A DNA stretch of 64,000 nucleotides, from assembly GCA_018697095.1 (NCBI GenBank), contig JABHSG010000001.1, positions 62,001-126,000 on the forward strand. Reading direction: 5' to 3'. Positions 1-64,000 of this stretch are shown here, piece by piece. The position numbers and the translations under genes were made by a program. Each line of letters starts with the position of its first letter. Within the stretch, counting starts at the first letter, position 1. Source of the stretch: an archaeon. GTDB taxonomy: Archaea > Nanobdellota > Nanobdellia > Woesearchaeales > GW2011-AR9. A model generated the notes under the pieces. The model worked only from the letters and a program-made list of their open reading frames with translations. It made no database searches and had not been told where the DNA came from.

Positions 1-1512
1 ACGTTTTAACTGCTCACTTTGCCGCCATGCATAAACTCCAGCTTGACCATACGCGTCATAAGCTTCTTTAAGAGCATAAGTTCTTCCACTTTCAATATTA
101 CGTGCAGTTTCCATTTGTTCTTCTGCTTGTGACCACTGACCTGCAGCTGCATCTTGAGCTTGTTTCATTGCTGACTCCATATTACGAATTTCCTTATCAA
201 TAATTTCAGAAGGCAATTTTTTATCAGGAGCAACCAAACCTAAATGTTCTGAGTTTAATGCACGAAGTTCTTTTTCAAGTCGCCACTTATCTTTTTCATC
301 TGTTGATCTTTCAATTTCAAGATACATTTTTTTTGCTTTTTCAAGTTTTTTCATTCGCTCAACATTCTCTTCGAAGTCACGAGAATACTGTAGTCCAAAA
401 GCCCTGGAATTCGCTGCATTTGTCTCTAGTGAAGAAATAATATACGCTTCTTCTGCCATTACGTTTACTTGTTTTTCGCTTTCAGCTTCTCTAAATCGAT
501 ACCACAGATCTGATTTCCATTTAGGATTATTTTTATCTTTTTGATATTCTCTCCAAAAAGCCCTTGCATCTCTAGTCATCTCTTTTGCTTCACTTTCAAG
601 TTTATCCCAACCTAACTGTTCAATTTCAAATATTCCTTCTTTTTTATTCCAAATAGGAACCCGATGTGCTCTCTCAAGTTTATTTCCCCAATAATCAATA
701 TAATCTCCTTTACGAACAGTTTGCCCATTCTCATCTTTGTAAGATTCACGGTTTCCTTTTTTGCCCCAGAATTCATCTTTTTCACTATAACGTTTCCAAA
801 GTGGCCGACTAAGTGTTTTTCCTTTTCTTGCTTGTTGCACAATAGAACCAGTTCTGGTATCAATAATATCATAAGTACCTCTTTTTGCTTCATCATCATA
901 CATCTCAAATTTCCCTGCCCATTTTCCTTCTTTATTCCAACTAGCATCAACTACTGGCCTATCGAATTCTCCAGTATGTACAACAACAGGTCCTCCTTCA
1001 GCAACATCTGCAGCAAACTCTATTGCCCGTTTAATCTCTTGAATAGACATAACTTTTTGTTCTTTAGAAAAATTTCCTTGCCGATCTTTTCCAGCAAGTC
1101 CAGAAACACCTACACTTGTGTGAAGTGTCCAATCAACTCTGTTAGCACGCGCCTTTTCTCGGAGTGCCTGACGTTGTTTTTTACCATACATTCCAGCGGT
1201 GTGTCCTTGACCATTTCCTTTTCCCATTCCAAAAAAACTCAGCTCGAGTGTTTTTTGACCTGAATGAATCTTACTCATTGCAGCAGGTAAATTAGGTACT
1301 GGGCCAAGACCAAAACTAGTTCCAAAATCTCCAGCAGTCACTCCCACATCGCCAGTAGACTTGGGGCTCCCATGATCATGTCCACAATCATGATGTCCTC
1401 CACCAGCACTATGCCCATGCCCAGAAGCTCCTTCGCGGTCCATAGCACTAGCATAACCAGTTTCAAATTCAAAATTACCGTTACCAAAATCTACCAAAAA
1501 AAATCCACCATC
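1..1512 (-). CDS. Large protein of unknown function, possible TIM-barrel-like fold, His-rich N-terminus; 3' end runs off the window
   Basis: Continuous minus frame from ATG at 1512 to the window edge (504 codons, so absent from the ORF track). Begins MVDFFLVDFGNGNFEFETGYASAMDREGASGHGHSAGGGHHDCGHDHGS and contains a GGPVVVHTGEF segment. Confidence 0.75.
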
Positions 1513-1579
1513 AATATTAATACTAAAGAACAACTATATAATCCTTACTAGACATCAAACTCAAAAAATAAACCAAAAA

Positions 1580-2464
1580 TTACCTTAAATCAAAATTAAC
1601 TTTAATTTTATGCCCAGGATGTTTGTTAAAATATTCAACATAATGAGTAATAAAATGCATATAAGCCCTAAATACTTTTTTACAATCCCCAACACTAATT
1701 CTATGTCCTGAAACAATTACTCTATTTTTTAGATAATCCATCATTTTTTTATTCTCAGATTTAAAATTTTCTGGGTCACGAAACAATTCTAAATGCATTA
1801 CGACTGAAAATGGTTTTTCATTTCTTGCATATGCTTTTTGAATATGGCTAAGTAGTAATTTGTAATTAAACCTTTTACCTTCATATGCATGGTGAAACAA
1901 AAAAGCTAATTCTTTACTATGTGCTCTAAGTTCACCTTTATCCATCAAATAAAGTAAACTTGATTCAACTCCTTCATTTTCTGATTTTCCCTGAGAATAA
2001 ATATGATCACATTCATGATAGACATTAGCAACAAGTCTTAGAAAAACCTTTTTTAATTCCAAAGTATTAGAAGCACTATCAACGGAACCCATAGAATACT
2101 GCATCCCTTGGTAATCACCACTTGGCCCATGATATGTTTCAGCAAAAGTACCACTATGCGCCTTTGGGATCATAATTATTCTTCTTTCAACACCACATAA
2201 ATCAGGAAAATGTTTTAACAAATAAGGATCATGCACATAAAATTCTACTTTACGCCTGCGACCATTATTTTCAAGCCAAACTTGTTTTAAACAACTAACA
2301 AAAGTAGTGTTTTCTTCTTTTTTTCCAGTAGAGAAATTTTCTTTAATAAAAATAGTCACTGCTTCTTGAAATTTTAAAGAGATATATTTAGCAAGCCTAG
2401 TCTCTGCATCTTTATCTGTTGCATACGTTAATCCTAAACTTACAGCAATTTTATGTAAACTCAC
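1580..2464 (-). CDS. Unknown protein with HExxH (YHECDHIY) motif, putative metallopeptidase-like
   Basis: 294-aa ORF; NVYHECDHIYSQGKSENEGVE. Confidence 0.6.
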   Translation of the reverse strand: MSLHKIAVSLGLTYATDKDAETRLAKYISLKFQEAVTIFIKENFSTGKKEENTTFVSCLKQVWLENNGRRRKVEFYVHDPYLLKHFPDLCGVERRIIMIPKAHSGTFAETYHGPSGDYQGMQYSMGSVDSASNTLELKKVFLRLVANVYHECDHIYSQGKSENEGVESSLLYLMDKGELRAHSKELAFLFHHAYEGKRFNYKLLLSHIQKAYARNEKPFSVVMHLELFRDPENFKSENKKMMDYLKNRVIVSGHRISVGDCKKVFRAYMHFITHYVEYFNKHPGHKIKVNFDLR

Positions 2465-2498
2465 AAAATAGACCTAATTAAAAAAGATATAAACCTTT

Positions 2499-3212
2499 CT
2501 AAACGCGATATTGGTCTTGCATACTCTTTCCATCTTTAGTTACCACATACATATTACTTGTTTTATCTTTTAAAGTAAGTGATACGCTTGCCATTTTTGC
2601 AGCCCGTTCATTAAAAGAATAATTTCCAGCCTCCACATCTTGAACTTTTTGTTCAATTGCTGAACCTAAATTATACATTTGAGTTTGTTCTTGAGAACTT
2701 ACATAACCCTTAGAACTAATACCTTCATAGATATTACGCATTTGCTCATACAAACTAGCTACTGGGACACGTGCCAGTTCAAACACATCAGGCATCCCAT
2801 ATCCAGCAGGTATGGCACCAATTTTCCCCATATCAACGTGTTCTTTGTCTACTTGTTCATCTAAACTACTTGCTACGTCACTTTCAACTTTTTTAGTAAC
2901 AGAATCTTCATCATCTTTTGATGCACCAAATCTTTTTTTAGAAGATCCAGCGCGCTGCTGTAAAATTATCTCTTTAGCCTCTGCTGATACTCCAGATAAA
3001 TCTCTACTTGCAACTTGTGGAATAGGAACTTTTTCTTCAAACGCTTCAGTGGCACTAGCCTCGTTAGCAGCATCTGCTATCTCAGCTTTCAATTTAGCAA
3101 TTTCTTTTTCTTTTTCGCGCCTAAGTCTTTCTAGCTCTTTCTCTTTTTTCTGCTCTAACTTTTCTAAAGCTTCTTTTCGAGCAAGTGCGGATGTTTCTTT
3201 ACCTTCAGCCAT
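2499..3212 (-). CDS. Charged coiled-coil protein of unknown function
   Basis: 237-aa ORF; KEALEKLEQKKEKELERLRREKEKEIAKLKAEIADAANEA. Confidence 0.6.
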   Translation of the reverse strand: MAEGKETSALARKEALEKLEQKKEKELERLRREKEKEIAKLKAEIADAANEASATEAFEEKVPIPQVASRDLSGVSAEAKEIILQQRAGSSKKRFGASKDDEDSVTKKVESDVASSLDEQVDKEHVDMGKIGAIPAGYGMPDVFELARVPVASLYEQMRNIYEGISSKGYVSSQEQTQMYNLGSAIEQKVQDVEAGNYSFNERAAKMASVSLTLKDKTSNMYVVTKDGKSMQDQYRV

Positions 3213-3344
3213 AATAGTATTTCAAAGGTTCCAAACTATAAAAAACCTAATAAGTATATTCAAGAAACATCATTAAAACAAAATAAATTTAAATCCTAAT
3301 ATTTAAAAATAAAAAATAAACAAATAATTAAATCAGAATTAATT

Positions 3345-4769
3345 CTACCAAGTAACAAGCCTATGAGACTTCTTAAAAAAACGATAAACTCCCCAAGCAG
3401 CAGCCCTTGAAAGTTTATCTCCATTCCCAAGTTTTGCTGGACCATCTTCTATTTTCTTTTTCGATTTAGGTTCAGGCAAAAAATCACCAAAGAGTTTGTA
3501 AATTAATGGACGGTTTTTCTTTTCTCTTTTGATCTCTTCCCAAGCTTCTTCTTCAACTTTAGATGCATCAAGCTGCTTAAATTTACCCTTAGACTCATTA
3601 TAATATTTTTCAAGTTCACCACCAAGTGCTTGCATTGAATCAAGTACTGATTGTGACACATCTCCAAGTAAGTATAAATTTTCTTTTTCTTTCATTTTAC
3701 GATATTTTTGAATTGTTTCTTTATCCCAATCATAAATTCTAATCTGCATATCCATCTTCCCAACATGTACTGGTCCTCGTTGATAACCTTCTTGTACAAA
3801 TTTCAAATGTGGTTTTGTTCGATATTGAAAAGTAACCATAACACAATGATCCACTCCTTCTTTGTGCCCAATAATTTCCACGTCAGTCATACTTCCTTCA
3901 AAAGCTGAGACCAAATCCGCAGAATCTTGGTGTGCACCTTTAAGATTTAATCTTTGTACATTTTTCAAATAAGGTTTAATCCAAGTCATATACATCTGAA
4001 TAATATCATAGTGCTGTCCAAGATAACGAAGTTGAAACCTACGACGATCTTTATGCTCCTTCAAAGTTCTTTTTTTCCATTCAGTAAAATGATTCAAATG
4101 ACGCTTTAAAACTCGTAGAACTGCTTGGTTAAAATCTGTAAGCCCATCTACATAAATTTCCATCTCTTCGCGAGTTTTAAATGGAGGGGCATCAAAAAAC
4201 AAATCAGGAAGCGCTACAAATTCAAGTTGTGACGCCATTCCAAAAACTGAACTTGGACTTTTTCCACCACCTTGAACTAAATCTACAAAAATTCCTTTAA
4301 GTGTAATCTCATCACGAGTATGTCGAATTCCAAGAGGTTTTTTTATTTCTTTGTAAGACCCATCATAATATGCAAGCCGCTCATCAATAATTCTTAATTC
4401 CCGAACCATCTGAAATAATTCTTTTACCATTTTCCCAACAGTTGCTAAAAATTGAGATATCTTATCTTGCTGAGCACCCAATCTTTGCTGAGTAACTCCA
4501 AAAAAAGCTGAATTTTCTGAAGCTGAAAAACTGTCTTCAATTTTCAGAACTTTAGTGTAATACTTTTTACGAAATTCATCAACTACCCAAAAATAAGGTC
4601 CTTCAAGACCCAAATCTGGCACTTCATATACCATCCGGTAACGTTTTTTAGAAAGAGGAAAACCTGTTTTTTCAAATTGATCTTTAATAACTTCAGCAGT
4701 TTCTTCTTCAAAACCAAATTCTTTCAAAAGTTCAGAGCTAACCATCTCATTACAAGCTAGCATTCTCAA
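3345..4769 (-). CDS. Conserved-looking protein of unknown function
   Basis: 474-aa ORF, no recognised motif. Confidence 0.65.
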   Translation of the reverse strand: MRMLACNEMVSSELLKEFGFEEETAEVIKDQFEKTGFPLSKKRYRMVYEVPDLGLEGPYFWVVDEFRKKYYTKVLKIEDSFSASENSAFFGVTQQRLGAQQDKISQFLATVGKMVKELFQMVRELRIIDERLAYYDGSYKEIKKPLGIRHTRDEITLKGIFVDLVQGGGKSPSSVFGMASQLEFVALPDLFFDAPPFKTREEMEIYVDGLTDFNQAVLRVLKRHLNHFTEWKKRTLKEHKDRRRFQLRYLGQHYDIIQMYMTWIKPYLKNVQRLNLKGAHQDSADLVSAFEGSMTDVEIIGHKEGVDHCVMVTFQYRTKPHLKFVQEGYQRGPVHVGKMDMQIRIYDWDKETIQKYRKMKEKENLYLLGDVSQSVLDSMQALGGELEKYYNESKGKFKQLDASKVEEEAWEEIKREKKNRPLIYKLFGDFLPEPKSKKKIEDGPAKLGNGDKLSRAAAWGVYRFFKKSHRLVTW

Positions 4770-4860
4770 GTTTATATTGTTTACTCTAAATTGCCTTCAT
4801 TAACAGAGTCAAACTACTTTTTACTACAGATAAATTTTGCAAAAGAAAAAGTTTAGGGGA

Positions 4861-5523
4861 TCATTTAATTCCAAAAAAAAACCATAAATCTTCTTTCTCA
4901 TAAGAATCAACTGTTCCAAAATGTTTCTCCAACAATAACTTCCAAGAATCTAACCCAAATTTTTGCTTCTCATGCTGCTGATGTAAGGCACTAACACCCT
5001 TAGCAGATAACACAACTACAAACTTTCCACCTTGACTTAAAACTCGCAAAGCTTCAGATAATACAAAATCAACCTTATTCAAATAATTCAAACCAAACAC
5101 GCAACTAACATAAGAAAATTCACCTGAAGAAAAATTCCACTTTTCTTCCAAATCACCTTGGACTTTCTCCAAAATCCGATCATTAAACTTAAGCATCCGT
5201 GATGATACATCTAAACCAACGTCACTTACTATATACGAATAACTTCCACACCCAATATCTAAACTCTTACCTAAGGTAGAATCCTTACTCTCTTTAATTT
5301 TCAAAAGTTCAGTCTCAATAAAATCACGTTTTTTTTTGGGTATTCTTCTTTGCCACAAAAAAGTCTCTACGTTCCAAAATGCAACTGGATCCTTTGGCCA
5401 GCCTTTAGCCCAACTTACCTCTAAAGATAATTTTTCAATCTCGCTTGCATCAACTTGCCCATATGCAAAATCCACTAATTTGAGTAAGAATTCATCTTCA
5501 AGCCTCTGCGCTCCATCTACCAC
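4861..5523 (-). CDS. Class I SAM-dependent methyltransferase
   Basis: LDIGCGSYSYIVSDVGLDVSSRML motif I and LRVLSQGGKFVVVLSA. Confidence 0.75.
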   Translation of the reverse strand: MVDGAQRLEDEFLLKLVDFAYGQVDASEIEKLSLEVSWAKGWPKDPVAFWNVETFLWQRRIPKKKRDFIETELLKIKESKDSTLGKSLDIGCGSYSYIVSDVGLDVSSRMLKFNDRILEKVQGDLEEKWNFSSGEFSYVSCVFGLNYLNKVDFVLSEALRVLSQGGKFVVVLSAKGVSALHQQHEKQKFGLDSWKLLLEKHFGTVDSYEKEDLWFFFGIK

Positions 5524-5671
5524 AAAAATAAATCAAGAAAACTAACATATAAGCATATTGTAATTTAACCAATCACTTTTTTAACACACATTTTTAAATT
5601 ATTTGGAAGCCATTGTTTCTAAGACACAAAAAACAAAAGTTTTTTAGTTCTTTATTCCCTTCTACACTAAC

Positions 5672-6247
5672 ATGGCGCCAGAACAAGAACAAACATTATA
5701 CACACTTCCAAGAAAGTTCTCTCGTGTTTTCATCCCAAAATTCTTTACTCTGATTTTACTTTCTGCAATTTTTTATAGTGGAATCCTCCTAAATTTATCA
5801 TTTTTATCTCTAAGACGTGCTGCAGAGAGCCAAGCAAAAACATTCTCACTTGGAATCATCATTGCATTAGTTATCTTAGGAATTGCAATCAATTTTGTCA
5901 AAGCAAAAACTCCAATCATCTTTTTACAAACCAAACTAAAATTTTCAAAACACAAATCTGTTCCATACGCTAAAATTGATGTAGTAGAAGCAAAACAAAA
6001 TATTTCTGACAAAATTTTCAGAACTTATCACATTAAATTAGACAAAAAGCATACTTTAGAAGGCATTCCAAAAACTAGCGATCCAGGCCAAATTACCACT
6101 TATATCAATCAACTAGTAGCTAGTGCAAAACAATCGCAAATGAATTACAACTCACAATCACAATACAACCAAAATCAGTACAATCAATCAAGTTATAGTC
6201 AAAACTCATATGGGCAACAAAATCAATACCCTAAACAAAACTATTAG
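5672..6247 (+). CDS. Membrane protein with Q/N/Y/S-rich C-terminal tail
   Basis: 191-aa ORF; two hydrophobic segments; tail NYNSQSQYNQNQYNQSSYSQNSYGQQNQYPKQNY. Confidence 0.65.
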   Translation: MAPEQEQTLYTLPRKFSRVFIPKFFTLILLSAIFYSGILLNLSFLSLRRAAESQAKTFSLGIIIALVILGIAINFVKAKTPIIFLQTKLKFSKHKSVPYAKIDVVEAKQNISDKIFRTYHIKLDKKHTLEGIPKTSDPGQITTYINQLVASAKQSQMNYNSQSQYNQNQYNQSSYSQNSYGQQNQYPKQNY

Positions 6248-6279
6248 AACAATTATTAAAAATTCATCATTACTATTTC

Positions 6280-6903
6280 TTATTTTCCTAATTGCTTATT
6301 TATTCCATTAACTACCACTATACTTGAAGGCCTAGAATTTTCTACAGTTAATATTTTTGATCCAGTTGCAAGTCCATGATAAGAATAAAATGTTCTGCCT
6401 GGCATACTTAGTTTTGCACGATCAAAAATACCATCATCTCCTCTTGAATAATCAAAACATATATCAGTCAAACTATCACGAAAAATACTTACAATATGCC
6501 TTTCCCTTCCATTATACACCTCATTAAAAACTGTACTTACCTGATGGCCAATTCTTGCAGACTGTAAAAAATGATGATTTCCTAAATCTGCTTCATAACC
6601 AAGCACAAAAAATAACGCTCCCTGATATCTACAACAACCAGCTTCCTTATCCAAAGCTTCAGATAACGGATGCAAATTCATAACAATATTTCGAAATTCT
6701 TCTGCGCCTTCTCCACCTTGCTGCCAAAGTTCATACGCGTTTCGCATAGCACCAACTGATAAATCTTTTACTGCATCTAATTTATCTGAAAAATCAAGAC
6801 CTCGCAAATCTTTTGCCTGACCTACAAGTGCATCTAATTTAGATCCACTCTCAACAAGAACATCATAAGGCGCAATCCCTTCCCAGCTGTCTAAAAAATC
6901 CAT
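6280..6903 (-). CDS. Hypothetical protein
   Basis: 207-aa ORF in the intergenic-bounded coding strand. Confidence 0.55.
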   Translation of the reverse strand: MDFLDSWEGIAPYDVLVESGSKLDALVGQAKDLRGLDFSDKLDAVKDLSVGAMRNAYELWQQGGEGAEEFRNIVMNLHPLSEALDKEAGCCRYQGALFFVLGYEADLGNHHFLQSARIGHQVSTVFNEVYNGRERHIVSIFRDSLTDICFDYSRGDDGIFDRAKLSMPGRTFYSYHGLATGSKILTVENSRPSSIVVVNGINKQLGK

Positions 6904-6962
6904 TCATTAAAAAAAAACACCTTTACTTTAAAAATTATTACTAAAAAGAGACGAAAAAATGA

Positions 6963-8582
6963 TCAGAAGCCAATGTAGCCTTGCTCTACATCATCCCCAG
7001 ATTCTGTAACACCTAAGCCACTAGTTCCACCAAAACCTTTTGCCTTCATATTCTGCTCTTTCCACTTTTTGACAAAGTCAGGATAAAATGGCACACGTAT
7101 AGGTACAGCAAAACGTGTAAAAGTAGAAGTTACAATTGCTTCACCTTTGTCAAGTGCCGCAATAGCGCGAGAACTATCACGTAGATCCTGAGCTGATGAT
7201 TCAATTATCGCTTGCCGCTCAGGACCCATTTCCATTCCTAGAATTATTTTTGTATTCATATTCGCAAGTACTGTCTTAGGAATCTCGCTAGGCAATTGAG
7301 TAATAGCAACAAGCCCAACTTTAAATTTACGACCTTCACGTGCTATTGTATCAAACACGTTCGACCCTTGTTCCAAAACTTTCTTTCCAAGAACTCGCGG
7401 AGCTTCCTCAAGTACAACTGATATCACTGGTTTAGTATCTAATTCACCTTTACGTTTATACAATTTGTACTTTTCTAGCATACTACTAGCAATCATTGAC
7501 CCAATCATTATTTCAACTGAACCACTAAAATAAGATGTATCAACAATAACTGTGCGTCCTTTTTCCAAATCATTACAAATATCAACAATAGTATTTTCTC
7601 CAGCATTCACTGAAAAAATTCCTCCTGCACTAACTTTACCCATACTTACATCCAAGTTAAGTAAACTCATAAGTTTACGTTTAACAACAGCTACAGTATC
7701 AGGATGAAAACTAGCTCCTTCAATTCGCCGTTCTTGCATAACTGCTTCTACCCAGGAGTTTCCAAATTGTTTACTATACAAAAACATTAATTGCCGTTGT
7801 GGTTGTGATAATGCAAGTGCACCGTTAAAATAATCAGGACGTAAAATAGAAAGTGAAAACACAAGCGTACGAGCGCCTGGTGGTGGAGACGCAGGAGTAT
7901 AATAAACAACTCGCTGTAATGAATCAGGATGATCTTTAAGTCCAAGTTCGACCCTTCCATAATACTCATCGTGCGGATCAAGTACCAGCATCCCTACATA
8001 ATCTTTTGATAAAGAATCCCATAAAATATCTTTCATCAAATTCGATTTTCCTTTCCCAGTTGATGCTGCAACAAGCATATGGTGTGAAAAAACTTTTTCT
8101 CCTGGCAAGTATAAATCATAATCAATTACTTTTGACCCACTTCGTAAATTTCCTAAAAATAAAGCAGCATCAGGCTTTGTCATAAAAGACAAATCAACTC
8201 CATCTAAAACTCTAACCTTAGAAAACACAGCAGGTAATTCTTTACATGTACTACAACTTTTATTATTCAAATTAGAAATAAGTAGCGGTTTCAAATATGC
8301 AATTTTATAATTACGTAAATTTGCATCCATCATAGAAACATCTAAGTTATCTTCAAGACGCATTCCTGAGATCATTTCTAAGTTCGAATTACTTATTTGT
8401 GAAGAATAAACCAAATCATAAACTTGTACAAGAACTACTTTCTTTTTTCCATCAGAACTTGTGGGCATATCAATTGCAAGTATCTCACCAAGTTCAACTT
8501 TTTGATCAGATTTAACTCGCATCAGAATTTTATCAAAATCCCCACCAAGAACTTCTCCCTTAACAATAACCAAATCCACCAT
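6963..8582 (-). CDS. HerA/VirB4-superfamily ATPase (DUF87-like)
   Basis: Walker [16 protein letters not shown], Walker B-like [33 protein letters not shown] box upstream. Confidence 0.85.
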
Positions 8583-8748
8583 ACGAAATTCTCATCAAAG
8601 AGAGCTTAAATAGCTTTGTGTCTCTGAGTAAATAATAAACAATATTGCTAACTTTTCAAAATAAACTGCAAAACAAGGTTTTACTGGTTTAGAATACGTG
8701 GTGTTTTAAAACAAAATCTTTATAAACCAAGGGCTGTCCAAAGCCCTC

Positions 8749-9003
8749 ATGGAAGCAACAGTAGCACACTTTAGGCAAGGACGTCACCACCAAAACACTG
8801 GTCAAGTAATTCTTAAAGTAGCAGATTCCGCTGATAAAGCAAAAGAAGTAGTTGGTAAAACAGTTACTTGGAAAAGCCCAGCTGGAAAAGAGATCAAAGG
8901 TACTGTTTCTGCTTTACATGGAAGAACTGGCTCAGTTCGTGCTATCTTCGGTCGTCCAAGCTTACCAGGTCAAGCTCTTGGAACTAAAGTACAAATTAAT
9001 TAA
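8749..9003 (+). CDS. rpl35ae: Ribosomal protein eL33 (L35Ae)
   Basis: 84 aa: MEATVAHFRQGRHHQNTGQVILKV...GRTGSVRAIFGRPSLPGQALGTKVQI; TATA box about 26 nt upstream of ATG. Confidence 0.9.
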   Translation: MEATVAHFRQGRHHQNTGQVILKVADSADKAKEVVGKTVTWKSPAGKEIKGTVSALHGRTGSVRAIFGRPSLPGQALGTKVQIN

Positions 9004-9120
9004 TTTTCAAATTTTTTCTTAAATACTAAATATAAGTTAAAATAGCTCTGACTGATTAAATTAATTAGTTGTTACTTATTAGTGGCAATCTTTATATAAA
9101 AAAGCCCCTTTTACAAGCTT

Positions 9121-10536
9121 ATGTCACAAATCCCTCAAGGACCAGGCGGAGCAGCGGGCGCTGGTGGTCTCCTAGGAAATATGCTAGGCCAAAGACAACA
9201 AGGCCCAACAGTTGGTGGAGTAAGTCCAGGAGGAGTACTTCTAGCTGGAGCACTTAATCAAGGGCACGGACCACAAGGTCAACTTGTAGGTCAAGGTAGA
9301 CCTCAAGCTCCTCAAATCAAACCAAAAAGAATCGCGATCCACCCATTTGTTGTTGCCGCTGTTGGATCAACAAGTGCTGCATACACAGCTTGGGCAAAAA
9401 CAATTCTAGAAAAAAGAACAGATATTGAAGTAGTTACATATGTTGGAGATTTAGGTGTTAACCTTTCTGCAAAACTAACAGCACTCCCAAAAACTGCAAC
9501 AAAAGCTAACATTGATTCAATCATTGAAACAAATTACACACCAGTTGCAAATCGTCTTGAAAATCTAGCAGCTGCAGCATCAGCACCACTCCATGTTCTT
9601 CCAGGGTCAAGCGACCCATTAAGTTCTATCCTCACAAAATATTTTTCAGACACTACGTTTATGGATCAAAATACAACTGGTCTAAATACCAAAAGTACAG
9701 TCGAGCAATTACTTACAGGTGCACGTATTTCTCCTGATTCAAATATTTTTGAAAATGCAAACATTGCTAAAAATCTTAGAGCAAATTATTTTCCAATTGA
9801 AGGATTGCAAGGTCAATTAGAAGTTGACATCGCACTTCTTGATGACATGTTGACAAAAGAAGGACAATATAGAAGAGCTGCGTTTGCACCAGTACCTGAC
9901 AAAAATGAAATGAAAAGAGTAACAGACATATACGAAAGCTTCAAAGGCATTTCAACAATAAAAGACTTAAATATTTACAAAACTCAAATTCAAGCTACAA
10001 AAACTTTGTTAGAATCCCGTAGAACTGCAATTATCCAAAACTTTCAAGATGGTAATCATTTATTTTATGCAACACAAGGTCAAATTGGTCCTCAGGAAAA
10101 ATTACTCAATGATTGTTTTGCAAATCAAAGAGGAAAGCATTACTCTGCAAGCACAAACGATTATCTTCTTGAAGAAAACTCTGGATTTTTACAAACAATT
10201 GCTTTTGCTGCCCGTATGCATTCTTTAGGCGTTGCTATGCCTGAAGATCTAAAAAAACAACTAGGAAACTACGGAATAAGAGAGATTGGTTTCAAAGAAG
10301 AAGGAGGCGAATTAGTTCCAGAGATTGTTATGCACAAAGAAATGGAGAAATTTTTCAGACCTGATGAAAATACTCTTCTAATTTACGGCCACGAAGGGCC
10401 TGAAACTACTCTTGACGTTTACATAAGGCCAGGCAGCTCTTTAGACCAAAAAATGCAAACATACGTAACTGATGCTAAAGACAAAATTAAAATAGAACAA
10501 CCAGCTAATACTCAACCAGTAAGCCAAGCTGCCTAA
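9121..10536 (+). CDS. Unknown protein with Gly/Gln-rich N-terminus
   Basis: 471-aa ORF; TTTATATAA about 27 nt upstream of ATG. Confidence 0.7.
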   Translation: MSQIPQGPGGAAGAGGLLGNMLGQRQQGPTVGGVSPGGVLLAGALNQGHGPQGQLVGQGRPQAPQIKPKRIAIHPFVVAAVGSTSAAYTAWAKTILEKRTDIEVVTYVGDLGVNLSAKLTALPKTATKANIDSIIETNYTPVANRLENLAAAASAPLHVLPGSSDPLSSILTKYFSDTTFMDQNTTGLNTKSTVEQLLTGARISPDSNIFENANIAKNLRANYFPIEGLQGQLEVDIALLDDMLTKEGQYRRAAFAPVPDKNEMKRVTDIYESFKGISTIKDLNIYKTQIQATKTLLESRRTAIIQNFQDGNHLFYATQGQIGPQEKLLNDCFANQRGKHYSASTNDYLLEENSGFLQTIAFAARMHSLGVAMPEDLKKQLGNYGIREIGFKEEGGELVPEIVMHKEMEKFFRPDENTLLIYGHEGPETTLDVYIRPGSSLDQKMQTYVTDAKDKIKIEQPANTQPVSQAA

Positions 10537-10555
10537 AAGAATAAATTATTTTCAA

Positions 10556-11806
10556 TTACCTAAATGAAAATCTTAAAGTTGTACCAAGTTTTTTCTCAAC
10601 ACGTTTGATAACTCTACTCAAAAGACTTTCAGCTTTAGTATGCAATGTTCTAACTCTTCCAAGAAGAGTTTTCACTTTAGTATGAGCTTTAGTTTTAACA
10701 GCATTTTCTTTACTAGTATCAATTGCATCTAAATTATGAATCAAAGCACCAAGAGCATTTTGCAAAGCCTTACCCTCTGCAGCAAGATTACCACCACCAT
10801 TTGTAGCTTTTTCTAAATGATGACTTCTCCAAGCCAAAGCCAGAGCATCTCTTGCTTTATTCTTAAAACCATCAACAGTTTTCTGAGTAAGATTATTTCC
10901 TTTTTTAAGTTCTTCAAGTAAAAGTCCAAGTTGTTTTACAGCTTCAGTTAATGGAACGCCCATCTCATCCTTAATTTTTTCTATGCTCTTCCTAGCTGTA
11001 GCTTCAGAAGATTTTAAAAACGCAGTTGGAACATTCTGAGCTACAGCTTGATCGCCAGCAGCTGTATTATCCTCTACATCCGCCACAGCTTCAGCTGCTG
11101 CCAAATCTTTTGCAAGTTTTTTCTCAGCAGCTTCAATATTTGCAGTCTCAAATTTCACTTTTTGAATGAATTCACCAATTGCCTTAACTAGTGCACCACA
11201 ATAATTTTCCACACGTCTTGTGTGTTCAGTAATATCTTTTATTTTCTTATCCCATTCAGGATCCTTAATCGTTTTTGGCATCTCATCATGTACATTCTTC
11301 TGAAAATGCTTAGCAACATAATCACTACGTGTATGTAATTCTTTTAGAATATCTTCCATGTTATCATGGGCACGCTTACGAGTAATACGTACATTACGCC
11401 GAGTATCATGTAATTTAGACCTTATACGTTTAGCAAGAGACTTAGCGTTAGATAAAGCTCGTTCAGTTTTCTCTGGTAAAGCTTCCCCATAAAGTTCTCC
11501 ACACAAATCAATTGTTTCAAGTAATCTATGACGAGCAACAATCAAATATTTTTCACGATCAGCAAGTTCTTGTTTAGCTTTGTGAGCCTTCTCATCAAAC
11601 CCTTTACTCTTCATGAACTCTTTAAACTCTTCACTAGCTTCATCAAGTTTTCTTTGAGACTCTTTTTTATCTTCTTCAGATTGAAATGAGAAAAATTGTA
11701 CAAGATAATAAAGCGCAGCAATAAAAGCAATAAATATCATGAACTCCAAAAACTGCTGGACCGTATGACTTACAAGCCATCCTGAAAAATCTACTTCTAC
11801 TACCAT
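10556..11806 (-). CDS. N-terminally membrane-anchored long helical/coiled-coil protein
   Basis: 416-aa ORF; one TM (FLEFMIFIAFIAALYYLVQFF) followed by charged helices. Confidence 0.65.
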   Translation of the reverse strand: MVVEVDFSGWLVSHTVQQFLEFMIFIAFIAALYYLVQFFSFQSEEDKKESQRKLDEASEEFKEFMKSKGFDEKAHKAKQELADREKYLIVARHRLLETIDLCGELYGEALPEKTERALSNAKSLAKRIRSKLHDTRRNVRITRKRAHDNMEDILKELHTRSDYVAKHFQKNVHDEMPKTIKDPEWDKKIKDITEHTRRVENYCGALVKAIGEFIQKVKFETANIEAAEKKLAKDLAAAEAVADVEDNTAAGDQAVAQNVPTAFLKSSEATARKSIEKIKDEMGVPLTEAVKQLGLLLEELKKGNNLTQKTVDGFKNKARDALALAWRSHHLEKATNGGGNLAAEGKALQNALGALIHNLDAIDTSKENAVKTKAHTKVKTLLGRVRTLHTKAESLLSRVIKRVEKKLGTTLRFSFR

Positions 11807-11825
11807 TTATTCATAACCTTCATCT

Positions 11826-12320
11826 CTAACCTGTTAAAGGAAGCCCAATTGCTGTAATATAATGATACATTGAACTTAAAACCCAAACTAAAATCATACA
11901 CAATACAAATTTGATAAAATACATTCCTCTTGTTAATTTCTGCTCTTTATCTTCAGCAAAAGGAAGTTGCCAAATAACATACATCATCCCAACAGTTGGA
12001 ATACCAATTAAAAGTAGTCCTACAAGAACTCCCCAACCGCCACCAATAGCTGCAATAACATTCACTGGCATAAACACTCCACTAATAATTGCAAGCACTC
12101 CTGCAACAATCCCTGCGTGTGCTCTATTAGCTCGCAAAAATGCTAACGGTCCAAACTCTTTGAAAGTTAAAACCGCAAAGAAAATTGTGAAAACTAAAAT
12201 AATTAACATGAACCGTAAAAACATTAAAAGCATCCCTGAAGATGGAATCCCTAGCCATTCAAAACTACCTACACGAATTACCTCTTTAAGTGCATCCGTA
12301 AATGTTTCAGCTATTCCCAT
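11826..12320 (-). CDS. Multi-TM membrane protein (about 4 TM)
   Basis: 164-aa ORF with about four hydrophobic segments. Confidence 0.65.
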   Translation of the reverse strand: MGIAETFTDALKEVIRVGSFEWLGIPSSGMLLMFLRFMLIILVFTIFFAVLTFKEFGPLAFLRANRAHAGIVAGVLAIISGVFMPVNVIAAIGGGWGVLVGLLLIGIPTVGMMYVIWQLPFAEDKEQKLTRGMYFIKFVLCMILVWVLSSMYHYITAIGLPLTG

Positions 12321-12376
12321 CTTTTATACAATCCTTTTTCTTACTCTAAATTAAAATAATTATAATTAAAATAAAT

Positions 12377-14107
12377 TTATCTTCTACTACTGCCTTCTTC
12401 TCTTGGAGTAAAAACGCCTCTTTGAAAAGCAGTTCTATGTTCGGTATCAAGACCCTGATAAAACTGTTCATATAGTGCTTGAATTCCTTGAAGATCTTCA
12501 ATAACTTGTTTTTCAAGTTTAACAGCTTCCTTAACTGCTACTTCTCCTTCCTCTAAACCACGATCAGCAGATTCCAAAACATCAGTTATTCTTTTATGCA
12601 ATCTCAATGCTTTTAATTCAGGGGCGGTCAAATCAGCTTCATCCTTCACAAGAATTGGTTCAACAATTGCATTTCCAGGAAATGGATCAGGTGCATCTCC
12701 TAAAATACCATGAATCCATTTCACAAAAGGTGATCTTTCCCCAAGAGCATTTTCAATAATTTTAAATTGATTTTCAAGTTCACCATTAAGCCTAATCACA
12801 TTAGCATGAAGTGCATTAATATCTCTTATTTCAGCATCACTATTACTACCAATAAAATTTTGCCTTCGAAGGTTTTCAACATCTCGAATAACTCTTCTAA
12901 CTGCTCTGTTTTCCCTAAATGTGTTACGCTTAATTTGTCGCATCCCATGAACAACATGATCAGCACTTCCTCCAATCGCATTAACCATTCCTTCAAAATC
13001 TGATTTTGCAAGATCTTTTGCAGTCCCTTGGCCATGAATTTCTCTAAAATGTACTTGAAAAGTCGCAATTTCTCCTGGAAGCGCGTTTAATGCTAACATC
13101 TCATCTTTGTCTGAGATATATTCACTAAGAAATCTTTTTTTCTCAGTTGAAAAATCATGCCTGAAATTATCCCAAGCTTTTTTTTCTTTAGCTTCAACTT
13201 TAGCGGTTGCTTCATTTGCATTCCGCTTAGTCTTCTTCTTTTCTTTTTTGTTAGCTTTATCTCTTGCAGCACGTTGCTCAGCAGTCATGGAAACAAGATC
13301 ATCAACTTTTGGTTCTGCGTGGGTGTCCCATGCCTTTCCTGCTTTATCAGAAAGATACCTTCCTACTTTTCCAAAATGACTTGATAAAAAACCACCATCT
13401 TTGGTTCTTGGAGTACCAAGCACATAACCATTATACGCTCCAACAACAGTGTAAATTACTAAAAAGATAATAAATAAAAACTCCAAATTCAGATTACCTA
13501 ACTTCAAAGTTTTAGTCGCACTTCCTAAAAATGTAAGTTTTGCAACATTGATATTTCCAAGTTGACTTATTGTATACCAAGCAAGTCCATTAGCAAGTCC
13601 ACCTGCAAGACAAAGTAAAAATTTTATTGCTGAAGTAGTCTTAACATTTTTTCCACTAGCTGGAAAAGTTGCAAGAGGCCAAATCAAAAGTCCATTAAGT
13701 AACACTATCAAAATAACTCCTAAAAAAGAAGAAAAACTCAAAACAATTGCAATCGCCACTCCTGCTGGCATCAAAATAACACTCAAGGCACCAGCAACAA
13801 ATCCTACTAAAAATCGAATAACTGGTGTAATTACATTAGCGCCTTTCAAAAGCATTTTATCAATTATTGTTAACAAAGAAAACACAAAGGCTCCAACACC
13901 AAGGCCCAAAAGCCCCTTAATAACAAAAATCACTCTCGCCTCTTCAATACCTGTAGCTCCACCAGCAGCTAACCTAGTAATCATATCATCTAAAAACTTG
14001 ATAACCAATTCTACTGGGTTAGCAGCGAAAACCACCGTTGCTATTAATAGACTAACGAATGTTGAAATAAGTAAAAATCGAGATAATTTTGTAATACGGA
14101 CCATCAA
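12377..14107 (-). CDS. Polytopic membrane protein with long charged C-terminal domain
   Basis: 576-aa ORF; signal-like N-terminus, several TM segments to about residue 225, then a long charged region. Confidence 0.7.
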   Translation of the reverse strand: MMVRITKLSRFLLISTFVSLLIATVVFAANPVELVIKFLDDMITRLAAGGATGIEEARVIFVIKGLLGLGVGAFVFSLLTIIDKMLLKGANVITPVIRFLVGFVAGALSVILMPAGVAIAIVLSFSSFLGVILIVLLNGLLIWPLATFPASGKNVKTTSAIKFLLCLAGGLANGLAWYTISQLGNINVAKLTFLGSATKTLKLGNLNLEFLFIIFLVIYTVVGAYNGYVLGTPRTKDGGFLSSHFGKVGRYLSDKAGKAWDTHAEPKVDDLVSMTAEQRAARDKANKKEKKKTKRNANEATAKVEAKEKKAWDNFRHDFSTEKKRFLSEYISDKDEMLALNALPGEIATFQVHFREIHGQGTAKDLAKSDFEGMVNAIGGSADHVVHGMRQIKRNTFRENRAVRRVIRDVENLRRQNFIGSNSDAEIRDINALHANVIRLNGELENQFKIIENALGERSPFVKWIHGILGDAPDPFPGNAIVEPILVKDEADLTAPELKALRLHKRITDVLESADRGLEEGEVAVKEAVKLEKQVIEDLQGIQALYEQFYQGLDTEHRTAFQRGVFTPREEGSSRR

Positions 14108-14308
14108 TGTACACCTCTACCTTAATCATTAAAAACTCGTATTTAAACCTTTCGAAGTACAAAAAGCAAGGTTCGAGGATATAGCACTCCTAAAAGGTCC
14201 TAAAAAGGACCTAAACCACAAAAAAGAAAAATACCATTTTGCCAAAGACCAATTTAACAACTAAAATACACCCAAAGGTTTATAAATGACTACTCTAAAG
14301 TAACTACT

Positions 14309-15811
14309 ATGGTGAGAGTAGTTGGATTAAATCATATTGGCCTTCAAGATCTTCTAATGCTAGCTATGCAAGAAGCATTAGAAAGTGACATGGATCCAAG
14401 TAATTTTGCAAATTATGTTGCATCAGTTACAGGAACTGAAAACGATTTCTATGAAAACAAAAAAAACGGTTTCAACTACGATCCCCCACAAATGGACCCA
14501 ATGACTCCTTTAGATGGAATGCATGGCCCACTTGGAAGCGCAATTGCTAAAAAATCTACCCTTATGGCTAAATTTGGTGGAAGACAAACTTCTGGAATGC
14601 CTAGCCCTGGAACTGCTTTTACTGAAGCTAGTAGAGGTCTCGAACAAAGACTCGACCAAGAAGATGATTCTGAACCACTCCATTGGGGAGAACCACGACT
14701 TCAGTTGTACCAGCAAAATACCCCACACGCAACAAGTGACACCCTTGTTGTTGAAGAAACTCACGAGCAGCCAAGCCAAGAAGCCCTAGAAAAACCAGGT
14801 CAAGTAATGCTACAACAGCTAACATCAAGAGCAATTGTAACTTACCGTGAAGTTCATAGTAGAGTTCCAGCAATGGACCCAGATCAAATGTATGCAGACC
14901 CAAGACAAGCATTTGTAGACGACACACTAGATTTTGATGATGGACCAGTTCCAGAAAGAACTTTTGGACAAAAAGTCAGACAAAAATTAACAAGTAAATG
15001 GGGTATAGGAGGAATTTTAGCTTTTGTTCTTTTACCAGGACCAACATGGTTAATCGGAGGAGGTCTCGGAGCTTATTCTTGTTCAGGAGATTCAGAACCA
15101 GTAGTAGAAACTACAGAAGAACACGCTCCTAATTATACAGACATCGATTTTCTCCCACAAGGAACTTTCATTACAAAACGTGCAGCTAAAACCGATCTTG
15201 AAGAAACAGCTCGTAGTATAGAAGCACTAACTTTAGCTCAAAATGACAATACCCCAAGCTATTGTGGATTTAATGATGATAACACATTCGGAGCATGTAT
15301 TTATAATTCAGAAACTGGCGATGCAACAACTGCAACATTTGTTGTTGTAGAAGAAGATAAAAACATCGTAATATACACAAAGCAACTTGGCCAAGCATTA
15401 TCAACAAACGGAAGTGTCTTAGTAACTGATGATCAAAACGCTCTTTACCAATCAGAAGCTGGACTAACTTATCTTACTAAGTCAGACATGCCTAGTGTTG
15501 GAAGAGAAATAACACTCCCAATCCATGTTGAAACGCTTCAAACTAGTGGAGTACATCAAAAAACATCAGTTGATGGTAAAACAAAAGCAATAACTCGTTG
15601 CGCAACAGTTTATGATATAACTAGTAAGGATCCAGCACAAGAACTTTGTATTACACCTCCAACAGCTGAAGGTTTTAGTTTACATAGTTACTCAGCAGGT
15701 CTAGACACAGTTGATTTCACAATTTCAGAAAGTGGATTCCTTGGAAGTTCAACTAAATATTCTTGTGGCTATGATAAAGCAAGTGGCTGCGACAAAACTG
15801 TACTTGATTAA
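14309..15811 (+). CDS. Single-pass membrane protein of unknown function with large N- and C-terminal domains
   Basis: 500-aa ORF; central TM (GGILAFVLLPGPTWLIGGGLGAYSC); TTTATAAAT about 26 nt upstream. Confidence 0.7.
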   Translation: MVRVVGLNHIGLQDLLMLAMQEALESDMDPSNFANYVASVTGTENDFYENKKNGFNYDPPQMDPMTPLDGMHGPLGSAIAKKSTLMAKFGGRQTSGMPSPGTAFTEASRGLEQRLDQEDDSEPLHWGEPRLQLYQQNTPHATSDTLVVEETHEQPSQEALEKPGQVMLQQLTSRAIVTYREVHSRVPAMDPDQMYADPRQAFVDDTLDFDDGPVPERTFGQKVRQKLTSKWGIGGILAFVLLPGPTWLIGGGLGAYSCSGDSEPVVETTEEHAPNYTDIDFLPQGTFITKRAAKTDLEETARSIEALTLAQNDNTPSYCGFNDDNTFGACIYNSETGDATTATFVVVEEDKNIVIYTKQLGQALSTNGSVLVTDDQNALYQSEAGLTYLTKSDMPSVGREITLPIHVETLQTSGVHQKTSVDGKTKAITRCATVYDITSKDPAQELCITPPTAEGFSLHSYSAGLDTVDFTISESGFLGSSTKYSCGYDKASGCDKTVLD

Positions 15812-15874
15812 ACTCCAAACAAAAGAAATTCTTTTTACTTTTTTATCATTCAGAAAATGATTAACTTACATTAA

Positions 15875-18835
15875 CTAGGATTCTAAATGGTGAAAATTAT
15901 AAGTTTCCTTTAACACTCTATATTGTCCAAGTTCAATTTCACTCAAACCATACCTTCTTTTTTTAGAATTAATAAAAGTCATTCTGACCATATAATATCC
16001 AAACAATAAACGGTGCCATAACTCTGCAAATTCAACCCTATCATTGGCACCAAAATAAAGTTTTGCAAATGATTCTTCAGTATAAGCAGGAACAAAAATC
16101 CCTGAATTTTTACCTCTATCAGAATAACGCATCTTTCCATCTTTTTCTTCCATTGGAAGATAAGGTACTTTCCTAGAAGCTGGACCTTTAAGTCCATCAG
16201 TTTCCGCAATAATCCTACTATTTTCTTTCTTAGTAGAAATAAGTAATTCCTTAATTGAATGAACCAAAGCAATTGCTTCATTTTCAGAAGCATCATCAAG
16301 TGAATAATTGTCAGCATTTACCATAATTGAACGAACAAATGGACCCATAAGAGATTCTACTTCAACAATTTTATCCCTAATTGCTTTTGGTGCTTTATTT
16401 CTAAACTTAGAGGATGACTTACTTAACCAACTTATTCTCGTCATTAAATCCTTAAAAAAATCAACTTCTTTAGTGATACTTCCCTTAACTCCATCAACTA
16501 AAAGGTTAGCAGTATCAATTACAGCGTTACGCAAAAACACTGTTTTAGCAAAAATAGAATCACCAAATACTGCCAAAGCCTTATCTGGAACCTTCCCTGC
16601 AGAAACCTTAAGGCCATTACTCTTAACCTTCTTTCCAGCTTTAAAGATGTCATTTGAAAAAAGACTATTACCAAAAGCCGCCTTAACTTTGTTTGCTTTG
16701 CTTTCAGGATACTTTACCAATCCTCCAAAATACTTCGGCCTAAGGCGTGGACTAAACAAAATAGTTTCCCTTTCATCCAAAATTGCAATTGCAAACTGAT
16801 TTAGTTTAGCAAAAATTGGTTCAAGTTCCTTCCTTACGCCCAAAAGGCCAGCAACACTTGCTTCCCCAAAAGTACCTTGTATTCTTCTAATTTCAAATTG
16901 TGTAGCATTGAAACCTTGTGGGAATAATTGTAACTGCAGCTCTTCCAAATCAACATGTCTCCCATGAGTATTCAAAAGACTTTTTTGTACATCTTGATAA
17001 TCAGCACCAAATGCCACCATCATGTTTCTCTCAACTTCAAATCCACTTATTCTTGGAAGAGAAAAAAAGTTAGCTGCCCTAAATCTCGGGTCAGAGATAT
17101 CAGCATACAAAAACAAAAATCCTGGATTTTGATTTCTAACTAGATTCAATTCTCCAACGGCATCAAAAGCACCTAGTAAACTAGAATGCGCCTGCCCAGA
17201 AAAATTAAAAATAAATCCAGAATCTAAAGCACCAGGGTGCACTTCCCTAAACAACTTTTGTGTGCCTTTATCTTGTGCAATAAAAATTCTTGGCCGACCA
17301 TCTTCTGCAATACAAACCCAAATAGAAGATAAGTTAGAACCTAATTTTCTTGGAAAACTTTCTCCAGCAACATCTTTTCTAAAAACAACTCCTCTTCCTG
17401 GGTTTTTTTCTATCAAAGCTCCAAATTTATTTGTAAATGGAACAACTATTTTTCTACGAACAGCATCAAGGCCAAATTCATTAATTGGTAATCTATAATA
17501 CTTCTCTTCCCCAGCAACCAATGCACTTACTTCTAAATAAGTATGTGGTGAAAAAGAATCAGGAAGACTTACTTTCCCATAACATCTAACTTGGTTATGT
17601 TCAACTCCAAAAGGGTCAGCAATCACAGCATCAAGCACAACATCTTCACGAATTTCATTGTAAAGTCTCTTTTTAGCCTTACTATCACGAGCCAAGCTAA
17701 CCACTTGATCACGAGCCAAACTTCTTTTCTTATCAATTCCAAGTAATTTTATTAGACGTCTTCCAACTATTATTGGATGAGCTACAATCAAATACTCCAA
17801 AAAATCCTTTAGGGCTAAATCAAAAACATCCTTACCATTACTTGGATTAGTGATATGTCTCCCTCGACCACCTTTCCGGTCCAAAATAAGAACTTTAACT
17901 TGCATGTGCGCTTCTTTACTTCCAACAAGTTCCAAATAAACTGTTTCTCCTTGTAAATCAAGGTTATGAGTATCAAAAAAATGTGCAGGAATACTTTTCA
18001 AATCTTTTTCAAACAAATGCGCCTTATCTTCAATATGCAATTTCTTCAGCAGATCTAAAGTTACACTAAAATAAACAGCATCACGACGTTCTTGATACTC
18101 AGTCCAAGTAACAGCACCTTTCAAAAATTCATCCCATGTAAGGCGATAAAATTTATTTTTAGAAGCAAGGTCCTTAATTTCCACAAACATTTTTGGAACT
18201 CCAACAACCTGCAAAAATTCACGATTAACTCCAGCAAATGAGTGAGGATCCAAAACTCTTCTCCAAGGATCTGTACTTAATTCATCAGGATCAATTATTT
18301 TACTTTTTCTTGCTCGTTTAAGATGCTGAGTAACAACACCATTTTTAGACAAATTAAAACGAGGCGATTCTAAAACATCCATCAGTTCAGAAAAAAATAA
18401 TCTTGGAACCTTCCCAGGAGTTCTTTTCGAATTAGCCATAAAAAGTGGTCTTCTATCTCCTCTTGGCAAATAATACCAATCACAAACCACATCTGGTCTT
18501 TTCCATAAAAGGTGAGTCTTAAATTTCCTTGGAACAACTAACCAACTTCCTTGAGCATTAGCACCAAGCCGCCTATTCCCTAACTTTAATCTCTTAAGCC
18601 CTAGCTTTCTTTCAGCAGAAAACCCAGAGATATTAATTGGGACCATGTTTTCAAGTCTAGGGTTTGAAGTATCAGAAAAAAGTCCAAAAAATTTAGCAAA
18701 AGGAATTGAATAGTGTTCTACTCTCCCAACCCTATCTTCATACAGTAAATGAATATTAGAAGCAGTATAACCCTTTATAACAATCGCTTCACTAACTACA
18801 CTAACACCAACTGTTACAACCATCAAGACCAACAA
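15875..18835 (-). CDS. Very large (986-aa) protein of unknown function with N-terminal hydrophobic segment
   Basis: Long open frame; hydrophobic start MLVLMVVTVGVSVVSEAIV. Confidence 0.7.
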   Translation of the reverse strand: MLVLMVVTVGVSVVSEAIVIKGYTASNIHLLYEDRVGRVEHYSIPFAKFFGLFSDTSNPRLENMVPINISGFSAERKLGLKRLKLGNRRLGANAQGSWLVVPRKFKTHLLWKRPDVVCDWYYLPRGDRRPLFMANSKRTPGKVPRLFFSELMDVLESPRFNLSKNGVVTQHLKRARKSKIIDPDELSTDPWRRVLDPHSFAGVNREFLQVVGVPKMFVEIKDLASKNKFYRLTWDEFLKGAVTWTEYQERRDAVYFSVTLDLLKKLHIEDKAHLFEKDLKSIPAHFFDTHNLDLQGETVYLELVGSKEAHMQVKVLILDRKGGRGRHITNPSNGKDVFDLALKDFLEYLIVAHPIIVGRRLIKLLGIDKKRSLARDQVVSLARDSKAKKRLYNEIREDVVLDAVIADPFGVEHNQVRCYGKVSLPDSFSPHTYLEVSALVAGEEKYYRLPINEFGLDAVRRKIVVPFTNKFGALIEKNPGRGVVFRKDVAGESFPRKLGSNLSSIWVCIAEDGRPRIFIAQDKGTQKLFREVHPGALDSGFIFNFSGQAHSSLLGAFDAVGELNLVRNQNPGFLFLYADISDPRFRAANFFSLPRISGFEVERNMMVAFGADYQDVQKSLLNTHGRHVDLEELQLQLFPQGFNATQFEIRRIQGTFGEASVAGLLGVRKELEPIFAKLNQFAIAILDERETILFSPRLRPKYFGGLVKYPESKANKVKAAFGNSLFSNDIFKAGKKVKSNGLKVSAGKVPDKALAVFGDSIFAKTVFLRNAVIDTANLLVDGVKGSITKEVDFFKDLMTRISWLSKSSSKFRNKAPKAIRDKIVEVESLMGPFVRSIMVNADNYSLDDASENEAIALVHSIKELLISTKKENSRIIAETDGLKGPASRKVPYLPMEEKDGKMRYSDRGKNSGIFVPAYTEESFAKLYFGANDRVEFAELWHRLLFGYYMVRMTFINSKKRRYGLSEIELGQYRVLKETYNFHHLES

Positions 18836-19033
18836 AGAATTGAGAGTATAAAAACATTACTTTTCTGCCTCATAATAAAACAACTAAAAAATTTAGTTCA
18901 AAAATAAAAAATATTCATTTGACCACTAATTTACTACAAACAGATATATCACTAAAAATTAAAATAATTTTTCGAATTAAAACTTATTTATTTCAGCATA
19001 GTTTTATATACCAAAAAACCTATCCTCCAGACT

Positions 19034-20122
19034 ATGTTAAAACCAGAAATGCTCGGAAAATACACAGGTGCAATGCTTTTTCTAGCCCTTGTGGTTTTGG
19101 CATTTTTTGTGATCAAACCACTTGTACTCCCACTTTTCTTTGCAGGTTTACTTGGTTACATGCTTCAACCTCTTTACAGATGGATCAAAAAGAAAACTAA
19201 AAAACCAAACATTTCTTCTTTTGCAGTCTGCAGTCTTGTAGTTGTTACAATTCTAATTCCAACAGTTTACTTTTTCAAATTACTCTTACAAGAATCATAT
19301 GTTCTTTATCTTACAATCAAACAAAAATTAGCTATTGGAGTTTTAACTGGCTGTGATATCCAAGTATGTAATGCTATTTCAGAATTCGTTTCTATCCCTC
19401 AAGTCCAATTTCAAATTCAAGAAGCTTCCAGATACATTACAAACATTACAATCAATTGGAGTAGTGATCTTCTTTCTACTCTTCCAAGTATTTTACTAAA
19501 CGCTTTTGTAATGATCTTTGCACTATTTTATTTCCTACGTGATGGACCAGCATTAATTGAACGTATTGGATATTACTTAAGTGTTCAAAAAGCGCAATAT
19601 GCTAAAATTTTAAGAAGACTCCAAGATGCAACTCGCGGAATTGTTTACGGTTATCTTTTAATCGCACTCATCCAAGGGATCTTAGGTCTTATCGGATTTT
19701 TCATTTTTGGAGTAGAATCAGCTATTTTTTGGAGTATCGTTATGACTTTTTTTGCACTGATTCCTTTCGCTGGAACTGGAGTTATTTGGGGCCCAGCTGG
19801 ATTTTTAATGTTAACTTCTGGAATCACTGCTAGTGACCCAGTAATGATTTGGAAAGGAGTTGGTTTGCTAGCTTACGGTATCTTTGTGATTAGTAGTATT
19901 GACAATATCTTAAGGCCTTCCTTAATGGGAGACAAAGCAAAGATTCATCCAGCAATTATTATGTTAGGTATTTTTGGTGGGCTTGCATTTTTTGGAATCT
20001 TTGGAGTAATCATTGGACCAATTGTACTGTCTTTAGCATCAATTGTTGTAGAAACATACCTTGGTGATAAACCAAGTAAAAAAGAAATTAAAAAAATCCA
20101 AAAAATCCTAAAAGCAGGATAA
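19034..20122 (+). CDS. AI-2E family transporter (PerM/UPF0118-like)
   Basis: 362-aa polytopic protein; characteristic C-terminal membrane region GVIWGPAGFLML...GVIIGPIVLSLASIV; TTTATATAC about 27 nt upstream. Confidence 0.8.
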   Translation: MLKPEMLGKYTGAMLFLALVVLAFFVIKPLVLPLFFAGLLGYMLQPLYRWIKKKTKKPNISSFAVCSLVVVTILIPTVYFFKLLLQESYVLYLTIKQKLAIGVLTGCDIQVCNAISEFVSIPQVQFQIQEASRYITNITINWSSDLLSTLPSILLNAFVMIFALFYFLRDGPALIERIGYYLSVQKAQYAKILRRLQDATRGIVYGYLLIALIQGILGLIGFFIFGVESAIFWSIVMTFFALIPFAGTGVIWGPAGFLMLTSGITASDPVMIWKGVGLLAYGIFVISSIDNILRPSLMGDKAKIHPAIIMLGIFGGLAFFGIFGVIIGPIVLSLASIVVETYLGDKPSKKEIKKIQKILKAG

Positions 20123-20155
20123 ACCAAACCTTTTCTTATTTTAAAAAATCCAAAA

Positions 20156-21091
20156 ATGAAACACTCAATTAAAACAACATTAATTTTACTTGCCCTATTT
20201 CTAATTAGTCAATACATTGGTTTACTTGTTGTCAACGCATACATAGACCCAATAGCGACTCAAGAAACTGGAATCACTCAATTCAAAGATGTTCCACTTG
20301 GTGAACGTCCACAGATGGAAGAAAACACCTCCTACATCCCTATCATTATTGCAATTCTTATTGGGACTGCCCTTATGCTAGGCATAATCAAACTTGGCGC
20401 CACAAAAATATTCAAGGCTTGGTTTTTCTTCGCCATAGTAATTACCTTAACAACCTCTCTCGCAGCAATTAACGTAATTGACAATGTAGCAGCTATAACT
20501 ATCGCAGCAGCCCTTGCACTCTGGAGAATTCAAAGACCTAACCCAATTATCCATAATGCAACTGAGCCACTCATTTACGCTGGAGTCGCTGCAATTTTTG
20601 TTCCAATTCTAAACCTCACATCCATCTCCATACTCTTAATTTTAATTGCCATCTATGACGCTTGGGCAGTTTGGAAATCTAAACATATGATTACTTTAGC
20701 AAAAGCACAAACAAAAGCCAACATGTTTGCCGGCCTTTCAATCCCAAGCCATTGGCTACAAAAAAAAAGTAATCCAAAAACCAACCTAAAAGTTGCTAAT
20801 CAAAAAATAACTAATTCAAAAATCACAAAAAAAGTAACAAAACAAATTAAAATAAAATCAACTAGCGCAATCTTAGGTGGTGGAGATATTGCTTTCCCAC
20901 TTCTATTTGCTGGAGTTCTTCTAAAAGACCACACATTAGCTGCAGCACTTATTGCTCCAATTTTTGCACTAGCTGCGCTCGCTTGGCTCTTCTTCAAAAG
21001 TAAACCTGGAAAATTTTACCCTGCAATGCCTTTTATCAGCGCAGCATGTTTTGTTTGTTTAGGATTCTTATGGGTCCTAAATCTTCTATAA
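20156..21091 (+). CDS. Presenilin/signal-peptide-peptidase-like (A22) intramembrane aspartyl protease
   Basis: Polytopic; YDAWAV and LGGGDIAFP (GxGD) catalytic motifs plus PAMP (PAL-like) near the C-terminus. Confidence 0.85.
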   Translation: MKHSIKTTLILLALFLISQYIGLLVVNAYIDPIATQETGITQFKDVPLGERPQMEENTSYIPIIIAILIGTALMLGIIKLGATKIFKAWFFFAIVITLTTSLAAINVIDNVAAITIAAALALWRIQRPNPIIHNATEPLIYAGVAAIFVPILNLTSISILLILIAIYDAWAVWKSKHMITLAKAQTKANMFAGLSIPSHWLQKKSNPKTNLKVANQKITNSKITKKVTKQIKIKSTSAILGGGDIAFPLLFAGVLLKDHTLAAALIAPIFALAALAWLFFKSKPGKFYPAMPFISAACFVCLGFLWVLNLL

Positions 21092-21181
21092 CTAAACCTA
21101 ACCTTCCTTATAACTAGAAATTTTTGTAACTAGACTTATTGTAACTAAAATCACAAGATAGAATTTTTTTACTGCTAGAAC

Positions 21182-21988
21182 TTATTTAAATCCACGAACT
21201 GGACTATGACTTAATAATGCATTAGAATTAAGCATAAGCCCTTTTTTAGAAGCAATACATTGAACTCCAGTTGCTTCGCTAAGTTCTCTACACATTATAA
21301 TTGGATCATATTTCAAAGCGCCTAAATCAAAGCCATTTAAAATCGCCATTTTTGGTTTTACAGATAACAATAGTTGTTTTGCGTCTTCCAAACTAAGGCT
21401 TTTCATATTTTCATCTTCGCGCACATTACTTGGCAAATCAAAAATAAGCATATCACAACCTTCCAAGTCTTCAAGTAATTCTTTTGTGAGTAAAGTTTTA
21501 CCAATATATCCAAGTAAAAATTTCGGAAAAAATAATTTGTATCCAAGTGCATCGTTATCGTTACTATCAACACGCACAGGATGAACTTCACATAAACTAA
21601 TTCCTACTTTGTTTCCTGGTTTAAGTACTACGAGCTTATCAAGCCTATCACGCTGCAATAAACGCAAACTAGCATCGCTCTCATCATTACCATTTACAAC
21701 ACTACTTGCAGCAACAAGAAGACCTCGCCGCTCAATTCCAGAATAAGTCATTGTATCAATTAATAAGCTTAAATCGTGAGTTTTGATCAAATCACTTGTT
21801 GAAGCCAAAAAAACAGTTGTCTGTTTAGGATTAATTCCAGCCTGAAGTGCAGAAAATAGTGCGCCAGGACCTGGATCCATATGAAATTGTACTCCATCGA
21901 ATTGTAATACGAGCCCTCCAGCACTATAGCCTCCGCGCGCAAGCACATTGCTTGACCCAGCTGATCCTAAAAAAATTATCTTTACCAT
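21182..21988 (-). CDS. Metallo-beta-lactamase-fold protein, apparently degenerate metal site
   Basis: IIFLGSAGSSNVLARGGYSAGGLVLQFDGVQFHMDPGPGAL; the HxHxDH position reads STSDLIKTHDLSLLI. Confidence 0.65.
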   Translation of the reverse strand: MVKIIFLGSAGSSNVLARGGYSAGGLVLQFDGVQFHMDPGPGALFSALQAGINPKQTTVFLASTSDLIKTHDLSLLIDTMTYSGIERRGLLVAASSVVNGNDESDASLRLLQRDRLDKLVVLKPGNKVGISLCEVHPVRVDSNDNDALGYKLFFPKFLLGYIGKTLLTKELLEDLEGCDMLIFDLPSNVREDENMKSLSLEDAKQLLLSVKPKMAILNGFDLGALKYDPIIMCRELSEATGVQCIASKKGLMLNSNALLSHSPVRGFK

Positions 21989-22157
21989 AAATTCATCAAA
22001 CTCTTTCTTTTCAAAATATTTTGCTCAAAATTCCTTAATAAAGATTATTGTACTCCATTGTAGTTCATTGCACCAAAGTGAGCTAATTACAAGGTTTTAT
22101 CCTTGCTTCTCCCATAAGCTTTTTATAACTCCTAGCAAAAACTAAGCTATTCAAAAT

Positions 22158-22233
22158 GGTGGCCGTAGTGTAACGGTTAACATTCAAGCCTGTGGAGCTT
22201 GAGATGGGGGTTCGATTCCCCCCGGCTGCCCCA
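22158..22233 (+). tRNA. tRNA-His (GTG), CCA encoded
   Basis: Acceptor GTGGCCG/CGGCTGC with G-1:C73 and CCA; anticodon arm CAAGC-CTGTGGA-GCTTG; T-arm GGGGGTTCGATTCCCCC. Confidence 0.93.
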
Positions 22234-22254
22234 TTTTATTCTAAATTCTTCTCG

Positions 22255-22354
22255 TAATCACTCTATTCCACAATTAATCACATTTTTTCTCATGATTTTC
22301 CAATTAACCACTCTTTTCCGCAATTAATCACTTATTCCACTAATAATCCAAAAG
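22255..22354. repeat. Degenerate tandem repeat, unit about 20 nt (TAAYCACTCTNTTCCRCAAT)
   Basis: Copies at 22255, 22275 (expanded to 30 nt), 22305, 22325 and a truncated copy at 22344. Confidence 0.6.
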
Positions 22355-22407
22355 ATCCATTATCTTTATGTCAAGACCAATATATACTTCAGAGCACCAC
22401 CATTCTC

Positions 22408-22500
22408 ATGGCAACTAGAAAAGGAAATAATAAGAAAACCAAACCACTAATCCCCCTAAAATCTCCCCGCTCTAGTCGGTATCGCAAATGGGCCCATTAA
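22408..22500 (+). CDS. Candidate leaderless small ORF, 30 aa, strongly basic
   Basis: MATRKGNNKKTKPLIPLKSPRSSRYRKWAH*; TATATAC at 22381-22387 places a TSS at or near the ATG. Confidence 0.45.
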   Translation: MATRKGNNKKTKPLIPLKSPRSSRYRKWAH

Positions 22501-22519
22501 TACAAAACATAAAATTACT

Positions 22520-22747
22520 ATGTTAGGGATTTCCAATATACTATTATCAAATATCTTAAATATCGATTTTAGTATTAGCGCATCACAAAAAGCAATTGTA
22601 ATCACCATTGCGATACTTTTAGAATGCTTTATTCTTTTTCATTTGGTACAAAGGAACCATTGGTTCCTTGCACAAGAAAGATTTACTCTTTTTATACAAG
22701 AGATTTTAATTCAAAGTTCTAAGCATCTTAAATTCAAGATATATTAA
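22520..22747 (+). CDS. Possible small membrane protein (weak)
   Basis: 75-aa ORF with one hydrophobic stretch; no clear promoter. Confidence 0.25.
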   Translation: MLGISNILLSNILNIDFSISASQKAIVITIAILLECFILFHLVQRNHWFLAQERFTLFIQEILIQSSKHLKFKIY

Positions 22748-22796
22748 TAAAGAATTAAAACAAAGTATAAACACTCAATATAAAGGCAAACCAACC

Positions 22797-24128
22797 ATGG
22801 CAAAACTACAACTAGCAAAAGGAGCACGCGATATTCCTCCAGAGATTAAACTAATCAAAAACGAAGTAATAAACAAACTTCAAACTAGTTTCGAGCGTTA
22901 CGGGTTTTCTCCAATTGAAACACCAATATTAGAACGCATGGAAACTCTAAATGCCAAGTTCGCAGCAGGTGAAGCCAGCGACGCACTTTCTGAAATTTTC
23001 AATGTTACAGACAACGCAAATAGAGCCTTAGCTTTAAGATTCGATCTTACAGTTCCGTTTGCAAGATACGTAGCAATGAACAAAGGAATGAAAATGCCAA
23101 TCAAACGTTATGAAATTGGCAGAGTTTACCGTGATGGCCCAATTAAACTTGGACGTTACCGAGAATTTTGGCAATCTGATTGTGACATTGTTGGAACTAA
23201 AAGTATGTTAGCTGAAGCTGAACTACTTGCTATTGCTCAAAATTTCTTCAAATCAATTAACGTAGACACAGTCATCAAAGTAAACAACCGTAAAGTCCTA
23301 ACTGGAATTTTAAAACAAGTAGGCATAGAAACAAAAAAAGAAATCGAATCAGCAATAATTAGTATTGATAAGTTAGATAAAATCCAAATCAGTGGAGTTA
23401 CAAAAGAACTTCTTGAAAAAGGTTTCAATGAAGAACAAACAAACAAATTATTCCAAATTATAAAACCAGGAATCACAATTAAGCAACTTAAAGACAAATT
23501 AGGTTACCCTGAAGCAATGCAAGGTCTAAAGGAATTGGAAGAACTTTTTTCTTACTTAAAATCACAAGGAACAAACTCTGCAGTTTTTGATATTTCACTT
23601 GCTCGTGGACTTGCATATTACACTGGAACTGTTTTTGAGGCATTTGACAAAGATCCTAGTGGCCCAGTTAAATCCAGCCTTTGTGGTGGTGGCAGATACG
23701 ATGATATGATTGGCGGTTTCCAAGGAGGGAACCAAATAGTGCCAGCAGTTGGAATCAGTTTTGGTATAGAACCAACAATTGATATTTTAAAAAGTCAAAA
23801 ACAAAAAGGCGACAAGAATAAGCCACTTGCAAAATCTCCAGCACAGCTCTACATCATCCCAATAGGTGACGAAGCAGTCACAAATAAATGTCTTGAAATT
23901 GCTAGTGAATTTCGTGAAGCTGATATTAACGTAGCATTCTCCATTGGAAAAAAAGGTGTCTCTAAAAATCTTGACTATGCAAATTACCAAGGAATTCCAT
24001 TTGTAGCAATCATTGGAAAAAACGAACTAGAGACAGATAAAATATCACTCAAGAATATGTTTACTGGCGATGAACAAAAAATCAGTGTTGAGGAAGCTGT
24101 GTTATTACTAGAAAAATCAAAAAATTAA
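22797..24128 (+). CDS. hisS: Histidyl-tRNA synthetase
   Basis: ALRFDLTVPFARYVA, RYEIGRVYRDGPIKLGRYREFWQSDCDIVG, GLAYYTGTVFE. Confidence 0.95.
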   Translation: MAKLQLAKGARDIPPEIKLIKNEVINKLQTSFERYGFSPIETPILERMETLNAKFAAGEASDALSEIFNVTDNANRALALRFDLTVPFARYVAMNKGMKMPIKRYEIGRVYRDGPIKLGRYREFWQSDCDIVGTKSMLAEAELLAIAQNFFKSINVDTVIKVNNRKVLTGILKQVGIETKKEIESAIISIDKLDKIQISGVTKELLEKGFNEEQTNKLFQIIKPGITIKQLKDKLGYPEAMQGLKELEELFSYLKSQGTNSAVFDISLARGLAYYTGTVFEAFDKDPSGPVKSSLCGGGRYDDMIGGFQGGNQIVPAVGISFGIEPTIDILKSQKQKGDKNKPLAKSPAQLYIIPIGDEAVTNKCLEIASEFREADINVAFSIGKKGVSKNLDYANYQGIPFVAIIGKNELETDKISLKNMFTGDEQKISVEEAVLLLEKSKN

Positions 24129-24145
24129 AACTAAATTTTTTTTAA

Positions 24146-24496
24146 TTAAGGTACATTTGAGTTAGGAGTATCACTGCCTTCAGATCCAAAATGATATTGT
24201 CCAAGTAACCCGAGTAAACCAAGTGCAGATCCTTCAAACATAGCACTCAATGCCAACCCAAAGTTATCATCATACCCATATGTTGCAATATAAGTACAAG
24301 CTGCAGCAGCAATTAAATCTCCTACAACAAATGCAGCAGAAGATACATGATACATGTGATCTCTAAAATGATCACTAATAACACCCTCTAATTGAGAATC
24401 AGCTGGAACTTGGTCAACTAAGTGATTACTGTGACCACTAGTTAAACCCCCTAAATCAGAGCCTTCACTTCTATCAATATAACTATCTTCATGCAT
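24146..24496 (-). CDS. Small membrane protein, unknown
   Basis: 116-aa ORF with hydrophobic segments. Confidence 0.5.
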   Translation of the reverse strand: MHEDSYIDRSEGSDLGGLTSGHSNHLVDQVPADSQLEGVISDHFRDHMYHVSSAAFVVGDLIAAAACTYIATYGYDDNFGLALSAMFEGSALGLLGLLGQYHFGSEGSDTPNSNVP

Positions 24497-24548
24497 CTCC
24501 CTCTTGCCAAGCGATTGCTTTAAAAATCATTCGATTAAACCATACTAA

Positions 24549-24770
24549 ATGGAAGAAAAAACAAATGCTCACGATATCAAAGAATCTACAAAAAATGTTC
24601 CTAAACATCCAATTTCAACAAACAAGAAGGTTCTAAGTATCATTGTTGCAGCAGTTGTAATTCTTAATCTGGTTCTTTTCTCCTTTCATGTCTATGGTAC
24701 AGGGCCATTTTGGATAGTCTTAGTGAGTGGAGCACTACTTGCTTATTTAGTAGTTCCAAAACTAAAATAG
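24549..24770 (+). CDS. Small two-TM membrane protein
   Basis: 73-aa ORF with two hydrophobic segments. Confidence 0.5.
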   Translation: MEEKTNAHDIKESTKNVPKHPISTNKKVLSIIVAAVVILNLVLFSFHVYGTGPFWIVLVSGALLAYLVVPKLK

Positions 24771-24775
24771 AAAAA

Positions 24776-26023
24776 CTAACTTTCTTTCAGAATTAATTCT
24801 ACAACGCCTTCCATGTGATTGGTCTGCGGAAACAAGTCAAGCATTGCCACTGATTTTTTTACATAACCTGCAGCTTCAAATTTCAGTAACTCTTTACTAA
24901 GCTGCTTTGGATTACAACTAATATACACAATTCTTGATGGCATTAGTTCAAGTAGGCGACGTATAGCTTTAGGAGTCATTCCTGAGCGTGGTGGATCACA
25001 AACAACAAACAATTTCTTAGCATTCGACCTATCACTGTGTTTCAAAATATCAAGTGGAACTTTATTACGTAGTTGTTTAGCTTCAGACACATAAGCACTA
25101 ACCTTCCCACTTAATTCATTAGCAATAATATTTTTTTGAGCAATTTCAATCGAAGGCGCAAAACTCTCAACTACAAACACCTTATCAAATAAATCAGCCA
25201 GAGCAATTCCAAAGGTACCAACACCACCATACAAATCTAGTAGCTCCACATCCTTCGCCTCAAACCCACCTTCAATATCTACAAATAAACTCCTAACATA
25301 CTTAATCATTTTTTCAGCCATATTTGGGTTGTTTTGAAAAAATCCCTGAATAGAATAATAATATTTATGCCCACATAATTCCTCAAGCAAAAACTCTGAT
25401 CCTTTAACAACAAAATATTCAGTACTAATACTCATATCTCTTTTACGATCAACATAAGTTATCAAAACATTCTTAGCGCTACACAAATTACTTGAAGCAT
25501 AAGTTTTAACTTTCTCAACTGCTTCAGCCAAACGACTACTATCACTATTCAAAACAAATGAAAGTGATGAATCGCCACTTTTTGTAATCCGTACAACAAC
25601 GTATTTGAAACTTCCACGTTGTTTATGTAAGTCAAAATTATCTATTCCACTTGGGTCAAAAAACTTCTCTCTAACTTCATTCAATAATTTATTTACTGCA
25701 AGCATAGAGATATCACATTTATCAATATCAACAATTTTGTCCCACTGCCCTTTTTTACGAAATCCAAGCCCTTTTGCATGAACAATAAAATCCATTCGAT
25801 TACGATAATTAAAATCATCTCCACTAAATACCTTGATTTCAGAAGCATCAATTCCAACATATCGTGCAAGTAGGTCTTTTTTATTAGAAACTTGTACAGA
25901 ATAATCAATATGTTGCGATCTGCACCCACCACATTTACCAAAGTACTCACAGCGCGGTTCTACGGTAACTCCAGAATCACCAGATTCTTTCTTTTCCTCA
26001 GCAACAATTGCTTCTTGATCCAT
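24776..26023 (-). CDS. TrmA/RumA-family RNA (uracil-5-)-methyltransferase
   Basis: CEYFGKCGGC Fe-S cysteines, LLDLYGGVGTFGIALA, CDPPRSGM, YISCNPKQLSKEL. Confidence 0.92.
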   Translation of the reverse strand: MDQEAIVAEEKKESGDSGVTVEPRCEYFGKCGGCRSQHIDYSVQVSNKKDLLARYVGIDASEIKVFSGDDFNYRNRMDFIVHAKGLGFRKKGQWDKIVDIDKCDISMLAVNKLLNEVREKFFDPSGIDNFDLHKQRGSFKYVVVRITKSGDSSLSFVLNSDSSRLAEAVEKVKTYASSNLCSAKNVLITYVDRKRDMSISTEYFVVKGSEFLLEELCGHKYYYSIQGFFQNNPNMAEKMIKYVRSLFVDIEGGFEAKDVELLDLYGGVGTFGIALADLFDKVFVVESFAPSIEIAQKNIIANELSGKVSAYVSEAKQLRNKVPLDILKHSDRSNAKKLFVVCDPPRSGMTPKAIRRLLELMPSRIVYISCNPKQLSKELLKFEAAGYVKKSVAMLDLFPQTNHMEGVVELILKES

Positions 26024-26077
26024 AAACTAAAAATCAAAGTCCTACTTTAAGAAACTAACCTAAAAAACAACTAAATT

Positions 26078-27031
26078 CTACCATAAATCATCTGGATGCC
26101 TAGTATAAACCTCTGCACCATCTTTAGTAACAATCATAGAATGTTCAAACTGCGCAACCATCCCACCACTTACTTCAACTAGTGGTGGATAAGATTCAAA
26201 AGACCGATTGCGACTCAATTCACGTAGAGCAAGTACAGTTGGAGTCTTTCCAAATTCTCGTGTCAACCAACGCGTAGTAAATGGTAAACCTTTTTGCGAC
26301 TTAACAAATGACAAAACTTTTTTGGCATAAGGAGACCTAGTACTAACAGAACCATTAAGCATAAAAATTGTTGATCTCCCAGCAGCTTTAATCATCCCTT
26401 GCCCATTAGTTACAAACGGTTCAATTGCAATTTGCATACCAGCCAAAACTTTCTCATTTTCTCCAGTATCAAAGCTTGGTATAGAAATTCCTGCATGAAC
26501 TTTGTAAGGTGCAAGTGTATGTCCAGACAAATTTTTGATAGTCACATAGCCAAGTTTCTCAGCTTCTACAGATTGCGCAGCACCTAATTCTGAAATTGCC
26601 ACTCCATCCTTAACCTTAGCAATAGCTGCAGTAAGTGCGTTACGTGAAGCCATAATCATGTCATGCCATTTTCCACCAGTTCCAATTCCTTCTGGTCCGC
26701 CAGGTGCACCTACTTCAATTGTCATTGCATTATCAGCAATCATCCCATCAATATGTACTCCAGTATCAATTTTAATTAACTGACCTGCTTCTGTCACTCC
26801 ACTTTCATCTTCTTCCGGACAAAAATGTGCAGCGCAAGAATCAACTGCTAATTGCGCCCATGCGATTCCCCCGCCAAGTTCTAATATACGTTTTTCACAA
26901 TAATCCATTACTTCAAGAAACGAAGTTCCAGCTTTCAAAAGTTTCAAAGCACCCTCTCGGCGCACAATAGCTGCAATCCGTCCAGCTTCTCGAAGTTTCA
27001 CTTTCTCTTCTTCATTAAGAATATGGTCCAT
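26078..27031 (-). CDS. map: Methionine aminopeptidase, type II
   Basis: AHFCPEEDESGVTEAGQLIKIDTGVHIDGMIADNA, LSGHTLAPYKVHAGISIPSF, FAIEPF-like IAIEPF. Confidence 0.93.
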   Translation of the reverse strand: MDHILNEEEKVKLREAGRIAAIVRREGALKLLKAGTSFLEVMDYCEKRILELGGGIAWAQLAVDSCAAHFCPEEDESGVTEAGQLIKIDTGVHIDGMIADNAMTIEVGAPGGPEGIGTGGKWHDMIMASRNALTAAIAKVKDGVAISELGAAQSVEAEKLGYVTIKNLSGHTLAPYKVHAGISIPSFDTGENEKVLAGMQIAIEPFVTNGQGMIKAAGRSTIFMLNGSVSTRSPYAKKVLSFVKSQKGLPFTTRWLTREFGKTPTVLALRELSRNRSFESYPPLVEVSGGMVAQFEHSMIVTKDGAEVYTRHPDDLW

Positions 27032-27155
27032 AATAAACCAATTTACAAAACATCAGTTATAAACCTTTAGTAGTCAATCTATTACTAAAATAAACTGCTA
27101 TCCAAAAAGCTCAAATGACGCAAAATATATATACCAAAAAAATATTTCTAAAAAT

Positions 27156-28268
27156 ATGGATGACGACTCACACACTCAAAAAATTCTTTTAGCAATAGTA
27201 ATTGTTGTAGCCATTATTGGACTATTCAACGCAACTGTTCTAAATCAAAATTTCACATTTTCCAATACAGGAGAAGCAGTTTACACTAATGAAGATAAAT
27301 CTTCAATCAACCAAGAAACAGAATCAATAAAAGAACTCATAAGGGTCGATTCAATTATTCCAGAAGAACCTTGTGAAGAAGATGAATATCTTTACACTTC
27401 AGACTACCTATTTGTTGATGACGACCTTGATTCTTACGGGACCACTCAAAAAGCATCAATTTGCCAAAAGATAGGTGGTGAATTTGAAATACCAGAAGGG
27501 TCCAGATACAATACTGACTGCGATGATACAGACCCAAGTATTTACCCAAATTCCAGAGAGATCGAATCAGATTCCAAGGATAACGACTGTGATGGCACAA
27601 TAGATGAGATAGAACCAAAAACAGAAATTTGTCCAAGTACACATCAATTAGTCATCTTATCAGGAGCTAAAGATTACGTAATTAAATCAGGCTGTTCAGG
27701 AGCTTTTGATGTCCAAATAAATTCAAATGACTTAACTCTTGATTGTCAAGGTGAAAAGATCACGCCAAACGTATGGGGACCAATTAGCATTAACAACCAA
27801 GAACGTATTACAATAAAAAATTGTGTGATCGGAAGTTCAACTTCTTCTCGAATCACAAAAGCAATTAATATCAGAAGAAGTAAGGACATCCATTTAGAAG
27901 ACATCACAATTTTAGGACTAACTGCTACAGGCTCTAAAGGTATATCAATTTCCGAAAGCAGAGGACAAACAAGTATTAGTAATAGTGGAATTGAAGGATT
28001 CGAATATGGGTTATATTTAGAAGACGCAAAAGACGTTTTTGTAATAAATTCTGAATTGACTGCAAATAACCATGGGATCTACGAAACAACTACTGACCCT
28101 ACATTACAAAACAATTTGCATTTATATTCAGTAATGTCATGTGCAAATATCCACAAAGATTTAACTTGTAGTAGTAGAAATGTTATGGTTTCAGGATCTG
28201 TAAATCAACTAGACAAATTAACTTGCACGCAATGGACAACAGCCAGTACTGATTCTTCCTCTTGTTAA
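27156..28268 (+). CDS. Secreted/anchored protein with MopE-like Asp/Cys motif and beta-helix repeats
   Basis: N-terminal TM; DCDDTDPSIYPNSREIESDSKDNDCDGTIDE; repeat-like NDLTLDCQG...ITIKNCVIG. Confidence 0.75.
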   Translation: MDDDSHTQKILLAIVIVVAIIGLFNATVLNQNFTFSNTGEAVYTNEDKSSINQETESIKELIRVDSIIPEEPCEEDEYLYTSDYLFVDDDLDSYGTTQKASICQKIGGEFEIPEGSRYNTDCDDTDPSIYPNSREIESDSKDNDCDGTIDEIEPKTEICPSTHQLVILSGAKDYVIKSGCSGAFDVQINSNDLTLDCQGEKITPNVWGPISINNQERITIKNCVIGSSTSSRITKAINIRRSKDIHLEDITILGLTATGSKGISISESRGQTSISNSGIEGFEYGLYLEDAKDVFVINSELTANNHGIYETTTDPTLQNNLHLYSVMSCANIHKDLTCSSRNVMVSGSVNQLDKLTCTQWTTASTDSSSC

Positions 28269-28307
28269 TTTATCTTTATTTTTTTAATTCTATTTTTCTG
28301 ATTAATA

Positions 28308-29693
28308 TTATTGTAAAAAAGATGAGATGACATCAAGAACTTCTTTTTTCTTCTCTTCAAGCAAAGCCTCACTATTAGCTTCAAGCCGTACCCTAACAAG
28401 TGGCTCTGTATTACTCTTACGAACAGATAACCACCAATGAAAATATTTCACATAAACGCCATCAATATCAAGGCGCTCTCCTCCCTCAAAAGCGCTACTT
28501 ACAGCTGCCAAAACAGAGTTAGCATCACTAACTTTCAAGTTTATTTCTTCTGACCCAAAATATTTTCTAAATGGCAAGATCAATTCAGACAACTTTTTCC
28601 CAGTTTTAGTCATTATATTCAAAACTTTAATTGCAGCGTAAAGGCCATCATCAATTGCATAATGATCAGAAAACATAATATGCCCAGATAACTCTCCCGC
28701 AATAATTCCACCATCATAGATTAATTTTTCTTTGTAAAATGGGTTTCCTACTCGCATAACTATTGGTTCTCCACCATTTGAACTAACAACTTCACTAACA
28801 ACTTTACTCATTCGTAAATCAAAATAAACCTTCTCTTTCAAATCACCAAGGTCTTCTGCTAAATTAGCCAATTCATGTTTAGCAAGTAATGCTAAAATCA
28901 AATCAGGCATCACAATTTTTCCAATTTCATCAACAAAGTAAGCACGGTCACCATCTCCATCAAAAAAAATCCCAATATCCCCACCAATCTCCAATACTGC
29001 CGCTTGCAGATCTGACAAATTTTCCAAGTCATGTGGATTCGCTGGATGGTTTGGAAAATTTCCATCAGGTTCAGCATACATATGTACAACCTTAGCACTG
29101 CTTTGATCAAAAAATGGTTTAGCTGTAATACTTCCAACACCATTACCATAATCACAAATAATTTTGAATCCAGAATATTCAAGTGCTGTGTCTTTACACT
29201 TTTGAATATATGCAAAACGTGCTTTAAGCTCATTAATTTCTCCTTTATTTTCAGCCAGGCTAATATTCGAAAGCTCACCTGAAATTGCCAAATCACGTAT
29301 TTTCTCAAGTCCTCCACCTAGATACAATTGTAAGGAACGAGATTTCATTAGTTTTATTCCATTATACTCCTTTGGACAATGACTAGCAGTAATCATCGCC
29401 CCCCCATCAAGGCCTAATTCAGAAAGTACAAAATTCAATGTAGGAGTTGTACAAAGTCCAAGTAAAATAACTTCGCATCCTTGGTCTGTAGCTCCACGAA
29501 TAAACTCAGAAGATATTGGTCCACTACTTTCACGCATATCGTAACCAACAACTATTTTTTTAGCAGATAAGCTAATCACTTGTGCTCGGCCAATTTTATA
29601 AGCAAGTGCTGGCGTTAAAACCTCGCTGTATATCCCACGAACATCATAAGTTCGAAAAGCATCACCCTCATTACCACTCTGCATAAGCCTCAA
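28308..29693 (-). CDS. Phosphomannomutase/phosphoglucomutase
   Basis: FRTYDVRGIY, ITASHCPKEYNGIK active-site Ser, FDGDGDRAYFVDE, RKSNTEPLVRVRLEA. Confidence 0.93.
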   Translation of the reverse strand: MRLMQSGNEGDAFRTYDVRGIYSEVLTPALAYKIGRAQVISLSAKKIVVGYDMRESSGPISSEFIRGATDQGCEVILLGLCTTPTLNFVLSELGLDGGAMITASHCPKEYNGIKLMKSRSLQLYLGGGLEKIRDLAISGELSNISLAENKGEINELKARFAYIQKCKDTALEYSGFKIICDYGNGVGSITAKPFFDQSSAKVVHMYAEPDGNFPNHPANPHDLENLSDLQAAVLEIGGDIGIFFDGDGDRAYFVDEIGKIVMPDLILALLAKHELANLAEDLGDLKEKVYFDLRMSKVVSEVVSSNGGEPIVMRVGNPFYKEKLIYDGGIIAGELSGHIMFSDHYAIDDGLYAAIKVLNIMTKTGKKLSELILPFRKYFGSEEINLKVSDANSVLAAVSSAFEGGERLDIDGVYVKYFHWWLSVRKSNTEPLVRVRLEANSEALLEEKKKEVLDVISSFLQ

Positions 29694-29768
29694 AAGCCAA
29701 TTATCCTATAAAAACGCACTGGAATAACAAACAAAAGCTTTATAAATAACCCACGATCATAGCTCAAT

Positions 29769-29878
29769 GGACGGCCATAGGGGAAGGGATCACCTAGTTC
29801 CATTTCGAACCTAGAAGTTAAGACTTCCTCCGTTCCAAGTTGTACTGTATTTTATACGGGAACCTTGGAAAGCTGTCT
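29769..29878 (+). rRNA. 5S rRNA
   Basis: GGACGGCCATAGGGGAAGGGATCACCTAGTTCCATTTCGAACCTAGAAGTTAAG...; terminal helix GGACGGC/GCTGTCT; CTTTATAAA about 26 nt upstream; T-rich terminator. Confidence 0.9.
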
Positions 29879-29904
29879 TTCTTTTTTTCTTAATTTAGTT
29901 TTAA

Positions 29905-29990
29905 TTATTCCTTGCAAGACTAAGCACAGCGCAAGTCTGCTCGTATGTCAACCGGACGTGACAGTTGTTGTGAAAGCTGTCTTTCTTTTT
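29905..29990 (+). ncRNA. Candidate structured ncRNA sharing the 5S 3'-end/terminator sequence
   Basis: GAAAGCTGTCTTTCTTTTTTTCTTAA repeated exactly at 29868-29893 and 29972-29997; hairpins AGACT/AGTCT, TGTCA/TGACA and GACAG/CTGTC in between. Confidence 0.4.
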
Positions 29991-30073
29991 TTCTTAACTT
30001 ATCTTTAAAATATTTATTAACAAGATTCTCTCATTGCACAACGCTTTTAAACAAATTCTAAGAGTTCACCATT

Positions 30074-31501
30074 TTGATGGAACCTGAGCTAAAACTCAAA
30101 ACACTCAATGATTACAAACATACTTCTCTAAAGGTACTTCATAGAAAACTAGGTGAATTCTTCAAAAATGAAAAAGAGATAACAATTGATAATATCAAAC
30201 AAAATGTCAATAAAATAAATGCTTACAAAAACCTAGCAAAACTTAAACCACTTAACAAAGATCAAGTTTACATTCTTGATGATAAAAAAGCAAATACTAA
30301 GCCAGCAGAAGAATGCATAATTAACGGAAGGTTTTTTTGGGAACACGCCTGTGCTGGTGAAGCAACCAGGCTAGGCCTTGGCACAAAATATCTTCTAAAC
30401 CCCTCTAATTTCAAAAAAGAAGAAGTAATCAATTTAATTAGAAAGGAAAAAGAAAATAATGGTAAATCTCTTTCAGAAGAAAAAAAACAAGAATTAATGC
30501 AAGATATGCCAGAGCCTAATACCCTTCTACCTTTAACTTTAGGTCAACGTCACATGATCCAAATTATTTACGACTTAACACTTCTTGCAAAAAAAAACAA
30601 GCTTCCAAAGCAAGAGATTATCCAAAAGCAAGAGATGTTAATTATTCTTAATAAAAAAACAGCTCAAACAATCATCAAAGAATGGCAAACTCACAATTTT
30701 TATTCATTCAAAGAAGATAACATTTATTTCATGATTCAAGAAGACTTTCATGGAATCACAAAAAATGGCGATAATACTTTTCATTATGATAGGTCTCAAG
30801 AGAGTAACAAACGCCTTCACAACCATGGCCAAATGATGATGCAAAAAATGCATGATAATTCTATTTTTCATTTCAAAAAAAGTTTATTAGACAACACATA
30901 TGAAAAAAACACCTTATCTCAAGATGATTATCTAAGTCTTCTTAAAAAACATAAAGACATGGTTTCTTTTAATATCGAAGATGTTGGTTATTTGACTTCT
31001 TCAATTGATTATCCTTCTTTATCTAAAGCACTACAACTTGGAAACCTAGGCTATGGGATGGTCATGGAAATTGTTGGACAAAACAAAGCTAAACCTCAAT
31101 CTGGAGGTGCTGCTTTTTATGACCCAATTCTTAACAAAAATGTAATGGTTGAAAGTTTCATGCTTGATGGGATTACTCCTGAAGAGATTACTTTTCTAAA
31201 CAAAAATTTTAATCATTACCCTAATCCCTCAATCACAATGCAAACTCTGCAAAAAGAATGTTTACATATGCCAATCAAAATTAAAACAGCAGAAAATGGC
31301 AAAGAATATATCTATTTTGAGCCAGTCCAAGGTGACATGAATTTTCTTGTAAAAACAGCTTTTATTATGAGAAAAGAATTAAAAGCAATTTCTAATTGGA
31401 AATCTCCAGCGACAACTCCTGCTACATTAAAAGCAATGAAACTTCAAGACAAGCAAATAGGTTTCAAAGAATTAGCGCAAAACCTTGGATTCCTAAATTA
31501 G
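30074..31501 (+). CDS. Divergent UDPGP-type sugar-nucleotide pyrophosphorylase-like protein
   Basis: ACAGEATRLGLGTKYLL (GGxGTRLG-like), location next to UDP-glucose dehydrogenase. Confidence 0.5.
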   Translation: MMEPELKLKTLNDYKHTSLKVLHRKLGEFFKNEKEITIDNIKQNVNKINAYKNLAKLKPLNKDQVYILDDKKANTKPAEECIINGRFFWEHACAGEATRLGLGTKYLLNPSNFKKEEVINLIRKEKENNGKSLSEEKKQELMQDMPEPNTLLPLTLGQRHMIQIIYDLTLLAKKNKLPKQEIIQKQEMLIILNKKTAQTIIKEWQTHNFYSFKEDNIYFMIQEDFHGITKNGDNTFHYDRSQESNKRLHNHGQMMMQKMHDNSIFHFKKSLLDNTYEKNTLSQDDYLSLLKKHKDMVSFNIEDVGYLTSSIDYPSLSKALQLGNLGYGMVMEIVGQNKAKPQSGGAAFYDPILNKNVMVESFMLDGITPEEITFLNKNFNHYPNPSITMQTLQKECLHMPIKIKTAENGKEYIYFEPVQGDMNFLVKTAFIMRKELKAISNWKSPATTPATLKAMKLQDKQIGFKELAQNLGFLN

Positions 31502-31544
31502 ACATACATAACACTTTTAAACAGATTCTAAAGATTCTTCTATC

Positions 31545-32897
31545 ATGAAAATCGCAATATTTGGAACTGGATATGTTGGCCTTGTAACTGGAGCCTGCCT
31601 AGCAAATCTTGGACATCATGTAACCTGCGTTGATATCGATGAAAATAAAATAAATTCTATCAAACAAGGCATTATTCCTTTTTACGAACCTGGCCTTCCA
31701 AAACTAGTAAAAAATAATATTCAAAAAAAAAGGCTTCAATTTACTACTGATGCTAAAACAGCAATAAATGAAGCGCAAGCTATTTTCAACTGCGTAGGAA
31801 CTCCAGGTAAAGAAGATGGCTCAGCTAACCTTGAATACGTATTCCAAGTCACCAAAACTGTAGCGGTTCACACCCCTAGCGATCAATTCAAGATTCTAAT
31901 TAACAAAAGTACAGTACCACCAGGCACAGCAAAAAGCTGCCAAAAATTAATCAAAGAAACAAATCCAAGTAGTCAAGTCCAAATTTTATCTAATCCAGAA
32001 TTTCTAAAAGAAGGAGCAGCAGTTCACGATTTCACACACCCAGATAGAATTGTAGTTGGAACAAACCAAACCACTACAAAAAATAATGAACTTATAGAAA
32101 AAGCAAAATCCCTAATTAGAAAAATCTACCTTGGACGTTCCAGATTATACATTCCTTTTATTGAGACTTCATGGGAAACTTCAGAAATAATCAAATACGC
32201 AAGTAACGCATTTTTAGCAACCAAAATCTCTTTTATTAATGAAGTTGCAAACATCGCAGACATTGCAAATGCTGACATCAAAGTAATTGCTCAAGCAATG
32301 GGTATGGACTACCGTATTTCTTCAAAATTTCTTGGTGCAGGTGTTGGTTATGGTGGATCATGTTTTCCAAAAGACGTAAGAGCACTTGCAAATACTGCAA
32401 AACAATTCGGCTACACAGCAAACTTACTAACGCAAGTAGATCTAACCAATAAGGCTCAAAAGGACGTTTTACCAAACAAAATACTAAACTATTTCCAAAA
32501 TAAGATTGAAAATAAAACTATCACGGTTCTAGGCCTTAGTTTCAAACCAAAAACTTCAGACATGCGTGAAGCCCCATCAACACATATCATCAAAAAGCTA
32601 ATTCAAAATGGTGCTAAAATCAAAGCATATGACCCTATAGCAATTGAAGAAGCAAAGCACTTATTCACAGAAAATGAACTTCAATCAATCACTTTTACTC
32701 AAAGTCAAAAAGATGCGACAACCAATACAGAAGCAATTGCTTTAATCACAGAATGGGATGAGTTTAGAACTCTTGATTTTGAATCCCTGAAAATTGAAGC
32801 ACCTAATTGTCATGTTATTTTTGATGGAAGAAACATCTACGAACCAGACCAAGTTATCGAAGCTGGTTTTGATTATGTAGGGATTGGAAGGCAGTAA
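31545..32897 (+). CDS. ugd: UDP-glucose 6-dehydrogenase
   Basis: MKIAIFGTGYVGLVTGACLANLGHHVTCVDID, GVGYGGSCFPKDVRAL catalytic Cys, LGLSFKPKTSDMREAPS. Confidence 0.95.
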   Translation: MKIAIFGTGYVGLVTGACLANLGHHVTCVDIDENKINSIKQGIIPFYEPGLPKLVKNNIQKKRLQFTTDAKTAINEAQAIFNCVGTPGKEDGSANLEYVFQVTKTVAVHTPSDQFKILINKSTVPPGTAKSCQKLIKETNPSSQVQILSNPEFLKEGAAVHDFTHPDRIVVGTNQTTTKNNELIEKAKSLIRKIYLGRSRLYIPFIETSWETSEIIKYASNAFLATKISFINEVANIADIANADIKVIAQAMGMDYRISSKFLGAGVGYGGSCFPKDVRALANTAKQFGYTANLLTQVDLTNKAQKDVLPNKILNYFQNKIENKTITVLGLSFKPKTSDMREAPSTHIIKKLIQNGAKIKAYDPIAIEEAKHLFTENELQSITFTQSQKDATTNTEAIALITEWDEFRTLDFESLKIEAPNCHVIFDGRNIYEPDQVIEAGFDYVGIGRQ

Positions 32898-32933
32898 ACT
32901 ATAAATAAAAAATCTAAATAATTCTATTTAAAA

Positions 32934-33785
32934 ATGAAAGCAATAATTTTAGCAGCAGGTTTTGGGTCGCGTCTGCAAAACGACATAAATAATAACCAAG
33001 CATATTCTTACCTTAAGAATATTCCAAAAGGCCTTTTGCCAATTGCAAATAAACCAATTTTAAGTTATTGGGCTAAAAAAATCAAAGCATATACACCAAT
33101 CACTGAAATTTTTGTAGTTACAAATTCATTACATTTTAATCAATTCGTTTCTTGGGCAAAACAAGAAGACATTCCAGAAAAAAATATTTTAAAAAATACT
33201 TGTTGTGACAACAATAAGCGAAATGGTGCAATTGTAGATTTCTTGCACCCAATAAAACACTTTAATATTGAAGATGAAGATATTTTTCTGATTGCTAGTG
33301 ACACTCTTCTTTCAAAAGATTTTAGCCTTACAAAAATGCATAAAACCTGGACTGAAAACCAAATTTTACATGGACCAAGTAACCAAATTTGTGCTTATCC
33401 TTTAAATTCAAAAGAACTTGTTTCAAAATATGGGATTGTAGAAATAGACCAAAACAAACAAGATAAAAATTACACAAAAGTCCTTTCTTGTAAAGAAAAA
33501 CCAAAACCAAATGAAACTAATTCAATTCTTGCCTGCCCAGCAGTTTACATTCTTTCCAAAGAATCACTTCCAATTATTAAAAACACCCTTAAACAAAAAT
33601 TAAAAAATCCAAAAACACATCATGAAAAAGACATTATGGGAAAAGTCATCGGTTGGACTTACAAAACAATCCCTACATTCACTTTGCAAATAGAAGAACG
33701 TTTTGATATTGGAAATTTACAAAGCTACATTGAAACAGATGAATTTTTTAAATCATTAAAAACTAGAAGATTATCAAAAAATTAA
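32934..33785 (+). CDS. Sugar-phosphate nucleotidyltransferase
   Basis: MKAIILAAGFGSRL...IPKGLLPIANKPIL. Confidence 0.88.
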   Translation: MKAIILAAGFGSRLQNDINNNQAYSYLKNIPKGLLPIANKPILSYWAKKIKAYTPITEIFVVTNSLHFNQFVSWAKQEDIPEKNILKNTCCDNNKRNGAIVDFLHPIKHFNIEDEDIFLIASDTLLSKDFSLTKMHKTWTENQILHGPSNQICAYPLNSKELVSKYGIVEIDQNKQDKNYTKVLSCKEKPKPNETNSILACPAVYILSKESLPIIKNTLKQKLKNPKTHHEKDIMGKVIGWTYKTIPTFTLQIEERFDIGNLQSYIETDEFFKSLKTRRLSKN

Positions 33786-34717
33786 AAACCACTAAGTTCT
33801 AATAATTCTTTTCTTGCAGCCTCATCTTTTCTTAAAAATTGAAGCACTTTTTGAGAATAAGGTCTCAATCTAAATGCAAGCAAATTTTCAACTCTACCTT
33901 GAGGGCTACTTTGACCTTGAAAATCCAATACTTGACAATCAGGGTAATTTGAGATATCTTCTAAAGGGATCAAAACAACTCCACCAATCTCTGGACTACC
34001 ATCGTCCTGTTCAACTAATAGCCTATGCCCTTTTTCCATATATGAAATCAATTTAGATTTATCACCAAGCCTAAGCAATTTTACTAGATTAACAGCACCA
34101 GTCTTTCCTTCAGAGACTAAATATCTAAAACCAGTTAAAGATCCAGAATACTCCTCTAAAAAACCACTAGTCAAATCTTCACCAACTTCTTCTCTAAAAG
34201 ATTCTTCAATTGGATTTCTAGAAGCCAGATGATTAGCATCGACATGTCCTGCCGCAATACCAGTAAATATTTGCCCTTGTCCAAGAGCCCCAACACCACG
34301 TAAATGGCAAACTAATTTATATCTCCCTCCATCATCTTCATCTTTAATCACTGACCATAATGATGTATTCAATATATTTGGAGAATACCTTGCCATCTCT
34401 TGTGGTTCAGTATCTAACTCTGCTACTCTCTCCATCGCATTACGAAAAAAATAATTTGTTCTGTTAACTTTTCCTCTAACAATACCTCCATCAATGTTAA
34501 GTCCAATAACAGAAGTTACCGCTCCATTATGTTTAAAGTCCGCTCGTTCATGTTCTGGGATCACATTATATGCCGCAAGAATATCTGAATGAAAGCTCCC
34601 CTCAGCACGTAAAACATCTTCAAACTGTAGATCATAACCACTAATTCTATGTACACCAACTCTTGGAACAAAAGAATTCACTGAACCTCTACCTGCCACA
34701 AACCCTCTCGCAGTCAT
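33782..34717 (-). CDS. Divergent Nudix-like protein
   Basis: GHVDANHLASRNPIEESFREEVGEDL resembles a Nudix box but with deviations. Confidence 0.5.
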   Translation of the reverse strand: MTARGFVAGRGSVNSFVPRVGVHRISGYDLQFEDVLRAEGSFHSDILAAYNVIPEHERADFKHNGAVTSVIGLNIDGGIVRGKVNRTNYFFRNAMERVAELDTEPQEMARYSPNILNTSLWSVIKDEDDGGRYKLVCHLRGVGALGQGQIFTGIAAGHVDANHLASRNPIEESFREEVGEDLTSGFLEEYSGSLTGFRYLVSEGKTGAVNLVKLLRLGDKSKLISYMEKGHRLLVEQDDGSPEIGGVVLIPLEDISNYPDCQVLDFQGQSSPQGRVENLLAFRLRPYSQKVLQFLRKDEAARKELLELSGF

Positions 34718-34734
34718 AATCTTTAAATAGATTT

Positions 34735-35886
34735 ATGAAAAAGGACACTATAATGAACATTCTAATAACTGGGGCAGCAGGATTCATTGGATCCCACTTA
34801 GCCCGTAATTTAATCTGGCGAGGTGACAATGTAATTGGACTTGACAATTTCAATGATTACTATCCACGTAAATGCAAAGAATTCAATGTAGACTTAGTTC
34901 ACCTATCAGCAAACCAAGGTTCTAAAATATTTCCACAAGAAGAACTAGGCCCAGTATATGACAAACTTCTAAGCTACAATAATAAAACAACTCAAAACAC
35001 CCCTCAATCAACTCCTGGAACTTTCCATTTCCATGAAGCTGACATCACAAACCTAGATCAGCTAAAAGAAATTTTTCAAAATCACAAAATTGATGCAATT
35101 ATTCACTTAGCAGCTATGGCAGGAGTTCCTATGTCTACTAAAAATCCACTTCTTTATACTAAAGTAAATGTGCAAGGAACAACAAATTTACTAACTCTAA
35201 CAACTGACAAGCAAAAAGAAAATAAAAATCCAATAAAATTCCTATTCGCTTCCTCTTCTTCAGTTTACGGCCACAGAGAAAAAGAAAACTTCTTTGTAAC
35301 TGAGCAAGACGACATCACAAAAGCTAGATCAGTTTATGGAGCAACTAAAGTAGCAGGTGAAGTTCTCTGTCATTCTTTCCATACCAGTTTCAATCTTAAA
35401 GTTGCAAATATCAGAATCTTCGGACCAATTTACGGACCACTCCAACGTCCTTTTGGAATGCTACACCAACGTGCAATAAATTACACTCACAATAATAAAA
35501 CTCTACAAATCTATGGTAGAGATGGCCTTAAAACAGCTAAAGATGCAACCTACATTGAAGACGAAGTAAAAGGAATCATTCAGATATTAGACTCAGACTT
35601 TAACTATGAAATTTACAATATAGGAACTCAGAATCCACTTCCAATAAAGCACTGGCTTGAATGCATCAAAAAAGCATTTGAAAAACAAGATTCTCTAAAT
35701 CCAAAAGAACTCAAAATAGAAATTGTTGAAGCTGACAAAGCAGATGTTGCAAGTAGCGCAGATATTTCTAAAGCAAAAAAACTTCTAAACTACGAGCCAA
35801 CAACCTCAATGCAAGAAGGAATCAATCGTCAAGTAGAAGTATTCAATCTAATGCCTAAATGGTATAAGGAAATGCAAGACGTCTAA
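34735..35886 (+). CDS. NAD-dependent epimerase/dehydratase, UDP-glucuronate 4-epimerase-like
   Basis: MNILITGAAGFIGSHLARNLIWRGDNVIGLDNFNDYYPRKCKE, YGATKVAGE. Confidence 0.88.
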   Translation: MKKDTIMNILITGAAGFIGSHLARNLIWRGDNVIGLDNFNDYYPRKCKEFNVDLVHLSANQGSKIFPQEELGPVYDKLLSYNNKTTQNTPQSTPGTFHFHEADITNLDQLKEIFQNHKIDAIIHLAAMAGVPMSTKNPLLYTKVNVQGTTNLLTLTTDKQKENKNPIKFLFASSSSVYGHREKENFFVTEQDDITKARSVYGATKVAGEVLCHSFHTSFNLKVANIRIFGPIYGPLQRPFGMLHQRAINYTHNNKTLQIYGRDGLKTAKDATYIEDEVKGIIQILDSDFNYEIYNIGTQNPLPIKHWLECIKKAFEKQDSLNPKELKIEIVEADKADVASSADISKAKKLLNYEPTTSMQEGINRQVEVFNLMPKWYKEMQDV

Positions 35887-35888
35887 TT

Positions 35889-36719
35889 CTAAATCAAACT
35901 TACTACCACAAGTACTCCACCAAGTGCAATCACGTAATATCCAAACTTCCAAAAACCATCACGAGAAATTACACCAAGTAGCCATTTAAGTGATAGGTAC
36001 CCAACTACAAAAGACGAAATCATCCCAACAGCTACAGGCCAAAAACCAAGCCCAGATCCAATAATCTTCCCTCCTTCTAAAATCGTAGCCCCTAATATCG
36101 CTGGAATCGCCAGCATAAAAGAAAACCTAGCGGCTTCTTCTCGTGATATTCCTAAGATCAAACTACTACTGATCGTCATACCACTTCTAGATACTCCTGG
36201 CAAAATAGCAAACATTTGTACTAAACCAACCAAGATTCCAGATTTCAAAGAAACCTTCTTACTACCATGTTTAATTTTTCGTGTTAGAAACAAAACTACA
36301 CCTGTAAAAATAAGTGCAATCCCAACATACAATAAAGAACCAAAAAGCGAAGAGATAAAGTCTCCAAATAACACGCCAATTAACCCTATTGGTATTGTTC
36401 CAATAATTAAAAATAAACCTAATTTAAAATCAACCGATTTAACATCCCATTTAAGCCAAGCCATAACTATCTTAATCAAATCTTTGTAATAAAACACAAA
36501 CAATACTAATAGTGTAGAAAAATGAAGAAGTATATCAAAAGAAAGTGGCACAGTTAATCCAAATAATTCTTGAAACAAAACTAAGTGCCCTGAACTAGAT
36601 ATTGGAAGCCACTCAGTAATACCTTGAACTATTCCAAGTACCAGTGATTGCCAAATCTCCATAATAAGCAAAAACTTTCTTAAGTATAAAAAACAAGCGA
36701 AACAATCAAAGATCACCAA
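35889..36719 (-). CDS. uppP: Undecaprenyl-diphosphatase
   Basis: GIVQGITEWLPISSSGHLVLFQ, LPGVSRSGMTIS; true start may be the internal MEIWQSL. Confidence 0.92.
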   Translation of the reverse strand: MVIFDCFACFLYLRKFLLIMEIWQSLVLGIVQGITEWLPISSSGHLVLFQELFGLTVPLSFDILLHFSTLLVLFVFYYKDLIKIVMAWLKWDVKSVDFKLGLFLIIGTIPIGLIGVLFGDFISSLFGSLLYVGIALIFTGVVLFLTRKIKHGSKKVSLKSGILVGLVQMFAILPGVSRSGMTISSSLILGISREEAARFSFMLAIPAILGATILEGGKIIGSGLGFWPVAVGMISSFVVGYLSLKWLLGVISRDGFWKFGYYVIALGGVLVVVSLI

Positions 36720-36771
36720 AAGTATTCTGCCATAAAACTTAAAAAGGCTAAATTATCAAATATATACTTAA

Positions 36772-37374
36772 ATGAAAAAAAATCGTCTAACTAAAGAGCA
36801 AAAAAACGCTCGTTATAAAAAAAGAGTAGCAGTTTTTATTGCAGCTCTAATGGCTTTAAGTATCGTAGGTTTCATTGGTATCGGCAGTTTTGGCGATAAC
36901 GGCCAAGCGCAAACTCAAAACATTGAATACAATGAATTCACTTTTGAAAATCACAATGGCCTTTGGCGTTTAGATTTAACTGGAACATCATTTTTCTTTC
37001 AATCACCACCAACAGCTGTTGATACAATTCAAGTCCCAGCTTCTGCAAAAGAGATTTTAGATGCTCAGAAAGTATATATTAGTAAAGATCCAAGTGAGCA
37101 AATCGACTTAACTGGTATGACTTTGTTTTACAGAACTTTATTTTTAACAAAAGGAGTACAAAGTTTTGAAAGCTGTTTAAGCGAAATTGGTTGTGCAGAC
37201 CTCCCAGTTATTTCCTGCGAAGAAGAAACAGCAATTGTTGCAAGAATTAGTGAGGGTTCAAAGATCACAGTTGAAAATAATTGTGTTGTTCTTTCAGCGC
37301 CAAATGAACTTAGTCGTACTAGGTTAGCTGAAAGGTTAGCTTACGAATTATTAGGAGTTATTCAAAATGAGTGA
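36772..37374 (+). CDS. Membrane-anchored protein of unknown function upstream of aglB
   Basis: 200-aa ORF; one N-terminal TM; overlaps start of aglB. Confidence 0.65.
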   Translation: MKKNRLTKEQKNARYKKRVAVFIAALMALSIVGFIGIGSFGDNGQAQTQNIEYNEFTFENHNGLWRLDLTGTSFFFQSPPTAVDTIQVPASAKEILDAQKVYISKDPSEQIDLTGMTLFYRTLFLTKGVQSFESCLSEIGCADLPVISCEEETAIVARISEGSKITVENNCVVLSAPNELSRTRLAERLAYELLGVIQNE

Positions 37375-40300
37375 AGATACAAACACAATAAAAGAGATCA
37401 AAAACACCCATGAAAAAAATCATGAAGAGCCATCAAATCATTCTTCAGAAGATTCCACAAGTAAAATTCAGGAAGAAAAAACCCAAGTAGTAAAGATAGA
37501 AGAAAATACCACTAGTTCAAACACTAATAATAATACTTCCAAAACTTCAGATCAAAAACGTGAAGAAACTTCGCATAGCGAAGTCACGAGAGCTCCGCTC
37601 GACTCAATTATTTCAACAGTTAAAAATTTTTTTCAATCAGCATTTACTCCTTCTAGTAAAAACAAAGATGACTTAAAAGACCAGGACAATCACGACCTCA
37701 CACCTGAACAAAGGCAAAGAGAAAACTTAATCAAAAAAGGGATTACTTTTTTGCCATATCTACTACTTGCAATTATTATCTATATCACTTCAAACATTAG
37801 AATTCAAACTCTTTCAAATTTAAAAGATGCCATTACTGGAAAATATATCCCTTTAGCTCTTGACCCTTATCTTTTTTACAGATACGCACATTACATTCAA
37901 GAGAATGGATCTTTATTCGCAGTTGATACTGGGCGTTTCGTCCCAGAAGGGATCAGTACACTCGAACATTTGTTTAAAACCAATTTCATGGTTTATTTAC
38001 ACAAAGTCGTAAACATTTTTGCTCCTAATCAAGGCCTTGATTTTACAGTTGTAATTTACCCAGTAATTTGTTTTGCAATCGCCCTTGTTTTCTTTTACCT
38101 ACTAAACAAAGAATTATTTGATAAAAAAACAGCACTACTTGCAACTCTTTTTTTAGGAATCGTCCCAGCTTTTATTCAAAGAACAATGGCTGGATTTTCA
38201 GATCACGAGGCTCTTGGAATCATGTTCTTTTTTATCGCTATGTGGCTTTTCATTAAAACAGTCAAATCATCTACAACAAAACAAAAGTTACTCTATTCTC
38301 TAGGAACAGGTATAGCAACTGGCCTTATGGGTCAAAGTTGGGGTGGATGGAAATTTTTAATTTTAATCATTAGTGGATATACTCTAATTCAATTCATACT
38401 TGGAAAACTCAGTAAAGACGACATTTATGGTTACTTTATTTGGATGGCATCAGTGATGTTAATTGTTTCATTATGGATCCCAATCTATCCCATTTCAAGA
38501 TTAATTAACTCGTTCACAACTGCAATTGCATTTCTTACTTTAGGGGTCTTACTGTTAGAACTACTTTCACAAACAAAAGCTATCAAAAAACTAATAGCGC
38601 CCCTTGAAGAAAAAATCCCTCACAGTCTAATTATCTTAGTTGCAGCAATTTCACTTGGAACAATTGTCTTAATTATTTCAGGAAATTTCACAGAAGTACT
38701 AAGCCAAGGTTCAGAAATCTGGGATGGTCTTATCAGACCTCTTGGAAAAAATAGATGGGAATTAACTGTAGCAGAACAGCATCAACCATACTTCACTCAA
38801 TGGATGAGCCAATTTGGTCCTTCAATTTTTGGTGTTAGAAATCTTCCAGCATACCTTATCTTATTCATGTTAGGTTCAGTTTTTGTTTTTAGTGATATGG
38901 TTAAAAAACTAAAAAATCCAAAAAGTCTAACTGCTGTATATATCGCATTCATTCTTGGATTCACTCTTAGTAGGTATTCTCAAGGCAGCACATTAAATGG
39001 GACAAACACAATTTCAATTGCTCTATATATTGGATCGCTTCTAGCATTTGCAGCAATTCTAGCTGGATACTATCTGCACTCTTTTTACAAAGACAAGCAT
39101 AACTTCAACCTGATTCAAAAAATCTCAAAAGAACATATCATTTTGATGATTTGGTTTGTCTTAATGGTTGTTGGAGCTCGTGGAGCAATTCGTTTATTTT
39201 TCATGTTCGCACCAATTACTGCTGTATTAGCAGCACACGCAACTTTCAAATTGTATAATAAGGCTCTTACAATCAAACAAAAATACTACAAGGCAATTGC
39301 AATTGCACTATTGCTATTTGTTTTATTCAGTCCATTTGCAAGTCCTATGAATGGAATAGTTCCAACTTTTTACAAAAATTCAGCAAGTCAAGCAGAATAT
39401 AATGGCCCAGGTTACAGTTATCAATGGCAATTAGCTGGAGAATGGGTTAGAGAAAATATCCCTGAAGATGCTGTTTTTGCACACTGGTGGGACTATGGAT
39501 ATTGGGTTCAAACTGGTTGGGAAAGAAACACAGTTTTAGATGGAACCAACAAAATCACTTATTGGAACTTTTTAATGGGACGTTATGTTATGACTGGACA
39601 AAACCAAGAAGAAGCTTTAGAATGGCTTGATGTGCACGAAGCTACGCATTTTTTGATTGTTCCTGAAGAAATTGGTAAATACACAGCTTATTCCAGTATT
39701 GGTTCAGACGCAAACTATGATCGTTATAGTTATATTACAACATTTTTATTCGACGAAACTTTAATGCAAGAAACCCGTGATGGTACAATGATTGTTTACA
39801 ACGGTGGATATTCATTAGATAAAGATTTCATTTATGAAGACAAACTATTCCCATCTGGTTCCGCTGGAATTGGTAGATTTTTTGTCCCAGTACAAACGGT
39901 AACTACAACAAGTGAATCTGGAGAAGAACTTACTGGAGTTAGAATCAGTCAACCTTCAGCAATTGTTGTATACAACGGTGTACAAACTGAAATCCCAGTA
40001 GAATGTGTTTTCATTAATGGAGAAGCAACTTGGTTTGATCAAGAAGGTCTCAAAGGATGTCTAACTATTATTCCAACAATCGATGGGAATGGACAAATTG
40101 ACAATGAAATGGGCGCAGCACTTTATGTTTCAGAAAAAGGAGTAAATGCTCTTTGGACTAACCTTTACATCTTTGAAGGAGGCAATGCTCGTTACGATAC
40201 AAGCGCTTTTACAAAAGTCTTTGACCAATCAAGTACTTGGGCTCCACTTTCATTTCTAAAAGCTCAAAACAGAATTATTGGTCCAATTAAAATCTGGGAG

Positions 40301-40399
40301 ATCAATTACCCTGAAGGCTTCGAAGTGAGTGAAGAGTTAAGAGAACTGTATCTTGGCGGTAATGAGAACCTTCCAGATTACTTCTTTGAAGTAAGTTAG
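37367..40399 (+). CDS. aglB: STT3/AglB oligosaccharyltransferase
   Basis: 1010 aa, polytopic; HWWDYGYWVQTGWERNTVLDGTN catalytic motif. Confidence 0.94.
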   Translation: MSEDTNTIKEIKNTHEKNHEEPSNHSSEDSTSKIQEEKTQVVKIEENTTSSNTNNNTSKTSDQKREETSHSEVTRAPLDSIISTVKNFFQSAFTPSSKNKDDLKDQDNHDLTPEQRQRENLIKKGITFLPYLLLAIIIYITSNIRIQTLSNLKDAITGKYIPLALDPYLFYRYAHYIQENGSLFAVDTGRFVPEGISTLEHLFKTNFMVYLHKVVNIFAPNQGLDFTVVIYPVICFAIALVFFYLLNKELFDKKTALLATLFLGIVPAFIQRTMAGFSDHEALGIMFFFIAMWLFIKTVKSSTTKQKLLYSLGTGIATGLMGQSWGGWKFLILIISGYTLIQFILGKLSKDDIYGYFIWMASVMLIVSLWIPIYPISRLINSFTTAIAFLTLGVLLLELLSQTKAIKKLIAPLEEKIPHSLIILVAAISLGTIVLIISGNFTEVLSQGSEIWDGLIRPLGKNRWELTVAEQHQPYFTQWMSQFGPSIFGVRNLPAYLILFMLGSVFVFSDMVKKLKNPKSLTAVYIAFILGFTLSRYSQGSTLNGTNTISIALYIGSLLAFAAILAGYYLHSFYKDKHNFNLIQKISKEHIILMIWFVLMVVGARGAIRLFFMFAPITAVLAAHATFKLYNKALTIKQKYYKAIAIALLLFVLFSPFASPMNGIVPTFYKNSASQAEYNGPGYSYQWQLAGEWVRENIPEDAVFAHWWDYGYWVQTGWERNTVLDGTNKITYWNFLMGRYVMTGQNQEEALEWLDVHEATHFLIVPEEIGKYTAYSSIGSDANYDRYSYITTFLFDETLMQETRDGTMIVYNGGYSLDKDFIYEDKLFPSGSAGIGRFFVPVQTVTTTSESGEELTGVRISQPSAIVVYNGVQTEIPVECVFINGEATWFDQEGLKGCLTIIPTIDGNGQIDNEMGAALYVSEKGVNALWTNLYIFEGGNARYDTSAFTKVFDQSSTWAPLSFLKAQNRIIGPIKIWEINYPEGFEVSEELRELYLGGNENLPDYFFEVS

Positions 40400-40407
40400 A
40401 TTAAAAA

Positions 40408-41001
40408 ATGAATAAAACCATAATTTTTGATTTTGCAGGGGTTATCACAACAACTGCCCTTTTCTCCAGAGTAGCTACTACATTAGCAAAAAAAAAAGAA
40501 ATTGATAGAGAGTTTTTTCTAAATCAAATGAGAGATCATGAAAAACAATATCTCATTGGCAAAATGTCAACAAAAGAATTTTGGAAGAAAAGTTGTGAAA
40601 ATACAACTATCTCATATGAAGAATTTCAAAAAGAGATATCATATTATGAAATAAACTTCAAAATTCTAAGCCTTATTAAAAAGTTAAAAAATAAATATGA
40701 AATAGCAATCCTCTCAGACAATTATGAAGCTCTTTATGATACAATCAAAAAAGACAAAAGAATGGAAAACCTATTTCAACATAGTTTCTATTCACACTTA
40801 GTTCAAGCATCAAAAATGAATGATGAAGAAAAAATATTCAAACTTGCACTAAAAGAGATGCAAAAACAACCAGAAAATTGTATATTCATAGATGACAAAG
40901 AAAAAAATCTTATTGCGCCTAAAAAAATGGGAATGCAAACAATTCATTTCAAAAGCGCAGAGCAATTAGAAAAAGAGCTTGAAAAATTAGAAGTCTACTA
41001 A
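40408..41001 (+). CDS. HAD-superfamily hydrolase
   Basis: IIFDFAGVI, AILSDNYE, IFIDDKEKNL. Confidence 0.85.
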   Translation: MNKTIIFDFAGVITTTALFSRVATTLAKKKEIDREFFLNQMRDHEKQYLIGKMSTKEFWKKSCENTTISYEEFQKEISYYEINFKILSLIKKLKNKYEIAILSDNYEALYDTIKKDKRMENLFQHSFYSHLVQASKMNDEEKIFKLALKEMQKQPENCIFIDDKEKNLIAPKKMGMQTIHFKSAEQLEKELEKLEVY

Positions 41002-41592
41002 ATATTTTTTTAATTCTTCTTTCAATTGTTCAATATTTCTAAATTGAATTACTTTTAATCCAAATTCTTTTGCAGCAAGCACATTCTTTTCACCATCATC
41101 AACAAATATTGCTTCACCTGGAGTTACATTCAATTTGGAACAAATCGCTTCAAAGGCCTTAAAACTTGGTTTAATTGATCCAATTTGCCAAGAAAAAACT
41201 TGAGCCTCAAAAAAGTGATTGATCTTCAAGTTTTCTGGAACTTGTGATTCAAAAAAAGTTGTATTTGAAAGCATCCCTAATTTGTAGTCTTTTGATAATT
41301 TTTCCATGAGCTCATACATTCCATCAAACAAAGTTGCTTTAGTAATCCCTTGATTTAATGTATTAACAACAAAATCAATATTTTCTTTTAAAAGTTCAAT
41401 ATCAAAATGATTAAGAAAGCTTTTTGACAACTCATCTTGAGAACTAAATTTTTTCAATTGGATTGCATGTTCATACTTTATCAAAAAATCAGGGGTTTTT
41501 TCAATATTAAACTTATTTCTTAAAGTTTTAGAGATCCCGATATTCTTTGTCCCAAGTGTTTCCCACAAATCAAAAATTATTGCTTTAATCAT
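40987..41592 (-). CDS. HAD-superfamily hydrolase
   Basis: AIIFDLWETLGT, GMLSNTTF, IFVDDGEKNVLAA. Confidence 0.88.
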   Translation of the reverse strand: MIKAIIFDLWETLGTKNIGISKTLRNKFNIEKTPDFLIKYEHAIQLKKFSSQDELSKSFLNHFDIELLKENIDFVVNTLNQGITKATLFDGMYELMEKLSKDYKLGMLSNTTFFESQVPENLKINHFFEAQVFSWQIGSIKPSFKAFEAICSKLNVTPGEAIFVDDGEKNVLAAKEFGLKVIQFRNIEQLKEELKKYLVDF

Positions 41593-41946
41593 CTACTTGA
41601 ACTCCCATCTTCTCTTTTTAAAGTCAACTACTTTTCCATCTTCACCAATAACAACACCCTCAGCTGCCAAAATCTCAACCTTCTTCTCACAACCAAAAGC
41701 AAAGCCACCAAGTGAACCATCTCCCTTAACAACTCTGTGGCAAGGTACTTTTGGAGCACGTGGATTCTTATTAAGCGCTTTTCCAATAGCACGATAACCC
41801 TTAAAATCATCACCAAAAGTTGCACGGCCCAAGTCGCCATATGTCGTCACATACCCACTTGGAACCTCTAATAATTTAGAATAAACCTTTGAAGAAAAAT
41901 CATCACCAGACTTAATTTCAGAAACGATTGAATTTTTAGAATTCAT
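41593..41946 (-). CDS. ogt: Methylated-DNA-protein cysteine methyltransferase (catalytic domain only)
   Basis: GYVTTYGDLGRA, VPCHRVVKGDGSLGGFAFG active-site PCHR. Confidence 0.9.
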   Translation of the reverse strand: MNSKNSIVSEIKSGDDFSSKVYSKLLEVPSGYVTTYGDLGRATFGDDFKGYRAIGKALNKNPRAPKVPCHRVVKGDGSLGGFAFGCEKKVEILAAEGVVIGEDGKVVDFKKRRWEFK

Positions 41947-41979
41947 AATAAAAAAAGAATAAATAAAGAATATAAAAAT

Positions 41980-42375
41980 TTACTTTTTAGAAGACTTAGG
42001 TTTCTTCTTGCTACTTGTTTTTTTAGAACTTGATTTCTTAGCAGATTTAGAGCTTTTCTTAGCTGATTTAGCTGAAGCACTCTTCTTAGCTACTTTTTTA
42101 GCAGAAGCCTTTTTTTCTGCAGCGTCCATCTTTCCATTTGCTTTCTCAATTCTTACAATCCCTGTTCTTTTGTCAGGATCGCTTGTAAAGACTAAATATA
42201 AAATTGGTAAAATTCCTGCTGTATTCAAAATCAGTAGTGCAATAAACCAAATAGCTTCTCTTCTTTTAGCTGCTCTCCAAAGGGCAATCCCTTTCCAAAC
42301 AACATCCCAAACTGCAATAAGAACGATTAAGCCCATAAAAATCGGCATTTGTTGATATATCCAAAATAATCCCAT
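41980..42375 (-). CDS. Small membrane protein (DUF5652-like) with Lys/Ser-rich tail
   Basis: Two TM segments then KKASAKKVAKKSASAKSAKKSSKSAKKSSSKKTSSKKKPKSSKK. Confidence 0.7.
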   Translation of the reverse strand: MGLFWIYQQMPIFMGLIVLIAVWDVVWKGIALWRAAKRREAIWFIALLILNTAGILPILYLVFTSDPDKRTGIVRIEKANGKMDAAEKKASAKKVAKKSASAKSAKKSSKSAKKSSSKKTSSKKKPKSSKK

Positions 42376-42580
42376 TATAATTCCTCCAATAAAAGTATAT
42401 TTTTTCTAAAAACCCTCTATATTAAGCTTTCGAATAATCTCTTTCCTAATAGCTTATCTTCTAATAAGTTTTGTATACTGAAAACTTCAGTTTTCCGGAT
42501 TAAATCTATGTGAACATATATTTATATACGACAAAACTACTTTCTAAGACTATAAATCAAATTTATTTGGTGAAAAGAAG

Positions 42581-44680
42581 GTGGGAAAACTAAAAGACTT
42601 GTGGACATATTTAGTTACAGATCCAAATAAACAAAACAATAAATCAAAAAGTTCTCAAAACATAACACTAAAACAAACTAATAATACTACAGCAGCACCA
42701 GTAGATCTTGAAGAATCAACAGCCAAACACAAATTAGGTTTTGGTGTACTTCTATTCATTCTAATCAATGCAATTCTAGGATCATCTTTATTCTACCTTC
42801 CAAGTTTAGGAGTAATTTCATCAGGACCAGCTTCACTAATTGTTTGGCCAGCTTTGTACATTATCGCTCTAATGATAATGTTATACATTGCAGAATTAAT
42901 TACTACTTTCCCAAGTTCCGGAGGGACTTATGAATATACCAAAAAAGCATATGGACGCCCAGTTGCCTTTACCGCAGGTTGGCTAATCTGGATCGCTGGT
43001 AATCTTGGATTCGCATTAAATATTGTAGCAGCCGCCCAGTATTTTATTCCTGAAACTGGAACTGCAGCATTAGCACTGCAAATCGGGTTTTCCATTGTGT
43101 GGATAATTGCTTTAAACTACATGGCATTTCGTGGAATAGACGCTGGAGCAACTATGTTAGTTACTTTTGGAATTTTATCAGTTATAGTTTTCTCAGCACT
43201 TATCTTGCCAAGTTTTATTGACATCTCAGCGCTCACAAATGGAATCCTTACTTCTCCTTGGAACACTGAATTCATTCATCCTTTCTTTACACATTCAGGA
43301 ACAATCAGTATAGCATCATATCTTTTCCTAAGCCTTTTTCTAATCTCAGAAAGTTTCTTTGGTTTTGATACAATCACTTACTTAGCTAACGATGCTAAAG
43401 ATAAAGAAAATCTTCACAAGGTACTTTTCGCTGGGATCGCTATTTGTGGAGTAATTGTAACGCTTTATATTCTCTCAAGTTTAGGAACCATATCGCTCCA
43501 TGATTACGTAAATAACGCAAGGCCATGGGCAGTTCAAGCATTAAATATCTTAGGCCCAGGTGGACAAAACATCATCGTATTTGGAATGTATTTAGTTATA
43601 ATTGGAGCAGCTGCTGCTTGGCCAATCACTTCGTCCCGTCTAATTCAAGCAATGGCTAAAGATAAATTATTCATAACACATTTCTCCACTCCCCACCCTA
43701 AACATAAGACTCCCTACAAAGCAATTATATTTCAAACTATAGCTATCACGCTTTTCACGCTTTTCATCTTTCAAGGTTACATTGGAAAATGGGGTGACCC
43801 ATATAGAACAAGTTACCTAATCTATGTATTACTAAGCCTCATAGTTATTACACTAGTACTTTTCACAGTCCCAATACTTAGAAAAAAATTCCCAAAAACC
43901 CATAGGCCATTCAAGGCCCCATTCGCTAGAACTGGACCAATTGCAATTACAATTCTTTTCGCAGCATTAATTGCTAACTGGATTAAAATAGAAGGTCCTA
44001 TAGCTACTTCCACAATTTCACTGGCATCGTCATTTGTAATAATTGGAATTCCAATTTATTTTCTAATAGAGATGTACTATGACAAAGATGCAATTCTCAA
44101 AGTTAATGAAATCCTTTCACATGGAGCTGTTCTAACAGAAAAACTTCACTTCCCTAATTCTATTAGAAATAAACTTCTAGATCACATCCCACTTAGCTCC
44201 CTAAAAAATAAAAAAATATTAGAATACGGTTGTGGTATTGGATCACTTACAAAAGAACTTAGCACTCTTGTTGGCAAAAACGGTAATGTATTTGCTGTAG
44301 ACACATTAAAACATAATATCAAAATCACTAGTAAACGTACAAAGCATCTTGGTAACGTTACATCTTACCTTGATGACTCTTTAGAAGACTTCAACGTATT
44401 CTTGCCTATGCGCCCTAATCTTCTACTAAGTGTTGGTATGCTTTCATATATGCAAAAGCCAAAAAAGATCCTCACAAAAATAGGAGATCACCTAACAAAA
44501 GGCGCGCAGATCAGAATCATTGATTATGACAAATTCTTTTACTTCATGCCAAACGTAGAATGGATTGAAGATGATAAAACTCTCACTAAACTATTCAAAG
44601 ATTCAGGCTTCAATGTGACAATCCAAAGAAAAAGAGGATTACTATGGACATACATCATCATCGAAGGTTATAAGACATAA
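42581..44680 (+). CDS. APC-family amino acid permease fused to a C-terminal class I methyltransferase domain
   Basis: N-terminal GFGVLLFILINAILGSSLFYLPSLG and FPSSGGTYEYTKKAYG; C-terminal ILEYGCGIGSLTKELSTLVGKNGNVFAVDTLKHNI in the same ORF; GTG start. Confidence 0.85.
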   Translation: MGKLKDLWTYLVTDPNKQNNKSKSSQNITLKQTNNTTAAPVDLEESTAKHKLGFGVLLFILINAILGSSLFYLPSLGVISSGPASLIVWPALYIIALMIMLYIAELITTFPSSGGTYEYTKKAYGRPVAFTAGWLIWIAGNLGFALNIVAAAQYFIPETGTAALALQIGFSIVWIIALNYMAFRGIDAGATMLVTFGILSVIVFSALILPSFIDISALTNGILTSPWNTEFIHPFFTHSGTISIASYLFLSLFLISESFFGFDTITYLANDAKDKENLHKVLFAGIAICGVIVTLYILSSLGTISLHDYVNNARPWAVQALNILGPGGQNIIVFGMYLVIIGAAAAWPITSSRLIQAMAKDKLFITHFSTPHPKHKTPYKAIIFQTIAITLFTLFIFQGYIGKWGDPYRTSYLIYVLLSLIVITLVLFTVPILRKKFPKTHRPFKAPFARTGPIAITILFAALIANWIKIEGPIATSTISLASSFVIIGIPIYFLIEMYYDKDAILKVNEILSHGAVLTEKLHFPNSIRNKLLDHIPLSSLKNKKILEYGCGIGSLTKELSTLVGKNGNVFAVDTLKHNIKITSKRTKHLGNVTSYLDDSLEDFNVFLPMRPNLLLSVGMLSYMQKPKKILTKIGDHLTKGAQIRIIDYDKFFYFMPNVEWIEDDKTLTKLFKDSGFNVTIQRKRGLLWTYIIIEGYKT

Positions 44681-44776
44681 ACCCAATTTGAACTACTCTA
44701 CAAACAAGCTAAAAACTAATCTTAACTACATCTTTTTCTAATACATTTATAATAAACAAAGCAAAATTTCACATCA

Positions 44777-45190
44777 ATGACACCAGAACTAAGCCTTGAT
44801 GGCCAATTATGGCTTTTAGTAGATGATGATGAGATGGTTCTAAGAGTAAATAATAGGTTCTTAAGCCGCAGAGTAACAGTATTAACCGCAACAGATGGAA
44901 TTCTTGGTTACGACAGATTAGTTGGAAATCCCAAAATAGTTGGAGTGATAACAGACTATAACATGCCAGAATTAACTGGGGGAGATATGCTTAAAAAGTT
45001 TCAAGAATCACATATAAATCAGTACATGTCCATTGCAAAAGTAGGAATTAGTGGCCTTGGAGTTTCTCAATTCGAAACTCATAATCTTTCTGGATTAGAA
45101 ACACTTGCAAAGCCATACTCACCAAAGGAATTATTTCAAGCAATGTACCGAGCCCTTGAAACAAGAGCAAGATACCTAACCAAACAATAA
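44777..45190 (+). CDS. Stand-alone CheY-like receiver domain
   Basis: LLVDDDEMVLRVNN, ITDYNMPELTGGDML phospho-acceptor Asp, LAKPYSPKEL. Confidence 0.82.
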   Translation: MTPELSLDGQLWLLVDDDEMVLRVNNRFLSRRVTVLTATDGILGYDRLVGNPKIVGVITDYNMPELTGGDMLKKFQESHINQYMSIAKVGISGLGVSQFETHNLSGLETLAKPYSPKELFQAMYRALETRARYLTKQ

Positions 45191-45198
45191 AATATTAA

Positions 45199-45825
45199 CT
45201 ATTTCCGTCTAGTTGCCTTCTTAAAAGCTGCAAAAAATCTACTCTTACTAAGAACCCTTACAGACCTAGCTCCCATCCTGACATACTTTGCAAATTTCTG
45301 GCTACGAGCAGCTGCGCTCGCTGCCTTTCTAACTTCTAGGCCTTCATGTAGTATTGTCTGACCTACAATTGCAGTTTCACCAAATCGCAAAATTCTAAAA
45401 AATCTCACAAAAGTTCCAGCTGCACGAAACATGAAAATAAACGGAAATACTGCTAAAATATCAAGCCAGAAGTCTCTAAAAAATATTTTCCAATTTCTTA
45501 CATGATAAAATATGAAACATAAATCAATTACAAATATTGAGATAATAACTATATCGGCAACATGGATTACTTCTTCCCAAAAATGACTATGTAATTCAAA
45601 AAACAATTCTACAATGATTATTACTCCTAAAGCCAAAACTGCTGGAGGGATCAAACTAGCATTAATATGTTCAATTACTTCAAGCCACTTTGGAAGTGGG
45701 TGTAATTCATGCCTTGGCAGCACCTTTTTCACAGAAGATTTGTGTGATTTTTTTCTACTAACAACTTTATTAGCTGAGTTCTTTTTGATTAAACTTTTCT
45801 TACTAGAAACCTTTTTTCTAACCAT
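45199..45825 (-). CDS. Voltage-sensor-like membrane protein lacking an obvious pore domain
   Basis: Basic N-terminus, four TM segments, Arg-spaced S4-like FRAAGTFVRFFRILRF. Confidence 0.6.
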   Translation of the reverse strand: MVRKKVSSKKSLIKKNSANKVVSRKKSHKSSVKKVLPRHELHPLPKWLEVIEHINASLIPPAVLALGVIIIVELFFELHSHFWEEVIHVADIVIISIFVIDLCFIFYHVRNWKIFFRDFWLDILAVFPFIFMFRAAGTFVRFFRILRFGETAIVGQTILHEGLEVRKAASAAARSQKFAKYVRMGARSVRVLSKSRFFAAFKKATRRK

Positions 45826-45878
45826 CCTAAGTATAATACTACAAAAGACTTTAATATACTTTTCGAAAACAAGTAGCT

Positions 45879-47024
45879 ATGACAGATAAAACAACAAGCA
45901 AGAATATTAATCTAAATCAATCCAATCGCCCTTTCAGAATTATTACTCACTCTAAATGCACAGACGGACTTTTCTCAGCCTGGATTATGAAACGCTATTT
46001 TAACGAAATCCTAAACCTAAAAAAAGAAGAAAAACTTACAAAAAAACAAATAGAAGAAATACCTGTAATTGGAACACAAGCTTACGCTATTCAAAAAGAT
46101 GACGAATTAGAATTTACTCCCTACGATATTGTATTAGACCTTCCAAAACCAGATCAAAATATCTTTTTTTGGTGCGACCATCACTCTTCAAACAAACCTC
46201 AAAGTCATGAAGAGGTGAAATTAGCTAATCAAAAACATCACTTTGAAATTGCTGATAGTAACACTGGCCTTCTAATAAACTTAGCAATAAAACACTCAAA
46301 ACAAAACAAAACACCTTTCACAAAAAAGCAACTTGAAGAATTAGAGCAGTTCAAGGTTGCAAGCGACATTATGGATATGGCAAAATATAACAAAAAACAA
46401 ATCCAAAATTGCTATTATCTTAAAGAAAACCTTGAAAAATATAATCAAGAGAATGCATCTGCTCTTCTAAAATCACACATTCTTTCTTCATTTGTACATT
46501 CAAGAGATTATTACCTTACAACTGAATTTCTAAAATTCACAGCAAATAGTGCTGCAGATACAAATTCCATAACACCACTTAATGATCAAAATTTATGGGA
46601 TCTTAAACCACACATTTGGCACATAGCAAGGCTCAAAGGACACAAAGAATGGAGAAAACAACTTGATACTTTTGTAGAGTTCGATGAAGAAACAAAAATG
46701 GTAATCGTTGACAAACGTAAAATCAGAAAAGAGTTTGGCCTATTTGACAGATTCTATGTTTACCTCAAATTTCCAGAAGCAATTTACAATCTGAATCTTA
46801 AGATCACTTTTGATGGTAATGCAAGACTTGGCCTTGGAGCAAATATCTTTGAAAAAGATAAAAGAAAACTTGACGTTGGTGAAACTCTAAAAGAACTATC
46901 TAAACTCCATGGTGAAGGCAGTGGTGGCGGCCACGCAGCTGTTGGTGGCGCAACTGTTTTTGAAAACAATGCAGACTTAGCTATAGCATTCATTAAAGAG
47001 AAGATCAAAGAAGCTCATAAGTAA
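45879..47024 (+). CDS. DHH/DHHA1-family phosphoesterase
   Basis: THSKCTDGLFSAW, FWCDHHSSN, GEGSGGGHAAVGGA. Confidence 0.85.
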   Translation: MTDKTTSKNINLNQSNRPFRIITHSKCTDGLFSAWIMKRYFNEILNLKKEEKLTKKQIEEIPVIGTQAYAIQKDDELEFTPYDIVLDLPKPDQNIFFWCDHHSSNKPQSHEEVKLANQKHHFEIADSNTGLLINLAIKHSKQNKTPFTKKQLEELEQFKVASDIMDMAKYNKKQIQNCYYLKENLEKYNQENASALLKSHILSSFVHSRDYYLTTEFLKFTANSAADTNSITPLNDQNLWDLKPHIWHIARLKGHKEWRKQLDTFVEFDEETKMVIVDKRKIRKEFGLFDRFYVYLKFPEAIYNLNLKITFDGNARLGLGANIFEKDKRKLDVGETLKELSKLHGEGSGGGHAAVGGATVFENNADLAIAFIKEKIKEAHK

Positions 47025-47062
47025 TCAAAAACAAACAAAAAAAGTAAACAATAAGATAAAAA

Positions 47063-48499
47063 TTAACTTTTTCTCTTACTACTTTTTTTCTTTTTAGGTT
47101 TACCCTTAACTACTTTTTTCTTGCTCTTAACAACTTTCTTCTTAGCAGCAGGTTTTTTAGAAATTTTTTTCTTAGCAGCCATTGCCTTCTTTTTAGCAAT
47201 CATTACTTTTTTCTTAGCAGCTTGAACCTTTTTACGTTCAGCCAATTTACGCTTGACCTCAGAAGCTCGAACCTTTTTCTTAGCAGCCATTTCTTTTTTA
47301 CGCGCAGCTACTTCTTTTGCTCGTAAACGCACTTTAGCTGCACGTTCACGTAAAACCAATTTCTTTTTAGCTACTCTTTCACGAGCCAGCTTTAATTTTT
47401 CTTTCTCACGAGTCTTACGAAGCTTCTCTTTTTCAACAAGCGCTTTTTTACGAGCACGCTCTTTTTCAATAACTGCTTTTTTCTTAAGTTTTTCAGCTTC
47501 TTTCGCAGCCTTTAATTTTTCAATATCAGCTTTTTTCTTTCCTGCAATTTTTTCTTTCGCAGCTTCTTTTTTGGCAAGTCTTTCTTCTTCTTTTTTCTGA
47601 GCTTCAGCTCTTTCACGAACAGCACTTTCTCTCGAAGATAAAACTTCAATTTCTTTTTGAAGTTCTCCTAAATCTTTTAGTAAATCACTTGCAATAAAAG
47701 AATAACCTTCATGTTTTTTTAATAGGACATCACCAATAAATCCATTAATATACGCAGCTGCAACAGCTGACTTAAACAAATCTTGAGTCTTTGCTAAAAA
47801 ACCAACACAAAGCCCAGCTAAACAATCACCAGTACCTGCTTTAGTCATCCCTTGATTTCCAGTTCGATTAAAAGCGATTTTATTACGTGAAATAATAATG
47901 TCAGTAGCTCCTTTAATTAAAATCACATTATTGTTATGCAAAAAATATCGTAAATTACCTTGCAAAATCTCAGCTTGCTCTTTGATATTTGCCGCTCTAA
48001 GTTTTTGTATAAGAAATTCTTTACCTGAGTTAATTAACATTAATTCAAGCTCCGCCCAATGTGGAGTCAGAAGTGAATTTGTAAAATCTTTAAATGAAAG
48101 TGTCTTTAATGCATCAGCATCAACTACTTTAAGACGCATTGATTTACGAACAAACATCTGGTTAAACACATCGCTGTCACGTGTAGATCCATTTCCAAGT
48201 AAAACTGCATCATATCTGTCAGCAAGTTTCACAGCATCTTTTGCATTTTTGATATTTAATGTTTCTCCAGGAAGTTTGTGAGTCACCAAGTCTAAACTGA
48301 TCATATTAATTGTCCATGCAACCTTTTCTGGAGCTGCAACAGCTGCTAAATCGCACCCTGCCCTTAAAGCAGCTAATGCTGCAATAGCTGGCGCTGTAAC
48401 GTAATCTTCACTACCACCAACAACAAGTGCATAACCGTTTTCCCCTTTATGAGAAGTTTTTTTTCTATCCATTAACTTGTGGATTTGGCCTAAATTCAT
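47063..48499 (-). CDS. nnrD: ADP-dependent NAD(P)H-hydrate dehydratase domain with about 200-aa Lys/Arg/Ala-rich C-terminal extension
   Basis: KGENGYALVVGGSEDYVTAPAIAALAALRAG, GNQGMTKAGTGDCLAGL; tail rich in AAKKK repeats. Confidence 0.85.
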   Translation of the reverse strand: MNLGQIHKLMDRKKTSHKGENGYALVVGGSEDYVTAPAIAALAALRAGCDLAAVAAPEKVAWTINMISLDLVTHKLPGETLNIKNAKDAVKLADRYDAVLLGNGSTRDSDVFNQMFVRKSMRLKVVDADALKTLSFKDFTNSLLTPHWAELELMLINSGKEFLIQKLRAANIKEQAEILQGNLRYFLHNNNVILIKGATDIIISRNKIAFNRTGNQGMTKAGTGDCLAGLCVGFLAKTQDLFKSAVAAAYINGFIGDVLLKKHEGYSFIASDLLKDLGELQKEIEVLSSRESAVRERAEAQKKEEERLAKKEAAKEKIAGKKKADIEKLKAAKEAEKLKKKAVIEKERARKKALVEKEKLRKTREKEKLKLARERVAKKKLVLRERAAKVRLRAKEVAARKKEMAAKKKVRASEVKRKLAERKKVQAAKKKVMIAKKKAMAAKKKISKKPAAKKKVVKSKKKVVKGKPKKKKSSKRKS

Positions 48500-48740
48500 G
48501 GGGAAATACGTCCCTTAAGCTCCTATTAAATAGCGTTGATTAAATATTAAAAAAACACCACCTGGCTTAAGTATATAATTTAGAATTCATTTTTGCCTTT
48601 ATATAAGTTTGGATTTCCAGCACAAACAAATGCCAAAAAACTGTTCTCTTTTATAAATCAAGAAAAAATCATGGGACTAAGTGGGCGCAGCAAACGCATG
48701 TCGCATTTCTTTTGGTCCTATCTTTTCGTAAAAGATAGAG

Positions 48741-48861
48741 TGGGCCCGGGGGGATTTGAACCCCCAACCACACGGAGTCTTTAGTATACAGCAGTAAATT
48801 ATTCATTTTCTACTATATTGGCATATAAGCCGAGCGCTCCACCAGATTAAGCTACAGGCCC
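48741..48861 (-). tRNA. tRNA-Ile, anticodon TAT inferred, with 47-nt intron
   Basis: Acceptor GGGCCTG/CGGGCCC + A73; D-arm GCTTAATCTGGTGGAGC; anticodon loop CTTATA|intron|T; V-loop TGGTT; T-arm GGGGGTTCAAATCCCCC. Confidence 0.85.
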
Positions 48862-48945
48862 ACAAATAGCTTTAGTTAAGCGAATTCAGAACTAATCTGT
48901 TATTAAAACTTTACTTAAAAAAACACTTAGTCAATGACTAGAACC

Positions 48946-49404
48946 TTAATTATTGCCTAACTGATATTTTTCAGGCCAAATTAGTGGAAAAATGATCATT
49001 GCAAGCCCAATTGCTATCATAAATGCAGCCATTCCAACAAAAGCCCAAAGATCTCCTCCAGAAGACTTCTGAACAATTGGCAAAATGATTAATCCAATAC
49101 CACAAAGTAAGACAAAAATTCCTACCCAAAGGTAAATTGTCCCATGAGATACAATTAGATCTAAAATCCAAAACGCAATTGCAAACCCAACAAAAAAAAC
49201 TCCGATAAAAAATAATATCATCAACAATGATAAAAGAGGAGCATTTCCAAAAGATACGCAAAAATCACCTAAACAAATTCTTTCTTGAGGCATAAATAAT
49301 AATGAAGATATAACTAATATTATTGCACCAACAAATATTGCTAAAAATGCATGATAATGCTCGACAATATAATCTTTAATAGTCATTAAAAAAATATAAA
49401 ACAC
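48946..49404 (-). CDS. Multi-TM membrane protein, unknown
   Basis: 152-aa ORF with four to five hydrophobic segments. Confidence 0.6.
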   Translation of the reverse strand: MFYIFLMTIKDYIVEHYHAFLAIFVGAIILVISSLLFMPQERICLGDFCVSFGNAPLLSLLMILFFIGVFFVGFAIAFWILDLIVSHGTIYLWVGIFVLLCGIGLIILPIVQKSSGGDLWAFVGMAAFMIAIGLAMIIFPLIWPEKYQLGNN

Positions 49405-49472
49405 TTATTCTTTAATAAATTATTGAAAATAAAATAGAATCTAAAAAATAAATCTCAAGAAATAAAAAAGAG

Positions 49473-49577
49473 TGCGAAGGCCGGGATTTGAACCCGGGTC
49501 ACAGCCTCCTTGCGTACCAAAAAAACTTGTTTCCTGGTAATGGCAAGGCCGTATACTAACCACTGTACTACCTCCGC
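49473..49577 (-). tRNA. tRNA-Gly (GCC) with about 33-nt intron at 37/38
   Basis: Acceptor GCGGAGG/CCTTCGC; loop TTGCCA|intron|A; bulge-helix-bulge with TTGC/GCAA central helix and TACC/GGTA inner helix. Confidence 0.92.
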
Positions 49578-49638
49578 AAAAGGTAACATATACATTTAAT
49601 CTGTCTAGAATCCATTTAAATAGCTTTTGGTAGAAAGT

Positions 49639-50199
49639 TCAAGGAATCTTTCTTAAGCTCTTAAGCAAATAATTGTTCTTAGAAGGGTCTTCTTCTTCTA
49701 AGTCATCATAATCATCCAAACTGTCTTCTTCAATTGCAGCATCTCCTACTTCAGAGAGTTCTTTATCCATGATAGGAGCAGCGCTTCCATCAAGTTGTGC
49801 TTTTAACTGCATCATCACATTTTCCATATCAAACTCTTCAAGTTCTTCTCCTTCCCAATCCAAATCGATTCCATCATTTTCGAATCTTGGAACTACCTGT
49901 AAGCTAAAATAAGGAACTTCTTGCCCCGCACTAACGCCATTTTCAATAAGTAAGTTAGTCCCATGACATTGAAGTGATTCAAACACGCCTGAACTTACAA
50001 CTTTTATTACAATAGCTAATTTTGCTAAAACAGAATTTGGAACCATTTCAAAAATAGTATACTTTTCTTTTGGAATAATTGTAACTTGTCCTGGCGCAAG
50101 AGCTTCTTCAGTAATAAAAGCCAAAAACAAATCATCTTCATAGACGATTTGAGCTTCCTCTTTGCCCTCCACTATTAAACTAAAATTATCTTTTGCCAT
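49639..50199 (-). CDS. HIT-fold protein without catalytic histidines, acidic C-terminus
   Basis: NLLIENGVSAGQEVPYFSLQVVPR aligns to the HIT region, but the HxHxH positions are Y-S-Q. Confidence 0.75.
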   Translation of the reverse strand: MAKDNFSLIVEGKEEAQIVYEDDLFLAFITEEALAPGQVTIIPKEKYTIFEMVPNSVLAKLAIVIKVVSSGVFESLQCHGTNLLIENGVSAGQEVPYFSLQVVPRFENDGIDLDWEGEELEEFDMENVMMQLKAQLDGSAAPIMDKELSEVGDAAIEEDSLDDYDDLEEEDPSKNNYLLKSLRKIP

Positions 50200-50231
50200 A
50201 TTCTTTTTCTTTTATCTAATTCTTAATTGTC

Positions 50232-51044
50232 TCAAAATAAATTTGCAATATCATCCAAGTCAATACTTTTTTGCGGCCTTGAACTCTCCACTTCTTCTGC
50301 TTCCTCTAGGTCCTCAGAATCATCTTCCTCAGTATCATCTTCCCCATCTTCAGAGTCAGTATTTTCTTCGGTTTCTTCATCACTATCATCTTCTTCAGAA
50401 TCATCATCGTCCTCAGAATTTTCTGATTCATCACTATCTTCAAACTCAACTACTTCTTCTGCACCTTCTGGTGCCAGAAATCCATCAGATTTCTCTGCAG
50501 CTTCTTCATCTTCACTAGCTCCAGGATCTTCTTTACCAGTCAAAACACTTATTTTAGCTGCAATTAATCCACGCAGAGCACGCCTCTTCTCTAAATCAAC
50601 TAACTGTTTAGGATATTCAAAAACTAAGTCACCATCGCGTCTTGGAATTACATGTATCATAAAATCTTGAACACGTTGTCCTGCTGCTGCTCCATTAGCA
50701 ACTAAAATTGTACTCCCAGTAGCTCGTGCACCCTTAAGTGCCGCCAAACTAAGCCTTTTTGAAACAGCTAGTAACTGCCCTAAGTCATCATCAGGTACTT
50801 GTGGCATAATTGCATAGTACTCTTTAGACAAAACTAGCATATGCCCTTTAGAAGCAGGTTTGATATCAAGTATCGCCATGCATTTATCGTCATCATAAAC
50901 TTTTTTAGAAGGAATTTTTCCAGCAACAATTTGTCTGAAAATAGATTGCTGTGATTGAAGAGCAGCAATTTCTTCAGGGCTCATGGTTTTGAGCTTCTCT
51001 TCCACTTGTGCCCTTTGTTCAGGCGTTAAAGAACTAAGATCCAT
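50232..51044 (-). CDS. HIT-fold protein with degenerate triad and long Asp/Glu/Ser tail
   Basis: VYDDDKCMAILDIKPASKGHMLVLSKEYY; ILVANGAAAGQRVQDFMIHVIPR with triad positions D-M-H. Confidence 0.8.
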   Translation of the reverse strand: MDLSSLTPEQRAQVEEKLKTMSPEEIAALQSQQSIFRQIVAGKIPSKKVYDDDKCMAILDIKPASKGHMLVLSKEYYAIMPQVPDDDLGQLLAVSKRLSLAALKGARATGSTILVANGAAAGQRVQDFMIHVIPRRDGDLVFEYPKQLVDLEKRRALRGLIAAKISVLTGKEDPGASEDEEAAEKSDGFLAPEGAEEVVEFEDSDESENSEDDDDSEEDDSDEETEENTDSEDGEDDTEEDDSEDLEEAEEVESSRPQKSIDLDDIANLF

Positions 51045-51120
51045 CCAAACAAAACTAGAAACTAGAAGCTCTTAAACCTTTTGATACTAAAGGGGCATGG
51101 CTCATTTGTTCAAGATAATT

Positions 51121-51906
51121 TTATTCTTTTTTAGAACGAACTACTACAATGAATGTTTGACCAAGTCTAGTCATAGGCCAGTACCCAGCCACACTCTTAT
51201 TCAATTTCTTACTTATCCAAGAGAATAGTCTATTATCAAAAAAACCATTAACCTTCTTCAAAAAAGAGCTCCCATAACTTGGAAACTCCATAGTATACTT
51301 ATATCCAGAAACACCATGAACTTTGAACCCTGATTTTCTAATCATCTTAAGCCAAAAATATGGGAATTGTTTTGTTAGATGACGATCATATGGGTTAGCT
51401 GGAAAAATTCCCAAACAATCAAAATGATACCAGTTAGGAACAGAGATAACAGCACGTTTCGAAATCCTATGAATCTCATTAAGTGCGTTTTGAGGATTAG
51501 GTACATGTTCAATTACGTCTGCTGCCACAACCCAATCAAATTGTTTATCAGTGATCTCATTCATATTTTCAACATCACCTAAAAAATCAGGTTTAAATGT
51601 AGACGATATATCAAAACTATAATACTTAGCTCCTTTAGCTTCAATAAAAGGCTTAAGCATTTTTGTAGTACATCCAATATCTAAAACCTTCTGACCAGGT
51701 TGTAAATCCATAAGTGAAATAAACATTTTAAATTTATTAATCCAAGCAGCTTTAGGTTTTTCATAGTTAGCTGCATATTTTTCACTAGAATAATAATTTT
51801 TCAAATGGCTTTTATCACCAGTTGCGTGAAACTGTTTCAGATCGTTATGTTTTCTAGTATCAAAAAACTTATCTGCCAAAATTTTATAGATTGATTGAAT
51901 TCCCAT
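51121..51906 (-). CDS. SAM-dependent methyltransferase
   Basis: KVLDIGCTTKMLKPFIEAKGAKYYSFDIS, DVIEHVPNPQNALNEIHRI. Confidence 0.85.
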   Translation of the reverse strand: MGIQSIYKILADKFFDTRKHNDLKQFHATGDKSHLKNYYSSEKYAANYEKPKAAWINKFKMFISLMDLQPGQKVLDIGCTTKMLKPFIEAKGAKYYSFDISSTFKPDFLGDVENMNEITDKQFDWVVAADVIEHVPNPQNALNEIHRISKRAVISVPNWYHFDCLGIFPANPYDRHLTKQFPYFWLKMIRKSGFKVHGVSGYKYTMEFPSYGSSFLKKVNGFFDNRLFSWISKKLNKSVAGYWPMTRLGQTFIVVVRSKKE

Positions 51907-53126
51907 TAGTTACGCTTTTTTTCTTCGCTTATTATATTAAGATATCCTTTAGATATAGCATTCCATGAATACTTCAACATAACTGTTTCAAAAGCATTTT
52001 TGGACAACTTATTTCTAAAATAAGAACCACTTTCTTCCAAAGAACTTTCTCCACTTCCTTTCTCGCCAATGTCTAGGTCAAAAATTTGCATTATGCCTTG
52101 CGCAAAACTTTTAGCAGTTCTATCCACAAGTAAAGCAGTTTTACCATTTTCTAAAATATCAACTGGACCCCCAACATCATTTTCTTTAGAACAAATAATT
52201 GGCAATTTCATTTTCATAGCTTCAAGTACAACTAAACCAAATGCCTCTTTGTGTGTTGGAAACACAAAAGTATCACAAGCTTTCATGTAAGATAAAACTT
52301 TCAAACTATCCATATTTCCATGAAAAAAAACTTTTAATTCTATTCTCAAATCACTTGCTAACTGCTTTAAAGATAAATATTCAGGACCTTCACCAATAAT
52401 ATGAATCTTCAAATCAAATTTGGAATTAAACTTTTGATCATTCAATACCAGCCGGGCACTCTCAAGCAAAATGTCTGCACCTTTACGTTTGATCAGTCTT
52501 CCTACAAAAAGTAAATGTACGACCCGCCTTCCAGAATAATCCTTGCTCCGCAAAAAAACTCGAGGCAAATCCACACCATCATTCAACAATCCTTTCTCCA
52601 AGTCAACTCCATTTGCTAGTAGTTTAGCTTTAACTCCACTATATTCCTCAATCAACCTACCATGATAATTACAAAGCGCAAAAACAACGTCATTTTTTCT
52701 AATTGCAAATCTACTTAGTGGACGAAGTATCCTACTCCCAACTAGTTCTTTGTTGATATCCTTTCCATGCCCTTGGGTAACACTAAGTGTCTTACTAAAG
52801 ATAGAACTATAAATCCCACTCACAATTCCAAGCGGCAAAAAAGATTGAGAATGCACTAAGTCTGCTTTCAAAAAAAGTAATTTCCAAAAAACCATAATCG
52901 AAAAGAACACATAACTAATATACGCACTAAAAGAAAACAAATGAGGTAAACGGTGAACCTTAACTCCAGATTCTCTGACTTCAAATTTATCACTCTTAGT
53001 CAAATTACGAGTAATCACAACCACCTCATGACCAAGAACCGCCAACTCATCAGCAAACTCTTTTGTTACATGAGAAATTCCACCAACATAAGGGACATAC
53101 TCTGGAGTCAAAAAAACAATTTTCAT
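51906..53126 (-). CDS. Glycosyltransferase family 4
   Basis: PEYVPYVGGISHVTKEFADEL, LLFVGRLIKRKGADILLES, EAFGLVVLEAMKMKLPIICS. Confidence 0.93.
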   Translation of the reverse strand: MKIVFLTPEYVPYVGGISHVTKEFADELAVLGHEVVVITRNLTKSDKFEVRESGVKVHRLPHLFSFSAYISYVFFSIMVFWKLLFLKADLVHSQSFLPLGIVSGIYSSIFSKTLSVTQGHGKDINKELVGSRILRPLSRFAIRKNDVVFALCNYHGRLIEEYSGVKAKLLANGVDLEKGLLNDGVDLPRVFLRSKDYSGRRVVHLLFVGRLIKRKGADILLESARLVLNDQKFNSKFDLKIHIIGEGPEYLSLKQLASDLRIELKVFFHGNMDSLKVLSYMKACDTFVFPTHKEAFGLVVLEAMKMKLPIICSKENDVGGPVDILENGKTALLVDRTAKSFAQGIMQIFDLDIGEKGSGESSLEESGSYFRNKLSKNAFETVMLKYSWNAISKGYLNIISEEKKRN

Positions 53127-54061
53127 TCTTTAACCTCTTTGAGTTTTTTTTTAGAAGGGTAAACCCAAATCTTGTTTGGCACATAAAGTAAAACACTCAA
53201 CATTGTAGCCTTAAGCCAAGAAAAATTTTTCTTCCAAGACAAATCACAACGCACAGATTCAATTTTTTTGCGGCTCACATGATGGTTCCCTGCAAAATTA
53301 TGATTCACAGAAGAGTTCACATCATCTAAATATTTCACTGTGTCAACTTTCAACCCAAAAAATGAATTAATCTGAGCTAAAGCTAAACTTGGATCCATAC
53401 AAAATTGATCATAACTAAGCCTAAGACTTTTACTTTTCATGAATTTCTTACAAAAAAAATCTATTTGCAAATTAATTAAAAGCCATTTGAATATACGAGT
53501 AAATCCAGAATACCCACGTTTTTCATAAGAATGAATCACTGACCTCCCATCACGCACTAAATGAATAACAGACAAATCAATTCCGGGCAAAGTTGACAAA
53601 TAAAATAAACGATTAAATCCTTTACTAGAATCAATTAAAATCTCTACGCCAGGCCTTATTGAACCTTTAACTTTTGACAATAATTCATTATACAAAACAG
53701 AATCTGCATAATTCTTACCTGAAAATAAACTAGCTAAACCCACTCTATTTCTTTTTAACAAACAAGCAAACATAAACTTAAGATATTCTTTAAAACTACT
53801 TTTGAGCGGATATATACCTTCAGTGTCACCTAAAGAAAATTTAGAGAAATATTCCCCCCACAAATCACAAGTACTAATTATCTCAGAGCAGTTACATTGT
53901 TGTAATCCGCTCTGAGAAAAATGTGCCACCTCGCCAAGCGAATACGCATTTTTAGAAGAACCAAGTATTAAATTCAAAAGAGTAGATCCACTATGCCCAG
54001 TACCTACAATGTACAAAACTTTCACTTTAGACTCATTCTGTTCAACTTTCAACTGCTTCAA
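53123..54061 (-). CDS. Sulfotransferase-family protein
   Basis: YIVGTGHSGSTLLNLILGSS (5'-PSB loop) and IHLVRDGRSVIHSY (3'-PB). Confidence 0.85.
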   Translation of the reverse strand: MKQLKVEQNESKVKVLYIVGTGHSGSTLLNLILGSSKNAYSLGEVAHFSQSGLQQCNCSEIISTCDLWGEYFSKFSLGDTEGIYPLKSSFKEYLKFMFACLLKRNRVGLASLFSGKNYADSVLYNELLSKVKGSIRPGVEILIDSSKGFNRLFYLSTLPGIDLSVIHLVRDGRSVIHSYEKRGYSGFTRIFKWLLINLQIDFFCKKFMKSKSLRLSYDQFCMDPSLALAQINSFFGLKVDTVKYLDDVNSSVNHNFAGNHHVSRKKIESVRCDLSWKKNFSWLKATMLSVLLYVPNKIWVYPSKKKLKEVKE

Positions 54062-55385
54062 CCTCTTTAGCTTGAATATCGCTAGCTAATAAATTATTTC
54101 TCTTTGAGTGCTCAAAAGCCCACAATATAAGTCCTGATTTCAAAATCAAAACTACTGCGGTTGCAATTGGCGCTCCAATTACTCCAAAAGCCATGATAAA
54201 CCAAATATTAAGTCCAATATTTCCAATAAAAGACAAAGCAAAATCCCAAAGTAAAACTTTGCGCACAAATTTCTTCTCGCACTTTCTTCCTAAAAATAAT
54301 GAACTCAAAAATGAATAAACTACTAGTAATAGCGAAGACACAACTAATGCCAATGTCAAACTAAATGGCGCCTGAAATGCTGATCCAAAAAACAGTGGAA
54401 GTAATATTGGAGTAGCAAACAAAACAACAGCGCAAAAAGGTACCAAGAACAATAACAAACTAAATAGTGATTTTCTGATTTTATAACGCTTAGAAGCCGC
54501 GAGAGGTATCAAAACAAGTGGGAAAATTCCTGAAGAGATCCTAATTACATTAGTAAAAGTCGAAATTGCATTAAATTCTCCCAGAACTACTGACCCTAAG
54601 ATATACTCAATAGAAAGTCTATCAATATGAAACAATAATAAAAAACTCAAATCTTGAAGTAAAAATACAAATGATGAAAAGATCAAAACTGAAAAAATCC
54701 CTTCATTTAGTCCAAAAGATAAACTTGAAAATAAACCTGAATTTGAGCCTAAACCTGAATCCAAACCTTTAGTCTCTTGCTTACGATAAAAGGGAATTGG
54801 ATACAAAAGTAGTAGCAAAAAAGAGATAGGAAGACCTACAAAAAGTAGTATCTTCAGATCATATAACCACCCTAAAACAATAAACAAAAGAAAAAATACT
54901 CGACTAAAAAGTGAAATCACATTCGATTGTACAAATTTATGTGCTGCCCTCAAAGGAGAGATTTTAGATAAAAATAATGTACGAAAAACAACATAGGCCA
55001 CAACAATAATTACAAAATAAGAAATTCGAGGATTCAAATTCAACCATTGTGGGACAAACGCACCTAAAAATCCAAAAACGAGCGAACTAGCAATTAGTAC
55101 AGGAACACTTTGCAGATATAACTTAACTGACTCAGAAAATTTATGGGTACTAATAAATTTGTAAATGCCAAGACTTGCAAAAGTAGATAAGATAATACCA
55201 AGACTAAAAAAATAACTATATTCTCCAAAAACTTCTTTACCAAAAAATCTAGCAATTAGTAAATTAATCAAGAAACCAAGTAAAACAAACACTATTTGTA
55301 AACTATAAACTGCAAAAAGATGTTTTTTAGTTTCCCCAACACCTTGGAGCTTCTCTTTCAAAATTGCAAAAATGGATTTTTTCAT
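54042..55385 (-). CDS. Polysaccharide/oligosaccharide flippase (Wzx/MATE-like)
   Basis: 447-aa polytopic protein; LINLLIARFFGKEVFGEYSYFFSLGIIL. Confidence 0.82.
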   Translation of the reverse strand: MKKSIFAILKEKLQGVGETKKHLFAVYSLQIVFVLLGFLINLLIARFFGKEVFGEYSYFFSLGIILSTFASLGIYKFISTHKFSESVKLYLQSVPVLIASSLVFGFLGAFVPQWLNLNPRISYFVIIVVAYVVFRTLFLSKISPLRAAHKFVQSNVISLFSRVFFLLFIVLGWLYDLKILLFVGLPISFLLLLLYPIPFYRKQETKGLDSGLGSNSGLFSSLSFGLNEGIFSVLIFSSFVFLLQDLSFLLLFHIDRLSIEYILGSVVLGEFNAISTFTNVIRISSGIFPLVLIPLAASKRYKIRKSLFSLLLFLVPFCAVVLFATPILLPLFFGSAFQAPFSLTLALVVSSLLLVVYSFLSSLFLGRKCEKKFVRKVLLWDFALSFIGNIGLNIWFIMAFGVIGAPIATAVVLILKSGLILWAFEHSKRNNLLASDIQAKEVEAVES

Positions 55386-55963
55386 TTTAAAAACTCGTTA
55401 ACTTTATCAGCCAAATAACATTCAGGTTCTAAATACTTCTTAAATTCAAACTCATTCAATCCACTCAAAATCTTCTCAAACAAAGGAACTTTACTACAAT
55501 ACAAAAAATACTTCCCTTCAGAAAATAACCCTTCTAAAAATTCAACTTGATGATTTACATCAGTGCGATTTCGATTTGGAAGCGCAATCACCTTTTTCCC
55601 AATACGAAGTAATTCAAAAATAGTTCCCGGGCCGCCGTGACTTACAACCAGGTCTGCCCATTTTTCATCTTCTTCTAAGCTATCCTTAAAACGATACCAC
55701 TTGCAATTTTTAGGTTCATATTTCCCATGTCCTATTTGACAAAGTACCTGACCACTGATCACCCCACAAGCAACCAACCGATCAATTTCAGAAATCAAAG
55801 AATCAAATTTACCATTTCCAACAGTCACAAACACTTTCCCTGAAAAAATTGCCTCTCTTATTCCACTAACTTTTTCAGTCCCACTATAAACATTTACCCC
55901 TACCATTATGAAAGTCTCCCCCCATAAACAGATTTTGGATACACTTCCTTCATCTCTTTCCAC
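55382..55963 (-). CDS. Alg13-like glycosyltransferase subunit
   Basis: VFVTVGNGKFDSLISEID, ADLVVSHGGPGTIFELLRIGKKVIALPN. Confidence 0.85.
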   Translation of the reverse strand: MERDEGSVSKICLWGETFIMVGVNVYSGTEKVSGIREAIFSGKVFVTVGNGKFDSLISEIDRLVACGVISGQVLCQIGHGKYEPKNCKWYRFKDSLEEDEKWADLVVSHGGPGTIFELLRIGKKVIALPNRNRTDVNHQVEFLEGLFSEGKYFLYCSKVPLFEKILSGLNEFEFKKYLEPECYLADKVNEFLK

Positions 55964-56421
55964 TGAACTAGAAATAAATCAGTTACTTTGTAAACTAATT
56001 TACCTGTAGCTGAACCACTTTTCACCCTAACCCAACTTTCTAAAAATATTGTTCTGCAGCCAAAAAGCAATTTTGCCATCCAAAAAAGTGGAATGCTAAG
56101 TGCTGGCCCTGAGCTTATTACTACGTCAGCATCAGTTTTCCAAAGAACTTTAAAAGCATCAATTGTAGCTGGAAACATGTTAAAAAACACAACAAATAAG
56201 CTTTTTTGAGTCATAAGTCTTGGGTTTTTCATCCTATAAATCTGCCCAGAAAATTTAATCTTCTTTTCACTAGTTTTGTCATCATGTCCTAAAAGATACG
56301 AATAAGAATAATTTTGCTCACCACTTTTTTCCATAGAATCAACTAATCTAAGAATCTGCGAAGTATGCCCACCCATTCCTAAAACAACTAATATTTGCTT
56401 TATTTTCTTAGCTTCTACCAC
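55906..56421 (-). CDS. Alg14-like glycosyltransferase membrane subunit
   Basis: ILVVLGMGGHTSQILRLVDSM, DADVVISSGPALSIPLFWMAKL, FLESWVRVKSGSATGKLVYKVTDLFLVQW. Confidence 0.85.
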   Translation of the reverse strand: MVEAKKIKQILVVLGMGGHTSQILRLVDSMEKSGEQNYSYSYLLGHDDKTSEKKIKFSGQIYRMKNPRLMTQKSLFVVFFNMFPATIDAFKVLWKTDADVVISSGPALSIPLFWMAKLLFGCRTIFLESWVRVKSGSATGKLVYKVTDLFLVQWKEMKEVYPKSVYGGRLS

Positions 56422-56559
56422 ACTAAATATGTCAAAATAGCCTTTATAAACGTTGTGAACAAAGTTCAGTAACTTTGTTTCTTTAAAACTTCAGGAAATC
56501 TTTCGAGTTATCAAAATAACGACTATATCTTTATATACCTCAAAAATCAAAAATAAAAC

Positions 56560-58416
56560 ATGTCAGAAGAGCAGATTCAACCAAAAATTCAAGAGAAAAA
56601 CATTTCCAATATTGAATTAGTAGAAAAAAAAAAGAACTTACAAGAAAAAGAACCAAAGACTACAATCCAACCCGAAGTTGAATCAAAAGAGCAAATTCCA
56701 ATCAAAGAAAATACTTCTGATAAAGAAAAAACTAACCACCGCCATACTAAAGAGATAAAACACCAATCAAAAAAAGAAGATTCATATTCAAAACAAGTAA
56801 CTTTATTATCATTATTAAAAACAACCTATCGCACTATCAAAACAAAAGAATCGCCTCAAAAATTAAAAAAAGATGCAAAATCATTCTTTTTAGATCCATT
56901 CACACTAGGGTTCTTAGTAGTTATTATTTTTGGGATTAATATGCGACTAAGATATTTTAGTCTTGAGACTCTTTGGAACGATGCTGCAGTTTACATGTGG
57001 ATGTCAGAAAAAATACTCTTAACTCCAGCATATTTTTTCACAAAAGAATTCCTTCTTGATGGGTCATTTACAATCCAAATGCTAACTGCATTTTTCAACA
57101 TATTTGGCGCAGAAGTATTCACAGCAGCCAGACTTAGTGCTTTAACTTTTAGCATCTTAGGAATTATCTTTATTTACTTACTTGGTAAAGAGATTCGTGG
57201 AAAAACAGTTGGAATAGTTGCAGCAGCACTTCTAGCATCTAGCCACTTACTTTGGTTTTACAATACAAGAATCCTAGCAGACGCACCATTAGTGACAATG
57301 GTAATAATTGCAGCATATTTTCTAACAAAACTAGAAAAAGCAAAAGAGATAAAATGGGCGATACCAGCTGCTATTTTCCTTCTTTTAACAGTCCTTACAA
57401 AACGTCAAGCTATTATTTTTCCAGTAGGAGTTTTCCTCTTCTACTTAATAAAATACAAAAAAGAGATGTTCACAAATAAAGCTCTTCTGGCTTGTTGGGG
57501 AATCTCCTGGGGACTTCCAGTAATCGGGGCATTAGGACTTTGGGCACTAACTGGACAGAATTATTTGTATGGTTTATTTGTTCAAAAACTTCTACTCCAT
57601 GAAGGAATTGGAGCAGCTACAAATGTACTCCCTCAAATCCCTTTTATCCTTTCAAAATATTTACTTATTGCAGCAATTATTGGAGCAATTTTAGTTGCTT
57701 TTTATAAAATAAAAAACGCACATATCACAATATTCATAATCTCACTTTATGCAATCTGGTTTGAAATAGGAATTGAATTACCTCTTGACAGATACCTTTT
57801 ACCAATAATTCCACTTGCAGCGATTCTAGGAGCAATCACAATTGATGAAATTGCAAAAATTGCAAAAACTGTTTCAAAATCCAAAGTGATCTACCTAATC
57901 GCATTAGTAATTCTAGCTGCATTAATCATTCAACCAATGTACACGCAAGGTGAAAACCTAATCGAATCAAAAAGTTTCACTTATACCGGATACCAAGAAG
58001 CAGGAGCATGGGTTAATGAAAACCTTGGTGAAAATGATATTCTTTACGCTGGATCTCCACGTATGATGAGAGCTTTTACGGCTAGAGAATATAGTCATAC
58101 TTTAGAGCAAGAGGGTAGAGACCCATATACTAATTCTTTAATTCATTTTAGAACAGCTCAATACAAAGAGAACCAAAGTTTCTTTGAACAAGAGCAAGAA
58201 GAATTATCAAAAACTCACGACATTTTCATTGAAATTGATATCTGGGAATATACTCAAGCACCATGGTACTTCCCAATCAGCTATGATAGTATCACTTATT
58301 TTGAAAGTTTAGGCTACGAAGTAGTCCATATTATCAACAAAGACTATCCTCAAAACGATGGTAGCATGGCAGAAACTTCAGTTATCTTTATTATGAAAAA
58401 AGCCCAAACTGAATAA
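56560..58416 (+). CDS. Polytopic glycosyltransferase family 39-like (PMT/ArnT-like)
   Basis: LETLWNDAAVYMWMSEKILLTPAYFF acidic loop after TM1; TTTATATAC about 26 nt upstream. Confidence 0.82.
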   Translation: MSEEQIQPKIQEKNISNIELVEKKKNLQEKEPKTTIQPEVESKEQIPIKENTSDKEKTNHRHTKEIKHQSKKEDSYSKQVTLLSLLKTTYRTIKTKESPQKLKKDAKSFFLDPFTLGFLVVIIFGINMRLRYFSLETLWNDAAVYMWMSEKILLTPAYFFTKEFLLDGSFTIQMLTAFFNIFGAEVFTAARLSALTFSILGIIFIYLLGKEIRGKTVGIVAAALLASSHLLWFYNTRILADAPLVTMVIIAAYFLTKLEKAKEIKWAIPAAIFLLLTVLTKRQAIIFPVGVFLFYLIKYKKEMFTNKALLACWGISWGLPVIGALGLWALTGQNYLYGLFVQKLLLHEGIGAATNVLPQIPFILSKYLLIAAIIGAILVAFYKIKNAHITIFIISLYAIWFEIGIELPLDRYLLPIIPLAAILGAITIDEIAKIAKTVSKSKVIYLIALVILAALIIQPMYTQGENLIESKSFTYTGYQEAGAWVNENLGENDILYAGSPRMMRAFTAREYSHTLEQEGRDPYTNSLIHFRTAQYKENQSFFEQEQEELSKTHDIFIEIDIWEYTQAPWYFPISYDSITYFESLGYEVVHIINKDYPQNDGSMAETSVIFIMKKAQTE

Positions 58417-58449
58417 AGGTTTTTTAAAGCACCTTATTCTAAAAGCAAA

Positions 58450-59814
58450 ATGACACTTCAAATATTCACACCACGTGGTTTCTATTTTGGTAGAGGGAGC
58501 CAAGCAATCACAAGCCAAATTGGCGCAGCCCTTAGTCAAGGAGCATCCCCAAATTTGATTATACCAACTTCTGCTCTTCCTAATTCAGTAGTTTCTGGGC
58601 TAGTAAATTATCTGACAACTGCATACCAAGAAATGCAAACAGCAACAAATCCAAACCCTTTTGATATAATGGGAGATGTAGGTTCTGATCTTAACGGCGT
58701 GAGTAAATCTGGCGCAGCATGGGTTGAAAAAGCAAACGCAGCAATTGATAATGCAAGAAGAATCAATGAAGCTTTAGAACAAAAAAAGTCACCATTAAGA
58801 ATCAAAACTATGGGTATTAAACCTGCTCCTTTAGTTGATTACAGAACTCAAACAACAACTAGGTGGAACAAATACTTAGTTGGACAAGACCCAATGAATA
58901 GCCCGCTAACTAGAAGGGAAGCAATTGCAGGAATTGAAATAGTAAAACAAAGCATCGAAGCAATTGCTAGATATGCACATAGTCATGGCATGACAATTAA
59001 TGTAGAAACAGATCAACCATCTTATTTTGTTTCAAGACCAAATGAATTTCGTCCAACATAAAAACTTACTGCTGATGCAAGAGCATACATCGACATGCAT
59101 AATCTAGATCCTGAAGAAAGACGTGGATCAATGCCGTACTTTCCTTGGCATCTGCAAGGCCTCCCAACAGCATCAACTCCTGAAGCTATGAACTATCTCC
59201 TAAATGAATTAGTAAATCTTGACATTGGAATTGGAGTGAAAATTGATCCAGAACATTGGCAAATGACTGCTAATTTAGGGGTCTCAGACCAAATAGACTT
59301 AACCAAACTAAATGGATCAGACAAAGTTCATGCAGCACTCTTTGGGTATTTAATTGACCAAGGCCAAAGAAACAGATACACTTCTCGCACACTACCTGAA
59401 GCACTTGCTTTAATTCAAGCACCAGTCCCAGGAATCGATTTACCAGGTTTTGTAAATAATCCTATTGCTATCCAAGATGGAAGAGTTACCAGGATTCCAG
59501 AAACTCTACCTCTTATTTTTGACCAAGCTACAATGGCGCAAGTTGAGGCGCATTACAGATCAAATACTGGCCAAAACTTAGACCCTGCAACTCTTGATTT
59601 CGCTTTTGATAACCATGGCACAAGAGAACAAATTGGCCGTGAGGTACTAACAAATGCTAGAGCAACTCTCGAATCAATTGCTCGAAGAAGTGAAACTACT
59701 TGGGCAAACATAGAATTTAAAGGCAGAGCAGGAGATTATGACAGCCCTCATTGGCAACAACTTCTAATAACCAGTATGGCATCACTACGTTGGTTAGAAA
59801 ATTCACTAAGCTAA
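58450..59814 (+). pseudogene. Single about 454-codon ORF interrupted by in-frame TAA at 59059-59061 (readthrough, pseudogene or sequence error)
   Basis: ORFs 58450-59061 and 59095-59814 are in the same frame; the codons between are open (KLTADARAYID). Confidence 0.7.
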
Positions 59815-59839
59815 ATAATTAGAAAAATCTCACACCTAT

Positions 59840-61015
59840 CTATTCTGTTCCAAAGAATTCTCTAGCGCATTTAATTACATACTCTTGTTCTTCATTAGTC
59901 ATTGAATTGTAAATTGGTAAACGCACAAGGCAACTTCCTATCTTTGCAGATACTGGAAATTCATTTGCATCGTAACCAAGCGACTCACCTTTCTTAGACA
60001 TGTGAAGTGGAACAAAATGAAAATATGCACTAACTTCTTTTCCTTTCATAAAACTACTAAAAGACTCCGCGCGACTCTTACCAGGAACTCCTCTCCTGTC
60101 CTCAAAAACCATCGCATACAAATGATAATTAGATCTGTTATATGAAGGGATTTTTGGAAACACAACGCTCCACTCACTAGCAAAAGAATCAAAAGCAGAT
60201 GCATACTTCTCAAAAATACCTTTACGAACTTCAACAACATCTTGAACATGCTCAAGTTGAACGCTAAGTAGCGCAGCTTGCATCTCAGAAGGCAAATACG
60301 AAGATCCTAAATCAACCCAAGAATACTTATCAACTTCTCCACGCAAAAATGAGGAGCGATCAGTTCCTTTCTCCCAAACTATTTCACTACGTGAAACATC
60401 AGAAAATTTATTCACAAAAAGTGCTCCTCCTTCACCACTGATAATATTTTTAGTACCATGAAAACTGATAGTTCCAAAATCCCCAATAGCGCCAAGATGC
60501 TTTAACCCCTCTTTCCCAGTATAATAAGAACCAATTGCTTGAGCTGCATCTTCAATAACGCGAATCCCATGCCGCTGAGCAATTTCCATTACTTTATCCA
60601 TATCACAAGAAACTCCAGCATAATGTACCACAAAAATAGCCTTAGTCTTACTTGTAATCGCAGCCTCAATTTTATCTTCATCAATACACAAAGTATCAAG
60701 TTTCACATCCACAAATTTAGGGATACCACCATGCACCATAAGGGCGCTAGCTGCCGAGGGATAACCAAAACTAGGCATGATTACTTCGTCTCCACTGCCA
60801 ATATTACACAAAATAAAACTCATTTCAAAAGCCATAGAACAACTTGTAGTCATCAAAACTTTAGAAGACCCAACTATCTGCTTCAATTTAGTATGACACA
60901 ATTTAGTAAACTTACCATCTCCATGTGTATGCCCAGATTCAAGCGCAGCAATCACGGCTTCTTTTTCTCCACCAAATAGATGTTCTTTGTTAAATGGAAC
61001 TTTCATAAATATCAA
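59840..61015 (-). CDS. DegT/DnrJ/EryC1/StrS aminotransferase, WecE/RffA-like
   Basis: VLMTTSCSMAFEMSFIL, VIEDAAQAIGSYY, FGTISFHGTKNIISGEGGAL PLP-Lys region. Confidence 0.9.
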   Translation of the reverse strand: MIFMKVPFNKEHLFGGEKEAVIAALESGHTHGDGKFTKLCHTKLKQIVGSSKVLMTTSCSMAFEMSFILCNIGSGDEVIMPSFGYPSAASALMVHGGIPKFVDVKLDTLCIDEDKIEAAITSKTKAIFVVHYAGVSCDMDKVMEIAQRHGIRVIEDAAQAIGSYYTGKEGLKHLGAIGDFGTISFHGTKNIISGEGGALFVNKFSDVSRSEIVWEKGTDRSSFLRGEVDKYSWVDLGSSYLPSEMQAALLSVQLEHVQDVVEVRKGIFEKYASAFDSFASEWSVVFPKIPSYNRSNYHLYAMVFEDRRGVPGKSRAESFSSFMKGKEVSAYFHFVPLHMSKKGESLGYDANEFPVSAKIGSCLVRLPIYNSMTNEEQEYVIKCAREFFGTE

Positions 61016-61117
61016 AACAAGAATTTCAATTAAAAGCCTTACGCAACTATAAACATCAAAAGACCAATTAAAGAAGGAAAAAAAGATTCATCTAAAAATA
61101 ATCAAACTACGACCAGA

Positions 61118-62086
61118 TCATTTGTTATACTGGCATTCAGGAAAATTCTCCCACCACCAAGTATTATGTGCATACCAAGCAAGAGTCTGACGTAAACCTT
61201 CATCAAAAGAGATCTCTTGTTCCCAGCCGAGCGCTTTTATTTTAGAATAATCAACACTATAACGTAGATCGTTAAACAATCTATCATCTACTTTCTCGAT
61301 ATAACTTTCATCCTTTCCAAAAAATGCAATTATTTTTTGTGTAATTTCTAAATTACTAAATTCATCACGAGTTCCAATATTATAAGTTTCATGCATAACA
61401 CCTTTATGCATAATAATATCAATTGCACGAGCAGTATCAAGAACATGAATATATGTCCTAACTGGGTTTGGACTATGAAGTGGCACTTTTCTATTCTGAA
61501 TCAAACGAGTTGAAAACCTTGATATTATCTTTTCTGGAAACTGGAAAGGTCCATAGTTATTATTTGGCCGAACAATAATTGCTGGAAATTTATAGGTTTT
61601 AACATACGATTTAACAAGCATTTCAGCAGCTGCCTTAGAGGCTGAATAAGGGTTATTTGGTGCAAGCTTATCTGTTTCTTTAAAACAGCCTTCCATGATG
61701 TCCCCATAAACTTCATCTGTACTAATATGAATAAATTTCTTTACTTTTGCAACCCGCGCAGCCTCAAGTAATGAATGAGTTCCAACAACATTTGTTTTAG
61801 TAAATAACAAAGAATTCCCAATAGAATTATCAACATGACTCTCAGCTGCAAAATGTACAACAACATCAACATGTTTCAAAAACCAAGCCAAAAAATTAAG
61901 ATTTTCAATATCACCACGCACAAATTCATAATTTGGACAATGGGCAACTTCGCGAAGGTTATCTAAGTTCCCTGCATAAGTTAATTTATCAAAGTTGATA
62001 ATATGATAATGAGGATACTTTTTCACCATATGACGAACAAATGCGCTTCCAATAAATCCAGCTCCACCAGTAACTAAAATTTTCAT
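61118..62086 (-). CDS. rfbB: dTDP-glucose 4,6-dehydratase
   Basis: MKILVTGGAGFIGSAFVRHMVKKYP, FAAESHVDNSI, STDEVYGDI, NNYGPFQFPEKIISRF. Confidence 0.92.
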   Translation of the reverse strand: MKILVTGGAGFIGSAFVRHMVKKYPHYHIINFDKLTYAGNLDNLREVAHCPNYEFVRGDIENLNFLAWFLKHVDVVVHFAAESHVDNSIGNSLLFTKTNVVGTHSLLEAARVAKVKKFIHISTDEVYGDIMEGCFKETDKLAPNNPYSASKAAAEMLVKSYVKTYKFPAIIVRPNNNYGPFQFPEKIISRFSTRLIQNRKVPLHSPNPVRTYIHVLDTARAIDIIMHKGVMHETYNIGTRDEFSNLEITQKIIAFFGKDESYIEKVDDRLFNDLRYSVDYSKIKALGWEQEISFDEGLRQTLAWYAHNTWWWENFPECQYNK

Positions 62087-62167
62087 ATGTTTTTCACAAA
62101 ATAACCCTTTTTAAAAGTCATGGAACAGCAATCAATACTTTAGAAACTATTAATAAAATAAAAATGC

Positions 62168-62944
62168 TTATTTCGACCGGTGCCAGTGGTAAATTTGCGT
62201 ATCTTTTTGCTGCAAAAACCCTAATTTTTCATAAAACCGTACAGCTCCAGTATTTTCAGAACTAACAACTACTTCGCACTCAGCATACTTGCCACTTTTC
62301 TTCAAATCATTAAGTGCATAATTAACAAGCCCTTTGCCAACGCCCCTTCCACGAACCCCAGAATCCACTGCTAAAAGAGACAAATCTACAAAATTTTCCT
62401 CACTCCCCTCACTTCCCTCTCCATTTTTTACTTTAAAAGTTACAAATCCAACAATTTTTCCAAGAGCATTTTTTGCTATGTAAATTGCATCAGCCATTTG
62501 GCCTGAAAAAGAATTATCAATCCATTGATCATAAAGCTCAAGAACTTTTTGTGAATCAATTTTAGAATCTTTTGCAAATCTGCTAACACTACTCAAATCA
62601 CTTGCAATTAACTTGAGTTCTCTCATTTTTTCTTCTAACAAAGAATCAATTTTTGCATAAGAAAAATTTTCCATAACACCTCTTCCTAAAGGAGCATTAA
62701 ATTTATCAAACCTTAAATCAAGAATTCTGTGTGTATCAATATAAGAAAACCCTAATCTTCCTAAAACACTAACATCAAGTTTACCTTTTCCAAGGATATG
62801 CCTATGTAATAAAAAATCGTATTCACCACTATCTCTTTCATAAACAACACTCTCTTCAAAATCTAAAGAAACATCGCCTACAACCCCACCACACTTAAAT
62901 CCAAAAAAATTAGAATCCCATTCTCGAAGTTCAATCAATCCCAT
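62168..62944 (-). CDS. GNAT N-acetyltransferase, WecD/RffC-like
   Basis: N-terminal ELREWDSNFFGFKCGGV; C-terminal LLAVDSGVRGRGVGKGLVNYALN and RFYEKLGFL. Confidence 0.8.
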   Translation of the reverse strand: MGLIELREWDSNFFGFKCGGVVGDVSLDFEESVVYERDSGEYDFLLHRHILGKGKLDVSVLGRLGFSYIDTHRILDLRFDKFNAPLGRGVMENFSYAKIDSLLEEKMRELKLIASDLSSVSRFAKDSKIDSQKVLELYDQWIDNSFSGQMADAIYIAKNALGKIVGFVTFKVKNGEGSEGSEENFVDLSLLAVDSGVRGRGVGKGLVNYALNDLKKSGKYAECEVVVSSENTGAVRFYEKLGFLQQKDTQIYHWHRSK

Positions 62945-62962
62945 ATTAAAAAACCAATAGTC

Positions 62963-63943
62963 TTACTTTTTACTTCCTTTAATTCCACCAATAACTTTTG
63001 CTATCCGATACTGTGGCCTACGAGTCTCAATTAAGAACATTCTTCCTAAATATTCTCCAAAAATTCCTTGTGTAAACAAGATAATCCCCGATAAGAATGA
63101 AACTGCCAAAATTGTCGTCGTAAAACCTGGAACTGTGATTTTCCCAGACAAATAAAGTACCAAATAAAGTACCCCTATTAAAAAACTCATTGAAGATAAC
63201 AAAATTCCTAAAACACTAGCAATTCTAAGTGGAACAGTACTATAATTAAACAGCATATCAAGAGCGAATTGTACCAATTTCCAAAAAGTGTATGTACTTT
63301 CACCATCGTCTTCTCCATGAGATATAACAACGTGTTCTATATCACTTGGTCCTACAACTTGTGAAAACATAATATCTAAAATTACTCGCGGATTATCAAA
63401 GTTCGATATATGTTCAATTACTGACTTATCAAAAGCCCTAAAAGAAGTAATACTCTCTTTATTTCCAGTAATATCACAAAGAACTCTATTGAAAATCCAA
63501 GACCCTAAATTTTGTAAACCACCATGACGTTTATGGTCATACTTTCCATAAACTAATCTTCGTCCACCTTCAACCGCGGCAACTAATTTAGGGATGTCTT
63601 TTGGTGAATGTTGCAAATCAACATCCATTGTGATTAATATCTCACCGCATGCCTCACGAAGTCCACAAAGAGTAGCATTATGTTGTCCAAAATTTCGAGC
63701 CAATTTTACGATTCTAAAATGTTCATCAACTTCTGCAACCTCTTGCATTTTTTTCCAACTATCATCTCGGCTTCCATCATCAACTAAAATAATTTCATAG
63801 TTACTTCCTTTACCTACGCCATCTTTACTAACAAAATCATCAAAAAAAGAAGATAACTCCTTACTTAAACGATCTAAATACCTTGAACCATTATATACTG
63901 GGATCACAACAGAATACTTACAATTTACCATAGATTTTACCAA
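62963..63943 (-). CDS. Family 2 glycosyltransferase (polyprenyl-phosphate sugar synthase type) with C-terminal TMs
   Basis: YSVVIPVYNGSRYLDRL, ILVDDGSRDDSW, VKLARNFGQHNATLCGL, ITMDVDLQHSPKDIPKL. Confidence 0.92.
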   Translation of the reverse strand: MVKSMVNCKYSVVIPVYNGSRYLDRLSKELSSFFDDFVSKDGVGKGSNYEIILVDDGSRDDSWKKMQEVAEVDEHFRIVKLARNFGQHNATLCGLREACGEILITMDVDLQHSPKDIPKLVAAVEGGRRLVYGKYDHKRHGGLQNLGSWIFNRVLCDITGNKESITSFRAFDKSVIEHISNFDNPRVILDIMFSQVVGPSDIEHVVISHGEDDGESTYTFWKLVQFALDMLFNYSTVPLRIASVLGILLSSMSFLIGVLYLVLYLSGKITVPGFTTTILAVSFLSGIILFTQGIFGEYLGRMFLIETRRPQYRIAKVIGGIKGSKK

Positions 63944-64000
63944 CTATTAAGCCAATTTTGCTTCATAAGCTATTTAAAGCTTATGAATTGCAAAAGACAA

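Follow-up and report, generated by a model that had tools for sequence, protein, structure and literature searches.

The gene at positions 48,741 to 48,861 of the window, i.e., of the whole stretch of 64,000 nucleotides analysed here, is a genuine isoleucine tRNA gene with the rare anticodon UAU, in a tiny archaeon of the symbiont type. Judged from its genes, the whole group to which this archaeon belongs reads AUA by tRNA-Ile(UAU), which replaces the system of TiaS, agmatidine and the CAU anticodon. Nearly all genes of this kind found in the phylum carry an intron, the start of which pairs with the adjacent exon. Its persistence and this conserved pairing suggest a role for the intron in marking the anticodon for chemical modification ahead of its own excision.

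The interrupted tRNA-Ile(UAU) gene

A tRNA-Ile with an intron had been proposed here in a first-pass annotation, which stated no strand. The gene is real and lies on the minus strand, as do all of its parts given below. The Rfam tRNA model (RF00005) matches the 121-nt pre-tRNA with 52 bits, and ARAGORN agrees when introns are permitted, reporting tRNA-Ile(tat) with an intron of 47 nt (tRNA-Ile(tat)i(39,47)). A default scan does not call the gene, to which it is blind because of the intron. The complete set of Ile-like arms was also drawn correctly: the acceptor strands are GGGCCTG and CGGGCCC, followed by A73, and the T-arm (GGGGG-TTCAAAT-CCCCC; 48,749 to 48,765) is uninterrupted. The mature tRNA is identical at 56 of 74 positions to the tRNA-Ile(GAU) of the same genome, and the combination of an Ile-type body with a UAU anticodon is supported by Rfam, ARAGORN and this comparison. 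The anticodon stem (CTCGG/CCGTG) contains a U28:U42 mismatch (48,833 and 48,772), which is shared with the nearest relative (G047, locus L110). AUA accounts for 132 of the 802 isoleucine codons (16%) in 22 genes of the window and must therefore be read.

According to ARAGORN and the comparison with relatives, the 47-nt intron is inserted between positions 37 and 38 (48,777 to 48,823, or 48,776 to 48,822 if the cut lies at 38/39). At its 5' end, the cut can be placed in two ways that differ by one base (A37|T...T38 or T38|...). Both boundaries give the mature loop CTTATAT, so that the anticodon (34-36; 48,825 to 48,827) does not depend on the choice. Relatives keep CTTATA followed by the intron, and this 5'-half motif is conserved in 208 genomes of the phylum; the UAU anticodon read in the first pass is thus borne out. 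The nine-pair hairpin described within the intron is present as well. Its arms, ATATAGTAG (48,810 to 48,818) and CTGCTGTAT (48,786 to 48,794), pair in the minimum free energy (MFE) fold of the pre-tRNA, which is more stable than expected (z = -3.05 against 200 shuffles, 0/200 equally stable). The central helix of the bulge-helix-bulge (BHB) motif had been called imperfect, and it does form three of four pairs, between CTTA (32-35; 48,826 to 48,829) and AAAG (48,779 to 48,782) in place of the usual TAAG. Among the UAU introns compared, four pairs are formed in 92 of 121 and three, as here, in 28 of 121; the 37/38 position and the 3-nt bulges of the window gene also fit the motif. Other drawable 7-nt loops, with UAA, UGA or AGA as anticodon, were excluded by the relatives' CTTATA and the canonical TAAG at the end of their introns. 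A different splice leading to another anticodon (Leu UAA, Ser UGA or AGA) could appeal to the imperfect CTTA/AAAG helix and is extremely improbable in view of the Ile-type body, A37, and the CTTATA and TAAG-type ends conserved in more than 100 relatives.

Several other genes of the window are worth mentioning. A tRNA-Gly(GCC) gene with a 33-nt intron (49,473 to 49,577, minus strand) lies close upstream of tRNA-Ile(UAU) in the same orientation. A tRNA-His gene (22,159 to 22,233, plus strand) shortly precedes the histidyl-tRNA synthetase gene (22,797 to 24,128, plus strand), again in the same orientation. A single open frame on the plus strand (42,581 to 44,680) joins an amino-acid permease to a C-terminal methyltransferase domain.

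Reading of AUA in the absence of TiaS

The first-pass annotation connected the UAU anticodon with a missing TiaS, and the connection holds. Profile searches detected no TiaS in 38 of 38 relatives (TIGR03280), in any of 193 phylum genomes (PF08489) or, with both profiles, in the genome that contains the window (1.28 Mb in 4 contigs, 94.5% complete), and TiaS was detected in all four archaeal control genomes. The bacterial SSU rRNA family has no match in the genome of the window and gives no help with its taxonomy. TiaS was absent as well from all 28 named DPANN-type genomes chosen for carrying UAU, which include Micrarchaeota, Parvarchaeota, Nanohaloarchaeota, Aenigmatarchaeota, Diapherotrites and Jingweiarchaeum. 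The description of UAU as exceptional is right for classical archaea but does not apply here. As a model search (R1) recovered mostly GAU and other tRNAs and not UAU, exact patterns were used instead. The pattern for tRNA-Ile(UAU), which runs from the D-arm to A37, matched 208 of 370 phylum genomes, with no match to the reversed control among the matches listed, and it is also present in many other DPANN lineages; UAU is therefore probably the normal means of reading AUA here. Since the pattern searches see about 56% of the genomes, absence in the rest means nothing.

The joint presence of tiaS and tRNA-Ile(CAU), named in the first pass as an argument against its reading, was not observed. Besides the absence of tiaS, no tRNA-Ile2(CAU) was among the Ile-model matches listed for the genome, and the one CAU tRNA found (L030) is not Ile-like; this CAU inventory is incomplete, because the initiator tRNA-Met was not found by the tRNA searches either. 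In total, only 28 tRNAs of this genome (G000) score above the Rfam cut-off, and several others besides the initiator were not found. The missing tRNAs point to further interrupted, split or permuted genes. Moreover, 25 of 151 UAU genes have a second intron of 21-105 nt in the T-loop after TTCAAA (59/60), for instance L110, L111, L112, L114-L116, L118-L121, L132, L137 and L138. Such T-loop introns may explain tRNAs missed by ordinary scans in these genomes. A comparable arrangement is known from Cyanidioschyzon merolae, the tRNA-Ile(UAU) of which has introns in the D-, anticodon and T-arms and so, like these 25 relatives, combines a canonical with a T-arm intron; this alga is, however, a eukaryote, and its Pus1 is weakly active on U34/U36 (PMC9602550).

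In Nanoarchaeum equitans and Korarchaeum cryptofilum, a tRNA-Ile3(UAU) likewise takes the place of tRNA-Ile2(CAU) (PMC8450103, PMC6000648). As here, the UAU gene of Korarchaeum has an intron and its GAU gene has none (PMC6000648). In contrast to these two isolated cases, the UAU system described here is phylum-wide, extends to further DPANN lineages and comes with a conserved intron signature. A literature search on UAU or TiaS in DPANN archaea gave neither a relevant hit nor a description of the signature, which is no proof of novelty. Among the bacterial records (L155-L259), intronless tRNA-Ile(UAU) genes occur in many CPR bacteria (Uhrbacteria, Doudnabacteria, Peregrinibacteria, Falkowbacteria), as well as in Ignavibacteria/Chlorobiota.

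Intron retention and pairing with the exon

The exact pattern with GAU in place of UAU matched 202 of the 370 genomes, so that the sensitivity of the two patterns is alike. When a T-loop at the intronless distance was required, 98 GAU genes remained as opposed to three UAU genes. Thus, 205 of 208 tRNA-Ile(UAU) genes retain the intron, compared with at most 104 of 202 tRNA-Ile(GAU) genes of the same 370 genomes (Fisher p = 7e-33, a value that overstates independence because the genomes are related). The three genomes with an intronless UAU gene (G214, G322 and G379) all belong to one genus, which presumably still reads AUA; the intron is therefore not strictly indispensable. Among named genomes, an intron is found in 70 of 74 parsed archaeal UAU loci, compared with none of 28 bacterial UAU genes.

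The hairpin and the imperfect BHB had rightly been noticed in the first pass, as oddities of the window gene, but the complementarity between the intron start and exon positions 29-32 was missed. In UAU introns, positions I2-I5 pair with exon 29-32, and compensatory changes are present. Over 121 distinct intron-bearing UAU genes, I2 is G without exception (121/121, against 3 of 15 GAU introns), 31:I3 is paired in 111, 30:I4 in 104 (2000 shuffles: mean 70, maximum 84) and 29:I5 in 79 (shuffle maximum 78). Such counts look more significant than they are because the genomes are related, and better evidence comes from slid controls and from double changes within families. The window gene's own family, for instance, contains eight G30-C(I4) and five C30-G(I4) pairs with zero exceptions, and G31 together with C at I3, a two-sided change, is confined to the window tRNA and its nearest relative. 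Covariation with exon bases was observed at I4, I5, I6, I7 and I12, and none was found in the 15 GAU introns. In the window gene, GGC at exon 30-32 (48,829 to 48,831), the 5' strand of the conserved hairpin, pairs with GCC at I2-I4 (48,820 to 48,822), its 3' strand, in the MFE fold of the pre-tRNA. I2-I3 also fit the BHB inner helix, and only I4-I7 and I12 favour the alternative fold alone. The view of the intron start as a mere BHB inner helix was rejected, as I4, which covaries with exon 30, is mostly unpaired in that helix (by eye).

In view of the Lys(UUU) introns, the pairing element is perhaps not confined to UAU. All three core pairs are present in 71 of 95 UAU introns as against 7 of 61 introns of other isotypes, and four of these seven are Lys(UUU). 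Within the lineage, exon 30-32 pairs with I2-I4 in four of six Lys(UUU) introns (L004, L049, L053, L059); the Lys(UUU) of the genome itself reads TTGAC TTTTAA GTCAA.

Positions I15-17 read ACA, or something close to it, in roughly half of the UAU introns. The exact triplet is found there in 30 of 121 introns and at most three times in any other register from I10 to I21. In these ACA-type introns, pairing tends to continue between exon 21-27 and I6-I12, leaving base 28 bulged, and this lower stem is present in 33 of 58 ACA-type introns compared with 15 of 63 other UAU introns (p = 0.0004). The extended hairpin was evaluated in a gap-free alignment of 57 sequences, picked on I15-17 and not on pairing. 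In this set, 78.3% of the cells are paired, against 72.3 ± 0.7% in shuffles (0/500 as high) and at most 45.5% in slid versions, and two-sided changes affect 7 of the 11 pairs (37 cells, 17 expected). Unaided, RNAalifold recovered only the three core pairs. A similar architecture was seen by eye in Micrarchaeota and Candidatus ainarchaeum. The extended fold places U33-U34 in the loop, 13 nt before ACA. As for the window intron, it keeps the core stem GGC/GCC, lacks the lower stem and has AAA at I15-17, and I6-I14 sits in the intron's own hairpin instead. The hairpin followed by ACA that is seen in about half of the relatives is thus not found in the window intron, in which the element has a reduced form.

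The hairpin and the mature anticodon stem share exon bases and are therefore mutually exclusive, which defines two states of the pre-tRNA. In UAU pre-tRNAs, the hairpin core has a predicted pairing probability of 0.53 and the anticodon stem one of 0.22; in GAU pre-tRNAs, the values are 0.03 and 0.60, respectively.

Possible roles of the intron

The reading preferred here, and a rather likely one on the comparative sequence evidence, is that tRNA-Ile(UAU) reads AUA directly and that its intron is kept for a second pre-tRNA fold allowing modification of the anticodon loop. The unspliced tRNA would pair exon 29-32 with I2-I5 and, in many relatives, exon 21-27 with I6-I12. This alternative fold would disrupt the mature anticodon stem and display U33-U34-A35-U36-A37-I1 as a hairpin loop. 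We infer that the hairpin serves as a recognition element and that the modification is a pseudouridylation of U34 (and/or U36), with U34 as the most likely site. The modified pre-tRNA would then refold into the BHB and be spliced at 37/38, giving the anticodon loop CUUAUAU, and modification of U34 would stop tRNA-Ile(UAU) from reading AUG (Met).

A precedent exists in yeast, where Pus1 pseudouridylates U34/U36 of pre-tRNA-Ile(UAU) only if the intron is present (PMC4090602, PMC11408192). The isoacceptor, the intron at 37/38, the problem of telling AUA from AUG and the pairing of the intron near the anticodon are all alike. In contrast to yeast, the intron pairs here with exon 29-32 and not with the anticodon, and the TruA/Pus1 family is missing. 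PF01416 was absent from the genome of the window and present in only 2 of 147 phylum genomes, with 12 of 14 controls positive, and a Pus1-type enzyme was rejected on these grounds.

Archaeal Cbf5 forms Psi55 without a guide, and its PUA domain holds the CCA of a tRNA or the ACA of a guide (PMC7991803, PMC7912444). The loop of the extended hairpin starts with UU and is followed by ACA after 13 nt, the distance from the T-loop to CCA, which suggests Cbf5. This enzyme is the best guess for the putative modifying activity, a guess that we consider doubtful. The anticodon arm of the DPANN pre-tRNA might then mimic a T-arm/acceptor minihelix, on which guide-free Cbf5 would make Psi34 before splicing; U33-U34 would correspond to U54-U55, and the 13 nt to ACA to positions 61-73 before CCA. 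This mimicry is a tentative and, on balance, unlikely proposal. The UU-starting loop, the 13 nt and the ACA are what the element shares with the systems of guide-independent Cbf5 and H/ACA RNPs (PMC7991803, PMC7912444). Unlike the known Cbf5 substrates, this putative one, recognised from sequence alone, has a bulged helix of about 11 pairs and a loop of six instead of seven nucleotides, and ACA or a variant in about half of the introns.

Alternatively, the intron could be an ordinary inherited BHB intron without any role. U34 would then stay unmodified, and discrimination against AUG would be left to the ribosome and the synthetase, as has been reported for tRNA-Ile(UAU) with unmodified U34 in some bacteria. 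Introns are common in these genomes, one genus has lost the UAU intron, the 28 bacterial UAU genes, many of them from reduced CPR genomes, are all intronless, and the window intron lacks most of the extended element. This explanation is nevertheless unlikely, as it would have to account for the far lower retention in the sister tRNA of the same genomes and for the covariation of five intron positions with exon bases, when GAU introns have neither such covariation nor the invariant I2.

Another explanation takes the alternative hairpin as a splicing switch, which would delay the formation of the BHB and would not be a modification signal. The mutual exclusion of the hairpin with the BHB and the mature anticodon stem, as well as the opposite pairing probabilities in UAU and GAU pre-tRNAs, would agree with such a switch. 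It leaves the specificity for UAU and the fixed spacing of ACA unexplained, however, and is considered quite improbable.

Still less probable is an action of the intron after excision or in trans, as an H/ACA- or C/D-like guide instead of a fold in cis. The preference of ACA for a single register is compatible with it, the spacing in archaeal H/ACA RNAs is 14-16 nt (PMC7991803), and an intron-borne C/D guide is known from the Haloferax tRNA-Trp intron (PMC4090602). The intron's conserved pairing partner is, however, the neighbouring exon in cis, the sequence fits a single local hairpin, and neither a second guide arm nor C/D boxes were seen (by eye only).

How AUA is read as isoleucine without misreading of AUG in organisms that lack agmatidine and lysidine is an open question, and DPANN archaea are a large TiaS-less group in which it arises. 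Modification before splicing makes a concrete prediction, namely that U34 (or U36) is altered in an intron-dependent manner, within a defined hairpin of the pre-tRNA and by an enzyme other than Pus1. tRNA introns selected for function are rare, and this intron would be one of them. If true, the proposal of guide-free Cbf5 would provide a route to faithful AUA decoding that depends on neither TiaS nor Pus1, and a reason for the persistence of one tRNA intron across several phyla.
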